Of a stretch of 45,454 bases of DNA, positions 1 to 45,454 are shown in pieces. A model generated the notes under the pieces. That model was not told the origin of the DNA, made no database searches, and worked only from the letters and a program-made list of their open reading frames with translations. Source of the DNA: a virus; the IMG/VR virus record IMGVR_UViG_3300037493_003531, positions 1 to 45,454 of that record, one strand, 5' to 3'. How positions within the stretch are numbered: position 1 is the stretch's first letter; each line of letters starts with the position of its first letter. The position numbers and the translations under genes are program-made.

Positions 1-305
1 ACCGACTTGGCGGATACCAGTCGTTCGATCGTGCCATTCATCATCAGCGAATAGTTGTCGTCGATGTGGAATGGATGGCACTGCTTCTTGCCGATCTTAC
101 CGCTAGTCGAGTAGCGGAAGTGGCAAGTGTAGCCTCGGTCGATCTTGGTCATGATGTCCCATGCCCGTTGCTCGGACATGGTGCGGACGATCTCTCCGGT
201 GTCATGGTAGAAGATGCCGAAGCCGTCTTGGTTCTGGTGCAGGGCGTTGTCGATGATCTCTTCGGAGACTTCACGGCACAGCGGGTTGTGTATGATTAAG
301 CACAT
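1..305 (-). CDS. Class II glutamine amidotransferase-like protein, 3' end missing
   Basis: Only the first 101 codons are inside the window. The protein begins Met-Cys, so removing Met would expose the nucleophilic Cys used by Ntn-type (class II) glutamine amidotransferases. NQDGFGIFY (residues 25-33), HFRYSTSG (62-69), CHPF (76-79) and MMNGTI (88-93) match the conserved glutamine-site blocks of that fold. Members hydrolyse glutamine to release ammonia, or act as amide hydrolases. It lies 33 nt downstream of the amidoligase gene on the same strand, so the pair probably works together. The fold assignment is good; the substrate is unknown. The start is ATG at 305. Confidence 0.8.
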   Translation of the reverse strand, partial: MCLIIHNPLCREVSEEIIDNALHQNQDGFGIFYHDTGEIVRTMSEQRAWDIMTKIDRGYTCHFRYSTSGKIGKKQCHPFHIDDNYSLMMNGTIERLVSAKS

Positions 306-338
306 AGTATTATTTGTTTTGTATTGTTTTAGGTTAGA

Positions 339-1607
339 CTATCGGGTGTATTCGTTGATGTCGGGATGAACGATTCCATCCAGCATCCAGATGCGGAAGT
401 GGCGAGCCAGTCGCAACGCCTTGGCGTAACGCTTGCGGTCGCCGTTGTATGCTTCCTTGAGTAGGATGTCGCGGCTCTCGCGGACGAAGCGATTGAAACT
501 CCAGTTCTCCTCCATTGCACGGCAAGTGATGGCAATCAGACGAGCACGGCGGAGCAGATGCTTACCATTGATGACACGACTAGGCAAGCGCAACTCAATC
601 CCGAAAGACTTGCAACGCACGGGACTGTATTTGATTCCTCTATCCTCGATCTTCTTGTCCTCACGGCAGTAGGTATTGTTGAGACGCTTGCGGAAGAGTG
701 CATACCACAGCGGGGCATACACCTTGAAAGCGGAGAGTGCTTCGCGGGGTGTTCTGTTCTGCCAACTGATGTTGATGTGTCCTCCACATGTCTTATCGCA
801 AGGCTCGGCAAGGACGTCACTCGCATCATCCACATGCGCCTCGAACATCTCCATGACGAGGGGGTCAAGCAAGTCGTAACAGTTTGTCACACCTTCAACT
901 CCGCAGGAACCGTCAAGCTCCCATCCGGCGAAGAGGTCACGCTCCCCGATCTCCCCACCTTCATAGCAGTAACCGAAGATACTGGTCTTCTCAACCTCGA
1001 ACCCGATCAGGAACGGGGATGACCCCCGATACTTCTCCTCGTCCGGCGAGCTATGGTATCTACAGATCGCCCCCTTGTCTGGCTCTGGTTGGCAGTCGTC
1101 GCATTCCTCTTCGCCCCCATGCACCCACTGGTCGGTCGCGTCGCAGTGGTGGCACTCGTCGCTCGGCCAGTATTCATCATCAGCGTCACAATACACATAG
1201 TCGCTATCACCTTCGATGAAGTATGTGCCGTGCCCGTCTGTGCGTATGTTTTCGTCCTCGTAATAGTAGTGCCCATCACCGTGGATGTAGATGGTGTCGT
1301 GACTGACGTGCCACTCGCCGTCCTCGCAATGGGTGCACTCCAAGTCAACGTAAAACGCACCCCTTGACTCAATCCAGTGGACGTCTCCGTCCTCTTCTGC
1401 TTCCTCTAGCTGCTCGGGGGTGTAGTAACCCCAAGTGGCGTAGCTGGAATAAGCTGGCTCGCTGTTCATTCCAACGCGGGTACACTCTGCCCGCTCCGCC
1501 GTTGACCCATCCACCGTGATGACGGGGTCTTCGAAGGTTAGGGTGAGGCGTGGGTTTCTCGCTTCCTCAAGAATGAGGGCGAACACATTGTTGTCATTGT
1601 TATTCAT
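339..1607 (-). CDS. Amidoligase_2-like COOH-NH2 ligase with N-terminal zinc-binding segment
   Basis: A 422-residue protein. The C-terminal half has the signature blocks of phage amidoligases (ATP-grasp/glutamine-synthetase-related COOH-NH2 ligases): GFEVE (202-206), WELDGSCGVEG (229-239), CGGHINIS (274-281) and IELRLPSR (337-344). Such enzymes are predicted to join a carboxylate to an amine using ATP. The N-terminal half is acidic and aromatic-rich with Cys pairs C91/C94, C152/C155 and C169/C172, probably a zinc ribbon for target binding. An in-frame ATG at 1640 exists, but it lies inside a leader hairpin shared with neighbouring genes; the start at 1607 matches the equivalent position in those leaders. 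It is followed at once by the amidotransferase gene. The substrate cannot be read from sequence. Confidence 0.78.
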   Translation of the reverse strand: MNNNDNNVFALILEEARNPRLTLTFEDPVITVDGSTAERAECTRVGMNSEPAYSSYATWGYYTPEQLEEAEEDGDVHWIESRGAFYVDLECTHCEDGEWHVSHDTIYIHGDGHYYYEDENIRTDGHGTYFIEGDSDYVYCDADDEYWPSDECHHCDATDQWVHGGEEECDDCQPEPDKGAICRYHSSPDEEKYRGSSPFLIGFEVEKTSIFGYCYEGGEIGERDLFAGWELDGSCGVEGVTNCYDLLDPLVMEMFEAHVDDASDVLAEPCDKTCGGHINISWQNRTPREALSAFKVYAPLWYALFRKRLNNTYCREDKKIEDRGIKYSPVRCKSFGIELRLPSRVINGKHLLRRARLIAITCRAMEENWSFNRFVRESRDILLKEAYNGDRKRYAKALRLARHFRIWMLDGIVHPDINEYTR

Positions 1608-1634
1608 ATTTCTATTTTTCTTTTTGTTGTGCGT

Positions 1635-1701
1635 GTTCATACCATATGAACCGCTTGCTGACCTTATTCGGTTGACCGAATAAGATCAGGCAGCGAATCA
1701 C
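1635..1701 (-). repeat. Palindromic leader element, copy A
   Basis: This lies between the stop at 1702 and the amidoligase start. Read on the minus strand it holds a 14-bp stem with a 4-nt TCAA loop (CTGATCTTATTCGG against CCGAATAAGGTCAG, one G-U pair), flanked by CGCT/AGCG, then a second hairpin GTTCATATGGTATGAAC (1635-1651). The plus strand would carry an A-C mismatch where the minus-strand RNA has G-U, which favours an RNA role on the minus strand. It is near-identical to copies B and D. Confidence 0.85.
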
Positions 1702-2244
1702 TTAGATAGCATTACGAGCAGCAACCATGACAGCATAAGCAGCCTTAGCCTCAAACTCAGCAGCAACATAAGCACCAGCAGCAGCTTCAGCAGCAGCTTC
1801 AGCAGCATCAGCATCAGCAGCAGCATCACGAGCAACATCAGCAGCAGCATCACGAGCATCAACAGCTCTATTGCATCTAGCAACAGCCGCAGCATAAGCT
1901 GCATAAGCTGTACCACGAGCAGCATCAGCGCGAGCAGTCAGGTCAACGGGTGCAGGATTCAGGAAGACAACCTTACCACAGTAATCCGTGCCGCTGAAGT
2001 AATGCACCTCATGCCCATGAACCTCCAGCCTATCGGCGTCGGGGATAGATGAACCAAATCCTGTCCTCAGCTCGGGGCAGCGGAGGAAGAGCGCACTATC
2101 TTCGCGTCCGTTCCATTCGTCGAGGCAGGCTTCGGTTACGGGGGAGTGCACATCATCGCGAGAAGCGTCCATGACCAGCCCGCCTTTGGCGAGGTGGGCG
2201 TTAATCATGTCGGCGAGTTCTAGTATTGTTATTTCAGTATTCAT
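1702..2244 (-). CDS. Unknown protein with alanine-rich helical tail
   Basis: A 180-residue protein with no recognised family. Residues 1-105 look globular and acidic. Residues 106-180 are extremely alanine-rich with regularly spaced Asp, Arg and Glu (for example RDAAADVARDAAADADAAE), predicting one long helix or coiled coil encoded by GCA/GCT-rich simple sequence. The start ATG at 2244 overlaps the TGA of a 12-codon upstream reading frame. It sits directly upstream of the amidoligase in the same leftward unit, so a role as partner or substrate is possible, but that is inference only. Confidence 0.6.
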   Translation of the reverse strand: MNTEITILELADMINAHLAKGGLVMDASRDDVHSPVTEACLDEWNGREDSALFLRCPELRTGFGSSIPDADRLEVHGHEVHYFSGTDYCGKVVFLNPAPVDLTARADAARGTAYAAYAAAVARCNRAVDARDAAADVARDAAADADAAEAAAEAAAGAYVAAEFEAKAAYAVMVAARNAI

Positions 2245-2279
2245 ATTTCTTTTCTATTTGTTTTGTCTTGCGTGTTCAT
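2241..2279 (-). CDS. Possible 12-residue leader peptide before the gene at 1702-2244
   Basis: The frame MNTQDKTNRKEI starts inside the second hairpin of the leader repeat and ends in TGA, overlapping the downstream ATG as ATGA. The same peptide and overlap recur at 2620-2658. In copy A the equivalent stretch is 2 nt shorter and runs in frame into the amidoligase. No Shine-Dalgarno motif precedes it, so translation is unproven. Confidence 0.35.
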   Translation of the reverse strand: MNTQDKTNRKEI

Positions 2280-2340
2280 ACCATATGAACCGCTTGCTGA
2301 CCTTATTCGGTTGACCGAATAAGATCAGGCAGCGAATCAC
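2274..2340 (-). repeat. Palindromic leader element, copy B
   Basis: This is nearly identical to copy A over its full length: a 14-bp stem with TCAA loop, then the GTTCATATGGTATGAAC hairpin (2274-2290), then an A-rich leader into the start at 2244. It fills the junction between the genes at 2342-2623 and 1702-2244. Confidence 0.85.
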
Positions 2341-2341
2341 T

Positions 2342-2623
2342 TTAGATAGCAGCAGCAGCAGCGAGAGGCGGGAGTAACCTCAACTCGTCACGGTAGAACG
2401 ATATGAACCAAGCTCTTGCGGGCTCTCGATATGAGAAGTGAGCGTCCACAAAGTAAGCACCATGATGTCGGCTACAGGTGATACCTCGGAGCGCCGTCGC
2501 CCACTCTTCGGGTGTGAAGTAACTCTTCAAGTCATCCAGTGAGGGGTTAGGTGCGCGGACCAGCATCCGCATAACGGATATTAGTCTGCCTTTGATTGGT
2601 TTCGTGTTCATATTCATACTCAT
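2342..2623 (-). CDS. Unknown 93-residue protein
   Basis: No family is recognised. The start at 2623 (MSMNMNTKP) is chosen because it follows the conserved leader sequence AGAAAAGAAAT used by the next gene; later in-frame Met codons are alternatives. The middle contains an amphipathic helix candidate (PSLDDLKSYFTPEEWATAL) followed by a His/aromatic-rich stretch, and the C-terminus is a run of alanines. It belongs to the leftward cluster feeding the amidoligase. Confidence 0.55.
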   Translation of the reverse strand: MSMNMNTKPIKGRLISVMRMLVRAPNPSLDDLKSYFTPEEWATALRGITCSRHHGAYFVDAHFSYREPARAWFISFYRDELRLLPPLAAAAAI

Positions 2624-2658
2624 ATTTCTTTTCTATTTGTTTTGTCTTGCGTGTTCAT
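2620..2658 (-). CDS. Possible 12-residue leader peptide before the gene at 2342-2623
   Basis: The same MNTQDKTNRKEI frame as at 2241-2279, again ending in TGA that overlaps the downstream ATG. Keeping both the peptide and the ATGA coupling in two copies is suggestive, but the DNA copies are so alike that recent duplication would also explain it. Confidence 0.35.
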   Translation of the reverse strand: MNTQDKTNRKEI

Positions 2659-2718
2659 ACCATATGAACCGCTTGCTGCCCTTATTCAGCTAACCGAATA
2701 AGAGCAGACAGCGAATCA
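2653..2718 (-). repeat. Palindromic leader element, copy C (with compensatory changes)
   Basis: The stem here reads CTGCTCTTATTCGG against CTGAATAAGGGCAG on the minus strand. Compared with copies A, B and D, an A-U pair is replaced by C-G on both arms, and two G-U pairs are tolerated that would be A-C mismatches on the plus strand. The loop changes from TCAA to TTAG. This is the most informative copy for RNA structure. It includes the TGA stop of the 46-residue gene at 2716. Confidence 0.85.
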
Positions 2719-2856
2719 CTTAGCGGGCTTCCACATCACGACGTCCCGATACAATACGGGAGTCGGCGTTGCCAGCTTCAAGAGCACACCCCTCGATGCG
2801 AGGTATGCAAGGGCGGCGTCCACTGATGGCGTGCTGGTGGTTGCGTCAATGTTCAT
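2716..2856 (-). CDS. Unknown 46-residue protein
   Basis: The ATG at 2856 overlaps the TGA of the preceding gene as ATGA, which sets the start and implies translational coupling. A longer in-frame extension to 2976 exists but would lie entirely inside the upstream gene and is Arg/Cys-rich like an antisense artefact. The product contains VDAALAYLASRGVLLKLATP, a short helix then strand. No function is recognised. Confidence 0.5.
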   Translation of the reverse strand: MNIDATTSTPSVDAALAYLASRGVLLKLATPTPVLYRDVVMWKPAK

Positions 2857-3083
2857 GGCAGCACCTCCATGTTGGCGTTGGCGAAGGCGTCTGCAAGGGA
2901 GACGCCGAAGGGTTGACGGGTTGCGACGCTGGACACGATTGGCGTGTTCTTCGTGATGGCAATCTCTTGCCAGCAACCTTTGAGAAAGCCCATGTCTGTA
3001 ATGACACGAGGCTTGACGATGTTTTGCTCGATGAGCGCAAAGAATTGCGCGTGCTGTGCTGTTCTGTTCTTTTTATTTTTCAT
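2853..3083 (-). CDS. Unknown 76-residue protein
   Basis: The start MKNKKNRTAQ at 3083 follows an AC-rich leader (ACTAAAACAA) without a Shine-Dalgarno motif. It is coupled to the 46-residue gene by a 4-nt overlap. The N-terminus is basic and the remainder mixed alpha/beta. It does not resemble any family I can name. Confidence 0.5.
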   Translation of the reverse strand: MKNKKNRTAQHAQFFALIEQNIVKPRVITDMGFLKGCWQEIAITKNTPIVSSVATRQPFGVSLADAFANANMEVLP

Positions 3084-3096
3084 TTGTTTTAGTGCG

Positions 3097-3155
3097 GGTT
3101 ATGAACCGCTTGCTGACCTTATTCGGTTGACCGAATAAGATCAGGCAGCGAATCA
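3097..3155 (-). repeat. Palindromic leader element, copy D
   Basis: It has the same long stem and TCAA loop as copies A and B, but the second hairpin (GTTCATATGGTATGAAC) is replaced by a short divergent stretch, so no upstream leader frame is present. It overlaps the TGA stop (3153-3155) of the small membrane protein gene and precedes the start at 3083. Confidence 0.8.
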
Positions 3156-3266
3156 TCTTGTGAGGTTGTGCAACAGCACAACGGCGAGGATGAAGATCAG
3201 TCCGAAGAGAACGGACAGGAGGATACCCAACCACGTGGGCGGTTCTGGTGGTAGTGTGATGGTCAT
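3153..3266 (-). CDS. Small single-span membrane protein (37 aa)
   Basis: The reading frame encodes 37 residues: a short proline-rich start (MTITLPPEPPT), one hydrophobic segment of about 23 residues (roughly WLGILLSVLFG through IFILAVVLLH), and a short HNLTR tail. It ends inside leader copy D and fits exactly between copies D and E, which supports it as a real gene. It could affect the host membrane, but no family is recognised. Confidence 0.55.
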   Translation of the reverse strand: MTITLPPEPPTWLGILLSVLFGLIFILAVVLLHNLTR

Positions 3267-3283
3267 GATGTTTGTATGGTGAT

Positions 3284-3322
3284 TCCTGTATCCGGTAAGG
3301 GTTGGACTTGCAGGATACAGGA
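3284..3322. repeat. Inverted repeat of the CCTGTATCC family
   Basis: TCCTGTATCC (3284-3293) and its exact reverse complement GGATACAGGA (3313-3322) form a 10-bp stem with a 19-nt loop, just upstream of the small membrane protein gene on the minus strand. The same words recur elsewhere in the window. Confidence 0.6.
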
Positions 3323-3324
3323 TT

Positions 3325-3346
3325 CTTATTCGGTTGACGGAATAAG
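3325..3346 (-). repeat. Short palindromic element, copy E
   Basis: CTTATTC and GAATAAG flank a CGTCAACC centre on the minus strand. This is the core of the leader palindrome without the outer stem. It lies immediately after the stop of the gene at 3349-3702. Confidence 0.6.
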
Positions 3347-3348
3347 GA

Positions 3349-3702
3349 TTACATGGCGGCGAGGAGCTTAATCAGCTTCTTGAGTTCCTTGGCAGGAAGA
3401 GCCTTTGCCATCTTCGCAACCGCTTCCGCCGTGTTCTTGTCGGGCGTAGTCTTCTTGCGACCGCCGCCCGCTGCCCTAGCACGAAAGCCCGCTTCAACGC
3501 AGACTTCCATTGCCCAACGCTTGTCATAGCCATTGGCTACAGCGAAGGCAATAAAGCCAGCGCGAAACTCCATAGGTTTCATGATATGCTCTTGCGTCTC
3601 CCATAGGGTTAGAAGAGCGGACATTAAGGTTACCTCCGCCTTGTGGACTGAAGCCATAAGGGGAAGGAGTGATGCGTAGTTTACTTTCTTGTTTGTTTTC
3701 AT
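3349..3702 (-). CDS. Unknown basic protein (117 aa), first gene of the leftward cluster
   Basis: The N-terminal 70 residues are helical. The centre has a basic patch (RARAAGGGRKKTTPDKN), and the last 30 residues form an amphipathic Lys/Ala helix (MAKALPAKELKKLIKLLAAM). A DNA-binding or regulatory role is plausible but unsupported by a recognised motif. The start at 3702 follows a GTAA tandem repeat leader. It is the promoter-proximal gene of the minus-strand block at 1-3.7 kb. Confidence 0.55.
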   Translation of the reverse strand: MKTNKKVNYASLLPLMASVHKAEVTLMSALLTLWETQEHIMKPMEFRAGFIAFAVANGYDKRWAMEVCVEAGFRARAAGGGRKKTTPDKNTAEAVAKMAKALPAKELKKLIKLLAAM

Positions 3703-3743
3703 ATGCTTACTTACTTACTTGTTTGTTATGGTAGGAGAGGATG

Positions 3744-3765
3744 CTTATTCGGTTGACTGAATAAG
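3744..3765 (-). repeat. Short palindromic element, copy F, upstream of the leftward cluster
   Basis: CTTATTC and GAATAAG arms surround AGTCAACC on the minus strand. It precedes the first leftward gene, so at this position it cannot be a terminator of a preceding leftward gene. An operator or leader role fits better here. Confidence 0.55.
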
Positions 3766-3766
3766 A

Positions 3767-3961
3767 AGGACACCATCCCCTTACATAGATATGGGAATAG
3801 ACCCATACAGCCCCCTCCCCCCTAGCCCGCCCTGCACCCTGTATCCTGTGCCCTGATTCCCCGTCCCGATACCGGATTCAGGATACAGGCTACGGGTGGG
3901 GTGAGCGTTTTTGTGGGGACACGGGTAGCGATAGCTACATCCCTGAGAAAAATAATTTTAC
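3767..3961. promoter_or_regulatory. Divergent intergenic region with CCTGTATCC inverted repeats
   Basis: About 200 bp separate the leftward and rightward units. It contains TATGGG/CCCATA (spacer 6), a C-rich run, and CCTGTATCCTG with its exact complement CAGGATACAGG further right (11 bp), enclosing CCCGTCCCGATACCGG. No open frame of note is present. It probably holds the promoters for both directions, but no clear minus-strand promoter could be fixed. Confidence 0.45.
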
Positions 3962-3997
3962 TTGACAATGTTGGTAGTCAGCAGCACATTTTTCAAC
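3962..3997 (+). promoter_or_regulatory. TTGACA promoter of the rightward block
   Basis: TTGACA at 3962-3967 lies 30 nt before the ATG at 3998. With a 17-bp spacer and a weak -10 (CACATT), the transcript would begin almost at the ATG, with no room for a Shine-Dalgarno site. The same geometry recurs before several other first genes. Confidence 0.5.
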
Positions 3998-4231
3998 ATG
4001 AGCGACAAGGAGTCATACTACGCGAGGTTTACGGATGAGCGAAAAGCTTATCAAAAGGCCTACTATGAGAAAAATAAGGAGGCTCTTAAGCGCAAAAAGG
4101 AGCTGGACGCGACACTAAAACCGGAAAAAGTGCGAAAAATGCAGGATTACCAGCATAATTACTACTTGACAAATCGTCAGAAGCTACTGGAACGCAAGAG
4201 GTTACGCTATCTCGAAAGCAAAAACGGGTGA
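3998..4231 (+). CDS. Small Lys/Arg/Tyr-rich protein
   Basis: A 77-residue, highly basic protein with repeated tyrosine-pair units (SYYARF, AYYEKNKEA, NYYLTNRQK) spaced through charged helices. This style is common in small phage proteins and in DNA-binding arms of homing-endonuclease-like proteins. The ATG at 3998 is preferred over 3962, because the earlier start overlaps the TTGACA box and would add a non-basic extension. Nucleic-acid binding is likely from composition; the function is unknown. Confidence 0.6.
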   Translation: MSDKESYYARFTDERKAYQKAYYEKNKEALKRKKELDATLKPEKVRKMQDYQHNYYLTNRQKLLERKRLRYLESKNG

Positions 4232-4293
4232 TATGCAACAAAAAACCGCAAAAAGATGCAGGATTCAGGGCAAAACCACTTTAGCAAGCAAAA

Positions 4294-4494
4294 ATGAACG
4301 CTCTTTTGGGGGCAATAACCGCCGCGTGCAACGCATACTCGTCATGGGTGGCGTGGCAGCGGGAAACCGAGGTCGATCGTATTGAAGATGAAATTGATAA
4401 ACTCGCTGCTATTGGCGATGCTGCTTCAAAGCTGCGGCTGGAGCGTCTCGCGAAGAGACTCTCGCGCAAACGCGAACGAATCGGCGCTCTATGA
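4294..4494 (+). CDS. Possible i-spanin-like protein (N-terminal hydrophobic segment plus coiled coil)
   Basis: A 66-residue protein. Residues 2-20 are moderately hydrophobic (NALLGAITAACNAYSSWVAW) and the rest is a charged helix (EVDRIEDEIDKLAAIG onward) likely to form a coiled coil. The last third overlaps, in another frame, a lipoprotein gene with a clear lipobox. That arrangement is typical of Rz/Rz1 spanin pairs, where the inner-membrane spanin overlaps the outer-membrane lipoprotein. It is shorter than usual i-spanins and the membrane segment is weak, so this is a hypothesis. Confidence 0.5.
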   Translation: MNALLGAITAACNAYSSWVAWQRETEVDRIEDEIDKLAAIGDAASKLRLERLAKRLSRKRERIGAL

Positions 4495-4624
4495 CCCGCC
4501 CACCGTCTCCCTAATCAGGGGTAGGACGTACGAATTTGTCGAGGGCGATCTGGTCGGGCGAGGACAGAAATTCCACAGCGATTGGTCTTACCGCCGAGCG
4601 ATAATTGTGGGGAGCGGGGAGTAA
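4388..4624 (+). CDS. Small lipoprotein, Rz1-like o-spanin candidate
   Basis: A 78-residue protein beginning MKLINSLLLAMLLQSCG, a short signal peptide with lipobox LQSC, so the mature lipoprotein would start at Cys16 or nearby. The mature part (PPTVSLIRGRTYEFVEGDL through HSDWSYRRAII) resembles small phage lipoproteins near lysis genes. It overlaps the preceding coiled-coil gene by 107 nt in a different frame. A TTG at 4382 is an alternative start, but the ATG gives the better signal peptide. Outer-membrane fusion at lysis is inferred from the arrangement. Confidence 0.6.
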   Translation: MKLINSLLLAMLLQSCGWSVSRRDSRANANESALYDPPTVSLIRGRTYEFVEGDLVGRGQKFHSDWSYRRAIIVGSGE

Positions 4625-4657
4625 TTCCCGCCGCTAAACTGTAAGTCAGAAATAATT
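4621..4657 (+). repeat. 37-bp direct repeat, left copy
   Basis: It begins GTAATTCCCGCCGCTAAACT and ends AGAAATAATT. It differs at one position (C/T) from the copy at 5510-5546. The first bases include the TAA stop of the lipoprotein gene. Together the copies bracket the gene at 4702-5499. Confidence 0.85.
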
Positions 4658-4666
4658 AAAGGTGCC

Positions 4667-4701
4667 TTGACATTATACCCCCAGATAATAGGGTTCTCCT
4701 G
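4667..4701 (+). promoter_or_regulatory. TTGACA promoter before the gene at 4702
   Basis: TTGACA at 4667-4672 is 29 nt before the ATG at 4702. A 16-nt spacer leads to TAGGGT as a weak -10. It lies just after the left 37-bp repeat. Confidence 0.45.
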
Positions 4702-5499
4702 ATGAAAATTAGACTGGGGAAACTACCTAAAATCACAAAGCCGACTGCCGTAGGGCAACCACCTCCCATGCAAGCGCCTATGCCTCCCATGCAAGCGCCT
4801 ATTATAGTGAAATTACCTGTTCCAGTAAAAGCACCCCCCATTGGGAGTAACCTTGCTGACGTAGGAGACACGGGTGTTCGGCAATACAGCGGTGTCGAAA
4901 AGGGTGTTCAAGCAACTGAAGCCGTGGACTCGGTAATCTCAAACACGGGTGCAGCCGCAGGTGCAGCTATGAGGACTGCCGCGCTCGTCGCGAGGTTTGC
5001 CCCATCCGCAGCCAATATGGCGCAGACATTCAATGTTGCAAAGGCTGTTCCAGTTTTGAACGTTGCTCGCGTAGCCGGATCAAAACTAGCTCCCGTGCAA
5101 GCAGCTCTCTGGGGCCTTGACGCTGGTCGAGCGGTTCTTGATCCCGAGTATCGTAAAGAGACACTGGCCTCAACCAATGCTTTGCTGGATGACCCAAGTC
5201 AAGGTGACACGCAGAAGTCATTTGGGGTAGCGGCAAATACCCTCGCCCGCCCAATATCCACTACGGGGGCGTTATTGCGTAGCTATCGCGACTCCTCAGA
5301 CCGCATCGCGAGTGCCGAACAAGAGATCGCAAGATCGGATGCTAAGCTCGACGCGCTGAAAAAAGCCAGACGGGAGGGGACGCAGAGGCAAGAGGCGGAT
5401 GATGTCCGAAGATACATACAGGTGGTGGCGCGAGACACGAAGATTTCCGACATGGTCAATAAGCCTATTACTCGCAAATCACCCCTCGCTCGCGAGTAG
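4702..5499 (+). CDS. Probable virion protein, Pro-rich N-terminus and Ala/Gly-rich core
   Basis: A 265-residue protein. Residues 1-55 are proline-rich with a repeated PPMQAPM unit. Residues 75-160 are small-residue and hydrophobic (GAAAGAAMRTAALVARF and similar), and residues 195-250 are a charged coiled coil (SAEQEIARSDAKLDALKKA). The composition resembles the probable internal virion protein at 42500, which also joins a low-complexity linker to an Ala/Gly-rich core. The gene is flanked by 37-bp direct repeats and has its own TTGACA promoter, as if it were a movable cassette. Its exact role is unknown. Confidence 0.5.
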   Translation: MKIRLGKLPKITKPTAVGQPPPMQAPMPPMQAPIIVKLPVPVKAPPIGSNLADVGDTGVRQYSGVEKGVQATEAVDSVISNTGAAAGAAMRTAALVARFAPSAANMAQTFNVAKAVPVLNVARVAGSKLAPVQAALWGLDAGRAVLDPEYRKETLASTNALLDDPSQGDTQKSFGVAANTLARPISTTGALLRSYRDSSDRIASAEQEIARSDAKLDALKKARREGTQRQEADDVRRYIQVVARDTKISDMVNKPITRKSPLARE

Positions 5500-5509
5500 A
5501 CTTCGGAGA

Positions 5510-5546
5510 GTAATTCCCGTCGCTAAACTGTAAGTCAGAAATAATT
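5510..5546 (+). repeat. 37-bp direct repeat, right copy
   Basis: 36 of 37 positions match the copy at 4621-4657. It lies 10 bp after the stop of the bracketed gene and just before a tiny frame at 5560. Confidence 0.85.
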
Positions 5547-5559
5547 TGAGGGGGGTTTT

Positions 5560-5610
5560 GTGAATAAAATTAACATTACTGATCTGACTAAATGGCTTAA
5601 AGAGTTTTAG
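5560..5610 (+). CDS. Possible 16-residue peptide
   Basis: A GTG start preceded by a G-rich run (GAGGGGGG) at Shine-Dalgarno distance, which is rare in this genome, encodes MNKINITDLTKWLKEF. A similar tiny frame ending near KEFLERR precedes the second copy of the AT-rich element (41651-41707). It could be a real peptide or a remnant of a gene end. Confidence 0.25.
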   Translation: MNKINITDLTKWLKEF

Positions 5611-5616
5611 CAGACA

Positions 5617-5738
5617 CGGTAATTCAATAAATTCAGTAATTCAATGGGAATATGAATTATTGAGATAATATGAATTACTAAAGAGAGAAAAGTTTATATA
5701 GTATGATATGCAATAATTCAATAGTGTTAATTTTTAGG
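5617..5738 (+). repeat. AT-rich iteron-like element, copy 1
   Basis: Starts CGGTAATTC and contains several TAATTCA words, then two direct TATGAATTA boxes 18 bp apart (5651-5659, 5669-5677), a purine run AAAGAGAGAAAAG, TTATATAG, and TAGTGTTAA. Copy 2 at 41702-41793 has the same order. It is far more AT-rich than its surroundings and has no convincing frame. Candidate roles are replication origin, operator, or recombination site. Confidence 0.65.
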
Positions 5739-5745
5739 AAAGCAC

Positions 5746-5782
5746 TTGACGAATCTGGACGGGGGCGGTATTGCTGTCGCCG
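5746..5782 (+). promoter_or_regulatory. TTGACG promoter before the gene at 5783
   Basis: TTGACG at 5746-5751, a 17-nt spacer, then TATTGC. The ATG at 5783 is 31 nt after the -35-like box, matching the shared geometry. Confidence 0.45.
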
Positions 5783-6367
5783 ATGACCGACAACCGAGAG
5801 ATGCCGCCGAACGCCGACACCGCGAAATTGCGTCGGCGCGGCGATGTGCGCGAGGACGGTTTTGTGTTCGTCCGATACCACCCGAACTACAAAAACGGCG
5901 AGTATTGGATTTCGCCTGACCGCCACGCCCAAGCCCATCCTGTATCCCCCACGCGTATCCGAAACCGGAATCAGGATACAGGGATCATGAACCTGACGAA
6001 GTCTCCTCACCTCCGGATACGGGACTACGGACCAAGGTACAATTCACGGAAGCGGAAATTAACTCAGAAAGAATTTGACAACCTTCCGTATGGACCGAAT
6101 ACTGAGCCCGCTATGACCACTATCGAAAACATCACCATCCTTCCCAACTACTCGAAATACGGTATCACGCCTGACGGATTCGTCTTCCGCGTGCTTCCCG
6201 CCAGTAGAGGCCGTACCGCTGGACAGCGCCACCGTGTGACCCCCGTCATCCATCCGAGGGGGCATCAGTGGTGCGTGCAGATCACCAACGACGAGGGCGT
6301 TCGCAAGCGGGTGCCGATTAAGAAGTTGATGCAAGAGGTTTACGGTAACTCCGAAACAATTTCTTGA
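5783..6367 (+). CDS. NUMOD/HNH-associated-like DNA-binding protein
   Basis: A 194-residue basic protein with two similar domains: residues ~15-45 (RRGDVREDGFVFVRY, then GEYWIS) and ~115-190 (YSKYGITPDGFVFRVLP, PRGHQWCVQITND, VPIKKLMQEVYG). The second resembles the modules that accompany HNH homing endonucleases (an ITPDG.VF strand pair plus a C-terminal helix). No HNH catalytic triad is evident, so it may be a nuclease-derived DNA-binding protein. A TTG at 5771 is an alternative start. The gene contains CCTGTATCC and GGATACAGG words of the dispersed family. Confidence 0.5.
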   Translation: MTDNREMPPNADTAKLRRRGDVREDGFVFVRYHPNYKNGEYWISPDRHAQAHPVSPTRIRNRNQDTGIMNLTKSPHLRIRDYGPRYNSRKRKLTQKEFDNLPYGPNTEPAMTTIENITILPNYSKYGITPDGFVFRVLPASRGRTAGQRHRVTPVIHPRGHQWCVQITNDEGVRKRVPIKKLMQEVYGNSETIS

Positions 6368-6399
6368 CTTGACGAATAAGCCCCTTACGCTCTCTCGCT
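6364..6399 (+). promoter_or_regulatory. TTGACT/TTGACG promoter before the portal gene
   Basis: Two overlapping boxes, TTGACT (6364-6369) and TTGACG (6369-6374), lie 30 and 25 nt before the GTG start at 6400. The first overlaps the stop of the upstream gene. Confidence 0.45.
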
Positions 6400-8646
6400 G
6401 TGACGCAAAAACCGCCCACTATTCCCTCCGGCTTAAACGAGTTCGACCTACTGAATCTCGACCCCCAGACTCTGGAACCGCCAGAATCGCGCCTCCGTGA
6501 CGTTACGGCGGCACGCTCGATCTACGACACCCTACGCAAAGCCGACGAGAAGTCATCGAGCAACCGAGCACGCTTGGACGCAATGTTCGATGGAGCGTCG
6601 CCATACGACCAGAAGGTTCTGTTCTCCACCGGACAGGGCAATCGCACCAACCTGAACTTCGGTGAGGCGCAACGCTTGCTTGACGTTTCGATGTCCGCCT
6701 ACGTTGACCTCTACACCAGCTTGCAGAAGCTCGTACGCGTATCCGTCACCGTAGGCGGACCCGCAGAACGGCAGGATGCAGAGGACATCATTGCTGAGGA
6801 GTTGACGGAAATGATGCGGGAGTGGCCCGAGTTCCATTCCAACTACCTACGCCTTTGCACTGAGTTCACGAAGCACGGCGTTGGCGTAGCCTACTTCGAA
6901 GACCCTCGCAGCTGGAAGTTTCGGGTTTGTGGTTTTGGCGACTTCCTCATCCCTCGCCAGACTCCAGCATCCGAAGAGGCTATCGAAGTCGGTTGCGCCC
7001 GTCGTCAGTATCTTTTGCACGAGCTCTATGGGTTCATCAAGAACGAAGCTGCCGCTGCAAAGGTTGGCTGGGACGTTGATGAAGTGAAGCGCGTAATCGC
7101 GAAGAATGCACGCACCAGCGGGCGCAACGGCAGCAACACCTACGCCGACTGGGAAGTTACCCAGCGCGAGATGAAGAACAACGATCTCTACACTGGCCTT
7201 GAGAACACCACCGTGTCCGTTGTGCACATGTGGGTTCGTGAGTTTGACGGTAGCGTATCGCTTTTGATGTTTGCTGAGGAGTCGCCGAAAGAGTTCCTGT
7301 TCCGCCAGAACTCGATGTTCAAGAAACCTGAACATGCGTACGTGATGTTCGCTTACGGTGTCGGGACTAACGGCACCTACCACTCCATACGTGGTCTCGG
7401 CAATAGGATCTTCAATCACATTCAGACGAGCAACCGCATTCGCTGCCAGATGATTGACTCCGCGATGATGGGCGGTGCGGTGATGATCCAACCGGAGACG
7501 CAACGCGCACTCGAAGACCTGTCGTTTACGATGTATGGTCCATACTCGATCCTCTCGCCCAACGTTAAGATCATCGAGAAGGCTGCGCCCAACTTGACCA
7601 ACACGATGCAGCCAGCTCTCACTGACTTGCAGAATCAGCTGGCCATGAACGTTGACCTTGTTTCGACCTACGGCAACCAGAGCAGCCCTTATCGCAACAA
7701 CCTACAAACTGAACACGACCTCGCTGTGTCGAGCCGCCTGACAGGCTCGACCATCAACCTTTTCTATTCAAGCTGGTCTCGCCTGCTTCGCGAGATCGTT
7801 CGCCGCGCCACCACCAGCCCCAAGCAGGACGATTACGTTGCGTCCTTCTTCAAACGCTGCGCCGATCGTGGCGTTGACTCCAGAATCATTGCATCACTCA
7901 ACCACGAGAAGACTGTCGCTGTTCGCGCAATCGGTGCTGGCTCCGCTGCCAACCGCCTGCTCGCACTTCGTGAGCTCAACAGCATTGCTGGTGGCTACGA
8001 TGAAGTGGGTCGCCGTAACCTACTCCGTGACATCACTTCGGAACGGGTTGGTCGTGACTTGGTAGACCGCTACGCGCCAGCAAATCCAGAGCCACGCACA
8101 ACTGTTGATGCGAAGATTGCGCTGTTGGAGAATCAGGCTATGCAGTCTGGTCAGCCCGTTGCCGTCCTTGACAGTGAGCTACACGGCATGCACCTACGCA
8201 TGCACGCCCCGCTCTTGCAGCAGCTGGTCAGCGGCATCCAGACTGGCGAAATTGATCCGGTGCAGGCTCTGCCTATCGTGCAGATGGTCTATCAACATTG
8301 CGCTGAGCACACCAACTACCTCGCCTCTGACCCGTCCGCCAAAGCGGAGGTGGCGGAGATGAAACAACTGCTACAGGTCGGCGAAGAGATCATTACCAAC
8401 TTCTCCCGTAAGATCGAAGCCGATCAGCGCAAGGCGATGGAAGCTGGCCAAGGCCAAGGTCAGGAGGGGCAACAAGCAGGTCCGACACCTACCGAACTGA
8501 AGATGCAGGAACATCAAATAAAGATGGAGATTGCACAGCAGAAGGCGCAGATCGAAATGCAGATCAAGCAAGCCAAAGCCGATCAAGACCTCGCCCTGAA
8601 AGACGCGGAGCGTGCCCTGAAACTTTCTGGCAACGCTACTCAATAA
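6400..8646 (+). CDS. Portal protein (podovirus type)
   Basis: A 748-residue protein, first of the head block, ahead of a small gene, the scaffold and the capsid. That order and size fit the large portal proteins of short-tailed phages, which form the dodecameric DNA entry channel. The sequence shows GNRTNLNFGEAQRLLD (~res 80-95), a wing/stem-like alpha/beta middle, and a C-terminal 60-residue Gln/Lys/Glu-rich helix (EHQIKMEIAQQKAQIEMQ and following) suited to a barrel or coiled coil. The start is GTG at 6400. Confidence 0.8.
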   Translation: MTQKPPTIPSGLNEFDLLNLDPQTLEPPESRLRDVTAARSIYDTLRKADEKSSSNRARLDAMFDGASPYDQKVLFSTGQGNRTNLNFGEAQRLLDVSMSAYVDLYTSLQKLVRVSVTVGGPAERQDAEDIIAEELTEMMREWPEFHSNYLRLCTEFTKHGVGVAYFEDPRSWKFRVCGFGDFLIPRQTPASEEAIEVGCARRQYLLHELYGFIKNEAAAAKVGWDVDEVKRVIAKNARTSGRNGSNTYADWEVTQREMKNNDLYTGLENTTVSVVHMWVREFDGSVSLLMFAEESPKEFLFRQNSMFKKPEHAYVMFAYGVGTNGTYHSIRGLGNRIFNHIQTSNRIRCQMIDSAMMGGAVMIQPETQRALEDLSFTMYGPYSILSPNVKIIEKAAPNLTNTMQPALTDLQNQLAMNVDLVSTYGNQSSPYRNNLQTEHDLAVSSRLTGSTINLFYSSWSRLLREIVRRATTSPKQDDYVASFFKRCADRGVDSRIIASLNHEKTVAVRAIGAGSAANRLLALRELNSIAGGYDEVGRRNLLRDITSERVGRDLVDRYAPANPEPRTTVDAKIALLENQAMQSGQPVAVLDSELHGMHLRMHAPLLQQLVSGIQTGEIDPVQALPIVQMVYQHCAEHTNYLASDPSAKAEVAEMKQLLQVGEEIITNFSRKIEADQRKAMEAGQGQGQEGQQAGPTPTELKMQEHQIKMEIAQQKAQIEMQIKQAKADQDLALKDAERALKLSGNATQ

Positions 8647-8651
8647 ATTAT

Positions 8652-8686
8652 TTGACAAACCACAAACCCTGTGGTTTTACTTCTGC
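8652..8686 (+). promoter_or_regulatory. TTGACA promoter inside the head block
   Basis: TTGACA at 8652-8657, spacer, then TTTACT, with the ATG at 8687, 29 nt after the box. An inverted repeat CCACAAA/CTGTGG lies in the spacer and might modulate it. Confidence 0.45.
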
Positions 8687-8977
8687 ATGCTTTCTTCCAA
8701 ACCGATTATCCCACAAACCATTGAACGCTGGTTTAGTGATCCGACTCAAGCATCCCGTCTACGGGAAACCCTAGAGAGCCCGTTCTTCGAAGCGGCTGTA
8801 GCGACTCTACTATCCGCCGCACGGCCTACATACTCGGCTCTTACCGATACAGAACGTAATGCCCAGCGACAAGCATGGTTGGCTGGATACCACGACTTCG
8901 CAAACGATCTCCTGAAATTGACTAAGGCCCCACTAACCAAGGGCAAGAATCTTGAAGAATGGAGCCACTACGAATAA
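8687..8977 (+). CDS. Small head-block protein of unknown function
   Basis: A 96-residue helical protein, between portal and scaffold. Motifs visible are TIERWFSDPTQASRLRETL and ERNAQRQAWLAGYHDFANDL. The second resembles conserved short phage head genes of unknown role. The start at 8687 is fixed by the promoter geometry and gives a 40-nt gap from the portal gene. Confidence 0.6.
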   Translation: MLSSKPIIPQTIERWFSDPTQASRLRETLESPFFEAAVATLLSAARPTYSALTDTERNAQRQAWLAGYHDFANDLLKLTKAPLTKGKNLEEWSHYE

Positions 8978-8980
8978 CAT

Positions 8981-10090
8981 ATGAGCACACCAGCACCAGA
9001 AACCGCCGCAGCGGAAACCAGTCCAGCCCCAGATAATGGCGGCTTCGTTGAGTCCCTTGATTCGTTCTTCGCATCAATGGATAATCCAGTAGAGTCCGCA
9101 CCGGAGCCCACACAGGCACCACCCCAAGAACCGACGTCCGCGTCTGTTGAGGCTGACCCCCTTGCGGATCTCGATTCTATTGAAGCGCCCAAGAACTGGA
9201 CACCGGAAGCTGCCAGACGTTTCAAGGAACTGAAGTCTGAGCTCAAGACCTATCGCAGTCGCGCAGAAGAACTGGAGCAGACCGTCACCCAGAAGGAGTC
9301 CCGTTTGCAGGAACTGCAAGCCCTTGCCAACAACCCTGAGAATCAGGAACTACAGCAGCGGATCTCTGAATACGAGAGCCAGATGCTTGTGAGCAAGCTG
9401 GAGAACAGCCACGCTTACAAAACCCTCGTCGATCAGCCGCTTACTAATCTTGTGAACGAGGCGGACGGTATCTCGAAGAAGTATTCGCTGGACTCCAACG
9501 CTTTGATTGACGCCATCTCCGAGACTGATGAAGCTACGCAGGAAGAGTTGCTAACCGAACTGCTCGTCAATGTCAGTGACCGCGACAAGTTTCGCGTCTA
9601 CAAGATCATCGAGGAGGTTCACCCTATCCTTGAGCAGCGCAACATTCTCCAGCAGAACGCTGAAGCAGCCCTACGCGAAGCTGAGGAGCTCGACAACCAG
9701 CGTCAGCAACAAACCCTCGCCCAGCGCGTGCAACAGCGTCAGGAGGCTGCCAGTGCAGTTGCTGACAAGCTCAAGACCAAGCTCGCCTTCCTCTCCGGCG
9801 TGGAGGGCGTGGATCTCGCCGCTATCGCGAAAGAGGCAGCGGAACTCGAACCCTCTACCCTAGACCCTGTAACCGGAACCTATCAAGCTATGGCTGCGAA
9901 GCTGTTGCCAAAGATGGCTATCCAATACATGAGTCTTCAGAAAGAGATCGACACACTGACCGAGAGGCTTGCTGAGTATGACCGCGCCGCCCCGAAGGCG
10001 GGAGGCGGTTCCCTCAACACTTCTGGCACGCCGACAACGGCTGACGGCAAGTCTTTCCTTGATGCGGTTACTGCTGCGTTTGGCAGGTAA
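8981..10090 (+). CDS. Capsid scaffolding protein
   Basis: A 369-residue protein immediately before the capsid gene. It has an acidic, Pro/Ala-rich N-terminus (1-65), a long coiled coil (~75-135, ELKSELKTYRSRAEELEQT), a second helical region rich in Gln (~225-265), and a flexible Gly/Ser/Thr C-terminus. Position, acidity and coiled-coil content are typical of scaffolds that template procapsid assembly. There is no protease signature. The start lacks a Shine-Dalgarno motif (ACAT before ATG). Confidence 0.75.
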   Translation: MSTPAPETAAAETSPAPDNGGFVESLDSFFASMDNPVESAPEPTQAPPQEPTSASVEADPLADLDSIEAPKNWTPEAARRFKELKSELKTYRSRAEELEQTVTQKESRLQELQALANNPENQELQQRISEYESQMLVSKLENSHAYKTLVDQPLTNLVNEADGISKKYSLDSNALIDAISETDEATQEELLTELLVNVSDRDKFRVYKIIEEVHPILEQRNILQQNAEAALREAEELDNQRQQQTLAQRVQQRQEAASAVADKLKTKLAFLSGVEGVDLAAIAKEAAELEPSTLDPVTGTYQAMAAKLLPKMAIQYMSLQKEIDTLTERLAEYDRAAPKAGGGSLNTSGTPTTADGKSFLDAVTAAFGR

Positions 10091-10336
10091 TAAAAAATCA
10101 CAGCTTCGTACAAATTTGTATTGACGACTAATGCAAATTGTACGAAGCTTCCCGCAACCCAAAAAGTTGCGACATCGAAGGTCCGCTCCGTACCAGCCAA
10201 AAGCAAACACGGTTCTAGTAGGTGAGACAGCTCAAAGGTAACCCGAAGCTAAGGCCCATGCGCCCGTCGTTTGCTTCAACGACAACCGTGTATTCTTCAA
10301 CTTCAACAACCTTTTAACTTCTAACTACCTACTATT
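10091..10336 (+). promoter_or_regulatory. Structured 246-bp leader of the capsid gene
   Basis: No gene lies here. AGCTTCGTACAA at 10102 and its complement ending at 10149 form a 16-bp stem (one bulge) around TTGACG (10121-10126). GCAAC/GTTGC (10154-10170) is a second hairpin. AAGCAAAC (10201-10208) can pair with GTTTGCTT (10269-10276), ACACGGTT (10207-10214) with AACCGTGT (10284-10291), and GTCGTT with AACGAC (10266-10283), giving competing or pseudoknot-type pairings. The last 45 nt are T/C/A-rich and open. It may set capsid expression. Confidence 0.5.
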
Positions 10337-11635
10337 ATGGCTGTAAACGCTGGACAAACCTTCTCGAATCCTACCGATTCGAACACCGCAATCGACACGA
10401 TCCTCACTCAAGAGGCTAACCGTATCGGTCAGGACATTCATCGCCGCACGTTGCACGTGTCTCCTTGGATGGACCTCATCAAGCAGACTTCCTTTCCTGA
10501 CGGAATGGGCTACACCCTCGGAACTCTGATCTACGACCGCGCACTCCCGACCACCACCGCTAACGGATCGACTCTCGGCAATAGCTGGATCGACGTCGGT
10601 GGTTCTGAAGCTGCGTCGCTTGCTACTGCAAGCACCCTAGATCAGATCCTCATTGGCGCTAAAGACACCAACATCGGTGCCGGTAGCAATAGTGCAAACG
10701 GCAAGTCCTTCATCTCGTTCGGTCGTCAGCTCAAGCAGTACTCGCTGAAGCGTGCCACTGTTGAGTCGCCCAAGATCAACGTCGAAGACCTTCGCTTCGC
10801 TGCTTACCGCACCGAGCAACTTCGCGCTGTCATGGACGCTCTCACCGACGCTACCCGCTACTCGTGGGAAGAGCGTTATCGTGACGAGTATGACCGTATC
10901 GTCGGTAACTACGTTATCTGCGAACCTACCGGTACGACTATCGTTTCGTCTGGCAAAGAGGGTAACCAATCCGCTGACATCGACTTCGGTGCTTCGGGTA
11001 CCACCCCTTCCGCTAACGTTTCGAACAAGATCCTCGACTCGGTCTATTTCCGCTTGGTCCGTGCCGGAGCCGGTACGAACGCCTACGGTCGCGAGAACGC
11101 TCGTCCGGTCTTCGCGCTCGTTTGCTCGTCCGAAGCGTCCTACTTCCTGCAAACGGAAGCTGGTTTCCGCGACGACGTTCGCTACAACAACGCTAAGGTT
11201 TCCGAACTCATCGCGCCGCTCGGTGTCGAGAAGTCCTTCCGTGGTTTCTACCACCTGATCGACGACCTCGCCCCGCGCTTCACCGATGACGGAGACGGCA
11301 ACCTTACCCGCGTTCAGCCGTACACCGCCACCAGCGGTATCATCACCCCGAACGCGTCCTACGAGACTGCCCCGATCGAGGCTGCTTACGTCCTTCACCA
11401 AGACGTGATGGAGTCGCAGATCCCCGAGCCAATCTCTGGCGCGAGCGGTCTGACATTCGATCCCGTCAACTATCGTGGTAAGTTCAACTGGAAGAACATT
11501 CCTTCCGTTGACCTCAACCCTGATGGCACTATCGGTTTCTTCCGTGGTGTTCTCGCCAGTGCAACGAAGCCCATCAAGACCGAGTTTGGTTTTGTGATTC
11601 TGTTCAAGCGGGATAGCACCACCCCTGCTGCCTAA
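10337..11635 (+). CDS. Major capsid protein
   Basis: A 432-residue protein following the scaffold and preceding a strong terminator, the usual place of the major capsid gene. It starts MAVNAGQTFSNPTDSNTAID, has a central helical segment (EERYRDEYDRIVGNYV, ~175-190), and ends KPIKTEFGFVILFKRDS. Codons are strongly biased to C-ending forms and the sequence is smooth, as expected for a highly expressed gene. The HK97 fold is inferred from context, not seen directly. Confidence 0.8.
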   Translation: MAVNAGQTFSNPTDSNTAIDTILTQEANRIGQDIHRRTLHVSPWMDLIKQTSFPDGMGYTLGTLIYDRALPTTTANGSTLGNSWIDVGGSEAASLATASTLDQILIGAKDTNIGAGSNSANGKSFISFGRQLKQYSLKRATVESPKINVEDLRFAAYRTEQLRAVMDALTDATRYSWEERYRDEYDRIVGNYVICEPTGTTIVSSGKEGNQSADIDFGASGTTPSANVSNKILDSVYFRLVRAGAGTNAYGRENARPVFALVCSSEASYFLQTEAGFRDDVRYNNAKVSELIAPLGVEKSFRGFYHLIDDLAPRFTDDGDGNLTRVQPYTATSGIITPNASYETAPIEAAYVLHQDVMESQIPEPISGASGLTFDPVNYRGKFNWKNIPSVDLNPDGTIGFFRGVLASATKPIKTEFGFVILFKRDSTTPAA

Positions 11636-11643
11636 ACTAACCC

Positions 11644-11676
11644 GCTAAGGGGTTCCCATAACGGGAGCCCCTTAGC
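11644..11676 (+). terminator. Terminator after the capsid gene
   Basis: GCTAAGGGGTTCCC and GGGAGCCCCTTAGC pair over 14 bp (one G-U) around an ATAAC loop, followed by ACCTCCCCTTT. It is a strong GC-rich stem with a modest T tail just after the capsid stop. Confidence 0.8.
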
Positions 11677-11693
11677 ACCTCCCCTTTAACACT

Positions 11694-12125
11694 ATGCCAA
11701 CTCTTGATGATCTCCCAACTCTTGCTCCAGTTACCACCGTAACAGGCGATGACTTGTTTCCAGTATACGACCCGACGGCCACTGGCTCGTCTAGAGTCCG
11801 TAAGATTGCTTTGAACCAGATCAATGGCCTCAGTGCCTCTGATGTTGTTCTTGCTGCTGGCGATGCCGCCGTAGTTGCTACCCGACTTGTCATCTTCTCA
11901 GGTCGGACTGCTGCAACGGCTGCAACTCTCCCTGCTGCTTCCGGCGTCCTTCGTGACATCATTATCCAGAACGCCAACACGTCGTCTGGTGCTGTGACTG
12001 TCACTAGCCCGTCTACGAATATCTATACCTCTGCGTCTGCTTCCGCATCCGCTACAAGTGTTATCGCGATTGCCACTACCGCTCGCTACCTTAGCGACGG
12101 AACCAACTGGTATCGCACCCACTAA
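11694..12125 (+). CDS. Probable capsid decoration or fibre-type structural protein
   Basis: A 143-residue protein. The N-terminal third (DDLFPVYDPTATGSSRVRKI) has the form of a fibre/baseplate attachment segment. Residues 65-143 are Thr/Ser/Ala-rich beta sequence (ATLPAASGVLRDIIIQNAN, then YLSDGTNWYRTH). The ending resembles the C-termini of virion surface proteins, and a similar pattern is seen in the protein at 14165. It lies between two terminators right after the capsid gene, so head decoration is likely. Confidence 0.5.
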   Translation: MPTLDDLPTLAPVTTVTGDDLFPVYDPTATGSSRVRKIALNQINGLSASDVVLAAGDAAVVATRLVIFSGRTAATAATLPAASGVLRDIIIQNANTSSGAVTVTSPSTNIYTSASASASATSVIAIATTARYLSDGTNWYRTH

Positions 12126-12134
12126 ACCCAACCT

Positions 12135-12164
12135 GCACCCTGTAGCCTAAAAACTACAGGGTGC
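12135..12164 (+). terminator. Terminator after the decoration-like gene
   Basis: GCACCCTGTAG and CTACAGGGTGC pair perfectly over 11 bp with an 8-nt loop (CCTAAAAA), followed by TACCCTTT. The stem carries the CCCTGTA word common in intergenic DNA here. Confidence 0.75.
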
Positions 12165-12202
12165 TACCCTTTCTGCTACGTCTAGTAATCCAAAATAACG
12201 CA

Positions 12203-12457
12203 ATGCCCGCATACATCCCAATACCCAAAGGCCTTCAGGTTCCTGACCAACCTGAGTTTGAAATGCCCGTGACCTTTGAGGTTCGTGACAATATGCTCTA
12301 CGCTCTCGCTGTCGGCGGCATGCCTGTACCTGAAGAAGGCGAGGAGCCTGAAGAGGAGGACATGCAAGCGGAGATGGAACAAGAAGGCGGCGCAAACACA
12401 GAAATGGATTTTATGTCCGCTGTCGAATCGGCTATGAAGAAGCCACAACCTAAATAA
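12203..12457 (+). CDS. Small acidic protein, paralogue of the gene at 13375
   Basis: An 84-residue protein starting MPAYIPIPKGLQVPDQPEFE, with an acidic middle (EEGEEPEEEDMQAEMEQE) and the C-terminus FMSAVESAMKKPQPK. The protein at 13375 has the same three parts (P.P.GL..P, EGEEDEE, FLIAIERAMKSPKRS), so the two are paralogues flanking the lysis genes. The function is unknown. The start at 12203 is chosen because the homologous motif begins there; an earlier Met at 12161 lies in the terminator. Confidence 0.6.
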   Translation: MPAYIPIPKGLQVPDQPEFEMPVTFEVRDNMLYALAVGGMPVPEEGEEPEEEDMQAEMEQEGGANTEMDFMSAVESAMKKPQPK

Positions 12458-12461
12458 CACC

Positions 12462-12614
12462 ATGAAAACTACACTACTCGGTATCCTGACTATTGTCGCG
12501 ACCCTTGCCAACGTCGGTCTGCAAATCCTTCAGGGAGAGTCCCCAGACCTAATGGCCGCATTTGCAGCTGTAACGGCAGGAGTCGGCCTTATCAAAGCCC
12601 ACGACAGTAAATAA
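12462..12614 (+). CDS. Small holin-like membrane protein (50 aa)
   Basis: A 50-residue frame starting MKTTLLGILTIVATLANVG with one hydrophobic N-terminal segment and a second weaker one (LMAAFAAVTAGVGLIKA). It is tightly packed between an acidic protein gene and another small membrane protein, upstream of the amidase. Two short hydrophobic helices and the position suggest a holin, which would open the cytoplasmic membrane for the endolysin. No family is recognised. Confidence 0.55.
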   Translation: MKTTLLGILTIVATLANVGLQILQGESPDLMAAFAAVTAGVGLIKAHDSK

Positions 12615-12784
12615 TGAACCTGTTCGGTAGGGTGCTAGACAGTCCTGTTTGCTCAATCGCTCCGTGGGTTGGTGTTATCACCAGTCTACAGGAGCAAGTT
12701 GAGTATAGCATTAGGGTTAGCTCCATCACTATCGGACTGATTATCGGCCTTATCCATCTCTGGCGATTACTTTTCAAGGAGTAA
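12614..12784 (+). CDS. Small membrane protein, holin or antiholin candidate (56 aa)
   Basis: The ATG shares one base with the preceding TAA (TAATG), implying coupling. The product has one clear membrane segment near its C-terminus (SITIGLIIGLIHLWRLLF) and a Lys-Glu end. With the gene before it, it makes a two-component membrane pair upstream of the amidase. Confidence 0.5.
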   Translation: MNLFGRVLDSPVCSIAPWVGVITSLQEQVEYSIRVSSITIGLIIGLIHLWRLLFKE

Positions 12785-12823
12785 GTCAAGCCCAGCTTGA
12801 CCTGTAACACGTAACCTAAACAT

Positions 12824-13378
12824 ATGAGCGTCATCGGAATCTGTATCGGGCATAGCAGAAGCGGTGACAAGGGCGCTGTTAACACAGACGGTGTTAGCGA
12901 ACACACTTTTAACCGTGAGGTTGGCCGCCTTACCGCCGAGCTCTTGAGGAAAAAAGGGCACACAGTACACGTTATCGACGAATACAACGGCAGATCCTAC
13001 TCTAGTGCCGTCCACTGGGTGTCCGACCGTCTAGCAAATTTAGGTGCGACTTTAGCCGTAGAGTTGCACTTTAATTCTTCCGGTCCACATGCCGAAGGAC
13101 ACGAGTGGCTCCATTGGTACAGCAGCGCTAAAGGGCAAATGCTGGCGAGTTGCTTTAATCAGACGTTTAAAGAGACCTTTCCAAACGCTAAAGTGCGCGG
13201 CATAAAGCCCGCTGACAAGGATAATCGCGGCAGTTTGTTTCTCCGCGTCACACGTTGTCCAGCTATAATCCTCGAACCCTTCTTCGGCTCCAACAAAAAA
13301 GAGACCGAGTTCTACACCCGAAACAAATCCGCCCTTGCGTCTGCTTACGCTAGGGCCTTAACTGATTACCTAACATGA
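12824..13378 (+). CDS. N-acetylmuramoyl-L-alanine amidase (endolysin)
   Basis: A 184-residue single-domain Amidase_3-type enzyme that cleaves the bond between muramic acid and L-Ala in peptidoglycan. Zinc and catalytic residues are in place: GHS (H10), VSEHTFN (E26), ELHFN (H82) and IILEP (E151). There is no signal peptide, so export depends on a holin, consistent with the two small membrane genes upstream. The start ATG at 12824 follows an ACGTAACCTAAAC leader. The end overlaps the next gene by 4 nt. Confidence 0.88.
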   Translation: MSVIGICIGHSRSGDKGAVNTDGVSEHTFNREVGRLTAELLRKKGHTVHVIDEYNGRSYSSAVHWVSDRLANLGATLAVELHFNSSGPHAEGHEWLHWYSSAKGQMLASCFNQTFKETFPNAKVRGIKPADKDNRGSLFLRVTRCPAIILEPFFGSNKKETEFYTRNKSALASAYARALTDYLT

Positions 13379-13707
13379 AAGGAATGATACCCGTACCAAC
13401 TGGACTCTCGCTACCGAGCGACGCTGAGACTAAACCCTTTAGCCTTACCGGACTCTTTATTCGTCACGGAGATAAGCTCATGGCGTTGGAGTTAGGCGAC
13501 AAAACCGTATCTTACGAAGGCGAAGAGGACGAGGAAGGCGGGGAAGGCGAGGAAGGCGAGGAAGAGGAATACGGCGAAGGACCCTGCGGCTGCTCCAAAC
13601 AAGGCGGCTGCTCCAAACAAGGCGGCTGCTCCAAACAAGGCGGCGGTGATGGCGGAGGTTTCCTTATCGCTATTGAGCGGGCTATGAAATCCCCAAAACG
13701 TAGTTGA
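13375..13707 (+). CDS. Acidic protein with CSKQGG repeats, paralogue of the gene at 12203
   Basis: A 110-residue protein. The N-terminus PVPTGLSLPS and the C-terminus FLIAIERAMKSPK match the gene at 12203. Between them lie a Glu/Gly run (~res 45-65) and GPCGCSKQGG followed by two more exact CSKQGG units, then a glycine stretch. The Cys repeats could bind metal or cross-link. The tandem repeat and the Glu/Gly run are absent from the paralogue, so this copy has expanded. Confidence 0.6.
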   Translation: MKGMIPVPTGLSLPSDAETKPFSLTGLFIRHGDKLMALELGDKTVSYEGEEDEEGGEGEEGEEEEYGEGPCGCSKQGGCSKQGGCSKQGGGDGGGFLIAIERAMKSPKRS

Positions 13708-13738
13708 CCCCGAGCACTTAACCCTGTAACCTACACCC

Positions 13739-14017
13739 ATGACAAACGACATCGACAAACAATCTTTCGGCGAAGCTGGCGCACAGCTTGTACCACCCAC
13801 TACCGCGATTCCTGCTGGCCAATACTGCGCCCTTAGCTTCGTAGGTGGCGGTGGAGCAATCACCACAGCGTTCTCTGCGGCTGAAGCGCCCATCCTTAGT
13901 GGCACTCAGACCAGCATCACCTTCGCTGACGGCTACACGCTGTTCACTCCACTTGTTATCGCAAGTGGTTCCTCCGCCCGCATCAACTGCCCAATCGTTC
14001 TCTACAAAGCACTCTAA
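13739..14017 (+). CDS. Small beta-rich structural protein
   Basis: A 92-residue protein with a beta-type composition (ITTAFSAAEAPILSGTQTSI, PLVIASGSSARINCPIVLY). It sits between the lysis cassette and the fibre genes and overlaps the next start by 1 nt. It could be a head fibre or tail knob component; no family is recognised. Confidence 0.5.
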   Translation: MTNDIDKQSFGEAGAQLVPPTTAIPAGQYCALSFVGGGGAITTAFSAAEAPILSGTQTSITFADGYTLFTPLVIASGSSARINCPIVLYKAL

Positions 14018-14160
14018 TGCGTTTAGGTTTAGGAAATATTCTTGGTAAGGTGGGCACGCTACTTTCGGGTGGGGTTTCTGGATTATATACATACCTACGC
14101 CCAGATGGTGTATCTAATTACTTACGCCCTGACGGAACCTCAATCTACAAACGCCCATAA
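14017..14160 (+). CDS. Small glycine-rich protein with YLRPDG repeat (47 aa)
   Basis: The ATG shares its A with the preceding TAA. The product starts MRLGLGNILGKVGTLLSGGV, a glycine-spaced amphipathic helix, followed by two copies of YLRPDG (..TYLRPDGVSNYLRPDGTS..). It may be a small virion or membrane-active peptide. Confidence 0.5.
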   Translation: MRLGLGNILGKVGTLLSGGVSGLYTYLRPDGVSNYLRPDGTSIYKRP

Positions 14161-14164
14161 AATT

Positions 14165-14983
14165 ATGCCTGACTTAACATTATCTTCCGCAATGGATTCC
14201 TTCTTAGCTGAATCAGATCCAGCAACCGTTTTCCTACCACTCGCAGGCGGCACGATGGACGCTGGCGCGGACATTAACTTCGCTAACGCCTCACGACTCA
14301 GGGAAGGACTAACTGACGCTGGCAACGGAGGCGCAGGCGGTGTCGCTTTGGTCTGCTCGCTTGACTATGAGCTCAAGTGGGAAGCGGGACGGCTTTACGT
14401 TATGGGTCAAGACGGTTTCACGATTCGTGTTGAGCAATACGGATTTACCACCGTTCCTACCGCAACTGACGATGACACTAAAGGTTACATCGTTGGTTCG
14501 CGCCGCATCCTTGATGACGGCACAGTTTATGTCTGCACTGACTCAACGGAAGACGCTGCGGTGTGGGAGGTGACACCAATTGGTGGTAGTGGCTTTACAG
14601 ATACGGCAGGAACTGGTCCTGCTAATTTTCCACACGGTTTAACGGCGCAAGAAAACACAACTTTAGCTGGCATTACAGAAACTGTTCTTGCAATCGGGAA
14701 CAGCGGAACAACCAAAACGCTAAATATCGCGTCGGAAACATTTCAAACTGTAACACTCACAGGAAACTGCGTATTTACAATGCCGACAGCGACGGCAGGT
14801 AAAAGTTTTACACTTAAGGTAATCACAGGTGCAGGTGGATTTGCAGCCACCTTTACTGGAGTCAAATGGCCGGAAAACATAGCTCCCGTCATCACTAGCA
14901 CCGCTGGTCGTTATGACTTGATTTCCTTTATTGCAGATGGGACTGCATGGAGCGGATCGGCAATTCAAAACTTCACACCATAA
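14165..14983 (+). CDS. Tail fibre-type protein
   Basis: A 272-residue protein starting at the ATG 14165 (MPDLTLSSAMDSFLAESDPA) after AAAATT. The middle has a fibre shaft pattern (FPHGLTAQENTTLAGITETV), and the C-terminal 90 residues are beta-rich (TLTGNCVFTMPTATAGKSFT, WPENIAPVITSTAGRYDL), a form common at the ends of phage fibres. It is the first of a run of receptor-binding genes. Confidence 0.6.
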   Translation: MPDLTLSSAMDSFLAESDPATVFLPLAGGTMDAGADINFANASRLREGLTDAGNGGAGGVALVCSLDYELKWEAGRLYVMGQDGFTIRVEQYGFTTVPTATDDDTKGYIVGSRRILDDGTVYVCTDSTEDAAVWEVTPIGGSGFTDTAGTGPANFPHGLTAQENTTLAGITETVLAIGNSGTTKTLNIASETFQTVTLTGNCVFTMPTATAGKSFTLKVITGAGGFAATFTGVKWPENIAPVITSTAGRYDLISFIADGTAWSGSAIQNFTP

Positions 14984-14984
14984 T

Positions 14985-16721
14985 ATGTTCGCCGCACGAA
15001 AAATAGGTTTTACCACGCCTAACCCAGTATCTGTCGCTTTGTATTTTTACGATGCCAGTGCCGCATCTTCAGTTACAGTCGTAGGCGGAAGTCCATTGCT
15101 GGTTTCTTCATGGTCATCTACTGCTGATGCGAATGACATTGGCAGAACACTATCTCAAGGTGTTTCACTCAACCAGCCACAATACAGTGGGTCTAATCGC
15201 GTTACCTTTGCCGATACGAGCGATGTTCTTACATTTAATACACCTGTGGCACAAGCTGGCTGGCAAATTGTTGGCACTTCGCGCGGCACTTTTGCCTATC
15301 GTATAAACGCATCGTCTCAAAGTGCGATCAGGCTTTTCGGAAATCAAGGGGCATTGAACCTGACTGGTGACTTGTATGGAGTGATCTACTTGCCAGCTAA
15401 TGCAAGCGCAGCTATGATTCAAAAAGCACGACAAATTCTTATTGGTCGAGGTGCGGCAAGCAATGTAGTAGGAACCAGTGTGATAGACTGGTGGAAAAAT
15501 AGATCCGATATTGTAGAATTTGGTCATAATGATTTTTCTTCAGTTACAAACTTTAACAACACATGGTCAAGTTGTAGTTCTCTAACCTCCTTTCCGTCGA
15601 TAGATACAAACAGTGGAACAAACTTTACGAGTGCATGGGCTGACTGTAGTAATCTTACATCGTTTCCGTTGATAGACACAAGTAAAGGGACAAGCTTTAG
15701 CGAAACATGGTTAAGCTGCACATCGCTGACATCGTTTCCATTGATAAACACAAGTAGTGGAGCAAACTTTAATGCCGCATGGTTCAATTGCACATCGCTT
15801 ACATCGTTTCCTTTACTCGATACAAGTAATGGAACAACCTTTAGCTACACATGGTTCAATTGCGGATCGCTGACATCGTTTCCGTTGATAGACACAAGTA
15901 AAGGAACAACCTTTAGCTTCGCATGGTTCAATTGCACATCGCTTACATCGTTTCCATTGATAAACACAAGCAGTGGAGCAAACTTTAGCTACGCATGGTA
16001 CAATTGCACATCGCTTACATCGTTTCCGTTGATAGACACAAGTAAAGGAACAACCTTTAGCTACACATGGTTCAATTGCGGATCGCTAACATCTTTCCCA
16101 TTGATAAACACAAGCAATGGGGCATTCTTTAACTACACATGGTCAGGCTGCGGATCGCTGACATCGTTTCCGTTGATAGACACAAGTAAAGGGACAAGCT
16201 TTAGCGAAACATGGTTAAGCTGCACATCGCTGACATCGTTTCCATTGATAAACACAAGTAGTGGAGCAAACTTTAATGCCGCATGGTTCAATTGCACATC
16301 GCTTACATCGTTTCCTTTACTCGATACAAGTAATGGAACAAACTTTAGCTACGCATGGTTCAATTGCACATCGCTGACATCGTTTCCGTTGATAGACACA
16401 AGTAAAGGAACAACCTTTAACTACACATGGTTCAATTGCGGATCGCTGACATCATTTCCCGCAGGATTTTTTGATAGTTGGACTGGCATTCCTATTGCAG
16501 ATTGCTTCTTGAACACGTGGGGAAATACCACTAATCTAACTGCCACTAGTGTGGAGAATATTTTTAATTCAATTGCCGCATCAGGAAAATCTGCTCCAGC
16601 AAGTGGAAAAGAAATTACGGTCGTGTATAATACTGCAACTGGCACACCAAACATCACAACAGCCATAACCAACCTCAAATCACGTGGGTGGACACCACGG
16701 CTAAACGGCACACTATTATGA
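14985..16721 (+). CDS. BspA/DUF285-type leucine-rich-repeat adhesin
   Basis: A 578-residue protein with an N-terminal domain (1-180) and twelve 24-residue repeats of the form SLTSFPLIDTSKGTTFSYTW plus F-N-C, from ~15550 to 16460. This matches the DUF285 (BspA-like) repeat family of surface adhesins. A C-terminal region (~500-578) follows. A block of about 167 bp at 15671 recurs at 16175, exactly 504 bp (7 repeats) away, showing recent expansion by recombination. Probably it contacts the host surface. The end overlaps the next gene by 4 nt. Confidence 0.75.
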   Translation: MFAARKIGFTTPNPVSVALYFYDASAASSVTVVGGSPLLVSSWSSTADANDIGRTLSQGVSLNQPQYSGSNRVTFADTSDVLTFNTPVAQAGWQIVGTSRGTFAYRINASSQSAIRLFGNQGALNLTGDLYGVIYLPANASAAMIQKARQILIGRGAASNVVGTSVIDWWKNRSDIVEFGHNDFSSVTNFNNTWSSCSSLTSFPSIDTNSGTNFTSAWADCSNLTSFPLIDTSKGTSFSETWLSCTSLTSFPLINTSSGANFNAAWFNCTSLTSFPLLDTSNGTTFSYTWFNCGSLTSFPLIDTSKGTTFSFAWFNCTSLTSFPLINTSSGANFSYAWYNCTSLTSFPLIDTSKGTTFSYTWFNCGSLTSFPLINTSNGAFFNYTWSGCGSLTSFPLIDTSKGTSFSETWLSCTSLTSFPLINTSSGANFNAAWFNCTSLTSFPLLDTSNGTNFSYAWFNCTSLTSFPLIDTSKGTTFNYTWFNCGSLTSFPAGFFDSWTGIPIADCFLNTWGNTTNLTATSVENIFNSIAASGKSAPASGKEITVVYNTATGTPNITTAITNLKSRGWTPRLNGTLL

Positions 16722-17083
16722 ACGACGAAACATACCTATTTTTCAGACTTCACTCACCTGAGGCATACGCACAAACTCAGGCGTTATTGGATGAGTCACG
16801 AGGTTTTCCTGACGCTTACACACAGCAGGCAATACCCAATTGGGATGATCTTGAGGTAGGCTCAAATGAAAAAAAGTATTTGTTCATCGACAAGTGGAGG
16901 CTTAAACCGGGTGATGAGGATTTGATATCCAGTATGGTCGGCGCGGGATACGCAGACCTAATACTCATGGCAGAATACGAAGCTGATATCGCCGAGGTTC
17001 TCGACCCTGTTGATCCAGAGCTTGTCACTGACATGATTGACGATGAATACGAGCAAGATCTTTTCGATATCGTGAACCCATGA
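16718..17083 (+). CDS. Unknown acidic protein, fibre-associated
   Basis: A 121-residue protein starting MNDETYLFFRLHSPEAYAQT, coupled to the adhesin gene by ATGA. It is very acidic at the C-terminus (PELVTDMIDDEYEQDLFDI). It may be a fibre chaperone or a short virion protein; no family is recognised. Confidence 0.55.
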   Translation: MNDETYLFFRLHSPEAYAQTQALLDESRGFPDAYTQQAIPNWDDLEVGSNEKKYLFIDKWRLKPGDEDLISSMVGAGYADLILMAEYEADIAEVLDPVDPELVTDMIDDEYEQDLFDIVNP

Positions 17084-17289
17084 TCACCGAGTCCAGCTAC
17101 CGCCGACAGGATACCAGCCGGTCGCTAGTATCCGCGCTCGCCCTGCACGTCCCGCTACTGCTGCCATCAGTGCCGCCGCGATCAACGCTGCACTGGGTGA
17201 GAGCAACTGTGCATTGCTCGACTCAATCAAAACTTCGATCCTGTAACCTTGAAAGCCTGTTCCGCCTTAGTGGGAGTCTCGCTGTTTAA
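17080..17289 (+). CDS. Doubtful 69-residue frame; a neighbouring frame looks more coding
   Basis: The ATG at 17080 overlaps the preceding TGA as ATGA, as for many neighbours. However, the product is Ser/Leu/Arg-rich and unlike the other proteins. A different frame from 17082 to 17251 reads like coding sequence (VQLPPTGYQPVASIRARP, AAISAAAINAALGESN) but has no start codon; it would join the preceding gene by a +1 shift at CCA-TGA. Which frame is used is undecided. Confidence 0.3.
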   Translation: MITESSYRRQDTSRSLVSALALHVPLLLPSVPPRSTLHWVRATVHCSTQSKLRSCNLESLFRLSGSLAV

Positions 17290-17305
17290 TTAACAAACCT
17301 ACTCA

Positions 17306-17668
17306 ATGCTCGCAGCCAACTACAACATCACCATTGATCGCGCAGCCGAATACACGTTCATTCTGACAATTCAGAATACGTCGGGCAGCTTTGTCAACAT
17401 TGGTAGTGCCGCGTTCTACGCTGACATTCGTGACGTAACTTCTCGTAGGAAAGCTACCTCGTTCACCCCAACGATCTTGGATAGCGGAGTAAACGGTCAG
17501 GTATCGTTCAACCTCACGGAAGCGAATACACTAGCGCTCCAGCCTTCTGGCAGATACGTTTACGACATCTTTATGCGTCGCAGCGGTGTGTCGGAGCGGC
17601 TCATCGAAGGCTCCGTGACTGTGCGCGACAATGCAACAAAAGGATCTCCCATAGAACCAACCGTCTAA
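17306..17668 (+). CDS. Beta-sandwich phage structural protein
   Basis: A 120-residue protein with the pattern of small Ig-like or BppU-N-like fibre attachment domains: AEYTFILTIQNTSGSFVNI, AAFYADIRDV, NGQVSFNLTEANTLAL, PSGRYVYDIF, RLIEGSVTVRDNA. Such proteins sit at the base of receptor-binding fibres. It is immediately upstream of a long fibre gene with a 4-nt gap. Confidence 0.65.
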   Translation: MLAANYNITIDRAAEYTFILTIQNTSGSFVNIGSAAFYADIRDVTSRRKATSFTPTILDSGVNGQVSFNLTEANTLALQPSGRYVYDIFMRRSGVSERLIEGSVTVRDNATKGSPIEPTV

Positions 17669-17672
17669 AACA

Positions 17673-19721
17673 ATGCCATCCGATTCCTACACCCTGATTA
17701 TTTCCGACGTTGGCTCTAGCACGCCAACCGCAGGCTCCGTCGTAAACGCGTCCGTTGCAGCAAACGCAGCGATCGCGTTCAGTAAGCTGGCGACCCTGAC
17801 CAGCGGAAACATTCTTGTGGGCAACAGCTCGAACGTCCCCGCGTCGGTTGCAGTTACTGGGAATGTCACGGTATCGAATACGGGCGTAGCGACCATTGCC
17901 AACGATGCTGTTACAAACGCCAAGATTGCCAACGACGCCGTTACAAACGCTAAGATTGCCAACGACGCTGTCACCAACTCTAAGATAGCTAACGACGCTG
18001 TTACCAGCACCGAGATCGCTAACGACGCGGTGACGAACGCCAAGCTCGCCAACATGGCAACCGCGACAATCAAAGGTCGCACCACCGCAGGCACAGGCGA
18101 CCCTGAAGATCTGACGGCAGCGCAGACGCGCACTGTCCTGAGCTTGGAAAACGTGACTAACACCAGCGATGCGAACAAGCCAATCTCGACGGCACAGCAA
18201 ACGGCACTCGATCTCAAAGCTAACCTTGCCAGCCCAACCTTTACTGGGACGGTAAGCGGAATTACCGCGTCGATGGTAGGTCTACCCAACGTGACTAACA
18301 CCAGCGATGCGAACAAGCCAGTCTCGACGGCGCAGCAAACAGCACTTAATCTCAAAGCTAACCTTGCCAGCCCGACATTCACGGGAACTGTGAGCGGCAT
18401 CACCGCGTCGATGGTGGGTCTCGCCAACGTGAATAACACCAGCGATGCGAACAAGCCAGTCTCGACGGCGCAGCAGGCGGCGCTCAATCTGAAAGCAGAC
18501 GCCGCCAACCCAACCTTTACTGGGGTAACATCCGGCACATTCAGTGGGCCGCTTACGGGCAACGTGACTGGTAATGTGTCGGGGAGCGCCGCCAGTTTTA
18601 CCGGATTGCTCGCGGGCAACGTAACTGGAACTCAAGGAGCTACCGTTATCTCCAACAATGCCGTCACCCTCGGTAAGATACAGAACGTGGCGGGCTACTC
18701 CATCTTAGGTAAGCCTACTTCCGGATCTGGGATTGTTGCGGAGATTGGATCGTCCTCCTTCATGCTAGAAGCGTCTACCGGATTTTTAAGGCAAGCTAAC
18801 GCAACTTCTGCGCGGTCCACATTGGGCTTAGCTGATGCCGCTACAGGCAACGTTCTCCTCTCTGGCGGTGTAGGCGTAGCTCCTGCTTACGGAAAGGTAG
18901 GGCTTGCCACTCACGTTAGTGGGATTCTACCCGTCGCGAACGGTGGTACTGGCGTATCTACTTCAACTGGAAGCGGAGCCAACGTACTAGCTACTTCTCC
19001 GACTTTAATCACGCCTATCTTAGGCACACCTACTTCTGGTACGCTTACAAACTGCACTGGTTTGCCGCTAACCACTGGCGTTACTGGAACTCTACCCGCC
19101 GCGAACGGTGGCACTGGCGTATCTACTTCAACTGGAAGCGGAGCCAACGTACTAGCTACTTCTCCGACTTTAATCACGCCTATCTTAGGCACACCTACTT
19201 CTGGTACGCTCACAAACTGCACTGGTCTGTCGCTAACCACTGGCGTTAGTGGGGTTCTACCCATCTCGAAAGGGGGCACAGGATTCGGCGAATCCGCAAT
19301 CGCTGAGTATTATATTACGACCATCACCGCAACACCAATACCCACGTCTGGGGTTTATGTAAAAGTTGCTGGAACGACAGTATTAACTACAACTGGGATT
19401 TTCATACAACCTGCTAATAACAGATTAACTTATACAGGAACTGAAACGCGTAAGTATATGCTAACGGCGGCGATAAGTTTTCATGGGACTAGCTCGAATG
19501 ATTATAGGTTTGCATTTTGTAAGAACGCATCAGCGTCAATAGTTGCTCCGTCAGCTAGTGCAGCAACAGGCGTAGGTGCTGGAAATTTGGCTCATGTGTC
19601 GTGCCAATGTCTTCTTACCCTAGCGCCGTCTGACTTTATTGAAGTGTTTGTTATGAATGTAGATGCCACAAATAGTGCAACCGTAGACTTCATGAACGTG
19701 ATAGCAATAGCACTCGTCTAA
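17673..19721 (+). CDS. Long tail fibre with repeated shaft and C1q-like tip
   Basis: A 682-residue protein. Five IANDAVTNAKI-type units (~75-125) are followed by three ~46-residue shaft repeats (NTSDANKPVSTAQQTALNLK, then LASPTFTGTVSGITASMVG). Then come two near-identical 55-residue NGGTGVSTSTGSGANVLATS units (DNA copies at ~18948 and ~19113). The last ~140 residues form a beta-sandwich tip of C1q/TNF style (KVAGTTVLTTTGIFIQPAN, DFIEVFVMNVD). This is a standard trimeric fibre design for host binding. Confidence 0.8.
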   Translation: MPSDSYTLIISDVGSSTPTAGSVVNASVAANAAIAFSKLATLTSGNILVGNSSNVPASVAVTGNVTVSNTGVATIANDAVTNAKIANDAVTNAKIANDAVTNSKIANDAVTSTEIANDAVTNAKLANMATATIKGRTTAGTGDPEDLTAAQTRTVLSLENVTNTSDANKPISTAQQTALDLKANLASPTFTGTVSGITASMVGLPNVTNTSDANKPVSTAQQTALNLKANLASPTFTGTVSGITASMVGLANVNNTSDANKPVSTAQQAALNLKADAANPTFTGVTSGTFSGPLTGNVTGNVSGSAASFTGLLAGNVTGTQGATVISNNAVTLGKIQNVAGYSILGKPTSGSGIVAEIGSSSFMLEASTGFLRQANATSARSTLGLADAATGNVLLSGGVGVAPAYGKVGLATHVSGILPVANGGTGVSTSTGSGANVLATSPTLITPILGTPTSGTLTNCTGLPLTTGVTGTLPAANGGTGVSTSTGSGANVLATSPTLITPILGTPTSGTLTNCTGLSLTTGVSGVLPISKGGTGFGESAIAEYYITTITATPIPTSGVYVKVAGTTVLTTTGIFIQPANNRLTYTGTETRKYMLTAAISFHGTSSNDYRFAFCKNASASIVAPSASAATGVGAGNLAHVSCQCLLTLAPSDFIEVFVMNVDATNSATVDFMNVIAIALV

Positions 19722-19725
19722 AATT

Positions 19726-22062
19726 ATGCCAATCTCAGCCCTACCACAAGCACCGTTTAGGCAGGATCGGAAGATTTTTCCGACTCCTCTGATTGGTGAT
19801 GTCCTATTCAGCGAAGTCCGAGACTGCAACCGCATCCTGATTCCTGAATACGGAACCCCGCATCCCGATACGAGTAAGTGGCCTCACCATAAACTCGTCT
19901 ACGTTAAGCCCGTAGACATCGAGCGTGACGGGCTTTTTGAGTTCTTCTACGCAGCGGATCGCGAGAACCAAGACCTCTACAACTTTGAGGTAGGTCGCTT
20001 ACGCGTCGGCACTCTGTCTGTTCCCATGGTGAAGCGGACATACCTATCACCACGGGAGTCGTTCGACCTAACCGAACCCCTGTTGGGTTCTGCAATGCCG
20101 AACATCCCCCTCGGTAAGTTTGAGGATGGGTATATACTACATGAGATCAATCAGGTTCGGGCGGAAAGCGAATTTGACAGCTTGTTCGTTAGGGAGGAAC
20201 ACGTCTACATCCTCCCCCTCTCTACGATTTCACGGTCAGCAGAAGATCAGGACTACGTCATCCTAGAGTCGCATGTCGGGGAGGCAGATGCTCCGGATAC
20301 TTACACAGGGGTAGTCGAGTCCTCCGTGATGGCGATCGGAAACGGGAAGGCCGTGAAGACTACCAAGGTCGCGATTACAGATTTCAATGATGATGACGAC
20401 ACTTACGACATAGGGTTCTCTGATCTACGGGGTGTTCTCTTCGACCCGCGCTACGGTATCCGTGTGGAGATTGAACGTAGTCGAGTAGATCCGGATTCGG
20501 ACATCGGTGAAAACCCGAGCGAAGATAACGGGATTGTTCGTGCCGTCAGCAGGGACCCAGATTCGATCAGACAGTCTCGCCAAGAGACCCGTTTGTATAC
20601 GCTACCAGAAGATCAAGTTTGGTACGGATCTCGGAGAGCCTCTAATTTACCTAGAGTATTGGATCGCATCGAAATAGTGGATTCTAAACAGAATCCGACG
20701 TTGGTTCCAATATTTAAACCCCAGTATGACGGAATCCTGCCTGCTCGTTGGACTAGGAAATTCACTTTCGGTCCTCCGGAGAAAGACTTTTCTGGTAGGG
20801 TATACAAGACGGAAGAGTTTGTTTATATCACAGAGTACGATAGAGAGTCGGAGAGCCGCTCCGTTTCAAATAGCCTTTCTGTTTCCGATAACTCCGGAAC
20901 GTCCACTTCCACAAACACCGGATCGTCTACGTCTAATAACTCCGGAACGTCCATTTCCACAAACACCGGATCGTCTACATCTAGTAGCTCCGGAACGTCG
21001 AACTCCACAAACACCGGATCGTCCACCTCTGATAACACCGGAACGTCCAACTCCACAAGCACGGGGTCGTCCACATCCACTAATACCGGAACGTCCAGCT
21101 CTTCGAGCAGTGGGTCGTCTACTTCTTCGAACAGCGGAACGTCCAGTTCTACAAACACCGGATCGTCCACCTCCAGTGGTGCTGGGACATCTACTTCTTC
21201 AAACGCCGGAACGTCCAACTCTACAAGCTCCGGAACGTCCGCCTCTAATAACTATGGTGTGCAATCATCCTATTCGGGTAGCGGTTCTGGAGGCTCATCG
21301 GAATCTACTGATACGGTGTATAAAGGAACCGGAGACAGAGGGGCACCTGCGGGAAATGGGGCTCAAAACATCGTTGGCACAAAGACCGTTGTAGGTATTA
21401 GCTCTAGTGGTAGTTCCTCCAGTAGTTCTGGCAACAACTATTCCGGTAACAACGGCTCTTCTACGTCAAGCAGCTCCGGTAGTTCTACTTCAGACAACGT
21501 AAGCTCTTCTACGTCCGATAGCTCCGGCACTTCTACTTCATCAAACACAGGTACCTCTGACGCAAATAGCTCCGGTAGCTCCACTTCAAGCAACACAGGC
21601 ACCTCTTCGTCGAATAGTTCTGGAAGTTCTACTTCAGGGAGCTCGGGCACTTCTACGTCGAATAGCTCCGGTAGCTCTACTTCAAGCAACACAAGCGCCT
21701 CTTCGTCGAACAGTTCTGGAAGTTCTACTTCAGGGAACTCAGGCACTTCTACGTCGGATAGCTCCGGTAGCTCTACTTCGGAAAACACCGGAAGCTCAAC
21801 CAGTAGGTCCTTGTCCGATAGTTCGTCTGAGTCCAACTCCGTATCGTTCGGTAAGAGCGTTCTGTCTTTACAGATACCCGCTTGCCTTAGACGTAACATA
21901 TCTGTGACTGTGGGCGAGATCAACATCAACATAAATATCCCTGCCACAGAGCCTACTTCTCTTGAAGACGGTCAATGGGTTATTGAAGATGTATCGTCGA
22001 ACCACTGGCAGGATGGTATATGGGTAACTGAAATAGTTGAGGTATATCTAGGAAATCTTTAA
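19726..22062 (+). CDS. Large virion protein with serine-rich repeat region
   Basis: A 778-residue protein. Residues 1-380 are a globular domain (KIFPTPLIGDVLFSEVRDCN, WPHHKLVYVKPVDIERDGLF). Residues ~380-710 are almost pure Ser/Thr/Gly/Asn in 8-residue units such as SGTSTSTN and TGSSTSNN. The last 70 residues are again ordered (IPACLRRNISVTVGEINI). The Ser-rich stalk could be extended or glycosylated. It belongs to the fibre/adhesin run and starts 4 nt after the previous gene. Confidence 0.6.
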   Translation: MPISALPQAPFRQDRKIFPTPLIGDVLFSEVRDCNRILIPEYGTPHPDTSKWPHHKLVYVKPVDIERDGLFEFFYAADRENQDLYNFEVGRLRVGTLSVPMVKRTYLSPRESFDLTEPLLGSAMPNIPLGKFEDGYILHEINQVRAESEFDSLFVREEHVYILPLSTISRSAEDQDYVILESHVGEADAPDTYTGVVESSVMAIGNGKAVKTTKVAITDFNDDDDTYDIGFSDLRGVLFDPRYGIRVEIERSRVDPDSDIGENPSEDNGIVRAVSRDPDSIRQSRQETRLYTLPEDQVWYGSRRASNLPRVLDRIEIVDSKQNPTLVPIFKPQYDGILPARWTRKFTFGPPEKDFSGRVYKTEEFVYITEYDRESESRSVSNSLSVSDNSGTSTSTNTGSSTSNNSGTSISTNTGSSTSSSSGTSNSTNTGSSTSDNTGTSNSTSTGSSTSTNTGTSSSSSSGSSTSSNSGTSSSTNTGSSTSSGAGTSTSSNAGTSNSTSSGTSASNNYGVQSSYSGSGSGGSSESTDTVYKGTGDRGAPAGNGAQNIVGTKTVVGISSSGSSSSSSGNNYSGNNGSSTSSSSGSSTSDNVSSSTSDSSGTSTSSNTGTSDANSSGSSTSSNTGTSSSNSSGSSTSGSSGTSTSNSSGSSTSSNTSASSSNSSGSSTSGNSGTSTSDSSGSSTSENTGSSTSRSLSDSSSESNSVSFGKSVLSLQIPACLRRNISVTVGEINININIPATEPTSLEDGQWVIEDVSSNHWQDGIWVTEIVEVYLGNL

Positions 22063-22065
22063 ATT

Positions 22066-23040
22066 ATGGCTAACGATGCACACAACGTAGACCCGATTAC
22101 TGATCTCAATCAGAAAATAACGGTAAGTGATCCAAGTATAGTCTTAACAGATAACCCAAAAGCGCCACCCTTACCTATTCTTACACCCATAGGTGGGCTC
22201 TTTAACGCCCCGAACGTAGCAGCCACGATTGAGTCTGTATTTGAAAGAGTTAAAATAAATGGAGTAAGCCCTACGTTTAAGGGTAACTTCATTGACTTTG
22301 ACTTACCTAGGCCCCCAACGGTAACTACTCCCATCATAAGCAGTATTTCTAACTTCCAAAGCCAGCTACCGCCCCCCGCGCCCGTCCTTGTCCCCGCTCC
22401 CGCCACTCCCGCCACTCCCACCGTTCCCGCACCGGAAACAACGGCCTCTCGTCTCGACGACCCCATAACTCCAAAGCTAGACGCTTCCTTTGTCTCTCGT
22501 CTCGACGGCCCCATAACCCCAAAGCTAGACGCTGTCTCCGCCCTAAAAATTTATGGGGATCAAATGGATACCACGCCATCCACGGATGTTAGCAGACAAA
22601 AGGGGGGTAGCTCAAAACTAGATGAGCTAAATAATATGAATTTAGTCGATAGCTCGGCGAATATATTTACCCCGAGAGAAGACTACTCTTTGCCAGAGAT
22701 GGATACATCGAGCTTAGTTCCGTTGTTTCTCACTCGCGGAGATGGAAAGAAGGAGTGTCTGATCTACGTAAGGGCTGAAGCGTCGTTCGTCGTAGGGGAT
22801 AATACGTCTGGCGATGACCATACAAGTGAAAAACCCGAGAGCTCAAGCTACTACACCGCTCCACGCGATGGTAAAAAAAACGGCGACATGCTTTATTGGG
22901 ACGAGGAAAAAAAGAGCTGGGTATTGCTTGAAGCCCCTCCAGCCAGCTCTTCGATCTACGTCCTGACCCACGATGGCACAGTACCATCATGGTCAGAAAC
23001 CGAGGAATGCGAAGAAACCTACTCATCCTCCTCTTCATAA
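22066..23040 (+). CDS. Structural protein with proline-rich linker
   Basis: A 324-residue protein. Residues 100-130 are a Pro/Ala/Val linker (PPPAPVLVPAPATPATP), followed by two RLD.PITPKLDA units. The C-terminal ~75 residues (GDMLYWDEEKKSWVLLEAP, YVLTHDGTVPSW) resemble a small module seen in phage virion proteins, ending in a serine run. It is located between adhesin genes. The start is AAATT before ATG. Confidence 0.5.
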   Translation: MANDAHNVDPITDLNQKITVSDPSIVLTDNPKAPPLPILTPIGGLFNAPNVAATIESVFERVKINGVSPTFKGNFIDFDLPRPPTVTTPIISSISNFQSQLPPPAPVLVPAPATPATPTVPAPETTASRLDDPITPKLDASFVSRLDGPITPKLDAVSALKIYGDQMDTTPSTDVSRQKGGSSKLDELNNMNLVDSSANIFTPREDYSLPEMDTSSLVPLFLTRGDGKKECLIYVRAEASFVVGDNTSGDDHTSEKPESSSYYTAPRDGKKNGDMLYWDEEKKSWVLLEAPPASSSIYVLTHDGTVPSWSETEECEETYSSSSS

Positions 23041-23043
23041 ATT

Positions 23044-23475
23044 ATGGCTACAATCAAGATCACCGCTGAGGGGAAGATCATCACCAAGAATGGGCTTCCG
23101 TCGTGTTGCTGCTGCTTCGATAAAACGATTACAGTATATACCACATCATCTGGAGGTGGCGTAACTCTCAAGCTCCCACGGGCTGGAGTATACTATTGTG
23201 AATATATTTCGGGGGTGGCTAGGTTTCGACCTTCTACCACCACACTTGTCAAATGGATAATTGCCCTTTATATGACTTTTGGGGCTGATCCTGGGAGGGC
23301 GATATTTATTGGCGACCCAACATATACATCGGAAGATGCAGAAGCAGCCGCTAAAGCTATGAGCCCCAAAGCTTTTACAGTTAATGCTGCGGGTGATTAT
23401 TATTTCTTTTTCTTTGACACGCTTTATAGTGACAACGAAGGAACGCTAACATTTAGAATTTACTCTGATTGTTAA
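23044..23475 (+). CDS. Small virion-region protein with a CCCC cluster
   Basis: A 143-residue protein with four consecutive cysteines near residue 22 (PSCCCCFDK) and a final Cys. The remainder is aromatic-rich beta sequence (AGVYYCEYISGVARF, DYYFFFFDTLYSD). It may be a metal-binding or disulphide-stabilised fibre tip. No family is recognised. Confidence 0.5.
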   Translation: MATIKITAEGKIITKNGLPSCCCCFDKTITVYTTSSGGGVTLKLPRAGVYYCEYISGVARFRPSTTTLVKWIIALYMTFGADPGRAIFIGDPTYTSEDAEAAAKAMSPKAFTVNAAGDYYFFFFDTLYSDNEGTLTFRIYSDC

Positions 23476-23594
23476 CCATGCACGTCACCAAATTAAAATA
23501 CCAGACCATCGCCGCAAACCACTCCCGAAACCTTTATCCTTGACCCTTGGTTTCTTCTCGTGTACATTTTGACTTGTAAAACCTTAAAGAAGTA

Positions 23595-24539
23595 ATGCCC
23601 GCCACCACTGTCAACCAGCTAGCCCCCCTGCTCGGTAGCTACATCGAGCCGAGTGGCGATTTTAAATCGAGCCTAAGTCAGGTTTTGTCTCGTATCTACA
23701 ATATGGGTACGTATCGGGACTTGACCATCCAGTACAGTTTACCAGTAGTTGACAACTGCATTACCTTGCCAGACGAAGCTGACGCCGTCCTGCATACGAT
23801 CGTAGACAACCAGCCTGTTCCTGTTCGGTCCCTATGGCACGACTTTAAGTCCGTTGGCATGAATACCGGTACGACTGACTTGTCCTTCGGTCTGATTGAT
23901 GCGGGATACCACCCCATCAAGCGGCTTATTGAAACCGCAACAAACACTTTACACATCGTTCCGTCGGACCATTCACCGACACGCACCAATTTTAATGCGA
24001 GCAACGGCGGCACCATTTCCGTTACAGCGACTGATGGAGATAAAATCTATACGTCCACAACCGACCCCGTCTCAGACAGCGACGTCCCCCTTACGTTCGC
24101 ACAGTCGATTAGCTCAGTGATAAGCATCCAGTTCGACTTCCTAACTGACTTATACGATATTCGGACAGCTGCTGCCAATGCGGACACCACCATCGCCACA
24201 GTCGGACCGGATTCCGGTGTCACTCGCTATCGGAGATTCCGCCTGAATAACGCCACCGACGGACAGACCGTTGTGCATGTTCTTTGCAAACGCGCTTTCC
24301 ACCCTCTCCGCTTCGACAACGACATCGTGTATGTCAGCAACGTCGGAGCTCTGAAACAGGGACTGCTAGGTCGTCTGATGGAGGACAACGCGGACATCGA
24401 GCGTGCTGAATACCACTGGAACAAGTGCATGCAGCTCATGGAAGAGGAAGCCGCGTCATCGCGTGGTGCTGCCATCCCAAGATTGAATGTTGATCCGTAT
24501 GGTACGGGCAACCTCAACCGAATCACACAACTGTACTGA
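23595..24539 (+). CDS. Head-tail adaptor / tail tubular protein-like
   Basis: A 314-residue protein. The N-terminus contains SQVLSRIYNMGTYRDLTIQY, and the C-terminal part has ALKQGLLGRLMEDNADIERA and a helix YHWNKCMQLMEEEAASS. Layout and ending resemble adaptor proteins of short-tailed phages that join portal and nozzle. TTGACT lies at 23569, 20 nt before the start, so it may have its own promoter. It overlaps the next start by 1 nt. Confidence 0.55.
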   Translation: MPATTVNQLAPLLGSYIEPSGDFKSSLSQVLSRIYNMGTYRDLTIQYSLPVVDNCITLPDEADAVLHTIVDNQPVPVRSLWHDFKSVGMNTGTTDLSFGLIDAGYHPIKRLIETATNTLHIVPSDHSPTRTNFNASNGGTISVTATDGDKIYTSTTDPVSDSDVPLTFAQSISSVISIQFDFLTDLYDIRTAAANADTTIATVGPDSGVTRYRRFRLNNATDGQTVVHVLCKRAFHPLRFDNDIVYVSNVGALKQGLLGRLMEDNADIERAEYHWNKCMQLMEEEAASSRGAAIPRLNVDPYGTGNLNRITQLY

Positions 24540-25060
24540 TGATAGTTACCAAGCCATCCGGCGAAGACCGGAAACAAGCGCGTGCCGAGGCAAAAGCAAT
24601 GGGTGTGCTACGGGGGTCTATCGCACGCGGGCGCGGCAACGAAATCGGAATGATGGGCGAGATACTTGTCCACCGTGAGATTGGAGGTAGCCGTGTCGGC
24701 GACGTTAATTTTGCTTATGATATTGTCCTAAAGAACGGTGTCACGGTTGACGTCAAGACTACAAAGGCCGCAAGTGTGCCAGAACCCCATTATGTCGCTC
24801 GCGTGTACGGTAGCGAGGCCAGTAAGGAAAAGCTCAGTAGCAAATGTAATGTCTACTATTTCGTTAGGTGCAATCAGCAGATGACCCTAGCCACGCTTGT
24901 GGGCTGGATGCCAGCGAGAAAGTTTATGGAGAATGCCTTGTTTCTCTCAAAAGGAAACGTGGACCCTAACGACGGTAAGCTGTCGTTCGCTGACGAGTAC
25001 GTCTTGCCCATATCGGAGCTTTACCCGCCCTCCGTGAAAGTCACAAAAGGGCGGGTCTGA
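24539..25060 (+). CDS. PD-(D/E)XK family nuclease-like protein
   Basis: A 173-residue protein with the order of a PD-(D/E)XK nuclease core: E41 in NEIGMMGEILVHREI, D61 in AYDIVLKNG, and D71-V-K73 in VTVDVKTTKA. It could act as a Holliday-junction or other structure-specific endonuclease, or as a restriction-like enzyme. It is the last rightward gene before the convergent replication block and is coupled to the adaptor gene. Confidence 0.65.
   Translation: MIVTKPSGEDRKQARAEAKAMGVLRGSIARGRGNEIGMMGEILVHREIGGSRVGDVNFAYDIVLKNGVTVDVKTTKAASVPEPHYVARVYGSEASKEKLSSKCNVYYFVRCNQQMTLATLVGWMPARKFMENALFLSKGNVDPNDGKLSFADEYVLPISELYPPSVKVTKGRV
25023..25056. terminator. Inverted repeat at the convergent gene ends
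   Basis: ACCCGCCCT (25023-25031) and AGGGCGGGT (25048-25056) are perfect complements with a 16-nt loop, at the 3' end of the nuclease gene and 14 bp from the end of the opposing primase gene. It fits a two-way terminator, but no strong T run follows on either side. Confidence 0.45.
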
Positions 25061-25069
25061 CAACCCGAC

Positions 25070-27226
25070 TTAGAAATCGCCACCTTGGTCGATGTCGAAA
25101 GCTTCTGAGAGGTCAATCTCCCAGATCTTACCGCCACCCTGACCCTTGCTGCGAACGGGTCTAATGCCTTTGTTATGTTGACTAACTTCTTCAAGTACTG
25201 TCATGCCTCGACGCACAAACTCAAGGTTGCCACTATTGCCCACTGACCTACCGCCGTTACATTCGTGTAGCACGACGGTGAACTCAGTAAGAGTGCCGCG
25301 CCACTTGGTCAGAGCGACTGTCTCGCGTACCTTCTTGGCAAAGAACTCCACCATCTCAGCGATAGCCGAACGCGAGCTGTTGTCGTATGCTGCGGCTTCA
25401 ATGAACGAGTCGATGTAGGTCTTAACACCGAAACGGCTGGCATCTTTGACTTCGATCGGTGGTTGCCAGTCGTAGAGCCACCTAAGAAAGAACGGCAGTT
25501 CCGCGTTAATGGTGCTCTCGACGAACTCATTTGAGCCGAACTTAACCTTGTGCCCGCTGTTGATTCGGAGCGCAATGATCTTGTCTCGGTTACTACTGTC
25601 TAAAGACGGTAACGCCGCAAGCGAGTTAGCGTCGAGGTTAAGCGACATCATGACTCGACCCGACCACGGAAGTGGGATGGCGTCGGCGTACTTAGCGTGA
25701 TACTCCAGCCTTGGGTTAGCTACGCAACGTTTGGTGAGCTCAACGAATTTACGCTGGTCTGCATAGGTAGCCGCCGCCGTCTGGTCATCCACGACCCACG
25801 CCGCCGATCCGCAGAGGTCGCGGTTAAAGCTAGTCTTGCCAGACAGATAGTCCGAAGCGTCGCTGAATCCGCCGACTGACGTACCGATGATCTTGTTAGT
25901 CAGTAGCGTCTTTCCGTGTCCGGCTGGTCCTAGTAGGATCATCAGTTGCCCTTGATCCAACCGATACTCCAGCACAGCTTTGTAGAGGCGCTGAAACCAA
26001 GCAAGGAAGTAAGGTAGCGTCTCATGTCCTTCGGCGCTCTTCGCGAAGAAAGGAGTAATGAACGCCTCAATCCACGGCCAGTTAGCTGGATCGCCGTTGT
26101 CAGCAAAGGCTACAGCAGTGGTGCGGCAGTTGTTCAATATCTTCCTGCCATTAAAGCCCACCACACGCTCCTTCGAGAAGACAACCGGAGCGACCTCTTC
26201 GACCCGACAATCGTTGGATATTGTGAGTAACGCCTGCTCCACTTCAGAGATAGTCTGGTTCTTCTTTAGCTTGGGGCAGAAACCAGCCTTGCGTAGCTCT
26301 AGCACAAGTTGTTCTTTGGGGATTATGACAGGCCCTCCGTTAAGGAGCTTGTAGTATGCCTTGCCGTTGAACCAATACTGGTCGAGGAGACTGGATAGTT
26401 TTTTCTCTTCGTGCTTCGCTACAAACTGTTTGCCCAATACCGAAGCCCACGGTTTGAAGCCAGTGCCAGCGCGGTCAGAGTAACAGATCACTCCGTCTTC
26501 CCGAACCTGACACCCATCACGGTCAATGCCGTCGTCAATCCAGAACAACGGACCGCGAGCACCGACAACAAAATCACCCTTCCAGCGGTTTGGGAACCGA
26601 CGGGCTACTTCAGCAGCGATCTCGTCAAGTGGGATACTCGTATCCTCGGTGCGGATAGGGGTGTCATTCGCCGCTTTTAGGAGCACAGTTCTGGCAAAGG
26701 ATATGGGTATGGGGTCACCGATCCTAGTCCAATCCTCGCCTAACTCAAAGTATTGAGACGGCTTCAGGCTAGTTTTATCGAAGCCCGCAAGCAGCATCGA
26801 AGCCTTCAGTCCGTCGGACAGGCGTTTCATAAACGACTCCGCGAGGGCGGGGGCGATCGGCAAGACTTTATCAAATTCCCAGACTAGCCGTATGTAGCCC
26901 GACTGGGTTCGCGTCCGCCACGTTGGCATGTGGCCACCGTCGCATCTGATCTTGATTATGTTGTCGATATTCGGCCAATCAACCGGAGCGTCAAAGTCCG
27001 CCACAAAACCATGTAGCTTGTTGATGGGGTTGTCCTCGCTAATTCGTCCGTTGGGGCTGTCACCTTCCGCCATTGAGTAAAAGCAGTGGTCGGTGTTTGC
27101 GTCGGCGCACCACGCTCGATACTCCGCCTTTGTCGCGAACGACGGCTTAGTGAACGATAGGGCCGATGGGTCTTCAATCGAAGTTACGATGGAAGCGCGG
27201 TGGTTTTTAAGGTATCTGTATTTCAT
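25070..27226 (-). CDS. Primase-helicase (AEP-like primase plus SF3-type helicase)
   Basis: A 718-residue protein. The N-terminal part has an archaeo-eukaryotic-primase-like acidic pair (VADFDAP, D77/D79) and RTQSGYIRLVWEFD (105-118). The C-terminal part has Walker A GPAGHGKT (433-440) and Walker B AAWVVDD (475-481) in the arrangement of SF3-type phage helicases (DUF5906-like). It should prime and unwind DNA at the fork. The start at 27226 is chosen, 14 nt after the polymerase stop; a longer frame to 27337 would lie inside the polymerase gene. Confidence 0.82.
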   Translation of the reverse strand: MKYRYLKNHRASIVTSIEDPSALSFTKPSFATKAEYRAWCADANTDHCFYSMAEGDSPNGRISEDNPINKLHGFVADFDAPVDWPNIDNIIKIRCDGGHMPTWRTRTQSGYIRLVWEFDKVLPIAPALAESFMKRLSDGLKASMLLAGFDKTSLKPSQYFELGEDWTRIGDPIPISFARTVLLKAANDTPIRTEDTSIPLDEIAAEVARRFPNRWKGDFVVGARGPLFWIDDGIDRDGCQVREDGVICYSDRAGTGFKPWASVLGKQFVAKHEEKKLSSLLDQYWFNGKAYYKLLNGGPVIIPKEQLVLELRKAGFCPKLKKNQTISEVEQALLTISNDCRVEEVAPVVFSKERVVGFNGRKILNNCRTTAVAFADNGDPANWPWIEAFITPFFAKSAEGHETLPYFLAWFQRLYKAVLEYRLDQGQLMILLGPAGHGKTLLTNKIIGTSVGGFSDASDYLSGKTSFNRDLCGSAAWVVDDQTAAATYADQRKFVELTKRCVANPRLEYHAKYADAIPLPWSGRVMMSLNLDANSLAALPSLDSSNRDKIIALRINSGHKVKFGSNEFVESTINAELPFFLRWLYDWQPPIEVKDASRFGVKTYIDSFIEAAAYDNSSRSAIAEMVEFFAKKVRETVALTKWRGTLTEFTVVLHECNGGRSVGNSGNLEFVRRGMTVLEEVSQHNKGIRPVRSKGQGGGKIWEIDLSEAFDIDQGGDF

Positions 27227-27239
27227 ATATGGTGTTGTA

Positions 27240-29012
27240 TTATTTGGAGTAGAGGTCGCATATGTGTCCTTCAGCGGCGACCGGAATGTCGGGAATCCAC
27301 GTCGGCGGTGTGTGCATGATCTCAAGGATCTTTGCAAGAGCTTCTTCAGCTTGCGCTTCCGGCACTTCGCAAACCATTTCGTCGTGGACGTGAAGGATGA
27401 CGGGAAATCCCGCTGCGTCCACTCGCAGCATCATGTCTGAGAAGATGTCTCGCGCTAGTCCCTGTGACATGTTTTCGGTAAGGATGCCACCCCACAACTG
27501 GAAGTCGCGGAGTTGGCCGTTGCGAACGATCTTTCCAATATGGCGGAACCGATTGAGCGAGCCAGCTTCTTTCATCCGCTTGATCTTCCCGTAGCGCAAG
27601 GCACGACCGGACGGAAGTCTAAGCTCGAAGGGTTCGCCGACCGCACAGGCAGTTGCCATATTCTGATCTAGTGAACGCCAGAACTTTGGCACTGTGGGCA
27701 TACGTTCGCGATACAGCTTAACTGCCTTCTCAGCCTCCTCTGTGGACAGGCCACTGAAGGCGGAGAACTTGGTAGCCCCCATGCCATAGCCGCAGCCTAG
27801 AACTATTGATTTCACCTTGTGTCGAAGGTTCTTGTCATACTCCTTCAAGGGGCCGTTAGCAGGATCGTGCAAGCCTAGCAGCACACCGAACGCATGGTAG
27901 ATGTCGTCCGACTCGCGGATAAGGTCGAGAGCTTTTCTGTCTTCAGCCAGCCAGCACAGGGTGCGGACTTCGATCTGCGACAAGTCAGCAACAATCAGCT
28001 TGTATCCGTCCTTCGGCCTAATCATGTGGCGGAAGTTTACGCCGAACATTTCTTCTCTCGGGAGATTTTGCAGGTTTAGGTTACCGCCACTGCCACTAAA
28101 ACGTGCCGTTGGGTTAGCGCCACAGTACATCAAGCCACCGTAGTATCTGCCGTCAGGCATTGTTCCGCCATCAAATGCCTCCAGCTTACGGAGGAGAGCA
28201 TTGATGCGTCGGTAGTTCTGCACGGCACGCGCCCAAGGGCACGCGTCTTGGAATGCGGCAAACCATTTGTCTGCTTCTTCATTACCAGCGGCGAGCGAAG
28301 CCGGAGGTACGATACCTTGGGTTCGGCACTGGTTGTTGAAGGCTTTACGCGACAGCGGTGTGCTGTCCCCAACCCAAGGGATAGACTGCTCTGCATTAAA
28401 CAGCTCGGTCCGAATCTGTTCGAGGTTCTTCTTGAGTAGCGTCGTATCAATCGGGATACCCCTCTGCCCAACCTTTCGATTGAGCTCACTGATGTCTCGT
28501 TCCGTTTGAGGCCACCCGTCAGACAGTTCCTGCCACAAGCGTAAGCAAAGCTCGGAGTCCTTAATGGCGTACTCGGTAACTTCTTTTTTGAAGTCGTCGG
28601 TCATCAAGTTCCACTGCCTACCCTTCATGTTGTCACGAGTAGTCTTGCTGATTTCCAAGCCGAATACCGCTGCTGATGCGTTTTTCAGAGATCGTGGGAG
28701 GCCAAGGAACGCTGTCATGTCGGCTGTGCAGTGCCACTCAGCGGGGCTGCATGGACTGAACCAACCGACCTCAACCCCGTAAAGATACAGGCTTTCGTCG
28801 AATGAAGCGTTGTGGCTTAGTACTACCTGATCGTTCAGCATAGACCAGTCAAACTCTCTCGGACATCCAGCGTAAACAAAACCATCATCGCCTACTACTG
28901 TTACCATGTAGGCGTCGAATTGAGGGTGTGAAAAGTAACCCCTCGGTCCCAATGTTGTGATGGAACAGTCACTGTCGTAATACGACTCAAAGTCAATAGC
29001 GTAAGTTATCAT
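27240..29012 (-). CDS. Family A DNA polymerase with 3'-5' exonuclease
   Basis: A 590-residue protein. Proofreading motifs: DFES (D7, E9), SHNASFDE (66-73) and YAIKDSE (148-154). Polymerase motifs: A, VADLSQIEVR (341-350); B, RHKVKSIVLGCGYG (397-410); C, HVHDE (541-545). There is no 5'-3' exonuclease domain, as in other phage replicases. All catalytic residues are present. It is followed by the primase-helicase in the same leftward operon. Confidence 0.95.
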   Translation of the reverse strand: MITYAIDFESYYDSDCSITTLGPRGYFSHPQFDAYMVTVVGDDGFVYAGCPREFDWSMLNDQVVLSHNASFDESLYLYGVEVGWFSPCSPAEWHCTADMTAFLGLPRSLKNASAAVFGLEISKTTRDNMKGRQWNLMTDDFKKEVTEYAIKDSELCLRLWQELSDGWPQTERDISELNRKVGQRGIPIDTTLLKKNLEQIRTELFNAEQSIPWVGDSTPLSRKAFNNQCRTQGIVPPASLAAGNEEADKWFAAFQDACPWARAVQNYRRINALLRKLEAFDGGTMPDGRYYGGLMYCGANPTARFSGSGGNLNLQNLPREEMFGVNFRHMIRPKDGYKLIVADLSQIEVRTLCWLAEDRKALDLIRESDDIYHAFGVLLGLHDPANGPLKEYDKNLRHKVKSIVLGCGYGMGATKFSAFSGLSTEEAEKAVKLYRERMPTVPKFWRSLDQNMATACAVGEPFELRLPSGRALRYGKIKRMKEAGSLNRFRHIGKIVRNGQLRDFQLWGGILTENMSQGLARDIFSDMMLRVDAAGFPVILHVHDEMVCEVPEAQAEEALAKILEIMHTPPTWIPDIPVAAEGHICDLYSK

Positions 29013-29032
29013 ATGTTATGGGCATAAAGAAA

Positions 29033-29069
29033 CCGCGCACGATACACTGGTCTAGCGTATCGTGCGCGG
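29033..29069 (-). terminator. Terminator or attenuator before the polymerase gene
   Basis: CCGCGCACGATAC and GTATCGTGCGCGG form a perfect 13-bp stem with an 11-nt loop. On the minus strand TTTCTTTAT follows, as in an intrinsic terminator. It separates the upstream genes from the polymerase and primase genes, so those would depend on readthrough or a nearby promoter. Confidence 0.75.
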
Positions 29070-29080
29070 TAAGTGTGTTG

Positions 29081-29308
29081 TTAGTCTAGCTCCAGATTCA
29101 GCTCAAGCTGCTGAGGAGCCAGTCGGATGCGATCCATCTCGTTATCGAGGGCAGTTGCCACTAGATTCAAAGACGCCTTCTGAACCGTGAGCTCAGTGAT
29201 CTGATCGTTGAGTTTGGTGATGTTACCGTCGATCTCAGTAACCACGCTGCGGATGGAGTCGAGCTCACGCTTTAGGAGCGCGAGCGGATTATCAAGGGCA
29301 GTAATCAT
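29081..29308 (-). CDS. Small coiled-coil protein
   Basis: A 75-residue protein that is one long charged helix (LLKRELDSIRSVVTEIDGN, KLNDQITELTVQKASLN). It is coupled to the gene upstream by ATGA and lies just before the terminator in front of the polymerase gene. It may be an accessory factor of the replication module. Confidence 0.55.
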   Translation of the reverse strand: MITALDNPLALLKRELDSIRSVVTEIDGNITKLNDQITELTVQKASLNLVATALDNEMDRIRLAPQQLELNLELD

Positions 29309-29931
29309 TGGCCACCCCCTTTTGTGAGGCGTGCGGCGAACTCAGCTACTTCAGTCGGTACGCTGTCTTTAGTAGCGGCCAGCATTGGCACGTACCAGCT
29401 GTACTTCCCTTTGGACATCAGTTCAGTTCCGAAGTTCCAAAATCTGGAAGACACCGGAACGTCAGGGTTGAACGTCGAGAAGGTGAACAGACGCTTGTAT
29501 GTCATGCGGTAGGCATCCTTCTGAACGGTGATACGACCAATCTGATAATTGGTGTCGCCGATTGGGTAAGGGAACATTGCGTCATCATCGCCGACTTGAG
29601 GGATAAGCAGGATGATTTCAGCAAACTCCGTTATGTCGTAGTCGCTCTCTAGGGCGAGGCTTTTTGCGTCGGCTTCGTTAGAAGCGATCTTCGGCATGTA
29701 GTCCTCACCAAAAGGAACGTCTTCTTTCCACCGCTTGATTGCACCGATCACAACGACCGGAGTTTTTTGTTCGGCTTCGAGGAGGACGGAGTCCTTGTCA
29801 ATCACAACCGAACCGATAGGTCCTTCGATCTCCGACATCTTTTGGATGACGTTAAGGCGAGGGATGTCGATGTCTTGCGCTGCAAAGGCAAGTCCGGTTG
29901 CTGTGTTTGTGCTTAGTGCTTCTGTGCTCAT
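29305..29931 (-). CDS. Putative single-stranded DNA-binding protein
   Basis: A 208-residue protein starting MSTEALSTNTATGLAFAAQD (ATG at 29931). The mixed beta content (GSVVIDKDSVLLEAEQKTP, YQIGRITVQKDAYRMTYKRL), the position between a RecB-type exonuclease and the polymerase, and the C-terminal tail fit a phage ssDNA-binding or annealing protein. No OB-fold signature is certain. An alternative is a DUF-type replication accessory. The annotation rests on context. Confidence 0.45.
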   Translation of the reverse strand: MSTEALSTNTATGLAFAAQDIDIPRLNVIQKMSEIEGPIGSVVIDKDSVLLEAEQKTPVVVIGAIKRWKEDVPFGEDYMPKIASNEADAKSLALESDYDITEFAEIILLIPQVGDDDAMFPYPIGDTNYQIGRITVQKDAYRMTYKRLFTFSTFNPDVPVSSRFWNFGTELMSKGKYSWYVPMLAATKDSVPTEVAEFAARLTKGGGQ

Positions 29932-30004
29932 ATTACTGTTTTCTGGTTCTGATCGGTTGTTGCGTTCGCTTACTAAAGGGGACAGCCGTAACTCCCTTTT
30001 TTCC

Positions 30005-31150
30005 TCATCGTGAGGAAAGTGTGTATCGTGTCGGTCCGACCTCGACGATGCCGAGATCAATAGCTTCGGTTTCGAAGCTGTCAACAACAAAAGATTTTTT
30101 TCCTCTAGGCGTTTTTTCGTGGAGGGCTTTCGAGAGCTGACCCATTGTCAGGTCAGCAGCCTCGATAACCTCATCGAGACCCAAGCCGTGCTTCACAGCG
30201 AGTTGGGCGAGGTAGTTTTTCTCGATCGTCTTCTTGAGAGAACCCATCGACCGCAGCTTATGGTTCTCAAACTCGTGTCCGGCTAACGCCAAACCGGTAG
30301 TCTTGTGCTTGATGGACTGCGCCCAATTCTCGACGATCTTGGCGACGATGAACAGTCGCTCAAGAACCTCTGGATCTCCCACCTCGGACGGCCTAATAGG
30401 GCCAGTAGGCAGCAGGTCAGGACTAACCCTCGCGGCGATAGCTACGCAGACTGCTCCTAGAGCAGGGCATCTCTCCTCGTGCCTACAGAATCGGCAGTTC
30501 ACCGAGGGCGTGACGTCGTCGATCTCAATCGAGCCTGTCTCCCATTTGGGTCGTGTGACCTCTGCTTTCCTGATTATCTCAGAAATCTGATTACGTAGAT
30601 CAGCTATCTGCTCGCGCTTGAAGACCCCGCTGAGAATACCACCGTTGAGCGGCACGATGAATGCGAACTTAATCGTGTGTATGTGGGGGAACATCTGCAA
30701 TACCGCCAAAGCGTAGGCTTTGGATTGCCAGTTCTTCTCAGGCTCGTCGATCTTGCTGATGCCTGTTTTGTAGTCGATCATCACGGCGACGCCCTCTGCG
30801 TTATGCACTAGCAGGTCGCATGTGCCGAAGGTCGGCGTGGCCGCATCGAGTTTGAGGTGGAGCCGAATTTCTCGTTCGGTGATCTTAGGGGTGTCACCAA
30901 AGACACCGTTGAGTATTTCTTCCTCGTCCGCAAGGATGGCCTCATAGAGTTTGACTTCTTCCTCGTCGTGCAGAGCGGACGGGTCACGAACCTCCAGAGC
31001 TTCGTGGATGCGCGTTCCTTTTTCGGCAGCGCCTGACGTCCCCTCCTTGCCGTGGTATCCGGCACAGGCGGCGACATATTTGAGAGATGATGGTCCGAAC
31101 TCAGCATGAGCGCGTTCGGAATGGTCAGGGGTAGTGGTTTCAGGATTCAT
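30005..31150 (-). CDS. RecB/Cas4-type PD-(D/E)XK exonuclease with Fe-S cysteines
   Basis: A 381-residue protein. Nuclease motifs: KGTRIHEALE (44-53), D112 in GTCDLLV, D126-Y-K128 in VMIDYKTG, and Q142/Y146 in QSKAYAL. Cysteines C29 and C219-X2-C222-X5-C228 match the 4Fe-4S pattern of AddB, Cas4 and Dna2 nucleases. Phage relatives degrade one strand from DNA ends for recombination or host DNA breakdown. A 73-nt gap with a CCTCACGATGAGG hairpin separates it from the next gene. Confidence 0.8.
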   Translation of the reverse strand: MNPETTTPDHSERAHAEFGPSSLKYVAACAGYHGKEGTSGAAEKGTRIHEALEVRDPSALHDEEEVKLYEAILADEEEILNGVFGDTPKITEREIRLHLKLDAATPTFGTCDLLVHNAEGVAVMIDYKTGISKIDEPEKNWQSKAYALAVLQMFPHIHTIKFAFIVPLNGGILSGVFKREQIADLRNQISEIIRKAEVTRPKWETGSIEIDDVTPSVNCRFCRHEERCPALGAVCVAIAARVSPDLLPTGPIRPSEVGDPEVLERLFIVAKIVENWAQSIKHKTTGLALAGHEFENHKLRSMGSLKKTIEKNYLAQLAVKHGLGLDEVIEAADLTMGQLSKALHEKTPRGKKSFVVDSFETEAIDLGIVEVGPTRYTLSSR

Positions 31151-31159
31151 GGTTTATGA

Positions 31160-31597
31160 TTAGGGGATTAAGTTTTTAATTTCAGCGACCACCGCACGCT
31201 TGGTATCAAGCGTTTCTATCAGGTTTCTGACCTCGGCAAAGTCGCGCTTGTAACTAAGCGTTTCTTTTTGGGCGTCAATAAAATTTTTCTGGTAGTAGTC
31301 ACGGCTACGTTCAAGGGTGTTATACATATACTTGCAGTTGTCGAGTTGCATTTTTAGAAAATCTGTCTCAGCGACGGACTTTCTAGCTTTGGTATAAGCC
31401 CAGACTACGTTTCCGTGGTTAATTCCGTTCTTCGGGAAGCCCCAACGGTTTCCGTTGGCACAGAGAAGCTCAATCTCTCTTAGACCATCAGAACCAATGG
31501 GACCAACGCGGGACTCGGTGGCCAGAAGGAATTTCTCCGCGTGGTCGAGGCTATCAATGTCGAGGTTTTCAATCAGGTCTCCGGCTTCTACGTTCAT
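31160..31597 (-). CDS. Unknown protein with C-terminal coiled coil
   Basis: A 145-residue protein. The N-terminal half is globular (FLLATESRVGPIGSDGLREI, GNRWGFPKNGIN) and the C-terminal half is a helix with regular hydrophobic spacing (SYKRDFAEVRNLIETLDTK). It lies upstream of the exonuclease in the leftward operon. No family is recognised. Confidence 0.55.
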   Translation of the reverse strand: MNVEAGDLIENLDIDSLDHAEKFLLATESRVGPIGSDGLREIELLCANGNRWGFPKNGINHGNVVWAYTKARKSVAETDFLKMQLDNCKYMYNTLERSRDYYQKNFIDAQKETLSYKRDFAEVRNLIETLDTKRAVVAEIKNLIP

Positions 31598-31603
31598 AGT
31601 AAT

Positions 31604-31783
31604 TTAGACCAAGGTGTTAGGGCAGAGACGGAACTTGTGCCAGCCTTTAATGTGGAGTTCGCGGACAAGAGCCTTGCGATCCTTGTGGTCTTGGAGCATG
31701 GCTTGATGCCGCTCATGGCGCTCCCTCCGAGAGTTGTATGCCTCATCTACGGGCTCAGTTGGTGTGTCGTTTTCTGTTGTCAT
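31604..31783 (-). CDS. Small basic protein (59 aa)
   Basis: A 59-residue frame starting MTTENDTPTEPVDEAYNSRR, with an acidic N-terminus and a His/Arg/Lys-rich remainder (RERHERHQAMLQDHKDRK). It fits the gap between the helical-repeat gene and the next gene in the same orientation. It starts after a CAACAA-rich tandem repeat leader. A nucleic-acid-binding role is possible. Confidence 0.45.
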   Translation of the reverse strand: MTTENDTPTEPVDEAYNSRRERHERHQAMLQDHKDRKALVRELHIKGWHKFRLCPNTLV

Positions 31784-31784
31784 T

Positions 31785-31830
31785 TTGTTGTAGTGTCTGT
31801 TGTTGTAGTGTCTGTTGTTGTGTCTGTTTT
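31785..31830 (-). repeat. 15-bp tandem repeat in a leader
   Basis: On the minus strand, ACAGACACTACAACA occurs twice, preceded by a shortened copy ACAGACACAACA, and runs straight into the ATG at 31783. The C/A-only leader is unstructured and could favour initiation without a Shine-Dalgarno site. Confidence 0.65.
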
Positions 31831-31840
31831 CGTTCTGCCA

Positions 31841-32485
31841 TTACCCCCCACCAAGGGCTGCTTGCGCCCTTTTTACCGCATCGTTTATTGCATTTTTTAC
31901 TGAGAGCAAAACCGTTTTGACTACCAAGGACCTGTTATAGTAAAGTGTGGTGGATATATTTTCTGCGACAATGAGCTCGGCAAGTGTGGCCTGATACTGC
32001 TCTTCCAAAGTATTGAAAGTCTCTCCGAATAGTGTTTGTGCGCTTCCGCGCTGTGCATTAGCCGTTGCTAATGCTTCGCGATATAACTCCAATACTCTCT
32101 CATATTCGGCAGTAAACGCAGTAAGTGCGGCATCTATTAGTGACTCGATAGTCGCGAGTGCTGTTTGGTATGTCGCAGAAAGCTCAGAGAGAAATTGTTC
32201 GTGGGCGCTAACTATTGCTTGGTCTTGTCCTTGAATAGCTGCGATGGTGGCGGAACTTTGAGCTGCGTAGCTTGATATTAAATCTTGGTACACTTGATCT
32301 ATTTGTGCAAGAGCCGCAGCTTTTGCTGCCTCATACGAGGCGGTTATATCTTGGTACGTTTGATTGAATTGCCTAAGAGCCTCAGCTTTTGCTTCCTCAT
32401 ATGCTTCAAGCACAGCTTGGTAACTGGCATGAAATTCATCCAAACTTTCCTCGTGGTTTTGGATAATGTCCTCTTTGGCTGGCAT
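31841..32485 (-). CDS. Helical protein with 22-residue repeats
   Basis: A 214-residue, almost entirely helical protein. Three consecutive 22-residue units each begin YQ and contain a second Tyr at position 8 (YQAVLEAYEEAKAEAL, YQDITASYEAAKAAAL, YQDLISSYAAQSSATI). The rest continues in looser helices. Amphipathic 22-mers can bind membranes or form helical bundles. It follows a smaller helical protein gene at 32519. The function is unknown. Confidence 0.55.
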   Translation of the reverse strand: MPAKEDIIQNHEESLDEFHASYQAVLEAYEEAKAEALRQFNQTYQDITASYEAAKAAALAQIDQVYQDLISSYAAQSSATIAAIQGQDQAIVSAHEQFLSELSATYQTALATIESLIDAALTAFTAEYERVLELYREALATANAQRGSAQTLFGETFNTLEEQYQATLAELIVAENISTTLYYNRSLVVKTVLLSVKNAINDAVKRAQAALGGG

Positions 32486-32492
32486 TTTAGGG

Positions 32493-32509
32493 TTACGCTT
32501 TGAGCGTAA
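32493..32509 (-). promoter_or_regulatory. Small hairpin before the helical-repeat gene
   Basis: TTACGCT and AGCGTAA pair perfectly around a 3-nt loop, between the stop at 32519 and the start at 32485. It may slow or stabilise the transcript. Confidence 0.4.
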
Positions 32510-32518
32510 AAATTCGAG

Positions 32519-32725
32519 TTACGTAGGGCTTGTATCGCCAGCTTCTTGGGTATCCGCCGCAACAGCCCCGTGCGCTTGACGTAAAGCCTGAAAGTTCTCA
32601 CGAAGAGAATCCATACGCCTATTGTGGTTGTCAAGTAGCTCTTGGTGCTGCTCTTCAAAGCGCTTTTTGGCTTCTTCGTGGAGCTTCTCGAACTCCTCAA
32701 TTCTTGATTTTATTTCGTTTGGCAT
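32519..32725 (-). CDS. Small coiled-coil protein (68 aa)
   Basis: A strongly charged helix (RIEEFEKLHEEAKKRFEEQH, NHNRRMDSLRENFQALRQA) with a short disordered tail. The start TAAAATGCC matches the next gene's start context. It probably pairs with the 22-mer repeat protein next door; function unknown. Confidence 0.5.
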   Translation of the reverse strand: MPNEIKSRIEEFEKLHEEAKKRFEEQHQELLDNHNRRMDSLRENFQALRQAHGAVAADTQEAGDTSPT

Positions 32726-32726
32726 T

Positions 32727-34085
32727 TTAGTGTTCTACGTTGGTTGTGCCGAGTGGGGCATGAAGTGTTTCCAGAGAGTGTCTCTTTTTCTCCATGCTGT
32801 CAATAATCTTTTCTTCAATAGTTTTTGATGCCACTAGAACCCTTTGAGTAGCAGGGCTTTTTGCGTTTGCGCGGTGGATGCGACCGAGTGTTTGGATGTA
32901 GTCTTTCACGTTAAATGTGGGCGAGATCAGACTCATGCGCGGATGCCCGCCGTGTTCGTCGTGCAGGGATACGCCGACCCCGCCAGCCGCTATGTTGCAG
33001 ATGACCACGCGGGTCTGGTTGGTTTGGAACCGCTGCACGTTCTCTTCGCGTACCATGGCGGACTGCCCGCCGACAATGCACGACGCGTCAGGGAACGACG
33101 CGGCTAGTGCTTTGACCGTATCCACAAAGTTGACAAACACAGCCACACTGTACCCTTCTCCGTTTGCGTCCTCAACCATGCTGATGACGTCGGGCACTTT
33201 CGCTGCTTCTGCGAGTTGGCGGGCGCGTAGAATTTCCACAAGAATGTGGGGGCTCGCGCCGCCGTTCTCCATGAACTGCTCTACGATTTCCGGTGTGACG
33301 CCGTGCTGCTTATAGAATTTAGCGATGTCGCTCAGACCAGAGAACGCAAGCGGCTCCGTGATGACATGGTTGTCTGTAAACGCGGACGGCAAATCGAAAG
33401 GCGTGAGCTTAACGCACTTTACGCCGTAGAGCTCCTTGTTGAGTTCCGATAGCTTTGCAAGCGGACCAGCCACCCAGTTTTTCCAGTGATCTTGCCTACA
33501 ACCGCATTGCATCATCCAAGAGAACCAGCTTTTCAGTTTCCCGACAGGCTTGTTGAGTGAGTGCAGATCTAAAATGAAACCAATCGCACGCATCTCCGTC
33601 GGATCTTGGCACGCGGTAGCGGACAGCAACAGATTGTAAAGCCCTGCTTGTTTGGCAGCGATCAACATCTGAGCGTTCTGGCTAAACGGGGACTTGCACT
33701 TGTGGCACTCGTCCCATATCAGCAAGGCCTCTTGGGGTATCTGCCAACGAAAAAGCTTCTTACCTATTTTGGCTAGGAACTGATTACCCCTTTTCAGTTT
33801 CTCGTAGTTGGTTACAAAGATCGGCGTGATGCCAACCTCTTTAAGCTCGCGCTCCCACGACGGAATGACAATCTTGGGGCAGACGACGGCGACGGGAATA
33901 CCTAACTCCAACGCGACTCTGGACGCAATAACCGTCTTACCAACTCCGGTATGGGAGCCGTCGAGTGCGCCTCTGTGCTGCTTGAGCGCGGCAAGTAGGA
34001 AGTCAACGGACTCCCGTTGCTTGGGAAATAGTGTTTTCAAGGTGCGGTTGGTAGTAGGGATTAGCTGTGGTTTATCGTGGTTCAA
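32727..34085 (-). CDS. SF2 (SNF2-like) helicase
   Basis: A 452-residue protein with Walker A HTGVGKT (45-51), DECH box in IWDECHKC (123-130), SAT (155-157), and a C-terminal motif VI QTLGRIHRAN. The compact size and DECH/SAT layout match phage SF2/SNF2-type helicases used in replication, recombination or transcription. Overlap with the next small gene at its start confirms tight packing. Confidence 0.85.
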   Translation of the reverse strand: MNHDKPQLIPTTNRTLKTLFPKQRESVDFLLAALKQHRGALDGSHTGVGKTVIASRVALELGIPVAVVCPKIVIPSWERELKEVGITPIFVTNYEKLKRGNQFLAKIGKKLFRWQIPQEALLIWDECHKCKSPFSQNAQMLIAAKQAGLYNLLLSATACQDPTEMRAIGFILDLHSLNKPVGKLKSWFSWMMQCGCRQDHWKNWVAGPLAKLSELNKELYGVKCVKLTPFDLPSAFTDNHVITEPLAFSGLSDIAKFYKQHGVTPEIVEQFMENGGASPHILVEILRARQLAEAAKVPDVISMVEDANGEGYSVAVFVNFVDTVKALAASFPDASCIVGGQSAMVREENVQRFQTNQTRVVICNIAAGGVGVSLHDEHGGHPRMSLISPTFNVKDYIQTLGRIHRANAKSPATQRVLVASKTIEEKIIDSMEKKRHSLETLHAPLGTTNVEH

Positions 34086-34263
34086 TCAGATATTCGCACT
34101 CAAAGGCAAGAATAGCAGGAGGGACGATCATCGTGACCAATTCGGGTCTAGGGGCGGTTCTGCGTAGGCATTCCTCGCAGCCCTCACGCCAGCCGGAGTG
34201 ATAATCGCCATCCTCAATCCATACACCATTGCATCGGGCTACATCATTTGCGAGTGTGTTCAT
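34072..34263 (-). CDS. Small Cys-containing phage protein
   Basis: A 63-residue protein. MNTLANDVARCNGVWIEDGD is followed by GCEECLRRTAPRPE and PPAILAFECEYLI. The R-C-x-G and GC-x-x-C motifs recur in short phage proteins of unknown role and could bind zinc. The start at 34263 is preferred to 34308, because the earlier region overlaps the neighbouring gene. Confidence 0.5.
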   Translation of the reverse strand: MNTLANDVARCNGVWIEDGDYHSGWREGCEECLRRTAPRPELVTMIVPPAILAFECEYLIEPR

Positions 34264-34291
34264 AGCATTAGTTCTTTGTTGTGCTAATGCG

Positions 34292-34489
34292 TTATTCGAA
34301 AAGCCCATCCATCCAGAATGTCGTGGGCTTTATGGTTTGAGTTATGCCGATGCACATAAGGATTTCAAAAGAGGTTCCTTTATGCTTATCCGATAGGCGC
34401 AGAGACTCCCTATGAGCAGATTCTAAGGTATGGTGTTTAACTGTCGCTTTGCTTCCGTCTGTTCGTTGTACGTAATAGTATGGTTTCAT
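34292..34489 (-). CDS. Unknown 65-residue protein
   Basis: It starts MKPYYYVQRTDGSKATVKHH at 34489 after the leader ACAAACACAACCAT, with no Shine-Dalgarno motif. The order (beta strand, helix ESAHRESLRLSDKHKG, strand SFEILMCIGI) suggests a small alpha/beta fold. An upstream ATG at 34534 overlaps the preceding gene and is less likely. Confidence 0.5.
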   Translation of the reverse strand: MKPYYYVQRTDGSKATVKHHTLESAHRESLRLSDKHKGTSFEILMCIGITQTIKPTTFWMDGLFE

Positions 34490-34521
34490 ATGGTTGTGTT
34501 TGTTTGATTGGTTGTTGTTGC

Positions 34522-34878
34522 TTAGAGATACCATATGGGACGTGAGTCGTCATCAGGTTTCCTGTATCGGTCATCCTGTAGCATGCCGCAGTGCAGGGCA
34601 TCCAGTAGGATGTTGCAGCTACAGGCTACATGAGCAATGTGCGAGATACCGGATTCAGGGTCCAAGTCTTCGCCGTCACGCCACGCGTTGAGGTGACGCA
34701 TGATGGCTGCGACATACGTGGTTGCACAGACGCCTGTCTCGCGCCAGTTGAACGGCCCGTATCTTTCTGCGCCAAACTTGTGAACCCACGCGGTCTGATC
34801 CATAGCATACGGCGGGATCAATGCTAGTGGTGTTTTCGTAGCGCCGATTGCGCCCTTCGGGTCATTTGGTGTTGTCAT
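34522..34878 (-). CDS. MazZ-like / DUF5664 dATP/dGTP diphosphohydrolase-type protein
   Basis: A 118-residue protein with the DUF5664 pattern: LALIPPYAMDQTAWVHKFGA, ERYGPFNW, AAIMRHLNAWRDGEDLDPES, ISHIAHVACSCNILLDAL. Relatives are named dATP/dGTP diphosphohydrolase N-terminal domains and include proteins from phages that replace adenine with 2-aminoadenine. The charged residues of the helix bundle are kept. The 3' part of the gene contains CCTGTATC and GGATTCAGG words of the dispersed repeat. No PurZ gene is seen in this window. Confidence 0.7.
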   Translation of the reverse strand: MTTPNDPKGAIGATKTPLALIPPYAMDQTAWVHKFGAERYGPFNWRETGVCATTYVAAIMRHLNAWRDGEDLDPESGISHIAHVACSCNILLDALHCGMLQDDRYRKPDDDSRPIWYL

Positions 34879-35234
34879 AATTCGTTTTGGTTAGTTGTCC
34901 ATTTGTCAATCGTTCTCATGAATGCCTCTGCACGTTGGGCTGCGGTTGCGTTCGTGATGTAAGGTGCATCGTCGTTCCGGTTGTAGTCGGCTTCTCCGAT
35001 AACGACCGAGTAAAGCTCCGACTCAAAGCGATCCTTTTGGCTAGGGGGTAGAGTCCGCCATGCTTCGTGCATCGCGTTGAGGTCGTTGAGGTAGTCGGGT
35101 AAATGTTGGTGTAATTTGCCACGCCCTTTTTGATATGTTCTGACATATTTACCTTTCGCTCCCATTTGCATTATGTGTGTTTCTTTCCACCCACACGCCT
35201 CGGCTATTGCTATTCTTTGTGCTTTTGGGGTCAT
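34875..35234 (-). CDS. Small phage protein, tandem paralogue 1
   Basis: A 119-residue protein starting MTPKAQRIAIAEACGWKETH at 35234 (overlapping the paralogue's stop). It shares PDYLNDLNAMHEA and AQRAEAFMRT with the next gene. The pattern is common in small phage genes of unknown role. The ATGA overlap fixes the start; a longer frame to 35351 lies in the paralogue. Confidence 0.6.
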   Translation of the reverse strand: MTPKAQRIAIAEACGWKETHIMQMGAKGKYVRTYQKGRGKLHQHLPDYLNDLNAMHEAWRTLPPSQKDRFESELYSVVIGEADYNRNDDAPYITNATAAQRAEAFMRTIDKWTTNQNEL

Positions 35235-35527
35235 GGTTTCCAAAGGTTGAGGGTTCTCAGGAATGCTTCTGCTCGCTGCGCGGACGTTGCTTCTGTTGCT
35301 TCTGAATATCCATACAGAGAAATTGCCCCAGAAACAACAGCACAAAGGCATGAGAAATAACGAGGCTTCATATTTTGTGGTAAAGTTTTCACAGCTTCGT
35401 GCATCGCGTTGAGGTCGTTGCAGTAGTCGGGCATTTTAGTTACCGATTCATACCATGATGGCCCGAATGATTCTTCTTCCCATCCACACGCTTCCGCGAT
35501 GGCGATTCTTTGTGATTCTGGGGTCAT
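35231..35527 (-). CDS. Small phage protein, tandem paralogue 2
   Basis: A 98-residue protein starting MTPESQRIAIAEACGWEEES. It is about 20 residues shorter than its neighbour in the middle but keeps both ends. The two genes are clearly duplicates with a shared start block and diverged centres. Confidence 0.6.
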   Translation of the reverse strand: MTPESQRIAIAEACGWEEESFGPSWYESVTKMPDYCNDLNAMHEAVKTLPQNMKPRYFSCLCAVVSGAISLYGYSEATEATSAQRAEAFLRTLNLWKP

Positions 35528-35760
35528 GGTTCTTGCCTTTCGTTGCGAGCGGCGAGCATTGCGTCGGCAAGTTCATAAGCATATTCAGCCATTTCGTGCG
35601 GCGGGATTTCCACTTTGCGGAAAAGTTGACTGCCAGATGATGATAGGATGCTCGGTAGAGCCTGCCCAGCGAACCAGTCGCGGAGGGTCATGCCGCGTAA
35701 CGCGTCGTCTCTTTCGTGCATCGGGAACGCTTGCCCGCCGTCGTTTTGTGGTGTGTTCAT
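35524..35760 (-). CDS. Small conserved-type phage protein
   Basis: A 78-residue protein starting MNTPQNDGGQAFPMHERDDA. GMTLRDWFAGQALPSIL and AYELADAMLAARNE match a small phage family of unknown function seen near replication genes. The start at 35760 gives this motif at the N-terminus; a longer frame to 35925 runs into unrelated sequence and the zinc-ribbon gene. Confidence 0.6.
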   Translation of the reverse strand: MNTPQNDGGQAFPMHERDDALRGMTLRDWFAGQALPSILSSSGSQLFRKVEIPPHEMAEYAYELADAMLAARNERQEP

Positions 35761-35771
35761 AATTTTGTAGT

Positions 35772-35903
35772 TTAGTATCTCTTTGAGCATCGAGGGCAGA
35801 TGCCCTGTCCGTGTTTTGTGAAGATCAAGGTCGCTCTGCAATCGCGGCAGAAGCCGAGAAACTTGCAGAGCTTTCCAAGGTAGTATCGTAGTTTGTATTT
35901 CAT
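35772..35903 (-). CDS. Small zinc-ribbon protein (43 aa)
   Basis: A 43-residue frame with two CxxC pairs, FCRDC (res 18-22) and ICPRC (35-39), separated by 14 residues, in a basic background (MKYKLRYYLGKLCKFLG). This is a typical zinc-ribbon layout. It fits exactly between its neighbours and may bind DNA, RNA or a protein partner. Confidence 0.6.
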   Translation of the reverse strand: MKYKLRYYLGKLCKFLGFCRDCRATLIFTKHGQGICPRCSKRY

Positions 35904-35912
35904 GGTTTTGCG

Positions 35913-36116
35913 TTAGGCAGAGCATTCCTCCGCAGCGTCATCCTCCATTACAGAGTTCAACGATGTAAGCGCATCGGGCAGCGTGGTGTGGTGTTCCCCG
36001 CTCACTGACTCAGGCAGCTTGCGCCAGTTCATCGAAGCGTATATTCCATGCGCATTTTTTGATGCGGTTAAGACGCCTCCATTTTCGAGGGCTATTGTGA
36101 TCCGGTCGTATTTCAT
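35913..36116 (-). CDS. Unknown 67-residue protein
   Basis: It starts MKYDRITIALENGGVLTASK with ATGA overlap to the preceding gene. The first 40 residues look like a small beta sheet and the end is an acidic helix (PDALTSLNSVMEDDAAE). It is part of the small-gene array. Confidence 0.5.
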   Translation of the reverse strand: MKYDRITIALENGGVLTASKNAHGIYASMNWRKLPESVSGEHHTTLPDALTSLNSVMEDDAAEECSA

Positions 36117-36619
36117 GGTTCGTTCGGGGTTAGGGATTGGAGGGCTTCGGTTGCGCGTTCGGTATTGGCGAGGGTCACTTTGTATCTTTCTTGGTAGCCA
36201 ATCCGCGTCTCATTTTTCCACCAGTCGCGCTCGGCGAGTAATTCATAGGAGTCTTCGCGGCATTCTCTAAGTGCCTTCGCCAGCCTGTTCCGCTCTTTGC
36301 GTAGCGTCCCGCAAAGCTCTAAAAGTTCATTGAAATGAATGGCGTTTTTGTTGCGTAACTCCGCCAGCCTGTCCCGCTGCCCCCGCGCCTCGTCGCGTTC
36401 TTCCCGAGCCGCGCTGAGTGATCTAAGTCGGCTTAACGCCGTCGCTTTTAACGCGTCTACCTGCCCCCGCGCCTCGTCGCGCTCCTTGGTGACTGTGGTG
36501 AGTTCGCGTTCTAGGGTTTGCCTTTTATCATCAAGTTCTACCCACGCTTTTCGCAGTCCTCTCGATTCAGCTCGCTCAGCATTTATCGCCCCGTGGTCAG
36601 GGTCGTTACATAGATTCAT
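36113..36619 (-). CDS. Coiled-coil gene-array member 1
   Basis: A 168-residue protein starting MNLCNDPDHGAINAERAESR. The shared modules are ERELTTVTKERDEARGQV, EERDEARGQRDRLAELR and the tail EALQSLTPNEP. It has the longest coiled coil in the family. The end overlaps the next gene by 4 nt. The family is known from phage genomes but its function is not. Confidence 0.65.
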   Translation of the reverse strand: MNLCNDPDHGAINAERAESRGLRKAWVELDDKRQTLERELTTVTKERDEARGQVDALKATALSRLRSLSAAREERDEARGQRDRLAELRNKNAIHFNELLELCGTLRKERNRLAKALRECREDSYELLAERDWWKNETRIGYQERYKVTLANTERATEALQSLTPNEP

Positions 36620-36911
36620 AGTTTGGTTGGGTTAGGGATTGGAGGGCATCACGCAATCCGTTGTAGGCGAGCATCGTATTGTGTCGCCCCTTGGCTGCGA
36701 TCAAGACAGAGGCTGCTTCGATAACTTCAGCCAGCCTGTCCCGCTGCCCCCGCGCCTCGGCGAGTTCGCGTTCGAGTTTGCGAGCAATATCAACTGGAAC
36801 CCAGTATTTTTCGCCACAAGTTGTTTTAAACTTAATGGCAAACGCATCTGTCTCAGGTGTGGGTCGTGTGTTCATTATTCTGATTTGCTCAAGTGTTGGT
36901 AGTGTGTTCAT
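36606..36911 (-). CDS. Coiled-coil gene-array member 2
   Basis: A 101-residue protein. RKLERELAEARGQRDRLAEV is the shared module and DALQSLTQPNYESM is its diverged tail. Either MNTLPTLEQIRI at 36911 (overlapping the preceding stop as ATGA) or the family-typical MNTRPTPETDAF at 36875 could be the start; the overlap favours 36911. Confidence 0.6.
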   Translation of the reverse strand: MNTLPTLEQIRIMNTRPTPETDAFAIKFKTTCGEKYWVPVDIARKLERELAEARGQRDRLAEVIEAASVLIAAKGRHNTMLAYNGLRDALQSLTQPNYESM

Positions 36912-37333
36912 GGTTCGTTCGGGGTTAGGGATTGGAGGACTTCGCGGAATGCTTTAATATTGTTTTCATCCAGCCATTCAGGGAAATCCCGATCAGTGAG
37001 GACTTTATGTAAAGCCTTAGCCGCCAGCCTGTCCCGCTGCCCCCGCGCCTCGTCGCGCTGGTTGATAGCTTCATGCAGTTCCGCTCCCAAATGCTCGCAG
37101 CATAGACCTTTTGCTAGCCATTTTTCGCGCATGTCATTTGCTTGCCCCCGCGCCTCGGCGAGTTCGCGTTCGAGGTTGTTCAGTAGGTCGCAAAGCCCCT
37201 TCGCTTCTTCCCCCGTGTGGATATGGAATCCATCATGCCAGCCTCTTTCGGTCTTGCGGCGGAGTCTCCACATGTGGTAATAGCATTCGTCGCAGTATGT
37301 CTCCCATTGGTCAGTTTTAGGTGTTGGTTTCAT
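36908..37333 (-). CDS. Coiled-coil gene-array member 3 with CxxC N-terminus
   Basis: A 141-residue protein starting MKPTPKTDQWETYCDECYYH at 37333, which overlaps the preceding stop as ATGA. It adds a CxxC pair at its N-terminus to the shared NNLERELAEARGQAND, RDEARGQRDRLAAKAL and LQSLTPNEP modules. A start at 37360 is possible but loses the overlap. Confidence 0.6.
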   Translation of the reverse strand: MKPTPKTDQWETYCDECYYHMWRLRRKTERGWHDGFHIHTGEEAKGLCDLLNNLERELAEARGQANDMREKWLAKGLCCEHLGAELHEAINQRDEARGQRDRLAAKALHKVLTDRDFPEWLDENNIKAFREVLQSLTPNEP

Positions 37334-37527
37334 GGCACAAGGCTTTTGAGTTGTTTGCAAAAATCATCTACTTCATCTTCCCCAAGGGAGAAAATCGGAA
37401 TCCCGCCACTGTAAAGCGTGATCGGACATGCTGGCTTAGTGCCGTCCATTTCAGCGACAAGCTCGTTAGGGTATTGTTGATCTCCTTCTTCAGAGAAAAT
37501 TTGTATTTTCCAAATGTTTGTGTTCAT
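37330..37527 (-). CDS. Unknown 65-residue protein inside the coiled-coil array
   Basis: It starts MNTNIWKIQIFSEEGDQQYP. It has no coiled-coil module and looks like a small beta-rich protein (PITLYSGGIPIFSLGEDEVD). It is coupled to both neighbours by ATGA. It may be a distinct gene caught in the array. Confidence 0.55.
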   Translation of the reverse strand: MNTNIWKIQIFSEEGDQQYPNELVAEMDGTKPACPITLYSGGIPIFSLGEDEVDDFCKQLKSLVP

Positions 37528-37802
37528 AGTTCGTTCGGGGTTAGGGATTGGAGGGCTTCGCGGAATGATTCAAATTCGTTTCCGTCAAGCCATGTCTCAT
37601 CATCCCACGATTTTAAAACTTTCTGCAAAGCCTCCGCCAGCCTGTCCCGCTGTTCGGTGACGGCGGTTAGTTCGCGTTCCAAAATACATCCTTCGTCATA
37701 GCAACTAAAAGCGTATTTGCTCATAGGAGTTGCGCTTGAATAAAATCCATCAGCCGTCCGTGAGGATTTAGCCCATGCTTCTTTCATTCTTGGTGTGTTC
37801 AT
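37524..37802 (-). CDS. Coiled-coil gene-array member 4
   Basis: A 92-residue protein starting MNTPRMKEAWAKSSRTADGF. The shared modules are ERELTAVTEQRDRLAEALQK and SFREALQSLTPNEL. Its N-terminus is distinct and includes CYDEGC. It is coupled by ATGA on both sides. Confidence 0.65.
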   Translation of the reverse strand: MNTPRMKEAWAKSSRTADGFYSSATPMSKYAFSCYDEGCILERELTAVTEQRDRLAEALQKVLKSWDDETWLDGNEFESFREALQSLTPNEL

Positions 37803-38224
37803 GGTTCGTTCGTGGTTAGGGATTGGAGGGCTTCTGTTGCAACAAATCTAGCTCCGTGACCATTATCGCATTGGAGATCTGTGTAATCGAATGTCGTAAT
37901 CATCCTCAAAGCCTCCGCCAGCCTGTCCCTCTGCCCCCGCGCCTCGTCGCGCTCGGCTTTGTAAATGAGTGATTGCATCGCGTTGTGCTCACGCTCCGCA
38001 GAGTATTGAATGGCGAGCTGTTCCCATCCGTCCCGCTCTGTACTCAGCGTTTTAGAATGCTCAAGAAGTTCGTTGAAGTGAGCCGCGTTTTTGTTGTGGA
38101 GATCATGCAAGCTACCACGCTCGCGTTCGATCTTGCGGGCGAAGTTTAAGCATTGATGCACTCGTGGGTTGAACGCGCAGTCTTCCACGAAAGCGTCGGT
38201 CTCAGGTGTTGGTCGTGTGTTCAT
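37799..38224 (-). CDS. Coiled-coil gene-array member 5
   Basis: A 141-residue protein starting MNTRPTPETDAFVEDCAFNP, the classic N-terminus of this family. FARKIERERGSLHDLHNKN is followed by AERDEARGQRDRLAEALRM and EALQSLTTNEP. It is the promoter-proximal member of the array on the minus strand. Confidence 0.65.
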   Translation of the reverse strand: MNTRPTPETDAFVEDCAFNPRVHQCLNFARKIERERGSLHDLHNKNAAHFNELLEHSKTLSTERDGWEQLAIQYSAEREHNAMQSLIYKAERDEARGQRDRLAEALRMITTFDYTDLQCDNGHGARFVATEALQSLTTNEP

Positions 38225-38385
38225 GGTTCGTTAATTGAATCGACCGAGGTTGGGTGGAACCCGTAGGCTAGTAGAGCAGGTCGGAGTAGGTCTTCCCAGA
38301 CCTGAGTCACGGTTAGGTGGTCCCCAGCAGTGCTGATTTCAACGCGGCGAATATCTGTTTCTGTATTTTCAATCGTTATTTTCAT
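38221..38385 (-). CDS. Small unknown protein (54 aa)
   Basis: A 54-residue frame MKITIENTETDIRRVEISTA ending VDSINEP, with its TGA overlapping the next ATG as ATGA. A -35-like TTGACG at 38426-38431 with TAGATA 17 nt on lies 40 nt before the start, so a promoter may sit here. It is a probable small alpha/beta protein; function unknown. Confidence 0.55.
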   Translation of the reverse strand: MKITIENTETDIRRVEISTAGDHLTVTQVWEDLLRPALLAYGFHPTSVDSINEP

Positions 38386-38439
38386 CTGAAGTTGGAAGCC
38401 CCTATCTACTTCAACCGCACCAACCCGTCAATTATTTTT

Positions 38440-38670
38440 TCAGAAAAGTTCTTCCTCTAAAAGAACGATCAGCTCTCGGAACGTTTCAGCGGTGTCGATG
38501 ATGGAGTAGTTCGGTAGGTTGAACTCGTCAGCCACCATGTCTCTAAAAGCGGCAAACTCTTCGGGCTCAAAGAACGCTTCAAACTCGCTGCTAAAAGGAA
38601 GTTTCACGTCAAAGCCTGTGACGTCTTCGACAATCGCCTCAAGAGCGTTTATGATGTAGCTTCGGTTCAT
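38440..38670 (-). CDS. Small acidic helical protein (76 aa)
   Basis: It starts MNRSYIINALEAIVEDVTGF, is very acidic and helical (EAFFEPEEFAAFRDMVADEF, ETFRELIVLLEEELF). Its length and helix spacing recall carrier-protein folds, but the Asp-Ser-Leu attachment motif is absent. It is coupled to the RuvC-like gene by ATGA. Confidence 0.5.
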   Translation of the reverse strand: MNRSYIINALEAIVEDVTGFDVKLPFSSEFEAFFEPEEFAAFRDMVADEFNLPNYSIIDTAETFRELIVLLEEELF

Positions 38671-39170
38671 AATAGTTGGCGGTCTCGACTGTAGCGAGCG
38701 ATTAAAGCCGCGTCAATCATTCCGTCGTGGGGCGTCCTGCTTTTACTGGTGGCCAGCCACTGCTCTGAGGACCAGAGCTTGTTGGCAGTAGCTAGAGCGG
38801 TAACCTTAGTCATCCCCTTCGCAAGTTTTTTGCCGAGCATTGCGTCCTGCCACTCCTTCACTTGAATCCTTTTTACCTCAAACCGTTTAGCCTCACACGC
38901 GCCTAGAATAAGACCGAATGAAATACTCATGGATCGCATCGCTTGTGAGGATTTGGCGTGCTTGAGTGGTTCCTCAACGCAGACAACCATATTGTTCCTG
39001 TAAGGCTCAAGCCAGTCAAGTAGGGCTCTAACATCCACCTCGGATTTGCCCTCTACCGTTTTGGTGGGCATGGCTCTGTAGGCGAGCACGTTACCGTCAA
39101 ACGCCGACACAGCGCAAAGACCACCACTGATCCCGTTGTCTACGCCTACGATAACAGTATCCTCATTCAT
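38667..39170 (-). CDS. RuvC-like Holliday junction resolvase
   Basis: A 167-residue protein with the RNase H-fold catalytic acids: D11 in VIVGVDNGISGG, E66/E67 in VCVEEP, and D149/D153 in TPHDGMIDAAL. It should cleave four-way junctions, resolving replication or packaging intermediates. The start at 39170 overlaps the small terminase end; an upstream ATG at 39194 is less likely because it extends further into that gene. Confidence 0.8.
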   Translation of the reverse strand: MNEDTVIVGVDNGISGGLCAVSAFDGNVLAYRAMPTKTVEGKSEVDVRALLDWLEPYRNNMVVCVEEPLKHAKSSQAMRSMSISFGLILGACEAKRFEVKRIQVKEWQDAMLGKKLAKGMTKVTALATANKLWSSEQWLATSKSRTPHDGMIDAALIARYSRDRQLL

Positions 39171-39768
39171 CTGACCCGTCAGCTTCTTCTGCATCTATGA
39201 CTACGGAAGCGCTGCCCCCGTTGGTCGCCCTGCTGTTATTGAGTATTGAGACGTCGATGGTGAGCGAGCCCGCTCCTCCACTACCACCCTTGGGGTTAAG
39301 GCCGAGGTTACGGCGGATCAGCTGGTCTAGCTCGGATAATTCGCGGATGGTTCTTGGGCCGCGCACGTTTATCAGGTTGTCGCGCAGCATTTTAATCGCA
39401 CTTGCCGCAACGTAGGCTTGGTACTTATCAGCCGGACTGGATTGGTTTTCGGCCACTTCCAATAGGGCTTGCTGCTCTACGTCTCGCGCCGCTAGTTTCG
39501 CGTCAGCAATTACGGCGGTGGTAGAGTCTTCAAGGTTTTTGGTAAAGGGTTCAGCGTCGCTGTCTGGTTTTTCTACGATTACGTTTTTGAGCCAGCGACA
39601 AACCGTGTCGAAGCTGACGTCGAGCTGTTCGGCAATACGGGTCTTCATCACACCTTGCTGGTACATCTCAATGGCGCGTTGTGTTCTCGCTGCTTTAGCT
39701 TGTCGGCGTTCAGCTTGTCCTTTGCGTAGTTTTGCCGTCGGCGTGATCTCTTTTTTTCTTGCAGGCAT
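39163..39768 (-). CDS. Terminase small subunit
   Basis: A 201-residue protein starting MPARKKEITPTAKLRKGQ at 39768. It has a helix-turn-helix (RAIEMYQQGVMKTRIAEQL, then DVSFDTVCRWLKN) and a C-terminal linker (NLGLNPKGGSGGAGSLTID). It lies divergent to and next to the large terminase. The start is set by a TTGACA box 32 nt upstream, the spacing used by other first genes; an ATG at 39789 would leave only 11 nt. Confidence 0.75.
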   Translation of the reverse strand: MPARKKEITPTAKLRKGQAERRQAKAARTQRAIEMYQQGVMKTRIAEQLDVSFDTVCRWLKNVIVEKPDSDAEPFTKNLEDSTTAVIADAKLAARDVEQQALLEVAENQSSPADKYQAYVAASAIKMLRDNLINVRGPRTIRELSELDQLIRRNLGLNPKGGSGGAGSLTIDVSILNNSRATNGGSASVVIDAEEADGSDE

Positions 39769-39806
39769 GCGTGAGTGAGGAAAGGACATAAACTATTACT
39801 TGTCAA
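39769..39806 (-). promoter_or_regulatory. Leftward promoter for the terminase small subunit operon
   Basis: TTGACA on the minus strand at 39801-39806 lies 32 nt before the ATG at 39768. It overlaps by five bases the rightward TTGTCA at 39800-39805, so the two promoters share one palindrome-like TTGTCAA core. Confidence 0.5.
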
Positions 39807-39833
39807 ACTTTTTTAATATCGTAGCCTCCACCT
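39800..39833 (+). promoter_or_regulatory. Rightward promoter for the terminase large subunit
   Basis: TTGTCA at 39800-39805 is 28 nt before the ATG at 39834, followed by a T-rich stretch and TATCGT. It is back to back with the leftward TTGACA. Confidence 0.45.
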
Positions 39834-41639
39834 ATGGGCCGACCAAGAAAATACGATCCCGACAAGACTTCAACCTCCGTGCTGGAGCCACGGATAGATT
39901 CCACCACAAACAAGATGGACGTTGGGGGCTTCCTGATTCCTGTAACCAATACCATTACCGCTTTGCTGTGGGGGTTTGCTAACCACCCGTCCAACAGGGC
40001 AAAGGAGTTTTATTTCTGGCGCGTGGCGGATTTGCTCTGGAACAGGGACGACCTGCCGGAACACATGTTCCTCAAGCATCCGTGGGCGGAGCAGATCATC
40101 CGTGAGTGCATAGATAACAAATATCTTGCCATCGGCGGCGCAGCGTCGAGCGGTAAGAGTCACACCCTTGCTGGCTACGGTATCATCACATGGCTGGCCA
40201 GACCGCGTGACACCCTTGTCCTGATGACATCGACCACCTTGCGTGAGGCGCGAAAACGGATCTGGGGTTCGGTAATCTCTCTACTGTCCGTCATTGACGG
40301 TGCCCCAATCAATATTCGGGATTCAATCGGCAGCGCCAATTACATCGACGAACACGGCCAGACGTTCGACAGAGCAGGTCTTTCGCTGATTGCGGCGGAG
40401 AAAAGCCGCACGCGGGAGGCCACCGGTAAATTTATCGGTCTTAAGCAGAAGCATGTGTTGTTGATTGGTGACGAGCTCGGCGAGCTTAGTGAGTCCATTC
40501 AACAGACCGCGCTCGCCAACTTGAGTAAGAACCCAAGGTTTGATTTTGTGGGGCTGTCCAATCCGGCGAGCAGGTTTGACTCTTTCGGTATCTGGTCTAC
40601 ACCGAAGGGCGGCTGGGAGTCCGTCACGCCCGACGTAGATGACGAGTGGACTACAAAGTGGGGCGGCAAATACATCCGACTGGACGGCGAACGCAGCCCC
40701 AACGTAGCAGCAGGTTACACCGTGTATCCCTTCCTGCCAACCGCCGAGAAGATCGCGGAGGACAAAGCCCTGTTGGGTGAGAGTAGTCGCGCATACATGC
40801 GAATGGTTCGGGCTGTGTTCTTTGACAGTGACGAAGCCGAGGGCATCTACGGCGAGTCCGAGATACTCAAGGCGAACGGCATGAAGAGATCCGAGTTCGT
40901 TGGTCCTACTGCGCTAATAGCGGGGGTCGATCCAGCGTTCACCAATGGCGGAGACAGGACAATTATGTATACCGCTAGGGTTGGGCAGTTCGCGGACGGG
41001 CAATACGGCATGCAGTTTGAGGACTACATAAGCCTCAACGATGATGCGACCAACAAGGCAGTTCCGAGGACGTATCAGATCGTCCACCAAATCCGAGACA
41101 ACTGTATACGGTTAGGGATCAAACCAGAAAACGTTGCTATTGACTCAACTGGAGCGGGCTCACCGTTCTGTGACGTTCTGGCGGGCGAGTGGTCGGATCA
41201 ATTTCTGCGCGTGCAGTTTGGCGGGAAGGCTTCCGACAGGCGGGTCAGCATGAACAGCAAGCTCACCGGAGAGGAGCTCTACACCAACCGCGTGTCGGAG
41301 CTGTGGTTCGTTGGCAAAGAGTTCCTACGCACCAAACAGATAACGGGGATCTGTGATGTGCTCGCGAAGGAGATGTGCATCAGGCGCTACGAGATGGTCA
41401 AATCCGGTAACCTGCGCGTCAAAGTCGAAACCAAAGCCGAACTCAAACAGCGGATGGGGCAGTCGCCGGACATCGCCGACGCCGCGTTCATCGCGCTGGA
41501 TCTGGCAAGACAGCGGCACGGGCTCGTCGCGGTAGACGCACCGAACAAAACGGAGATGGGCATGTTCGGGCGAGCGATGCCAAGAACGCTACGAGACCTT
41601 GACGTAGTCAGCAGGTCAAAACACGCGTATCTGGACTGA
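39834..41639 (+). CDS. terL: Terminase large subunit
   Basis: A 601-residue packaging motor. ATPase motifs: Walker A GGAASSGKS (101-109) and Walker B VLLIGDE (208-214). Nuclease motifs: D366 in LIAGVDPAFTNGGD and D437 in VAIDSTGAGSPF, with a further acidic motif near SPDIADAAFIAL. All key residues are intact. It lies divergent to the small subunit. Confidence 0.95.
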   Translation: MGRPRKYDPDKTSTSVLEPRIDSTTNKMDVGGFLIPVTNTITALLWGFANHPSNRAKEFYFWRVADLLWNRDDLPEHMFLKHPWAEQIIRECIDNKYLAIGGAASSGKSHTLAGYGIITWLARPRDTLVLMTSTTLREARKRIWGSVISLLSVIDGAPINIRDSIGSANYIDEHGQTFDRAGLSLIAAEKSRTREATGKFIGLKQKHVLLIGDELGELSESIQQTALANLSKNPRFDFVGLSNPASRFDSFGIWSTPKGGWESVTPDVDDEWTTKWGGKYIRLDGERSPNVAAGYTVYPFLPTAEKIAEDKALLGESSRAYMRMVRAVFFDSDEAEGIYGESEILKANGMKRSEFVGPTALIAGVDPAFTNGGDRTIMYTARVGQFADGQYGMQFEDYISLNDDATNKAVPRTYQIVHQIRDNCIRLGIKPENVAIDSTGAGSPFCDVLAGEWSDQFLRVQFGGKASDRRVSMNSKLTGEELYTNRVSELWFVGKEFLRTKQITGICDVLAKEMCIRRYEMVKSGNLRVKVETKAELKQRMGQSPDIADAAFIALDLARQRHGLVAVDAPNKTEMGMFGRAMPRTLRDLDVVSRSKHAYLD

Positions 41640-41701
41640 GGTTAACGCAAGTGTATTGCAAGAACGACACGGAGAAAAAGTTCAAAGAGTTTCTGGAAAG
41701 G

Positions 41702-41793
41702 CGGTAATTCATAATAATTCAGTAAATTAGAGGATATGAATTACTGAGATAATATGAATTACTAAAGGAGAGAAAGATTATATAGTGTTAAAT
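41702..41793 (+). repeat. AT-rich iteron-like element, copy 2
   Basis: It has the same order of elements as copy 1 at 5617-5738: CGGTAATTC, TAATTCA words, two TATGAATTA boxes 18 bp apart (41735-41743, 41753-41761), AAAGGAGAGAAAG, TTATATAG and TAGTGTTAA. It is about 30 bp shorter because copy 1 has an insertion before TAGTGTTAA. It sits between the large terminase gene and a convergent minus-strand gene. Confidence 0.65.
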
Positions 41794-42081
41794 CTTACGG
41801 CTCGCCTTCTCCCATGCGGGCCAGAACAGTTCGTCTAGCGCACGCACGATCGGCTCTTGGGTGTAGGTCTCGCTGTAGGAGACGCCCGAAAGGAACAGCG
41901 CCGCCTCGACCATCTCGTGCCTCAGCGTTTCGCGTAGGAGCTTTGCGTCCTTAACCGTCTCCTTGTCTATCTCGATAACCTTCGCGTCTGGCAGGTATTG
42001 CCCGTAGCATCCGTCGAGGTCTTTCACCCGTATCGGTATCCTGTGTCCGGCAATGGAAACGCTTCTAAGCATCAAGCTCAT
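41788..42081 (-). CDS. Zincin-like protein with altered metal-site motif
   Basis: A 97-residue protein. TLRHEMVEAALFLSGVS resembles the HExxH helix of small phage metallopeptidases, but the second His is Glu (HEMVE). A further Glu occurs in RALDELFWPAWE. It may be an inactive or altered relative. An ATG at residue 4 is another start. It is the only minus-strand gene in the right-hand block. Confidence 0.45.
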   Translation of the reverse strand: MSLMLRSVSIAGHRIPIRVKDLDGCYGQYLPDAKVIEIDKETVKDAKLLRETLRHEMVEAALFLSGVSYSETYTQEPIVRALDELFWPAWEKASRKI

Positions 42082-42148
42082 TCTACGGGTCAGTCGAGCC
42101 GGAGTCCAGATAAATGATACAGGATACAGGTCACTTGACCCAAAAATA

Positions 42149-42493
42149 ATGTCAGAAAATTACTGCTTGATTACTGACAGAAAAAGATCCAGTATTTGCG
42201 GCGTGCCTGCCCAATTTAAAAGAACACCCAACGGTAAGATCCAATACCGCGGTGAATTGTTTTCTGGTTTCAATAAACCAAAAAAGGCCCCTGCTGGCGA
42301 CCCCAAAAAATACGTTGTGCTTGCCAAAAGCGGTAGCGACGTGCGAAAATTGAAATTTGGTCAGCGCGGATACGAGGATTTCTTGCAGCACAAAAGCGAA
42401 AAACGTCGCTCTAACTTCAAGTCTCGAATGAATTGTTCGTCCGAAAAAAATAAACTAACTCCCAAATGGTGGGCGTGTAACTTCAACTGGTAG
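42149..42493 (+). CDS. Small basic protein, DUF5754-like
   Basis: A 114-residue protein starting MSENYCLITDRKRSSICGVP. The C-terminal half (KLKFGQRGYEDFLQHKSEKR, KLTPKWWACNFNW) resembles a small family found in viruses with FG..GY.DF..HK. An ATG at 42053 would overlap the minus-strand gene. The function is unknown; basic composition suggests nucleic-acid binding. Confidence 0.5.
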   Translation: MSENYCLITDRKRSSICGVPAQFKRTPNGKIQYRGELFSGFNKPKKAPAGDPKKYVVLAKSGSDVRKLKFGQRGYEDFLQHKSEKRRSNFKSRMNCSSEKNKLTPKWWACNFNW

Positions 42494-42499
42494 ATCATT

Positions 42500-43993
42500 A
42501 TGGCAGAACCAACCAACACTAAAAAAGACAGAGAGAAGATCATGAACCGCGCCAACGCGGCTGCTCTCAAGACTGAGGAACTGAGTAAGGCTGGTGGTGT
42601 CCCGATGGACGGGTTAAGCCTTACAGGTGAGCCCATCTCCACTATTGGTATGACCGATAGAGAGAAGTTCTTTGCTCAGGGCAGGGCGCTCGACCAACAG
42701 CAAAGGGAGGGCTACGCTTCTCTTGGGGACAAGGCTGCGGGAGAGACACAGAACGCCTTAAGGCGGTTGACCGGACGTCCCGAGGTAGCAAACACGCCCC
42801 AAGAGTTCTCTAAGTTTATCAATAGGTCTGTAGGTTTTGGCGGTGAGAGCGCACTGCTCGACCAAGCGGGGCGCGATAGGGCGATGAAGTCAGGCATCGG
42901 TGCAGGCCTTAGCTATGAAGAAGCTGACGCCGCAGTGTCAAAAGCTTACGGTTTCCTGAAGGAGAAGTATGGAGACAAGACTACGCCGACGACTACCCCG
43001 ACTACGCCGACTACGCCGACTACGCCGACTACCTCGACGACACTTACGCCAACCCCAATGCCATCGACACGGGCATCCTCCTCACCTACCCTACCCCCTG
43101 AAGTGCCAGTAGAGAAAAGCCCTACCATGCAGTTTATGGGCGACGTTCTGTCGGGAGGTGGTTCTGAGCGGGCCCTAGTAAAAGGTGGGTCGCTATTCCT
43201 TAAAGGAACGAAGGAAGCCCAAGCCGCCGCCGAAGCCGCCGAAGCCGCCGCTAAAGCCGCTGGTGCTACTGGCGACGCTGCTAAAGTCGTTGGCAAAGCG
43301 GGTGACGTCGGAGCGCGTATGAGGCAGACCCAAGCTGGCGCTGGTGCGGCGGTTGATGCCACTAAAGTTGTTGGCAAAGCGGGTGACGTCGGAGCGCGTA
43401 TGAGGCAGACCCAAGCTGGCGCTGTTGATGAAGCCGCTGGCGCTGTTGATGAAGCCGTCGCAGCTGCTGAGAAAGGGAAGGGTGCTGTCTCCCGACTCCT
43501 CGAAGGAGCCGCTAAATCAAGCCTAGGGAAAACCGCAGCTGCCGCTGGTAGCGTCGCAGGAAAGGGGCTTAGGTTTGTTGGTAGGGCTGCTGGTCCGGCG
43601 CTAGAGATTTATGATGCGGGCAGATATTTTGCAGGCGACGAGGAAGTGAAGAACCAGTACGCTGAGGACGCCGCGACCCTAGGGCAACGGGTGTTCCAAC
43701 CTAAGTCAGTAGGCGAGTTCGCAGGAGGGGTCGGTGATGTGTTGAGCCCCACTAAGAATGTGCTCGGCACTGCTGAATCGGTAAGCCAACTGCTGAAGTC
43801 TCAGCGGGGCGCACGGGAATCTGAAGCCGCCCTTAAGAACGCGCAAAACGCCTTCAAAGCAAGAGAGGACAGACGGAAAGAGCTATACCCCGATGAAGTG
43901 TTCAATGAACTACCGCCAGACCAGCAAAGAAAAATCAGGCAGTCAATCAGACAAGAGTTTCGTGATGCGGGCGTAAAGACTTACGGACGATAA
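42500..43993 (+). CDS. Internal virion protein (Ala/Gly-rich, with Thr-Pro linker)
   Basis: A 497-residue protein. Residues 160-180 are a PTTPTTPTTPTT run and a long Ala/Gly-rich helical core follows. KVVGKAGDVGARMRQTQAGA occurs twice in tandem (DNA copies 43285 and 43363 region). The C-terminus is basic and helical (PPDQQRKIRQSIRQEFRDAG). This composition is usual for podovirus proteins ejected into the host to form a channel. It is followed by two more such genes. Confidence 0.6.
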   Translation: MAEPTNTKKDREKIMNRANAAALKTEELSKAGGVPMDGLSLTGEPISTIGMTDREKFFAQGRALDQQQREGYASLGDKAAGETQNALRRLTGRPEVANTPQEFSKFINRSVGFGGESALLDQAGRDRAMKSGIGAGLSYEEADAAVSKAYGFLKEKYGDKTTPTTTPTTPTTPTTPTTSTTLTPTPMPSTRASSSPTLPPEVPVEKSPTMQFMGDVLSGGGSERALVKGGSLFLKGTKEAQAAAEAAEAAAKAAGATGDAAKVVGKAGDVGARMRQTQAGAGAAVDATKVVGKAGDVGARMRQTQAGAVDEAAGAVDEAVAAAEKGKGAVSRLLEGAAKSSLGKTAAAAGSVAGKGLRFVGRAAGPALEIYDAGRYFAGDEEVKNQYAEDAATLGQRVFQPKSVGEFAGGVGDVLSPTKNVLGTAESVSQLLKSQRGARESEAALKNAQNAFKAREDRRKELYPDEVFNELPPDQQRKIRQSIRQEFRDAGVKTYGR

Positions 43994-43998
43994 ATCCT

Positions 43999-44775
43999 AT
44001 GGCTGAATACGAAAAAACCGAAGAGAAAGACTTTTCCTATGAGGGTGATATTCAGCCTCTGATGAATCAGTATTTCAGTGTGGCTGCTAATAGCGGCCTA
44101 AGTGGTGACGATCAAATATCGTTCCTGCGGGGGCAGCGTCTCAGGCTCGAAGGGCAAGCCGACAAGGAAATGGACCTCAAACTAAGGGGGCTTGCTTTTG
44201 AGGACGCCAAGCTGAAGATGGAGGAGAACAGGAAGAAATCCCTTAGCGCACGCGAGAACATGGCGGCGCTCACCGCACTACAACAGACGTTGGATTTCGG
44301 TCTGACAGAGGTGCCAGAAGAACAGCGGCCCAACTATCTCGCTAGAGTTGCGATTGCCAACGGTGCACTTATCGGCTCAAACGAAGCAGCTAAGTCCATG
44401 ATGGGCAGCGCATTCAAGGGCGCTACTTCCAGCGGTAAGACCTCCAGCAATAAGGTTGAAATGGATCTACAGAACACCATCTTTAAAGGCCTCGACAGTG
44501 TTAAATTTGGAGAGGACTACTCAGGTAGGCCGACTGGCAGTTTCGCCAATGCTGGGGAGAAAGCCGCAGTGGAGCGGGTCGTTAACCTCTTCGGCTCGCC
44601 GGAAGAGCAACAACAGGCGGCTGAACTGGGCGCTGAGGAACTTTACGGGCTCGCTAAAAACATCAGGACGCGACGCGACGCAGAAATACTGGGTGTTGGT
44701 AAAACAACTACGACCCCTAGCGCCAAATCTTTATTCTCAAGTAAAAAGGCACCGCCAATGGCAACACCGCCTTAG
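43999..44775 (+). CDS. Probable internal virion protein
   Basis: A 258-residue, mostly helical, charged protein (GQADKEMDLKLRGLAFEDAK, EENRKKSLSARENMAALTAL), with a Ser/Thr-Lys tail. It lies 5 nt after the Ala/Gly-rich protein and before a long open frame. By position it is part of the ejected inner core. Confidence 0.5.
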   Translation: MAEYEKTEEKDFSYEGDIQPLMNQYFSVAANSGLSGDDQISFLRGQRLRLEGQADKEMDLKLRGLAFEDAKLKMEENRKKSLSARENMAALTALQQTLDFGLTEVPEEQRPNYLARVAIANGALIGSNEAAKSMMGSAFKGATSSGKTSSNKVEMDLQNTIFKGLDSVKFGEDYSGRPTGSFANAGEKAAVERVVNLFGSPEEQQQAAELGAEELYGLAKNIRTRRDAEILGVGKTTTTPSAKSLFSSKKAPPMATPP

Positions 44776-44804
44776 ACCACACAATACCAAACCAAATTAC
44801 CACC

Positions 44805-45454
44805 ATGCTGGAAATTCAACCATACGACGACTGGATCACAAACCAAAAGGATGTTGCTGAACCAACAACCAACCTCAAGAAATACACGGATTATGTTAGG
44901 TCCAGCTACTACAGTGCCGGACAACTAAACCAAGAGACCGAACAGGATATTGCAGCCGGAGTTGCCGAACGTCTTGAGAGTGACGGCCTGTTCACCGAAA
45001 ACATGTCCGATGAGGACAAAAATAATTTGTACTCTAATGTCGTTGGCGCGACGCGCAACGCAGATACCGACGCCCGCTTTGTGTTGGACCACCTCCGCAC
45101 AAATGACGAAGGACCAGCAAACGTCTTAGCGAACGAAGCTAAAGCCAGCAATCTTGCGAACTACCTTACCCTACGAGAGAAGTCCCCATCTGAAGCAGAG
45201 AGTTTCAAGCCGTATGTTGATGAGATCCTCGCCGACAAGTCACTGGTAAAGCGTGCGCGTATGTCCGCCGTCGATCGCGGGGAGTATAGCATCGCAGCAC
45301 TCGACGAGGAAGATGGCACACGTAGCCTCTACGCTGGCGCGAGCGCACGCCCTGACACCATTGCAAGTGAGGTCAGCTCGCTCATCGCAACTGGCGCTCT
45401 GTCATCCGCCGACTTGTATCGGGTCAACGATTTCGTTAAGCCACTAAACGGTGG
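44805..45454 (+). CDS. Start of a large internal virion protein, 3' end missing
   Basis: The ATG at 44805 begins MLEIQPYDDWITNQKDVAEP and the frame is open for 216 codons to the edge. The sequence is acidic and helical (SPSEAESFKPYVDEILADKS). Podovirus genomes usually end this block with a very long internal virion protein, sometimes with a peptidoglycan-cleaving domain, but no such domain is visible in the part shown. Confidence 0.55.
   Translation, partial: MLEIQPYDDWITNQKDVAEPTTNLKKYTDYVRSSYYSAGQLNQETEQDIAAGVAERLESDGLFTENMSDEDKNNLYSNVVGATRNADTDARFVLDHLRTNDEGPANVLANEAKASNLANYLTLREKSPSEAESFKPYVDEILADKSLVKRARMSAVDRGEYSIAALDEEDGTRSLYAGASARPDTIASEVSSLIATGALSSADLYRVNDFVKPLNG

What the first reader, a model, noticed from the sequence alone, without database searches (positions are those of the whole stretch)
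1635..3765. Repeated palindromic RNA element at gene junctions, with compensatory base changes
Four long copies (A-D) and two short ones (E, F) sit at the junctions of the leftward genes. In copy C an A-U pair becomes C-G on both arms, and the imperfect pairs are G-U on the minus-strand RNA but A-C on the plus strand. That supports a selected RNA stem on the transcribed strand. None is followed by a T run, so it is not an ordinary terminator. It could be a processing site, a protein-binding leader or an attenuator controlling each gene separately.
Basis: partly seen in the sequence, partly recalled or inferred. Interest (0 to 1): 0.7.

Follow-up and report, generated by a model that had tools for sequence, protein, structure and literature searches.

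The report
Phage gene-junction hairpins that can refold
Between the genes of one operon in an uncultured aquatic phage family sits a repeated RNA hairpin whose paired bases change together across relatives; its base can also pair into a second hairpin in front of the next gene, which suggests that each junction is cut or refolded so that every gene has its own message.

Summary
Copies A-D lie at window 1641-1702, 2280-2341, 2659-2719 and 3096-3159, short copies E and F at 3319-3350 and 3733-3780, all read from the minus strand. A-D fold 7-9 standard deviations below shuffled sequence. Related IMG/VR phages carry the same element at the same kind of junction. In 23 distinct long copies all 391 pair cells are standard on the transcribed strand, five pairs change on both sides, and wobble pairs are G-U there, never A-C. 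Two near-identical genomes differ in the 22-nt core by one compensated swap, at two junctions.

New points. (1) The 3' lower strand of the hairpin also pairs further downstream, forming a second hairpin before the next start codon; this sharing is found in all 31 long copies examined, and at one position the shared base is G, U or A with partners following. (2) The element often supplies the UGA stop of the upstream gene. (3) Shared gene blocks between relatives end at its copies. It is not a terminator, attC site or Rfam family.

Best reading: an intercistronic processing and stabilising element. RNA-level selection about 0.9; this particular mechanism about 0.4. No transcript data exist.

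The parts
1641..1702 (-). Copy A, hairpin 1, between the 180-aa gene and the 433-aa gene; hairpin 2 follows at about 1628-1653
   Evidence: searches (z -7.9; 88.2 bits), for hairpin 2
2280..2341 (-). Copy B, hairpin 1, between the 93-aa gene and the 180-aa gene; hairpin 2 follows at about 2267-2292
   Evidence: z -7.9; 87.8 bits
2659..2719 (-). Copy C, hairpin 1, with the A-U to C-G compensated pair; hairpin 2 follows at about 2646-2671; upstream gene stops at the element's TGA (2716-2718)
   Evidence: z -6.9; 86.3 bits
3096..3159 (-). Copy D, hairpin 1, with the AACCCGC form of hairpin 2; the 37-aa membrane-protein gene stops at the element's TGA (3156-3158)
   Evidence: searches (z -8.7; 85.6 bits), sequence
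3319..3350 (-). Short copy E (core only, C-C mismatch), followed by a conserved second hairpin CCTGTATCC...GGATACAGG at 3284-3325
   Evidence: 18.8-20.8 bits; z -4.7
3733..3780 (-). Short copy F in the leader of the first leftward gene, with its own outer stem and an A-C mismatch in the core
   Evidence: 22.2 bits; z -2.7
3349..3702 (-). First leftward gene (117 aa, unknown), preceded by F
2853..3083 (-). 76-aa gene, preceded by D
2342..2623 (-). 93-aa gene, preceded by C
1702..2244 (-). 180-aa alanine-rich gene, preceded by B
339..1640 (-). 433-aa gene preceded by A; amidoligase-like by motif only (no Pfam or PHROG hit); conserved across relatives

Best explanation
The element is a cis-acting RNA processing and stabilising module, copied in front of the genes of the leftward operon. 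In the polycistronic transcript, hairpin 1 (a 13-14 bp upper stem with a 4-5 nt loop, a small internal loop whose 3' side is GCA, and a 4-10 bp lower stem) forms directly after the stop codon of the upstream gene. A double-strand-specific or structure-specific endonuclease (host RNase III, or an unidentified phage or host enzyme) cuts at or near the internal loop. The upper stem then stays as a 3' cap on the upstream message. The freed lower strand (GCG and variants) refolds with the downstream CGC into hairpin 2, which becomes a 5' cap on the next gene's message, just before an A-rich, unstructured start region. Shown: position, co-orientation, structure, compensatory changes, strand preference, the shared strand, and copies marking gene-exchange boundaries. 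Inferred: transcription as one RNA, cleavage, the cleaving enzyme, and the stabilising effect.
For: 100% of 391 pair cells standard, 5 double-changed pairs, 26 G-U cells and no A-C cells on the transcribed strand; slid controls at 31-60% paired with no or one double-changed pair. Same-junction comparison L008 versus L011: the core differs only by a compensated swap, at two junctions. Sense strand more stable than antisense in 27 of 31 copies. Hairpin 2 forms in all 26 distinct downstream fragments, mean z -2.8, with 23 of 26 matched by at most about 5% of shuffles. 4-8 bases pair in both states in all 31 copies, and the two states are close in energy (mean -31.6 and -28.7 kcal/mol); the shared position is G, U or A with partners following on both sides. 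Swapping strands between types costs 1.9-2.5 kcal/mol against 0.1-0.7 within types. An element also precedes the first gene (F), as expected if it serves the downstream message. No T run.
Against: No transcript ends, and neither the host nor the nuclease is known. All copies in one genome resemble each other and may have spread by gene conversion, so the counts are not independent events. E and F are weak, and have mismatches on the transcribed strand. The two-state pairing is equally what a switch without cleavage would show. Hairpin 2 is weak in some divergent copies (L119_7019, L120: z about -0.5). Several relatives have other sequences, not this element, at these junctions.
Confidence: 0.4

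Rival explanations
1. A two-state RNA switch without cleavage: a ribosome stopping at the UGA at the foot of hairpin 1 opens the lower stem, so that hairpin 2 forms and sets translation of the next gene (translational coupling or insulation).
For: UGA at a fixed place 12-16 nt before the core is the upstream stop in 19 of 31 long copies; the shared strand and near-equal energies are the classic layout of alternative structures.
Against: Hairpin 2 usually does not cover the start codon or a visible ribosome site; F has no upstream gene translated into it; E differs; in some copies the upstream stop lies well before the hairpin.
Confidence: 0.22
2. An RNA operator: a phage or host protein binds the hairpin and represses or activates each gene separately.
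For: The core sequence is largely shared within one genome and changes in concert between genomes (all CCG..CGG in L011, mostly CTTAGTTAG in L119), as expected if a trans-acting partner co-varies.
Against: Core and loop are free to change as long as pairing is kept, even within one genome (L119, L008, L009); no candidate binding protein identified; within-genome likeness is also explained by recombination between copies.
Confidence: 0.15
3. DNA-level module boundary: the repeats are recombination joints that let genes be exchanged as cassettes, and the palindrome matters as DNA.
For: Blocks of similarity between relatives end at the copies: window/L010 at 1701/5780, window/L007 at 1703/513, L008/L011 at 898/11994; gene content between copies differs.
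Against: A DNA palindrome predicts no strand preference, yet wobble pairs and stability favour the transcribed strand; copies are co-oriented; no attC-type pair of boxes in any copy. Exchange at the copies can be a by-product of repeated sequence.
Confidence: 0.13
4. Ordinary intrinsic terminators or chance palindromes.
For: Stable hairpins after stop codons.
Against: No T run; terminator scan finds none at the copies; shuffles exclude chance.
Confidence: 0.02

Closest known systems
[quoted passage not shown]
   Same: Repeated inverted repeats, nearly all in one orientation, upstream of gene starts, restricted to non-structural genes, consensus differing between subclusters; function unknown.
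   Different: ESAS is two 17-bp repeats tied to a 13-bp GGGATAGGAGCCC box next to the start; here there is no such box, the hairpin follows the stop codon at a distance from the start, and a second hairpin shares a strand with the first. No sequence match to any of 50,697 phage records.
RNase III processing sites of phage T7 early mRNA (from general knowledge; no paper found in the library)
   Same: Long hairpins with an internal loop at junctions and in the leader of an early operon; cleavage would leave a 3' hairpin.
   Different: Cleavage not shown here; the strand-sharing second hairpin is not, to my knowledge, part of the T7 sites.
Plastid intercistronic expression element (PMC2230500)
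   Same: A small stem-loop between genes that makes stable single-gene messages from an operon.
   Different: Plastid, tested experimentally, no repeated copies per operon described there, no alternative hairpin.
Integron attC sites
   Same: Imperfect, co-oriented palindromes at the ends of exchangeable genes.
   Different: No RYYYAAC...GTTRRRY pair in any copy.

Membership tests
Intrinsic terminator | Run of T directly after the stem | tested here: not met
   Longest T run 2 in all copies; no T-rich window after the stems; no terminator-like site at the copies
Integron attC site | RYYYAAC and GTTRRRY boxes at the ends of the palindrome | tested here: not met
   No pair in A-F on either strand
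ESAS/SAS of cluster K phages | Inverted repeats upstream of gene starts in one orientation | tested here: met
ESAS/SAS of cluster K phages | Associated 13-bp SAS box GGGATAGGAGCCC | tested here: not met
   Not present in the leaders shown (read directly)
RNase III processing site | Stem of about two helical turns, often with an internal loop | tested here: met
   13-14 bp upper stem, internal loop, 4-10 bp lower stem
RNase III processing site | Cleavage at the site, dependent on RNase III | not testable with these tools
   No RNA data, host unknown
Known Rfam family (riboswitch, leader, ribozyme) | Covariance-model match above the gathering score | tested here: not met
   0 matches in the window; permissive search gave only chance hits far below gathering scores

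The most novel reading that the evidence does not exclude
This would be a compact element of a kind not described.
Probability: 0.3. Interest if true: 0.75.

Novelty: new variant of a known kind. Interest (0 to 1): 0.6.

Why it matters
It gives a well-supported, undescribed structured RNA in an uncultured phage family, with a concrete and cheap test. If the refolding-after-cleavage model holds, it shows how a phage can turn one operon transcript into separately protected messages and offers a portable operon separator. The comparison also bears on the old puzzle of start-associated repeats in cluster K phages, and links repeated junction RNAs to modular gene exchange.

Tried and rejected
Rfam: no match. 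Cultured phages and plasmids: no phage match; plasmid hits at E 2-6 are chance. Bacterial and archaeal genomes: five exact pattern matches in unrelated organisms, none a convincing model hit, the best at E 0.03, so no host or prophage. Scan for the divergent foot sequence: of 28 loci only the two known relatives match the model; the other 26 serve as negatives. Translational bypassing (UGA plus tetraloop hairpin, as in T4 gene 60) was considered and dropped: I saw no matched take-off and landing codons. My first attempt to constrain the two states in ViennaRNA failed and is void; redone by folding the pieces. The offset of hairpin 2 from the 'cut' follows from where I placed the cut and is not evidence for a cut site.

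Full report
What is there. The window is a 45,454-base virus record of a tailed phage: a terminase large subunit at 39834-41639 and a DNA polymerase at 27240-29012, no close cultured relative, GC 52%. From 3765 down to 1 a set of genes runs leftward. A near-palindrome sits in front of six of them. Four long copies share about 60-105 nt including leader sequence; two short ones share only the 22-nt core. There are no further copies in the window.

Structure. On the transcribed (minus) strand, copies A-D fold into a hairpin of about -32 kcal/mol, z -6.9 to -8.7. It has an upper stem CUGAUCUUAUUCGG/CCGAAUAAGGUCAG with loop UCAA, an internal loop, and a lower stem UCGCU/AGCGG. In 23 distinct long copies from the window and six related records, the GCA on the 3' side of the internal loop is invariant. 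The plus strand also folds, but less well (-25.5 for copy A).

Relatives. Exact and degenerate pattern scans, plus the terminase and neighbour proteins, brought in related IMG/VR records. The model built from 23 long copies finds the element in 8 of 50 related records searched whole, including two divergent ones not used to build it, at E about 1e-10 (again). Many of the 50 are fragments without this region. In one of these two (L119) the core is mostly CTTAGTTAG/CTAACTAAG instead of CTTATTC../..GAATAAG. A degenerate copy precedes the homologous 433-aa gene in L123.

Selection on RNA pairing. All 391 pair cells are standard; five pairs change on both sides; slid controls drop to 31-60% paired with no or one such pair. 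Wobble pairs on the transcribed strand make up 26 cells, and A-C, which would be wobble on the other strand, none. Two genomes 97.4% identical over 899 nt differ in the core by one mirrored G/C swap, at each of two junctions. The sense strand is more stable in 27 of 31 copies. Caveat: copies inside a genome are alike, so events are fewer than cells. E and F do not follow the rule: F has A-C and E has C-C on the transcribed strand.

The second hairpin. Downstream of the long stem a second hairpin forms in all 26 distinct fragments (mean z -2.8). Its 5' strand is the 3' lower strand of the first hairpin: 4-8 bases pair in both structures in all 31 copies, so the full forms exclude each other, and their energies are close. 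At the shared central position the base is G, U or A; the upstream partner is C, A or U accordingly, and the downstream partner follows (C or U, A, U) with one exception, in L120. Swapping partners between these types destabilises both hairpins more than swapping within types. I take this as evidence that both states are used.

Placement. In 19 of 31 long copies the longest upstream reading frame ends in a UGA at the foot of hairpin 1, 12-16 nt before the core; in others a stop lies slightly upstream (frames called mechanically). The leader after hairpin 2 is A-rich (for example AAACAAATAGAAATATG) without an evident Shine-Dalgarno sequence. F stands before the first gene, in the leader, so the element goes with gene starts rather than gene ends.

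Modules. Similarity blocks between relatives stop at the copies (window 1701/L010 5780; window 1703/L007 513; L008 898/L011 11994), with different genes beyond. So the copies mark, and may help, gene exchange.

Mechanism. Taken together: a double-stranded region with an invariant internal-loop strand, directly after a stop codon, whose opening would free a strand to form a hairpin at the head of the next message. Cleavage is the simplest event that makes sense of both structures and of F; a ribosome-driven switch is the main rival. No RNA data are available, so cleavage is inferred.

Known kinds. The anatomy resembles ESAS repeats of cluster K mycobacteriophages (PMC3203893, read; PMC12699233), whose function is also unknown and whose SAS box is absent here. 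The proposed mode of action resembles T7 RNase III sites (general knowledge) and the plastid intercistronic expression element (PMC2230500). It is not an intrinsic terminator, attC site or Rfam family.

Noticed in passing
L123 10412-10428, 10766-10782, 11016-11032, 11749-11765, 12501-12517; L127 10250-10266; L131 9457-9473: Other relatives carry a different 17-nt palindrome GTCAAGA-NNN-TCTTGAC at the same junctions, sometimes inside coding sequence and in the other orientation.
   Followed up: partly
L123 12521-12555; L127 10271-10302; L131 10896-10928: After that palindrome a conserved leader (A/T)TGCGTAGCTT(A/T)CCGCA..AG.TGAAGC, with ATGCG/CGCAT against TTGCG/CGCAA; the loop GCTT could pair with AAGC downstream as a pseudoknot.
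   Followed up: no
window 3284-3325: After E a hairpin with a conserved loop (CCTGTATCCTGCAAGTCCAACCCTTACAGGATACAGG and variants) precedes the 37-aa membrane-protein gene in many relatives, with compensated stem changes.
   Followed up: partly
window 3284-3325, 3837-3889, 5937-5982: CCTG(T/A)ATCC-type repeats recur in intergenic regions of this phage and its relatives.
   Followed up: no
window 1-299 and 339-1640 (minus): Neighbouring genes look like a class II glutamine amidotransferase (MCLIIHNP start) and an amidoligase-like protein (HINIS, GIELRLPSR), judged by motif only; Pfam gives no hit for the second.
   Followed up: partly
window 4615-4662 and 5504-5551: A 48-nt direct repeat, 92% identical, in the region between the leftward and rightward genes.
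   Followed up: no
L144 4173-4252: A distant GC-rich relative has two tandem hairpins before the homologous gene, the second with 22 pairs; their bases appear to share a CAG strand as in the window element.
   Followed up: partly
window 29032-29070 (minus): A 17-bp hairpin just upstream of the DNA polymerase gene; a similar 18-bp hairpin is in L122 6705-6745.
   Followed up: no
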